A stretch of 10,000 bases of DNA from Rheinheimera sp. (GTDB taxonomy: Bacteria; Pseudomonadota; Gammaproteobacteria; Enterobacterales; Alteromonadaceae). The position numbers were made by a program, and so were the translations under genes. The DNA lies in the NCBI RefSeq assembly GCF_020217005.1, contig NZ_JAIWOI010000065.1, forward strand, positions 1 through 10,000, written 5' to 3'. The first letter of the stretch is position 1; the number at the start of each line of letters is the position of its first letter. Positions 1 to 10,000 of the stretch are shown in pieces. The notes under the pieces are model-generated. The model saw only the letters and a list, made by a program, of their open reading frames with translations, did not search any database and was not told where the DNA came from.

Positions 1-643
1 GCAGCTGGAATAAAAACTGAATTAAACCACCTAAAAATACCCCCCAGGCAATAGCTTCAGCCGGGTTTTGCATCTGTGGAGCTAAATAAATAGCGGCACC
101 TATCATGGCAATATTTAAAAACACCGGTGTAAAAGCCGCGACCGCAAACTTGTTATAGGTATTCAGCACTGCCCCAGACAAGGCAACAAAGGTGATAAAC
201 CATAAATACGGAAAAGTAATTTTTAATAGGAAACTGGCCTGCAGATATTTGTCACCCTCTGGAGCACCATCCAGATAGGCACTAAACCAGCCCGCGCCAA
301 ACAACATCATCAGTACAGGAGAACCAATTACTGCAAGTAATGTCACACCGGTCACTACAATACCTAAGGTCCCGGCGGCTTTGGCGATTAGTTCCCTTAC
401 AGCATCGTCACCATGTTTTTCTTTTACTTCAGCCAGTACAGGCACAAAAGCTTGCGAAAATGCACCTTCAGCAAATAAACGTCGTAAAAAATTAGGAATA
501 CGGTTAGCCATAAAAAATACGTCGGCCATAGCACCCGCACCTAATACATTGGCGACAATCACATCACGAACTAAGCCCAGAACCCGTGAAATAAGGGTCA
601 TAAAGCTTACGATCATGCCTGATTTTAATAATTTTCCTGACAC
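1..643 (-). CDS. murJ: MurJ lipid II flippase, N-terminal part (runs off the left edge)
   Basis: MurJ (MviN) is the inner-membrane MOP-superfamily transporter that flips lipid II for peptidoglycan synthesis. Read on the minus strand, the frame is open for 214 codons and starts MSGKLLKSGMIVSF. It continues with SRVLGLVRD and then NRIPNFLRRLFAEGAFSQAF, the signature of the family's first helices. R20, R26, D41 and R54 line up, with an offset of two, with residues I remember as functionally important in E. coli MurJ (R18, R24, D39, R52). Several hydrophobic segments follow. I chose the GTG at 643 because AGGAG lies six bases upstream. An in-frame ATG at 664 would add seven residues (MSLQEQS) but has a poor ribosome site. 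The gene is divergent from rpsT, an arrangement I recall from Shewanella/Alteromonas relatives, where ribF and ileS usually lie nearby. The C-terminal part is outside the window. Confidence 0.96.
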   Translation of the reverse strand, partial: MSGKLLKSGMIVSFMTLISRVLGLVRDVIVANVLGAGAMADVFFMANRIPNFLRRLFAEGAFSQAFVPVLAEVKEKHGDDAVRELIAKAAGTLGIVVTGVTLLAVIGSPVLMMLFGAGWFSAYLDGAPEGDKYLQASFLLKITFPYLWFITFVALSGAVLNTYNKFAVAAFTPVFLNIAMIGAAIYLAPQMQNPAEAIAWGVFLGGLIQFLFQL

Positions 644-742
644 GGACTGCTCCTGCAACGACATTTCTGCTATTTTCACCCGAGTCAAACTGGATTACCA
701 GCCAAGTGCTGATTTTATTCTGCAATCAGTCAAGGAAAGCAT

Positions 743-773
743 TTGACAAGGGCCTACAAAATAGGCATATTAT
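743..773 (+). promoter_or_regulatory. rpsT promoter (sigma70-type)
   Basis: A perfect -35 box TTGACA (743-748) is followed by CATATT at 766-771 (17-bp spacer) or TATTAT at 768-773 (19-bp spacer). A GC-rich stretch (GCGGCC) sits just after the -10, as in stringently controlled ribosomal promoters. The spacer holds a small palindrome, GCCTA-CAAAA-TAGGC (752-766), which could be a protein site or chance. The leader to the rpsT start would be about 35 bases. Confidence 0.75.
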
Positions 774-815
774 GCGGCCTTTAAAGGTCCCGGTTTAGTT
801 TTTAGGAGTGTTACC

Positions 816-1091
816 TTGGCTAACATTAAGTCTGCTAAGAAGCGCGCTATTCAATCAGAAAAGCGTCGTCAGCAAAACGCAAGTCAGCGCTCAATGATGC
901 GTACTTTCATGAAGAAAACATACGCTGCAGTGTTAACTGCTGACTTAGCTGCTTCACAAGAAGCGTTCAAAAAGATGGTTCCAATTTTGGATCGTATGGC
1001 GGACAAAGGTCTGATCCATAAGAACAAAGCTGCCCGTCATAAGTCACGCTTAAACGCACACGTTAAAGCTTTAGCTACTAAAGCTGCGTAA
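816..1091 (+). CDS. rpsT: 30S ribosomal protein S20 (TTG start)
   Basis: S20 is a primary 16S rRNA-binding protein of the small ribosomal subunit. The 91-residue product starts [20 protein letters not shown] and is lysine/arginine-rich throughout. It ends with the typical helix [20 protein letters not shown] and a short alanine/lysine tail. Its length is close to that of E. coli S20. The start is TTG, with AGGAG seven bases upstream and no in-frame ATG upstream of it. E. coli rpsT also starts with UUG, and this weak start is part of S20 translational autoregulation there, so the same control is likely here (inference). The gene stands alone between its own promoter and a strong intrinsic terminator, and is divergent from murJ. 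Confidence 0.98.
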
Positions 1092-1094
1092 TAT

Positions 1095-1124
1095 CAATAG
1101 GCTGTTGTCCGCAACAGCTTATTG
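1095..1124 (+). other. Hairpin in the rpsT 3' UTR
   Basis: Four bases after the rpsT stop codon, GCTGTTG (1101-1107) pairs with CAACAGC (1112-1118) around the tetraloop TCCG. Flanking CAATA/ATTG bases could lengthen the stem with a bulge. No T tract follows, so it is more likely a 3'-end-protecting structure or pause hairpin than the terminator itself, which comes 17 bases later. Confidence 0.55.
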
Positions 1125-1136
1125 TGAAAGTGCAAT

Positions 1137-1165
1137 AAAAAAACCACCGCAAGGTGGTTTTTTTA
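1137..1165 (+). terminator. Intrinsic terminator of rpsT
   Basis: AAACCACC (1141-1148), loop GCAA, GGTGGTTT (1153-1160) form an 8-bp stem with a GNRA-type loop. It is followed by four more Ts and preceded by an A-run (from 1137), the pattern of a Rho-independent terminator. It is correctly placed 50 bases after the rpsT stop. Confidence 0.93.
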
Positions 1166-1394
1166 TTCGCTACCATCCATGGTGCTCACCCTTAAGGGCC
1201 ATCGTCGCTTCGCTCCAATGTTAACAATTGCTCCATGCCATTGTTTATTCGCCGTCGTCTATGACGCTATCCGGCCAGTGGGCACAGCCACTGGCGCTCA
1301 GTCGGGCATTGCCAAACTGTTGGCAATGCTATTTCCGCCTTCACCCTTCGGGCCAACGCATTGCGTTGTTCAAAATTGCTCCCGGCAATTTTGT
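1165..1394. repeat. 230-bp palindrome-rich repeat unit, copy 1 (complete unit)
   Basis: This non-coding unit begins ATTCGC immediately behind the rpsT terminator and is followed head-to-tail by a second copy. It contains a dense series of inverted repeats: ACCAT-CC-ATGGT (1172-1183), the palindrome CCCTTAAGGG (1189-1198), CGTC...GACG (1253-1266), GCCAGTGG/CCACTGGC (1274-1295), GCATTGCCAA/TTGGCAATGC (1306-1329, 10 bp with a 4-nt loop), CAACGCA-T-TGCGTTG (1354-1368) and CAAAATTGC/GCAATTTTG (1371-1393). Open frames crossing it on both strands are best explained by lack of stops: the 230-bp period is not a multiple of three, so no frame repeats. It is probably a dispersed extragenic repeat of this lineage (inference). 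Confidence 0.9.
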
Positions 1395-1585
1395 ATTCGC
1401 TACCATCCATGGTGCTCCCCCTTAAGGGCCATCGTCGCTTCGCTCCAATGTTAACAATTGCTCCATGCCATTGTTTATTCGCCGTCATCCATGACGCTAT
1501 CCGGCCAGTGGGCACAGCCACTGGCGCTCAGTCGGGCATTGCCAAACTGTTGGCAATGCTATTTCCGCCTTCGCCCTTCGGGCCA
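1395..1585. repeat. 230-bp repeat, copy 2 (truncated to 191 bp)
   Basis: This copy matches 1165-1355 with four substitutions: 1188 A to 1418 C, 1257 G to 1487 A, 1260 T to 1490 C, and 1343 A to 1573 G. Identity ends at GGGCCA, so the CAACGCA and CAAAATTGC hairpins are missing. The change at 1487 turns a G-T pair into A-T in CGTCAT-CC-ATGACG. The change at 1573 adds a G-C pair to GCCC-TTC-GGGC. The change at 1490 is in a loop. The change at 1418 breaks the optional GGTG-CT-CACC pairing. The copy ends 21 bp from the stop codon of the leftward ArsR gene and may serve as its 3' structure. Confidence 0.9.
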
Positions 1586-1606
1586 GCTAAAGCCTCTGCC
1601 AGTTTT

Positions 1607-1906
1607 TTATTTCTTCTCACAATAGAGTTTATGCAGCAGTCCAATCAAAGCGACTGCCTCTTCACTGTGAATACGATAAAACACGGTTTGCGCTTCTTTG
1701 CGGGTTTTAACCAGTTTTTGTCGTCTGAGTACAGCTAAGTGCTGAGACAAAGCCGACTGACTTAAACCCAATTTTTCATTCATTTCGGTGACTGATAGCT
1801 CAGACTCCAACAAATAACACAAAATCAGCAAGCGGCGTTCATTGGAAACCGCCTTCAGCAGCTTGGCTGCCTGCGCCGAATTCTTCAGCATTTCTTCCAA
1901 TTTCAT
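1607..1906 (-). CDS. ArsR-family regulator, YgaV/BigR/SqrR-like (candidate persulfide sensor)
   Basis: This is a winged-helix dimeric repressor of 99 residues. The order is an N-terminal helix (MLKNSAQAAKLLKAVS), RRLLILCYLL, a helix-turn-helix around LSVTEMNEKLGLSQSALSQHLAVLR, and a wing with TRKEAQTVFYRI. This is the layout of E. coli YgaV and of BigR/SqrR. Two cysteines, C30 (LLILC) and C96 (HKLYC), are 66 residues apart, the spacing I recall for the sulfur-sensing pair in SqrR and BigR. The metal-site ELCVCD motif of classical ArsR is absent. I prefer the ATG at 1906 because it gives the YgaV length and because a likely -10 box overlaps the upstream in-frame ATG at 1936, which would add ten residues. 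The ribosome site is weak for both. No sulfur-oxidation genes are visible nearby, so the target is unknown. The family call is firm; the ligand is inferred. Confidence 0.88.
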   Translation of the reverse strand: MKLEEMLKNSAQAAKLLKAVSNERRLLILCYLLESELSVTEMNEKLGLSQSALSQHLAVLRRQKLVKTRKEAQTVFYRIHSEEAVALIGLLHKLYCEKK

Positions 1907-1934
1907 TTTGTTGCTTCTTTGATCTAAAAACGAC

Positions 1935-1994
1935 ATTATGCCGCCGCGTAGTCTGCTGAAACAATACGATCTATTCTCATCTGTCGTGTTTCAG
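1935..1994 (-). promoter_or_regulatory. Promoter of the ArsR gene with a candidate operator palindrome
   Basis: On the minus strand, TTGTTT (1964-1959) and CATAAT (1940-1935) are spaced 18 bp. The -35 box lies inside the left arm of an 8-bp perfect inverted repeat, CTGAAACA (1956-1963) and TGTTTCAG (1987-1994), with centres about three helical turns apart. A dyad overlapping the -35 box is a reasonable autorepressor site. The predicted transcript would start near 1928, about 20 bases before the chosen start codon. Confidence 0.5.
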
Positions 1995-2092
1995 GCTGTA
2001 CCTGACTCATAGCTGCTCTACAGATGACGTCTGCCTGCAGCGAAGCTGAGAACAAAAAAACCGGGCAGACAACCAACTGCCAGTCTGAGCTT

Positions 2093-2122
2093 TTGGTCGC
2101 AATAGCGAGAGAAGCCTATGTT
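2093..2122 (+). promoter_or_regulatory. Possible promoter of the M28 peptidase gene
   Basis: TTGGTC (2093-2098), an 18-bp spacer and TATGTT (2117-2122) form a moderate sigma70 match. Transcription would start near 2129, which fits translation from 2173 and not from the upstream ATG at 2128. Confidence 0.3.
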
Positions 2123-2172
2123 CTGACATGCTACATTGTCCACACAATCAGACTACAGGGTGCACAACAAAG

Positions 2173-3510
2173 ATGAAATTTTGGCGTACGATCATTTCCA
2201 GCGCTTTATTTGCTCCAGCCGCTTGGGCTGCCACCACAGCGCTTTCATTAGACCAGGAGTTAGCCTATAAGCTGGTAGAGTCTCTGACCGTTGAAGTGGG
2301 ACCGCGCATAGCTGGCAGCGAAGCGGACCGCAGAGCGGTGCAGTGGGCTGTAACTAACTTAAAACAGCTGGGTTATGACAAAGTATGGACTGAAGAATTT
2401 GATATGCCTGGTTGGACCCGCGGCCAGGCCAGCCTTGCAGTGGTCTCGCCATTTACACAACCTTTTGTCCTGACTTCATTAGGCGGCTCCGTTGGAACGC
2501 CTGCCACAGGTATTACCGCCTCTGTGGTGATGTTTGACAGTATTGAAAGCCTCGAAAAAGCCGATGCGGCATCAGTTAAAGGTAAAATTGTTTTTATTAA
2601 TAAGCCAATGGCCAAAGACAAATCAGGCTCCTTTTATGGTCAGGTGGTCGCGGCTCGCTCCCGTGGTGCCGTGGAAGCTGCAAAGCTGGGGGCCGTGGCT
2701 ATAGTGATTCGTTCTGTGGGTACCAGCAATAACAGATTTGCACATACCGGAACTATGAAATACGACGAGACTATTCCTAAAATTCCTGCTGTGGCCATCT
2801 CTGTGCCTGATGCACAGAACCTGGAAAAGATGCTGAAGCTTGCACCAAATGTAGAATTAAAACTACAAATGGAAAACCAACTGCACACCGCCACCAGCCA
2901 CAACGTCGTAGCTGAAATTACCGGGACTGAAAAACCAGAAGAAATTGTGCTGATCAGTGGCCATCTGGATTCTTGGGATCAGGGCACAGGGGCTTTGGAT
3001 GATGGTGCAGGAGTGGCTTTAGCTATGGCGACCGGCGCTTTAATTAAACAAAAAGCCAGACCTAAACGTACTATCCGTGTTGTGTTATATGGTAATGAAG
3101 AAGGTGGATTATTAGGTGCAAGAGCCTATGCAGCAAAGCATCATAACGATCTGGCGAAACATGTATTAGCTGCCGAGTCCGATTTTGGTGCAGGCCGCAT
3201 CTGGCAAATTGAAAGCCGTTTTGGTGACAAATCTTTGCCCTTTGCTAAAGAGCTTCAACAAAAACTCGCTCATCTGAATATTGCTTTAGGCGGCAATACC
3301 ACCTATGGCGGACCTGATGTTTCTGTATTAGCTCAGGCTGGTGTGCCCGTAGTGGCGTTATCTCAGGATGGCACCGACTATTTTGACTATCACCACACCC
3401 CAAATGACACCCTGGACAAAATAGATCCGGATTCCTTAAAACAAAACTTGCAAGCCTGGCTCATCATGACCGAAACTGTCGCCAACAGCACAGTTAACTT
3501 ACGTCACTAA
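2173..3510 (+). CDS. Exported M28-family zinc metallopeptidase with PA domain (PGCP/CPQ-like)
   Basis: This is a periplasmic or secreted aminopeptidase/carboxypeptidase of 445 residues. The ATG at 2173 starts a clear signal peptide (MKFWRTIISSALFAPAAWA, likely cut after AWA). The ATG at 2128 would add 15 polar residues in front, so I rejected it, although no strong Shine-Dalgarno is visible for 2173. A PA-like insert occupies about residues 105-235 (VVMFDSIESLEK...KGKIVFINKP). The catalytic di-zinc site is complete: H264 and D266 (SGHLDSW), bridging D277 in ALDDGAG, the E309-E310 pair in GNEEGG, D337 in ESDFGAG, and H407/H408 in FDYHHTPNDT. This set matches the M28 plasma glutamate carboxypeptidase group. 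The stop codon overlaps the next start (TAATG), so the two are probably co-translated. The natural substrate cannot be told from sequence. Confidence 0.93.
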   Translation: MKFWRTIISSALFAPAAWAATTALSLDQELAYKLVESLTVEVGPRIAGSEADRRAVQWAVTNLKQLGYDKVWTEEFDMPGWTRGQASLAVVSPFTQPFVLTSLGGSVGTPATGITASVVMFDSIESLEKADAASVKGKIVFINKPMAKDKSGSFYGQVVAARSRGAVEAAKLGAVAIVIRSVGTSNNRFAHTGTMKYDETIPKIPAVAISVPDAQNLEKMLKLAPNVELKLQMENQLHTATSHNVVAEITGTEKPEEIVLISGHLDSWDQGTGALDDGAGVALAMATGALIKQKARPKRTIRVVLYGNEEGGLLGARAYAAKHHNDLAKHVLAAESDFGAGRIWQIESRFGDKSLPFAKELQQKLAHLNIALGGNTTYGGPDVSVLAQAGVPVVALSQDGTDYFDYHHTPNDTLDKIDPDSLKQNLQAWLIMTETVANSTVNLRH

Positions 3511-4001
3511 TGGCCAAACAAATCAAAAAGGCCTCGTTATTAAGCGAGGCCGATAAACAAAAACTATTAAAAAAAGCTGGCAACAAAAAGCCAATATCCC
3601 AAACTCAGACTGCCTCGCCAATTCAGAGTATTCGCTCGACTTCGCGTTATGCAACGGACGCATCTGAAGATGAGCAAACCAAAGCTTCAAGCTCGTTCCT
3701 GGTTAAAGTATGGCTTGGTTTGGTCGCCATTCTGTTGGCTGCTTTTGTGCTAGCGCCTAAACCTCAACTGCTGGAATACCAAAGTGCAGGTTTAGTCACT
3801 CAGAGTATCTATATTCCAGGTTGGTTTGGTAAACCCGGTACTATTTTAGATACCAATCAACGTGCCATTCTAGCTGAAGATGAGCAAAGTCTGTATTTAT
3901 GCTTTGAAGGCCAAAGTAACGAACAATGTGCTAAATACCAATTACGTAAAGAACAGGGCCTCATTGCCGCTGCTATGTTTTGGTATTCATCGCGCCCCTG
4001 A
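3510..4001 (+). CDS. Hypothetical single-pass membrane protein coupled to the M28 peptidase
   Basis: I do not recognise this 163-residue protein. Residues 1-60 are polar and lysine-rich (cytoplasmic by the positive-inside rule). Residues 63-82 form one transmembrane helix (FLVKVWLGLVAILLAAFVLA). Residues 83-163 would face the periplasm and contain two cysteines, C131 and C140, that could form a disulfide. The ATG shares one base with the peptidase stop codon and there is no Shine-Dalgarno of its own. Translation therefore probably depends on re-initiation after the peptidase, which suggests a shared role at the cell envelope. Its stop lies 15 bp from the stop of the convergent membrane-protein gene. 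Codon use looks like that of the neighbours, and I regard the frame as real. Confidence 0.8.
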   Translation: MAKQIKKASLLSEADKQKLLKKAGNKKPISQTQTASPIQSIRSTSRYATDASEDEQTKASSSFLVKVWLGLVAILLAAFVLAPKPQLLEYQSAGLVTQSIYIPGWFGKPGTILDTNQRAILAEDEQSLYLCFEGQSNEQCAKYQLRKEQGLIAAAMFWYSSRP

Positions 4002-4016
4002 CACTGATTTTTACAA

Positions 4017-4376
4017 TCAGGAATTTCGACGCCAGCAAATCCGGCATAACCAAAGTTGTATCCCCAGCACCAGAAAAATCATAGCTGAGGGATACAGCAA
4101 AAAGCTCTGGGCATAGTTAAATAGCAAAACCCCACTAGTCAGATAAATAAAAGGCTGCAATTCATAACACCAAAACGGTAAAGCCCCCGCTCCTCTAAAT
4201 TTTACGCCGTATGGGCTACGGCGTTTGTCCGAACGTATCACCCAAACCACTGCGCCAATAAAAATCAGAGCCACACCGGACAAGGCAGCAGTCCAGTGCT
4301 GCAACCATAAAGCCGTTTGTGCACCGCTGACTACATAGAGATAAGGCAAAGTTTCATATAGACGTTCGGGAATCAT
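4017..4376 (-). CDS. Small polytopic membrane protein of unknown function
   Basis: This is a 119-residue hydrophobic protein starting MIPERLYETLPYLYVVSG. Hydrophobic stretches lie near residues 11-28, 31-49 (ALSGVALIFIGAVVWVI) and 75-113 (two segments, LQPFIYLTSGVLLF and AMIFLVLGIQLWLC). A positive loop RSDKRRSPYG lies between, so there are probably three to four inner-membrane helices. I chose the ATG at 4376 because GGAGG lies eight bases upstream. The in-frame ATG at 4430 lacks a ribosome site and lies upstream of a likely promoter for this gene. The gene converges on the M28-linked unit and its promoter is back-to-back with that of the smrA region. I cannot assign a family. Confidence 0.8.
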   Translation of the reverse strand: MIPERLYETLPYLYVVSGAQTALWLQHWTAALSGVALIFIGAVVWVIRSDKRRSPYGVKFRGAGALPFWCYELQPFIYLTSGVLLFNYAQSFLLYPSAMIFLVLGIQLWLCRICWRRNS

Positions 4377-4408
4377 CCTGCATTCCTCCAGAAGATTGGC
4401 CTTAGTCA

Positions 4409-4437
4409 AGTATAGCCAAAAGTTAATCACATGTTAT
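4409..4437 (-). promoter_or_regulatory. Promoter of the small membrane protein gene
   Basis: On the minus strand, ATAACA (4437-4432) and TATACT (4414-4409) have a 17-bp spacer. Transcription would start near 4402, giving a leader of about 25 bases to the GGAGG-preceded ATG at 4376. Confidence 0.45.
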
Positions 4438-4441
4438 TTAT

Positions 4442-4450
4442 TGGTATAAT
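4442..4450 (+). promoter_or_regulatory. Extended -10 promoter upstream of smrA
   Basis: TGG-TATAAT is a perfect -10 (4445-4450) with the TGn extension, which can work without a good -35; only TTAATC-like bases lie at the -35 position. The start would fall near 4457, 20 bases before the GTG of the small ORF at 4478. A second TATAAT at 4564-4569, with a poor -35 TGCGAC 17 bp upstream, could give a shorter smrA transcript. Confidence 0.55.
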
Positions 4451-4477
4451 TTGTTTCATAAAAACAGGAAGCTGGCA

Positions 4478-4657
4478 GTGAGCCACCAATTTTATCTGGT
4501 TGAAACCGTGCCGGATGAAGGCAAAACCTGGTTTCATTACTGCGACTTCAACTGGGCTAGGTATATAATGAGGCAATCCTCAGTCGGCTTAACGCGGAGT
4601 AGTAAGAATGCAGAACGAAGAGCTGGACTTATTTTTACAGGAAATGGCTGGAGTTAA
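4478..4657 (+). CDS. Candidate small protein (59 aa) overlapping the start of smrA
   Basis: I do not recognise this protein. The GTG at 4478 has AGGAAG six bases upstream and lies just behind an extended -10 promoter. The first 26 residues (VSHQFYLVETVPDEGKTWFH, then YCDFNW) use codons like those of neighbouring genes and form a plausible acidic, aromatic-rich peptide. From about residue 28 the sequence looks less protein-like (RQSSVGLTRSSKNAERRAG), and the frame runs 50 bp into smrA in a different phase. It could be a genuine small gene, an upstream ORF controlling smrA, or a decayed 5' fragment whose original stop is lost. The ATG at 4451 is in frame but lies upstream of the predicted transcript start. 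Confidence 0.4.
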   Translation: MSHQFYLVETVPDEGKTWFHYCDFNWARYIMRQSSVGLTRSSKNAERRAGLIFTGNGWS

Positions 4658-5186
4658 ACGCTTAAATGCGGACGCTCTGGCAGATCTTAATGGCGAGCAC
4701 AATCCGACTCTGGCGCAGTTGGCCAGACGTAAAGCCGCAGAACAGGAAATGGACTATGATCCCAATTACCTGAGCATGGAATATGTTGACCTGGTTGCGC
4801 CTGACGATGTGATCGCATACAAAAAAGATGGTGTACAAGACGGCGTCTATAAAAATCTGCGACTAGGTAAATACCAGATGGATGCAACCTTGAACCTGCT
4901 TGGAAAAACTCTGGTAGAAGCGCGTGCCGCTTTATTTAGTTTTATCGCAGATTGTCATCAGCGCGGTATACGGACGTTGTTGATCCATCATGGCATGGGA
5001 CGTGATAGTAAACCTCATCCAGCCATTCTGAAAAGTTACTGTTTTAAATGGTTGCCACAAATACCCGAAGTCTTAGCCTGCCATACAGCTCTTAAGCCTC
5101 ATGGTGGTTACGCCGCCACTTACGTACTATTGCAAAAAAATGCAGAACAAAAACGCGAAAATCGCGAAAGACATCAGAAAAAATAG
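4608..5186 (+). CDS. smrA: Smr-domain endonuclease SmrA (YdaL-like)
   Basis: This 192-residue protein matches E. coli SmrA/YdaL across its length, a protein reported to nick DNA. The N-terminal half (ELDLFLQEMAGVKRL, then DGVQDGVYKNLRLGKYQ at 74-90) is the SmrA-specific lead-in. The Smr domain spans about residues 92-178, with ATLNLLG where MutS2-type Smr domains have DLHG. It also has LLIHHGMGRDSK (124-135, the HGxG motif) and KPHGGYAATYVLL (163-175). The C-terminal tail is highly charged (QKRENRERHQKK). The ATG has GGAG eight bases upstream. The paralogue SmrB acts on collided ribosomes, but the missing DLH motif and the QDGV..LR.GKY signature favour SmrA. An ERIC-type repeat cluster begins about 40 bp after the stop. 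Confidence 0.92.
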   Translation: MQNEELDLFLQEMAGVKRLNADALADLNGEHNPTLAQLARRKAAEQEMDYDPNYLSMEYVDLVAPDDVIAYKKDGVQDGVYKNLRLGKYQMDATLNLLGKTLVEARAALFSFIADCHQRGIRTLLIHHGMGRDSKPHPAILKSYCFKWLPQIPEVLACHTALKPHGGYAATYVLLQKNAEQKRENRERHQKK

Positions 5187-5225
5187 CAAGCTGATTTTCA
5201 AAGCGATTAGAGCGATAAAAACCAA

Positions 5226-5259
5226 AGCCAACAAAGCTGCAGCTTCAAGTAAGCAGGGT
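5226..5259. repeat. Truncated ERIC-type element (right-end tail)
   Basis: These 34 bases are identical to 5350-5383, the right end of the complete ERIC-type element that follows, and lie in direct orientation 124 bp upstream. Weaker similarity may extend left to about 5203: GCGATTAGAGCGA resembles GTGATTGGGGCGA in the full copy, 10 of 13. The tail lacks only the final ATA and abuts the complete copy, as if a second element had entered the end of an older one. Confidence 0.85.
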
Positions 5260-5386
5260 TATACCCAAAGTAATTGGAGTTGCAGTGAGGCGGCAAGTGA
5301 GCGAGACCCCATGAACATAGTTGTCCTATGTGATTGGGGCGAGAAGCGCAGCCAACAAAGCTGCAGCTTCAAGTAAGCAGGGTATA
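5260..5386. repeat. ERIC-type repeat (127 bp, complete)
   Basis: The element starts TATACCC and ends GGGTATA, giving exactly 127 bp, the usual ERIC length. It is an imperfect palindrome: left arm AATTGGAGTTGCAG, then GGCGGCAAGTGAGCGAG; central hairpin CCCCA...CATAG-TTGTC-CTATG...TGGGG (5308-5338 region); then GGGGCGAGAAGCGCAGCCAA and right arm CTGCAGCTTCAAGTAAGCAG. This order matches my memory of the enterobacterial repetitive intergenic consensus. ERICs are non-autonomous, MITE-like and transcribed within intergenic regions. Here it lies between smrA and a convergent small gene. Confidence 0.88.
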
Positions 5387-5391
5387 TACAA

Positions 5392-5414
5392 ATACCCCCA
5401 AACTGCGGGGGTAT
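5392..5414. terminator. Strong GC-rich hairpin between convergent genes
   Basis: ATACCCCC (5392-5399) pairs perfectly with GGGGGTAT (5407-5414) around AAACTGC. It lies six bases after the ERIC element and 11 bases beyond the stop of the leftward small gene. No long T-run follows on the plus strand. On the minus strand the stem is followed by TTTGTATAT, a weak U tract, so it best fits a terminator for the leftward small gene. Confidence 0.55.
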
Positions 5415-5424
5415 CTGGTCAGTA

Positions 5425-5568
5425 CTATCCTTTGACTGACTGCTGTCCCTGAGAGCTATGAGTCACCTCATTTGCTTCAGCCTTTGTGAGAAAAGCCGAC
5501 AATGCCATTAACAACACCAAAATGGCGATTGCAGTAAAGCCAAAACCGCGACTGGACGCTTTACGCAT
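5425..5568 (-). CDS. Small single-helix membrane protein (47 aa)
   Basis: I do not recognise this protein. It reads MRKASSRGFGFTAIAILVLLMALSAF and then LTKAEANEVTHSSQGQQSVKG. A positive N-terminus is followed by one hydrophobic helix (about residues 10-28) and a short polar tail, so it is either an N-in membrane anchor or a signal peptide cut near AEA with a very short product. I chose the ATG at 5568 because GAGG lies six bases upstream, an ideal spacing. The frame continues up to an ATG at 5679, but that stretch has no ribosome site and less convincing residues. A hairpin lies 11 bases after the stop. The good start signals and the membrane-like pattern argue for a real small gene. Confidence 0.65.
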   Translation of the reverse strand: MRKASSRGFGFTAIAILVLLMALSAFLTKAEANEVTHSSQGQQSVKG

Positions 5569-5637
5569 ACAAAACCTCAGACTAAAAAATATTGTTATTG
5601 TTCTTGCTTTTTTGTGGATCTTGAGCAATCCAAAACC

Positions 5638-5666
5638 AGTGTAGACAACTTGTTGTTTAGTTACAA
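5638..5666 (-). promoter_or_regulatory. Possible promoter of the 47-aa membrane protein gene
   Basis: On the minus strand, TTGTAA (5666-5661) and TACACT (5643-5638) have a 17-bp spacer; each box matches four of six consensus bases. It would give a leader of about 60 bases, which includes an A-rich stretch just before the ribosome site. Confidence 0.3.
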
Positions 5667-5756
5667 GATTTACAATCATTTACAGATGATTTTCTGATAA
5701 AGAGACAAGCAGGGACGCTCAATGCGTCGCTGTTTTTTCGCTTTTAATGGCATTCT

Positions 5757-6521
5757 TTAGCTTTTTGCAGCAAGTTTTTGCCGTAAAGTTGTAATAGCCT
5801 GACGGGCTGCATCCTGCTGCAAACTATAAAACTGCTGCTGATACTCAAATTCTACCGCCTGGCTATGCTCTTTACATTGTAGTAACTGACGCATAGAGCT
5901 TTTGGTTTGTCTGACTAAAGCAGTGGGTACAACAGCTAAATCTGCAGTCATCGCCAAAGCCCGCGGCAATAACTGCTCAACCGGCAATACTTCTTTGACT
6001 AAACCATATTGCCAGGCTTGTTCTGCCGTTAGTTTTTCACCACAAAACAGCATTGCCATGGCTTGTTGCCAACCAATGAGTTGGGGCAATAACCAGCCAT
6101 GGCCACCACCAGGGTGCAGAGCCAGCTGAAAAAAACGACTATCAAACCAGGCTTCTTTACTGGCTAAACGAATGTCACAAACCATTGCCAGATTCATTCC
6201 CGCCCCTACCGCTGGGCCGTTAACTAAGGCTATGGTAAGCAGCGGGCAATCGGCAACCTGACTGAAAGCCTGATACAGCTGTTTGAGTTCAGTTCCGTCT
6301 CCATCAACCGCATGTTGCAATACGGCCAGATCCGCACCGGCACAAAAAGCGCGCTCAGTCCCCATCACGCATAAAACTTTTAGCTCATGATCTAAGCTCA
6401 GCTGATGTACTGCTGATGCAATCTGCAGAGCGATATCAGGCGTTAATAAATTACGTTTTTCAGCCGCTGTCAGTTGCAAAACGGCAACATGACCATGTTT
6501 TTCAATGATAAAACTGCTCAT
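5757..6521 (-). CDS. Crotonase-fold protein (enoyl-CoA hydratase/isomerase family) with atypical active site
   Basis: This is a 254-residue cytoplasmic CoA-thioester enzyme of the crotonase superfamily. The oxyanion-hole motifs are present: RAFCAGADL (57-65) and VNGPAVGAGMNLAMVCDIRLA (from about residue 100). The GLVKEVLP segment (173-180) and the C-terminal helices are also typical. The two glutamates of classical hydratases (Glu144 and Glu164 of the rat enzyme) are not where expected: GAGMN has N110 and FDSRFFQLAL has F130 or F131. The motif LHPGGGHGW (135-143) marks the subgroup with GAGMNLA/HPGGG, whose chemistry is mostly unassigned. Simple hydration of enoyl-CoA is therefore doubtful. 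The ATG overlaps the stop of the upstream dehydrogenase gene (TGATG) with GAGG six bases before it, so the two are co-translated. The start is well supported. Confidence 0.9.
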   Translation of the reverse strand: MSSFIIEKHGHVAVLQLTAAEKRNLLTPDIALQIASAVHQLSLDHELKVLCVMGTERAFCAGADLAVLQHAVDGDGTELKQLYQAFSQVADCPLLTIALVNGPAVGAGMNLAMVCDIRLASKEAWFDSRFFQLALHPGGGHGWLLPQLIGWQQAMAMLFCGEKLTAEQAWQYGLVKEVLPVEQLLPRALAMTADLAVVPTALVRQTKSSMRQLLQCKEHSQAVEFEYQQQFYSLQQDAARQAITTLRQKLAAKS

Positions 6522-7441
6522 CAGTAGCCTCTTTCCCTATTGACCAGATGCTTTAAAGGTAGTCCATTTAGGGTACGTTGATAATTTTCCACAATCTGAT
6601 GAATAGCCGTATCGACATTAGTGACAGCCGAACAATGAGGTGTGACGAGAACCGCAGGATGTCGCCAATAAGGATCAGAAGCTGGCAAAGGCTCTTCGCG
6701 AAACACGTCCAGGCAAGCCGCCTCTAGCTGACCTGCATCTAGCGCCGCTAATAACGCACCATCATCGACTATGGCACCACGGGCTACGTTAATAAAAATA
6801 GCGCCTCGTTTAAACAGAGAAAAACGTTCTGCATTTAAAAAGTTGGTTGTCTCAGCGGTCAGAGGTACTAAACATATCACCAGATCGGCCTCTGCCACAG
6901 CCTGCAAAAAGCCTGAGTCACCGCTATAACACGCTATGCCATCCAAATGCTTTGCGCTGCGCGACCAGCCACTGACCTGATAGCCTTGCAGCACAAAATG
7001 CCGCGCCGCGGCCTGCCCCAGCTCACCTAAACCCAAAATACAAATCTGTTTTATCTGGCGGGGGCTTTTTGGCTTCCACAACTCCTGGTGCTGCTGACGC
7101 TGAAACAAGTCCAGCCTTAACTGGTAATGCAGCACTATACCGGCCAGATAATTCACCATTGAAGCTGCCAGAGCCGGGTCGACAATTCGACTTAGTGGCA
7201 AGTCAGGCAAAGTAGGATCTGACACTATGCTATCTACACCGGCACCAAAAGACTGCAGACTTTTTAAATTACTTAACGCCGCCAACGAGCCTGCCGGCTG
7301 CTTCCAGACTACGGCCATTTGCACCTGCTCTGGCGCGCTGTAGTTGGGCCATTGCTGGATCAGTACCCCGGGTAATAGGGCATTGAGCTTTTCTACTAAC
7401 GTATCTAATTTTCGATCGGGGATCACCAGGGCTATCGACAT
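6521..7441 (-). CDS. ghrA: Glyoxylate/hydroxypyruvate reductase A-like 2-hydroxyacid dehydrogenase
   Basis: This is a 306-residue NAD(P)H-dependent D-isomer-specific 2-hydroxyacid dehydrogenase that reduces 2-oxoacids such as glyoxylate in the cytoplasm. The substrate domain carries SFGAGVDSIVS (64-74). The Rossmann motif is ILGLGELG (135-142) and the usual LVPLTAETTNF follows. The catalytic triad is R221 (NVARGAIVDD), E250 (FREEPLP) and H269 (TPHCSA). The C-terminus NRERGY closely resembles the RARGY end of E. coli GhrA, and the overall length agrees (about 312 in E. coli). The start at 7441 has only a GGTGA-type ribosome site. It is the first gene of a two-gene minus-strand unit with the crotonase-fold protein, so both may act on one small-acid pathway, but nothing here names it. 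It is divergent from the phosphoesterase gene across about 100 bp. Confidence 0.92.
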   Translation of the reverse strand: MSIALVIPDRKLDTLVEKLNALLPGVLIQQWPNYSAPEQVQMAVVWKQPAGSLAALSNLKSLQSFGAGVDSIVSDPTLPDLPLSRIVDPALAASMVNYLAGIVLHYQLRLDLFQRQQHQELWKPKSPRQIKQICILGLGELGQAAARHFVLQGYQVSGWSRSAKHLDGIACYSGDSGFLQAVAEADLVICLVPLTAETTNFLNAERFSLFKRGAIFINVARGAIVDDGALLAALDAGQLEAACLDVFREEPLPASDPYWRHPAVLVTPHCSAVTNVDTAIHQIVENYQRTLNGLPLKHLVNRERGY

Positions 7442-7543
7442 CAGTTCACCAAAGCTTCAAGTTTTCGTCATATCTCTGACATGGGTTCATCTCATTCTAC
7501 CCGAGCCTGAAGAACCAAGGCCAACAATTCGCAGGAGCTTTGT

Positions 7544-8347
7544 ATGCTGCATTGTCGAACTATCTTCTTGTCTGACATTCATTTAGGAAATAAAGATTGT
7601 CAGGCTGCCTATCTGCTGAACTTTCTGAACCAAACCAAAGCCGACACTATTTACCTGTTGGGCGATATCCTCGACCTCTGGGCTATGCAAAAACAAGTGT
7701 GCTGGAGTCCTGAACAAAATGCGGTGATCCAAAGTCTGTTAGCCAAAGCCGATCAAGGCACTGAAGTGATTTATATTCCAGGCAATCATGATGAAGAATT
7801 CCGCCATTGGGCTGGCCGCCAGTTCGGTAACATTAAACTGCAACTGCGGGGCTGCCACACCACAGCTCTTGGCAAAAAGCTGTTGTTATTGCATGGCGAC
7901 GAATTTGATAAAGAAGTGAACTTTGGTCGTTTTCATGCCTGGCTCGGCGACAATCTTTACGACTTTTTGTTGTTCCTCAATCGTTGGAGCAACAGACTTC
8001 GCCGTGCTTTGGGTGGACGTTATTTTAGTCTGGCCGCTTTTATAAAAAGCAAAGTACCAGGCGCTCAGCAGGCAATAGCCCGCTACCGTGATGCAGCAGT
8101 AGCTAAGGCTAAACGCAGTGGTTTTGATGGTGTGGTCTGCGGCCATATCCACCATCCGGAAATTAGCCTGCAGGATGGCATTATTTACTGTAATGACGGT
8201 GACTGGATCGATAACTGCACAGCATTAATAGAGCAGCAGGACGGCTCTTTAACACTCTATCACTGGACTGAACAAAGCCATACGCTGGCGGCTATGCCTA
8301 TAGCAGTGCTGGCAGAGGAACAACCTGCTCAAAGCAAAGTTGCCTGA
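7544..8347 (+). CDS. Metallophosphoesterase, UDP-2,3-diacylglucosamine diphosphatase-like (LpxH-related)
   Basis: This 267-residue calcineurin-like phosphoesterase has all five metal-binding blocks: D11 and H13 (LSDIHLG), D41 (LLGDILDLW), N81-H82 (PGNHDEE), H117 (LLLHGDEFD) and H201/H203 (CGHIHHPE). This puts it in the family of LpxH, which hydrolyses UDP-2,3-diacylglucosamine in lipid A synthesis. It differs from true LpxH, which has GNRD where this has GNHD, and it carries a long helical insert (about 125-190, with GRFHAWLGDNLYDFLLFLNR) as in LpxH-related paralogues. The housekeeping lpxH is probably elsewhere, so I give no symbol. The ATG has AGGAG six bases upstream. The next gene, an acyltransferase on the same strand, hints at envelope-lipid work. 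Confidence 0.85.
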   Translation: MLHCRTIFLSDIHLGNKDCQAAYLLNFLNQTKADTIYLLGDILDLWAMQKQVCWSPEQNAVIQSLLAKADQGTEVIYIPGNHDEEFRHWAGRQFGNIKLQLRGCHTTALGKKLLLLHGDEFDKEVNFGRFHAWLGDNLYDFLLFLNRWSNRLRRALGGRYFSLAAFIKSKVPGAQQAIARYRDAAVAKAKRSGFDGVVCGHIHHPEISLQDGIIYCNDGDWIDNCTALIEQQDGSLTLYHWTEQSHTLAAMPIAVLAEEQPAQSKVA

Positions 8348-8352
8348 GCAGG
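8324..8352 (+). terminator. Hairpin spanning the phosphoesterase stop codon
   Basis: CCTGCTCA (8324-8331) pairs perfectly with TGAGCAGG (8345-8352) over a 13-base loop, and the right arm contains the TGA stop. The following CCTCTTGT is only partly T-rich, so termination is uncertain. Confidence 0.35.
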
Positions 8353-8504
8353 CCTCTTGTATCTGACACTACGGCGTCGTTGACTGTATTCATTCGCCCC
8401 AGTCATTTGTCGCCTCCCTGCAGTTTCAGGTGTCTTGGGTATACGCAGCCCACTCTGATTAAAACTTCTACAAAAAGCCATAAATCTGACGCATTTTTGT
8501 CATC

Positions 8505-8532
8505 TTAACCTCCTATTCTCAACACAGATAAT
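8505..8532 (+). promoter_or_regulatory. Possible promoter of the OlsF-like gene
   Basis: TTAACC (8505-8510), a 16-bp spacer and GATAAT (8527-8532) give a fair sigma70 match, with a start close to 8539 and a very short leader to the ATG at 8554. The rest of 8348-8504 shows no ORF or repeat that I can support. Confidence 0.35.
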
Positions 8533-8553
8533 GGTTCTTACAGAGACAAAACT

Positions 8554-10000
8554 ATGATCAGTGTTGACCAAATGATGCAAACGCATCTGCCAAAACTCGA
8601 ACAAAAACCCTGGTTAGCTAAACCGGTCAAAGGCGCCTTACGCCAGTTGCTGCATGAGCAGGAATTTATTGCTTTTGCTAAACGTTATCCGCATTTACAA
8701 GGTATTGAATTTGTAGAACAAGTTCTGGATTACTTTAACTTTGCTTACGCAGTACGTGACAACGAAGTAGAACGTATTCCTAGCACAGGCCGGGTTGTGA
8801 TTATAGCTAACCACCCAATAGGTTCTTTGGATGGCTTAGCTCTGATTAAACTAGTGCGGGATATCAGACCTGATGTAAAAGTGATAGCCAATCAACTATT
8901 GATGGCGGTTGAACCTCTGCATTCCCTGCTCTTGCCTGTCAATAATATGAGCGGTGGCACTGAACGCAGTCGTATTGACCGTATCAGTGATCATTTAGCT
9001 GCAGAGGGGGCGCTGATTTTATTTCCGGCTGGTGAAGTGTCTCGCTTAAAGCCAAACGGTATCAGAGATGGTAAATGGCATGGCGGATTTTTACGTTTTG
9101 CCATGAATGCAAAAGCTCCTATTCTGCCTATTTACATAGACGGCCGTAACTCTGCCATGTTTTATGGCGCATCTATGATCTACAAACCGCTGGCCACCAT
9201 GCTGCTGGTGCAGGAGATGTTTAACCAGAAGCATAAAAATATAGCGATGCGCATTGGTGAGCAGATCCCTTATGACAGCTTTGCCCATTTGCAGTTAGAA
9301 ACCCAGGCCAAAGTAAAGTTATTTAAAAAGCATTTGTATCGTCTGGCAAAAGACAAATCGCCGCTGTTTAAAACTCAAACCGCTATAGCTCATCCAGAAG
9401 ACCGCATCCTGCTGAAAAAAGCAGTAGAAGCTTGTCCGTTGCTGGGAGAAACCAGTGATGGCAAACAAATTTATTTATACCAGTATCAACAAAGCTCGCC
9501 TGTACTGCGTGAAATTGGTCGGTTACGTGAAATTGCCTTTAGAGCCGTAGGTGAAGGCAGTGGTCAGCGCCGCGATATAGATCAGTTCGACAGCTACTAC
9601 GAGCAGCTGATTTTATGGGATAAAGACGACTTAGAAATAGTAGGAGCTTACCGTTTCGCCAACACAGCTAAAGTGATGGCAGACAAAGGCATGGCGGGAT
9701 TGTATACAGCCTCATTGTTCCGTTTTAATCAGGCAATGACGCCTTATTTAGATCAAGGTCTTGAACTTGGCCGCAGCTTCGTACAACCGCGGTATTGGGG
9801 TAAACGTAGTCTGGACTATTTATGGTATGGCATAGGGGCTTACCTCAAGCAAAACCCAGATATACGTTATTTGTTTGGAGGTGTCAGTTTATCCAATAGT
9901 TACCCCAAAGCGGCGAGAGACTTGATGGTGTATTTCTATAGCCTGTATTTCCATTGCCCTGAACAAAGTGCGGTACCTAATATACCTTATGAATTGCCAA
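8554..10000 (+). CDS. OlsF-like bifunctional acyltransferase (PlsC domain + acyl-ornithine-type GNAT), cut by the right edge
   Basis: The frame is open for 482 codons to the window end. The N-terminal half (about 1-265) is a lysophospholipid-acyltransferase domain: NHPIGSLDG (86-94, the NHx4-5D block), LFPAGEVSR (156-164) and LPIYIDG (191-197). The C-terminal half (from about 300) is of the hemolysin/OlsB-type N-acyltransferase family: LREIGRLREIAFRAVGEGSG (318-337), then DQFDSYYEQLILWDKDD, IVGAYRF, ELGRSFVQPRYWGKRSLDYLW and YLFGGVSLSNSYP. This order fits OlsF, in which the C-terminal domain N-acylates ornithine and the N-terminal domain O-acylates the product to give ornithine lipid. OlsF is near 590 residues, so perhaps a fifth is missing here. 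I chose the ATG at 8554; its ribosome site is weak (AGAGA), and ATGs at 8572 and 8575 are alternatives. Substrate amino acid is inferred. Confidence 0.85.
   Translation, partial: MISVDQMMQTHLPKLEQKPWLAKPVKGALRQLLHEQEFIAFAKRYPHLQGIEFVEQVLDYFNFAYAVRDNEVERIPSTGRVVIIANHPIGSLDGLALIKLVRDIRPDVKVIANQLLMAVEPLHSLLLPVNNMSGGTERSRIDRISDHLAAEGALILFPAGEVSRLKPNGIRDGKWHGGFLRFAMNAKAPILPIYIDGRNSAMFYGASMIYKPLATMLLVQEMFNQKHKNIAMRIGEQIPYDSFAHLQLETQAKVKLFKKHLYRLAKDKSPLFKTQTAIAHPEDRILLKKAVEACPLLGETSDGKQIYLYQYQQSSPVLREIGRLREIAFRAVGEGSGQRRDIDQFDSYYEQLILWDKDDLEIVGAYRFANTAKVMADKGMAGLYTASLFRFNQAMTPYLDQGLELGRSFVQPRYWGKRSLDYLWYGIGAYLKQNPDIRYLFGGVSLSNSYPKAARDLMVYFYSLYFHCPEQSAVPNIPYELP

Follow-up and report, generated by a model that had tools for sequence, protein, structure and literature searches.

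We analyzed a 10,000-nucleotide stretch of a Rheinheimera sp. contig (the window), in which a palindrome-rich array lies at 1165-1585. The array sits between rpsT on the plus strand and an arsR-family gene on the minus strand, whose 3' end faces it (Table 1). It starts within the T-tract of the rpsT terminator (1134-1167) and is made up of two tandem copies: a complete unit of 230 bp and a shortened one, with 98% identity over the 191 nucleotides compared. A scan of the window with Rfam found no family at its cut-off.

Table 1. Features of the rpsT-arsR interval and its flanking genes (positions in the window)
Feature	Position	Strand	Evidence or remark
rpsT (ribosomal protein S20), upstream of the array	816..1091	+	Pfam Ribosomal_S20p, 104 bits
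Two-way intrinsic terminator, AATAAAAAAACCACC-GCAA-GGTGGTTTTTTTATT	1134..1167	.	Perfect 15-bp inverted repeat
Module A of copy 1, TTCGC-TAC-CATCCATG-GTG-CTC hairpin	1165..1188	+	Sequence; family known from other loci
Core 1, modules B (CCCTTAAGGG), C-type (ATCGTCGCTTCGCTCCAATG) and D-type (AACAATTGCTCCATGCCATTGTT)	1188..1247	+	Match to model R1 at 1164-1247, 41.2 bits
Core 2, module A, slightly decayed (CGTCGTCTATGACG)	1247..1268	+	Sequence
Insert within core 2, about 70 nt	1269..1341 (right edge +/- a few nt)	+	Two palindromes; similar modules elsewhere in the same genome
Rest of core 2, modules B (CACCCTTCGGGCC), C (AACGCATTGCGTT) and D (GTTCAAAATTGCTCCCGGCAATTTTGT)	1330..1395	+	Match to model R1, 57.9 bits
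Unit copy 2, ending early after CCCTTCGGGCC	1395..1585	+	Four differences from copy 1
ArsR-family regulator gene, convergent	1607..1936	-	Pfam HTH_5 (arsR family), 48.9 bits

A first-pass annotation had described a tandem 230-bp element with covarying hairpins, and most of that description holds, with errors in details. The copies do start 230 nt apart, and they differ at exactly four places, as it said (1188/1418, 1257/1487, 1260/1490, and 1343/1573). It placed one motif at four sites: CATCCATG is intact at 1165, 1395, and 1477, but the site at 1247 departs from it at two positions. It also reported three base pairs that had changed on both sides. In the sequence, A-T to G-C and C-G to T-A have done so, but T-G to C-G is one-sided. 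The fold of the unit (-76.5 kcal/mol, against a mean of -62.25 kcal/mol) beats 200 of 200 dinucleotide shuffles (z = -3.48).

Four kinds of hairpin module (A, B, C, and D) and an extra insert form the unit, which is a mosaic. Module A has the plan TTCGC-stem-CATCCATG-stem'-GCTC, module B is a small hairpin of the CCCTTCGGGCC type, module C is a short hairpin, and module D follows GTTCAAA-nnn-GYTCCNGRC-n'n'n'-TTTGT. There are two cores in the unit, at 1164-1247 and 1247-1395. The right-hand part of the unit is the second core, which is split from its own A hairpin by the insert. The insert contains a hairpin (GCCAGTGG-GCACAG-CCACTGGC, at 1274-1295) and a palindrome (GCATTGCCAAACTGTTGGCAATGC, at 1306-1329). 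In a relative (G015), the array at the same site (L057) has cores without the insert. This insert module (GCCAGTGG..CCACTGGC plus GCATTGCC..GGCAATGC) recurs, in whole or in part, at dispersed loci of the window's genome (L003, L004, L005, L007, L010, and L017).

The unit is also dispersed, as the first-pass annotation had suggested in reading it as a possible dispersed extragenic repeat. It had set against this a unit that occurs nowhere else, and we found matches by blastn in the same genome and in its relatives. The window's genome has 21 matches, two of which are the copies in the window, which leaves 19 elsewhere. Matches are present in 19 of 39 relatives (20 of 40 genomes with the window's own). 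Within the genus, 14 of 21 relatives match, and one of them has as many as 37 matches. Of the 18 other genomes, 5 match, four of them by a single weak match. (One core in the window's genome lies about 600 nt from csrA; the two places are G000:C27, 7536-7608 and 8216-8371.)

At greater distances, we searched with the D pattern, leaving its stem positions free. It is found in 26 of 274 genomes of the class (including the window's own) and in 23 of 222 genera, and the reversed pattern, as a control, is found in 0 of the 274. Among the matches listed (at least 120 stretches), the genomes with D include members of Serratia, Pectobacterium, Yersinia, Klebsiella, Citrobacter, Salmonella, Pantoea, Brenneria, Sodalis, Xenorhabdus, Gilliamella, Rheinheimera, Alishewanella, Arsukibacterium, Pseudoalteromonas, Methylomonas, Thioalkalivibrio, Billgrantia, and Salinicola. 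A covariance model of the core (R1, described below) is positive in 71 of 299 genomes of the phylum (including the window's own; some of those searched may also have supplied sequences to the model). These belong to 34 of 153 genera and include some families outside the class. Copy numbers from this search are lower bounds, as at most 16 candidates were scored per genome. One family outside the class (f203, with many metagenome-assembled genomes of 1-3 Mb, above all from genus g288) is rich in R1 matches.

We also looked at mobile elements and at other sequence contexts. Phage and E. coli collections have no match to 1165-1594. Viral contigs have no match to the A pattern and four stretches that match the D pattern, and in three IMG/VR contigs (L076, L078, and L079) the core has the same flanks. 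The C-D part of the core matches 24 plasmid records, 23 of them from Pantoea; the plasmids are from Pantoea and Klebsiella, and we inspected three (L073, L074, and L075). Of 18 loci scanned with Rfam, six contain tRNA genes (L128, L178, L202, L205, L220, and L229), which are mostly close to the core. At many of these loci and of six others (L088, L098, L106, L107, L179, and L214), the core sits at a GGATT^CGAACC-like place, which resembles the reverse strand of a tRNA T-arm, and a fifth hairpin (GAACC..GGTTC) often follows D. At another locus (L144), a core at 7368-7443 lies within a group II intron RNA as scored by Rfam (7260-7700; group-II-D1D4-3, 51.6 bits), in a stretch that comes after a terminator-like stem and T-run.

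The stems of this family covary. We collected 113 cores with a recognizable A hairpin and aligned the 89 that were not too alike; none is from the window's genome. The alignment has four helices with 22 pairs in total, and 91.7% of their cells are paired, compared to 69.6% if shuffled and 31-45% if slid, although these controls remove shared ancestry only in part. Changes on both sides affect 464 cells, compared to 150 in the shuffles. The number of pair types over the whole structure (47 versus 45.5) is not above the shuffles. Because the selection of cores demanded a TCC hairpin of at least 4 bp, helix A is partly selected for. If helix A and the pattern-fixed positions of D are left out, 87.0% of cells still pair (62.1% if shuffled and 33-44% if slid), 241 cells have changed on both sides (80 if shuffled), and there are 31 pair types (25.5 if shuffled). 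The outermost pair of helix B is paired in only 42 of the 89 cores. The pair counts stand out clearly from both controls, and paired stems are kept in the family.

Pattern searches also speak against chance palindromes. With 13 positions left free, 61 of 63 distinct A hairpins from the genus have TCC at the centre, with the next base free, and the variable stem pairs switch jointly among the 63 (GC in 52 and AT in 7 for one pair; CG in 52 and TA in 8 for the other). For D hairpins with free stem positions, 146 of 164 distinct stems pair fully, and the pair of half-fixed letters is T-A at 86 of 164 places, C-G at 74, and C-A at 4. Across orders, the loops and joints are conserved and the stems vary. 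A covariance model had been proposed for this element; the one that we built from the 89 cores, R1, recovers both cores in the window (57.9 and 41.2 bits). The match at 1330-1395 also covers the last part of the insert. For copy 2 (1395-1585), R1 reports no match of its own, probably because it would overlap the match that ends at 1395.

We infer that the stems are kept paired because folding, as a DNA hairpin or as RNA if the element is transcribed, matters to the element. There are two other ways to account for the pairing. The null hypothesis of the first-pass annotation was a local duplication with chance palindromes. The 230-bp tandem is indeed a recent local duplication, but the modules are widespread and covary, and we consider this explanation to be refuted by the dispersal and the pair counts. 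Alternatively, the stems might stay paired by mutation, with no selection for folding, if template switching in palindromes corrects the arms. Correction by template switching is known for quasi-palindromes, and these stems are near-perfect on both strands. However, correction of the arms does not by itself explain why conserved loops and joints lie beside stems that vary across orders, and the copies in the window differ merely by four single changes. We view this route as improbable.

We then examined where the arrays of the genus begin. We took 80 stretches around A places from 12 genomes of the genus, chosen from the matches listed, with one per array where possible. The search pattern fixed TTCGC and nothing upstream of it. 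This sample yields 89 array calls at 34 distinct sites, and 85 of the calls have enough flanking sequence. Since some long arrays were counted repeatedly (L338, L348, L359, L360, L363, and L382), we also give counts by distinct site. Read on the strand with the TCC loop, the 5' end directly adjoins the T-tract of a terminator in 61 of 85 arrays and at 27 of 34 distinct sites. In 45 arrays, stem-loop, T-run, and ATTCGC follow at one identical offset. Such contact is seen at the other end of the array in 0 of 85 cases, at 40 of 1335 random places, and at 72 of 955 random intergenic places after a gene. An earlier, partly overlapping sample, in which some array starts were misplaced, gave 30 of 58, compared to 0 of 58 at the other end and 26 of 1220 at random.

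In the genus, then, arrays usually start directly at a transcription terminator, and one orientation prevails. Among the 34 distinct sites, 17 lie between tandem genes with the TCC strand as the sense strand, 1 lies between tandem genes in the opposite sense, 11 are between convergent genes, 1 is between divergent genes, 2 are at an edge, and 2 are inside a reading frame. (By array call, the same classes have 48, 1, 19, 9, 3, and 9.) Inside or beside some arrays there are core matches on the opposite strand, as a reverse-oriented variant (L360, L338, L342, and L359). A caveat is that intergenic T-runs are probably mostly terminators, so it is hard to separate being aimed at terminators from being tolerated there.

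Outside the genus, cores are not fused to terminators: a terminator lies within 20 nt on the corresponding side in 3 of 140 cores, and on the other side in 1 of 140. The exact target is therefore not a general one. At up to 60 nt, terminators are mildly enriched on either side (12 and 17 of 140, compared to 45 of 1400 at random). Nor do cores strongly favor the loop of a larger palindrome, for which we saw a modest excess only (19 of 97, versus 9.7).

The rpsT site itself varies between species. We located rpsT in all 22 genomes of the genus. In 12 close genomes (including the window's own), the gap after rpsT ranges from 39 nt with no array (in G002) to 450 nt (in the window), and all 12 sites have the same rpsT terminator, with or without an array. 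Seven of these genomes have arrays at the site (G000, G001, G004, G006, G015, G016, and G021) and four have a single A-like hairpin (G008, G010, G012, and G014). Among the ten more distant members of the genus, the eight with sequence that we inspected have a different terminator and no array.

Comparing the orthologous sites of G012 and G001, we found a difference of 83 nt that corresponds to one unit between ATTCGC repeats; this could equally be a deletion between those repeats. Orthologous rpsT sites exist both empty (in G002) and filled, as in MITEs, and either gain or loss would fit. A T-tract with ATTCGC flanks a unit on both sides, yet the unit itself carries a T-tract with ATTCGC. In the sequences that we viewed, no terminal inverted repeat stood out. 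We also asked where the closest relative of each unit lies. For 25 of 31 units it is in the same array, for 4 it is elsewhere, and 2 are ties, which indicates that growth is mostly local. Whole units change between species at this site, and arrays grow mostly by local tandem duplication.

Could the arrays act as RNA? The first-pass annotation had suggested a structured RNA read through from rpsT. Here, the array begins after the T-tract of the rpsT terminator. It would be transcribed only by read-through of rpsT or from the opposite strand, where it would form the 3' end of the arsR mRNA. More broadly, transcribed arrays might provide hairpins that act as 3'-end stabilizers, processing sites, or back-up terminators. 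Module D is a hairpin with a T-run and could back up termination; the pairs covary strongly; and in the genus, one orientation relative to the upstream gene prevails. Outside the genus, cores prefer the 3' ends of genes (25 of 88 sites are convergent and 11 are divergent). But the genus arrays come after a terminator, so little transcription is expected on that strand, and at tandem sites outside the genus the cores lean to the other strand. (There, the strand with GGA is the sense strand at 29 sites and the strand with TCC at 21, which is not significant, with p = 0.32; if both neighbors are within 350 nt, the counts are 19 and 9, with p = 0.09.) A comparison of G-T and A-C wobbles, which was meant to reveal the functional strand, gave conflicting results: 12 versus 32 in the class, 12 versus 2 in the A stems of the genus, and the opposite for the other helices of the genus. 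(In one of these counts, column pair (160,194) reads as a loop position, and about half of the A-C cells come from a single inner pair in helix C (44,139); we set aside the raw totals of that count.)

The known RNA that comes closest is AaHKsRNA22 (Rfam RF02902), an sRNA of Aggregatibacter. Its consensus has the core's order of joints and hairpins, on the reverse strand, although the loop of its A-like hairpin, unlike the core's, lacks GGA. Weak matches to this family speak for an RNA, but they fall below its cut-off of 39.8 bits: 26.4 bits (E = 0.016) for the core at L144 (7360-7458, minus strand) and 22.4 bits (E = 0.062) in the window (1309-1402, minus strand), the latter being one of 15 weak matches. 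Overall, we think it unlikely that the arrays are maintained as structured RNA. AaHKsRNA22 may be an expressed relative of the core.

The first-pass annotation had also raised a binding array, which is a possible reading, and CsrA would be the likeliest candidate to bind. A more specific proposal is that the arrays are decoys for CsrA/RsmA, with the reverse-strand A loop (CANGGATG) soaking up CsrA as CsrB or RsmZ do. This loop resembles the high-affinity CsrA/RsmE hexaloop, which is given as CANGGANG in the available part of PMC4894983. D carries GGA too, and GGA is on the reverse strand in the 61 of 63 genus A loops mentioned above, with the next base free. A csrA gene is present in the window's genome. 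However, almost every tandem site in the genus has the GGA strand opposite to the sense strand of the gene upstream (17 versus 1), and the lean of the GGA strand towards sense elsewhere is not significant by either count. Also, in the sequence, module B and the insert lack a GGA loop, and D has C rather than A two bases ahead of its GGA. We therefore consider a decoy role very unlikely.

We compared the core to known repeats, using the sequences of ERIC and RU-2 as printed in the available part of PMC2759123. ERIC (also IRU or RU-1) is a repeat of Enterobacterales, and the likeness is that some cores sit at fixed places inside it. Both flanks match ERIC, in order and in one orientation, for 31 of 147 cores (a single random stretch reaches such a flank score in under 1% of trials). 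These cores are mostly at two positions, after about nucleotides 36-46 and about 81-84 of the printed sequence. Another 9 of 147 cores are inside YPAL-like elements, at one position and in one orientation. Together, ERIC and YPAL hold 40 of the 147 cores, and the other 107 match neither on both flanks. The positions in ERIC and YPAL may reflect a few old insertions that were copied along with the host repeat. Interrupted ERIC elements were reportedly described by Cromie et al. in 1997, De Gregorio et al. in 2005, and Wilson and Sharp in 2006.

There are also differences from these repeats. ERIC is a 127-bp element with the ends TATACCC...GGGTATA, whereas neither sequence occurs at 1091-1607 of the window, and the four-hairpin core is also found well outside Enterobacterales. 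YPAL (RU-2), from Yersinia and relatives, is 168 bp long and contains inverted repeats, according to the available part of PMC2229807. The printed sequence of RU-2 has GCGCCAAGGATGGCGC and TACATGGATGTA, which are palindromes with a central GGA; inspecting the window's array by eye, we saw no YPAL sequence in it. The BOX elements of pneumococcus are likewise modular, with a variable number of the inner module and RNA-like folds, but their host phylum is unrelated, and the available part of PMC3049150 describes no fusion to terminators. REP and BIME elements, too, are short palindromes outside genes that combine into mosaics, and most of them lie downstream of a gene (available part of PMC3733652). 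In contrast, the core has four hairpins per unit, and we saw neither GTAG nor CGTC as a conserved, unpaired tag at its end. GTAG is absent from the plus strand of 1091-1607. CTAC, which is GTAG in reverse, occurs at 1170 and 1400 within the variable stem of A, as does CGTC at positions 1253 and 1483, and CGTC at 1203, 1256, and 1433 is inside modules; none of these is constant across the A copies (pairing was judged by eye). In the parts of the literature available to us, which are thin on subscription papers, neither the core as one family nor its fusion to terminators is described; this is not proof of novelty.

Overall, we propose that the window contains an array of a dispersed, non-autonomous, mobile structured repeat that nucleates at terminators and grows by tandem duplication. 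We put the probability of this at roughly 60%. The element would be a core of about 75-80 nt, built from four small hairpins (A-B-C-D), in which loops and joints stay constant and the stems vary freely yet remain paired. In the genus, the first core would have landed in a fixed orientation where the rpsT terminator has its T-tract, with the junction ATT^C. It would arrive by a transposition-like insertion aimed at a hairpin and T-tract. In the genus, a T-run (or TTTTGT) closes D and ATTCGC comes next, which rebuilds the terminator junction. As this end equals the junction at the host terminator, each unit would recreate the place where the array started, which would explain why the arrays are head-to-tail. 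Arrays could then gain or lose whole units by recombination or duplication between ATTCGC junctions. In the window, a second palindromic module would have been inserted into one core, and local duplication of this composite would have given the 230-bp tandem.

We considered two kinds of enzymes as the mover, and among the Y1 loci and group II intron machinery that we checked, we found no mobilizing gene. First, for Y1 (RAYT) transposases, there are 44 matches in 12 genomes. We scanned 30 of these loci for A or D and had hits at two: one is real (L277) and the other matches the pattern but has no hairpin core (L299). At L277, in G006, the Y1 transposase gene is beside an A module. Second, the GIIM domain of group II intron machinery is present in 6 of the 22 genomes of the genus. 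It is absent from five array-rich genomes (G002, G006, G010, G016, and G021) and from the window's own (G000).

A bolder version of our proposal is that the core is a mobile hairpin unit that is recognized by its fold and not by the sequence of its stems, occurs in Gammaproteobacteria and beyond, inserts at terminator T-tracts in some lineages, and rebuilds its target, with an enzyme that is so far unlinked to any repeat. The unit might be guided by single-stranded hairpin DNA or by the 3' ends of RNAs, and its terminator-like end would make the arrays. We consider this version doubtful.

Beyond the first-pass annotation, this analysis shows that arrays at other sites are also fused to terminators, that the family extends to other orders, that an insert is nested in the unit, and that there is a link to ERIC and YPAL. 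One structure-conserved unit joins the sequence inside ERIC and YPAL, hairpin arrays behind terminators, and cores near tRNA genes, and the covariance model R1 gives a means of finding it. The gap between rpsT and arsR is a natural series for following the gain and loss of arrays. If starting at terminators reflects targeting, then this family would offer a case in which aiming at a hairpin and T-tract by a repeat can be tested. The family is also relevant to a long-standing question, namely how palindromic repeats spread without a transposase.
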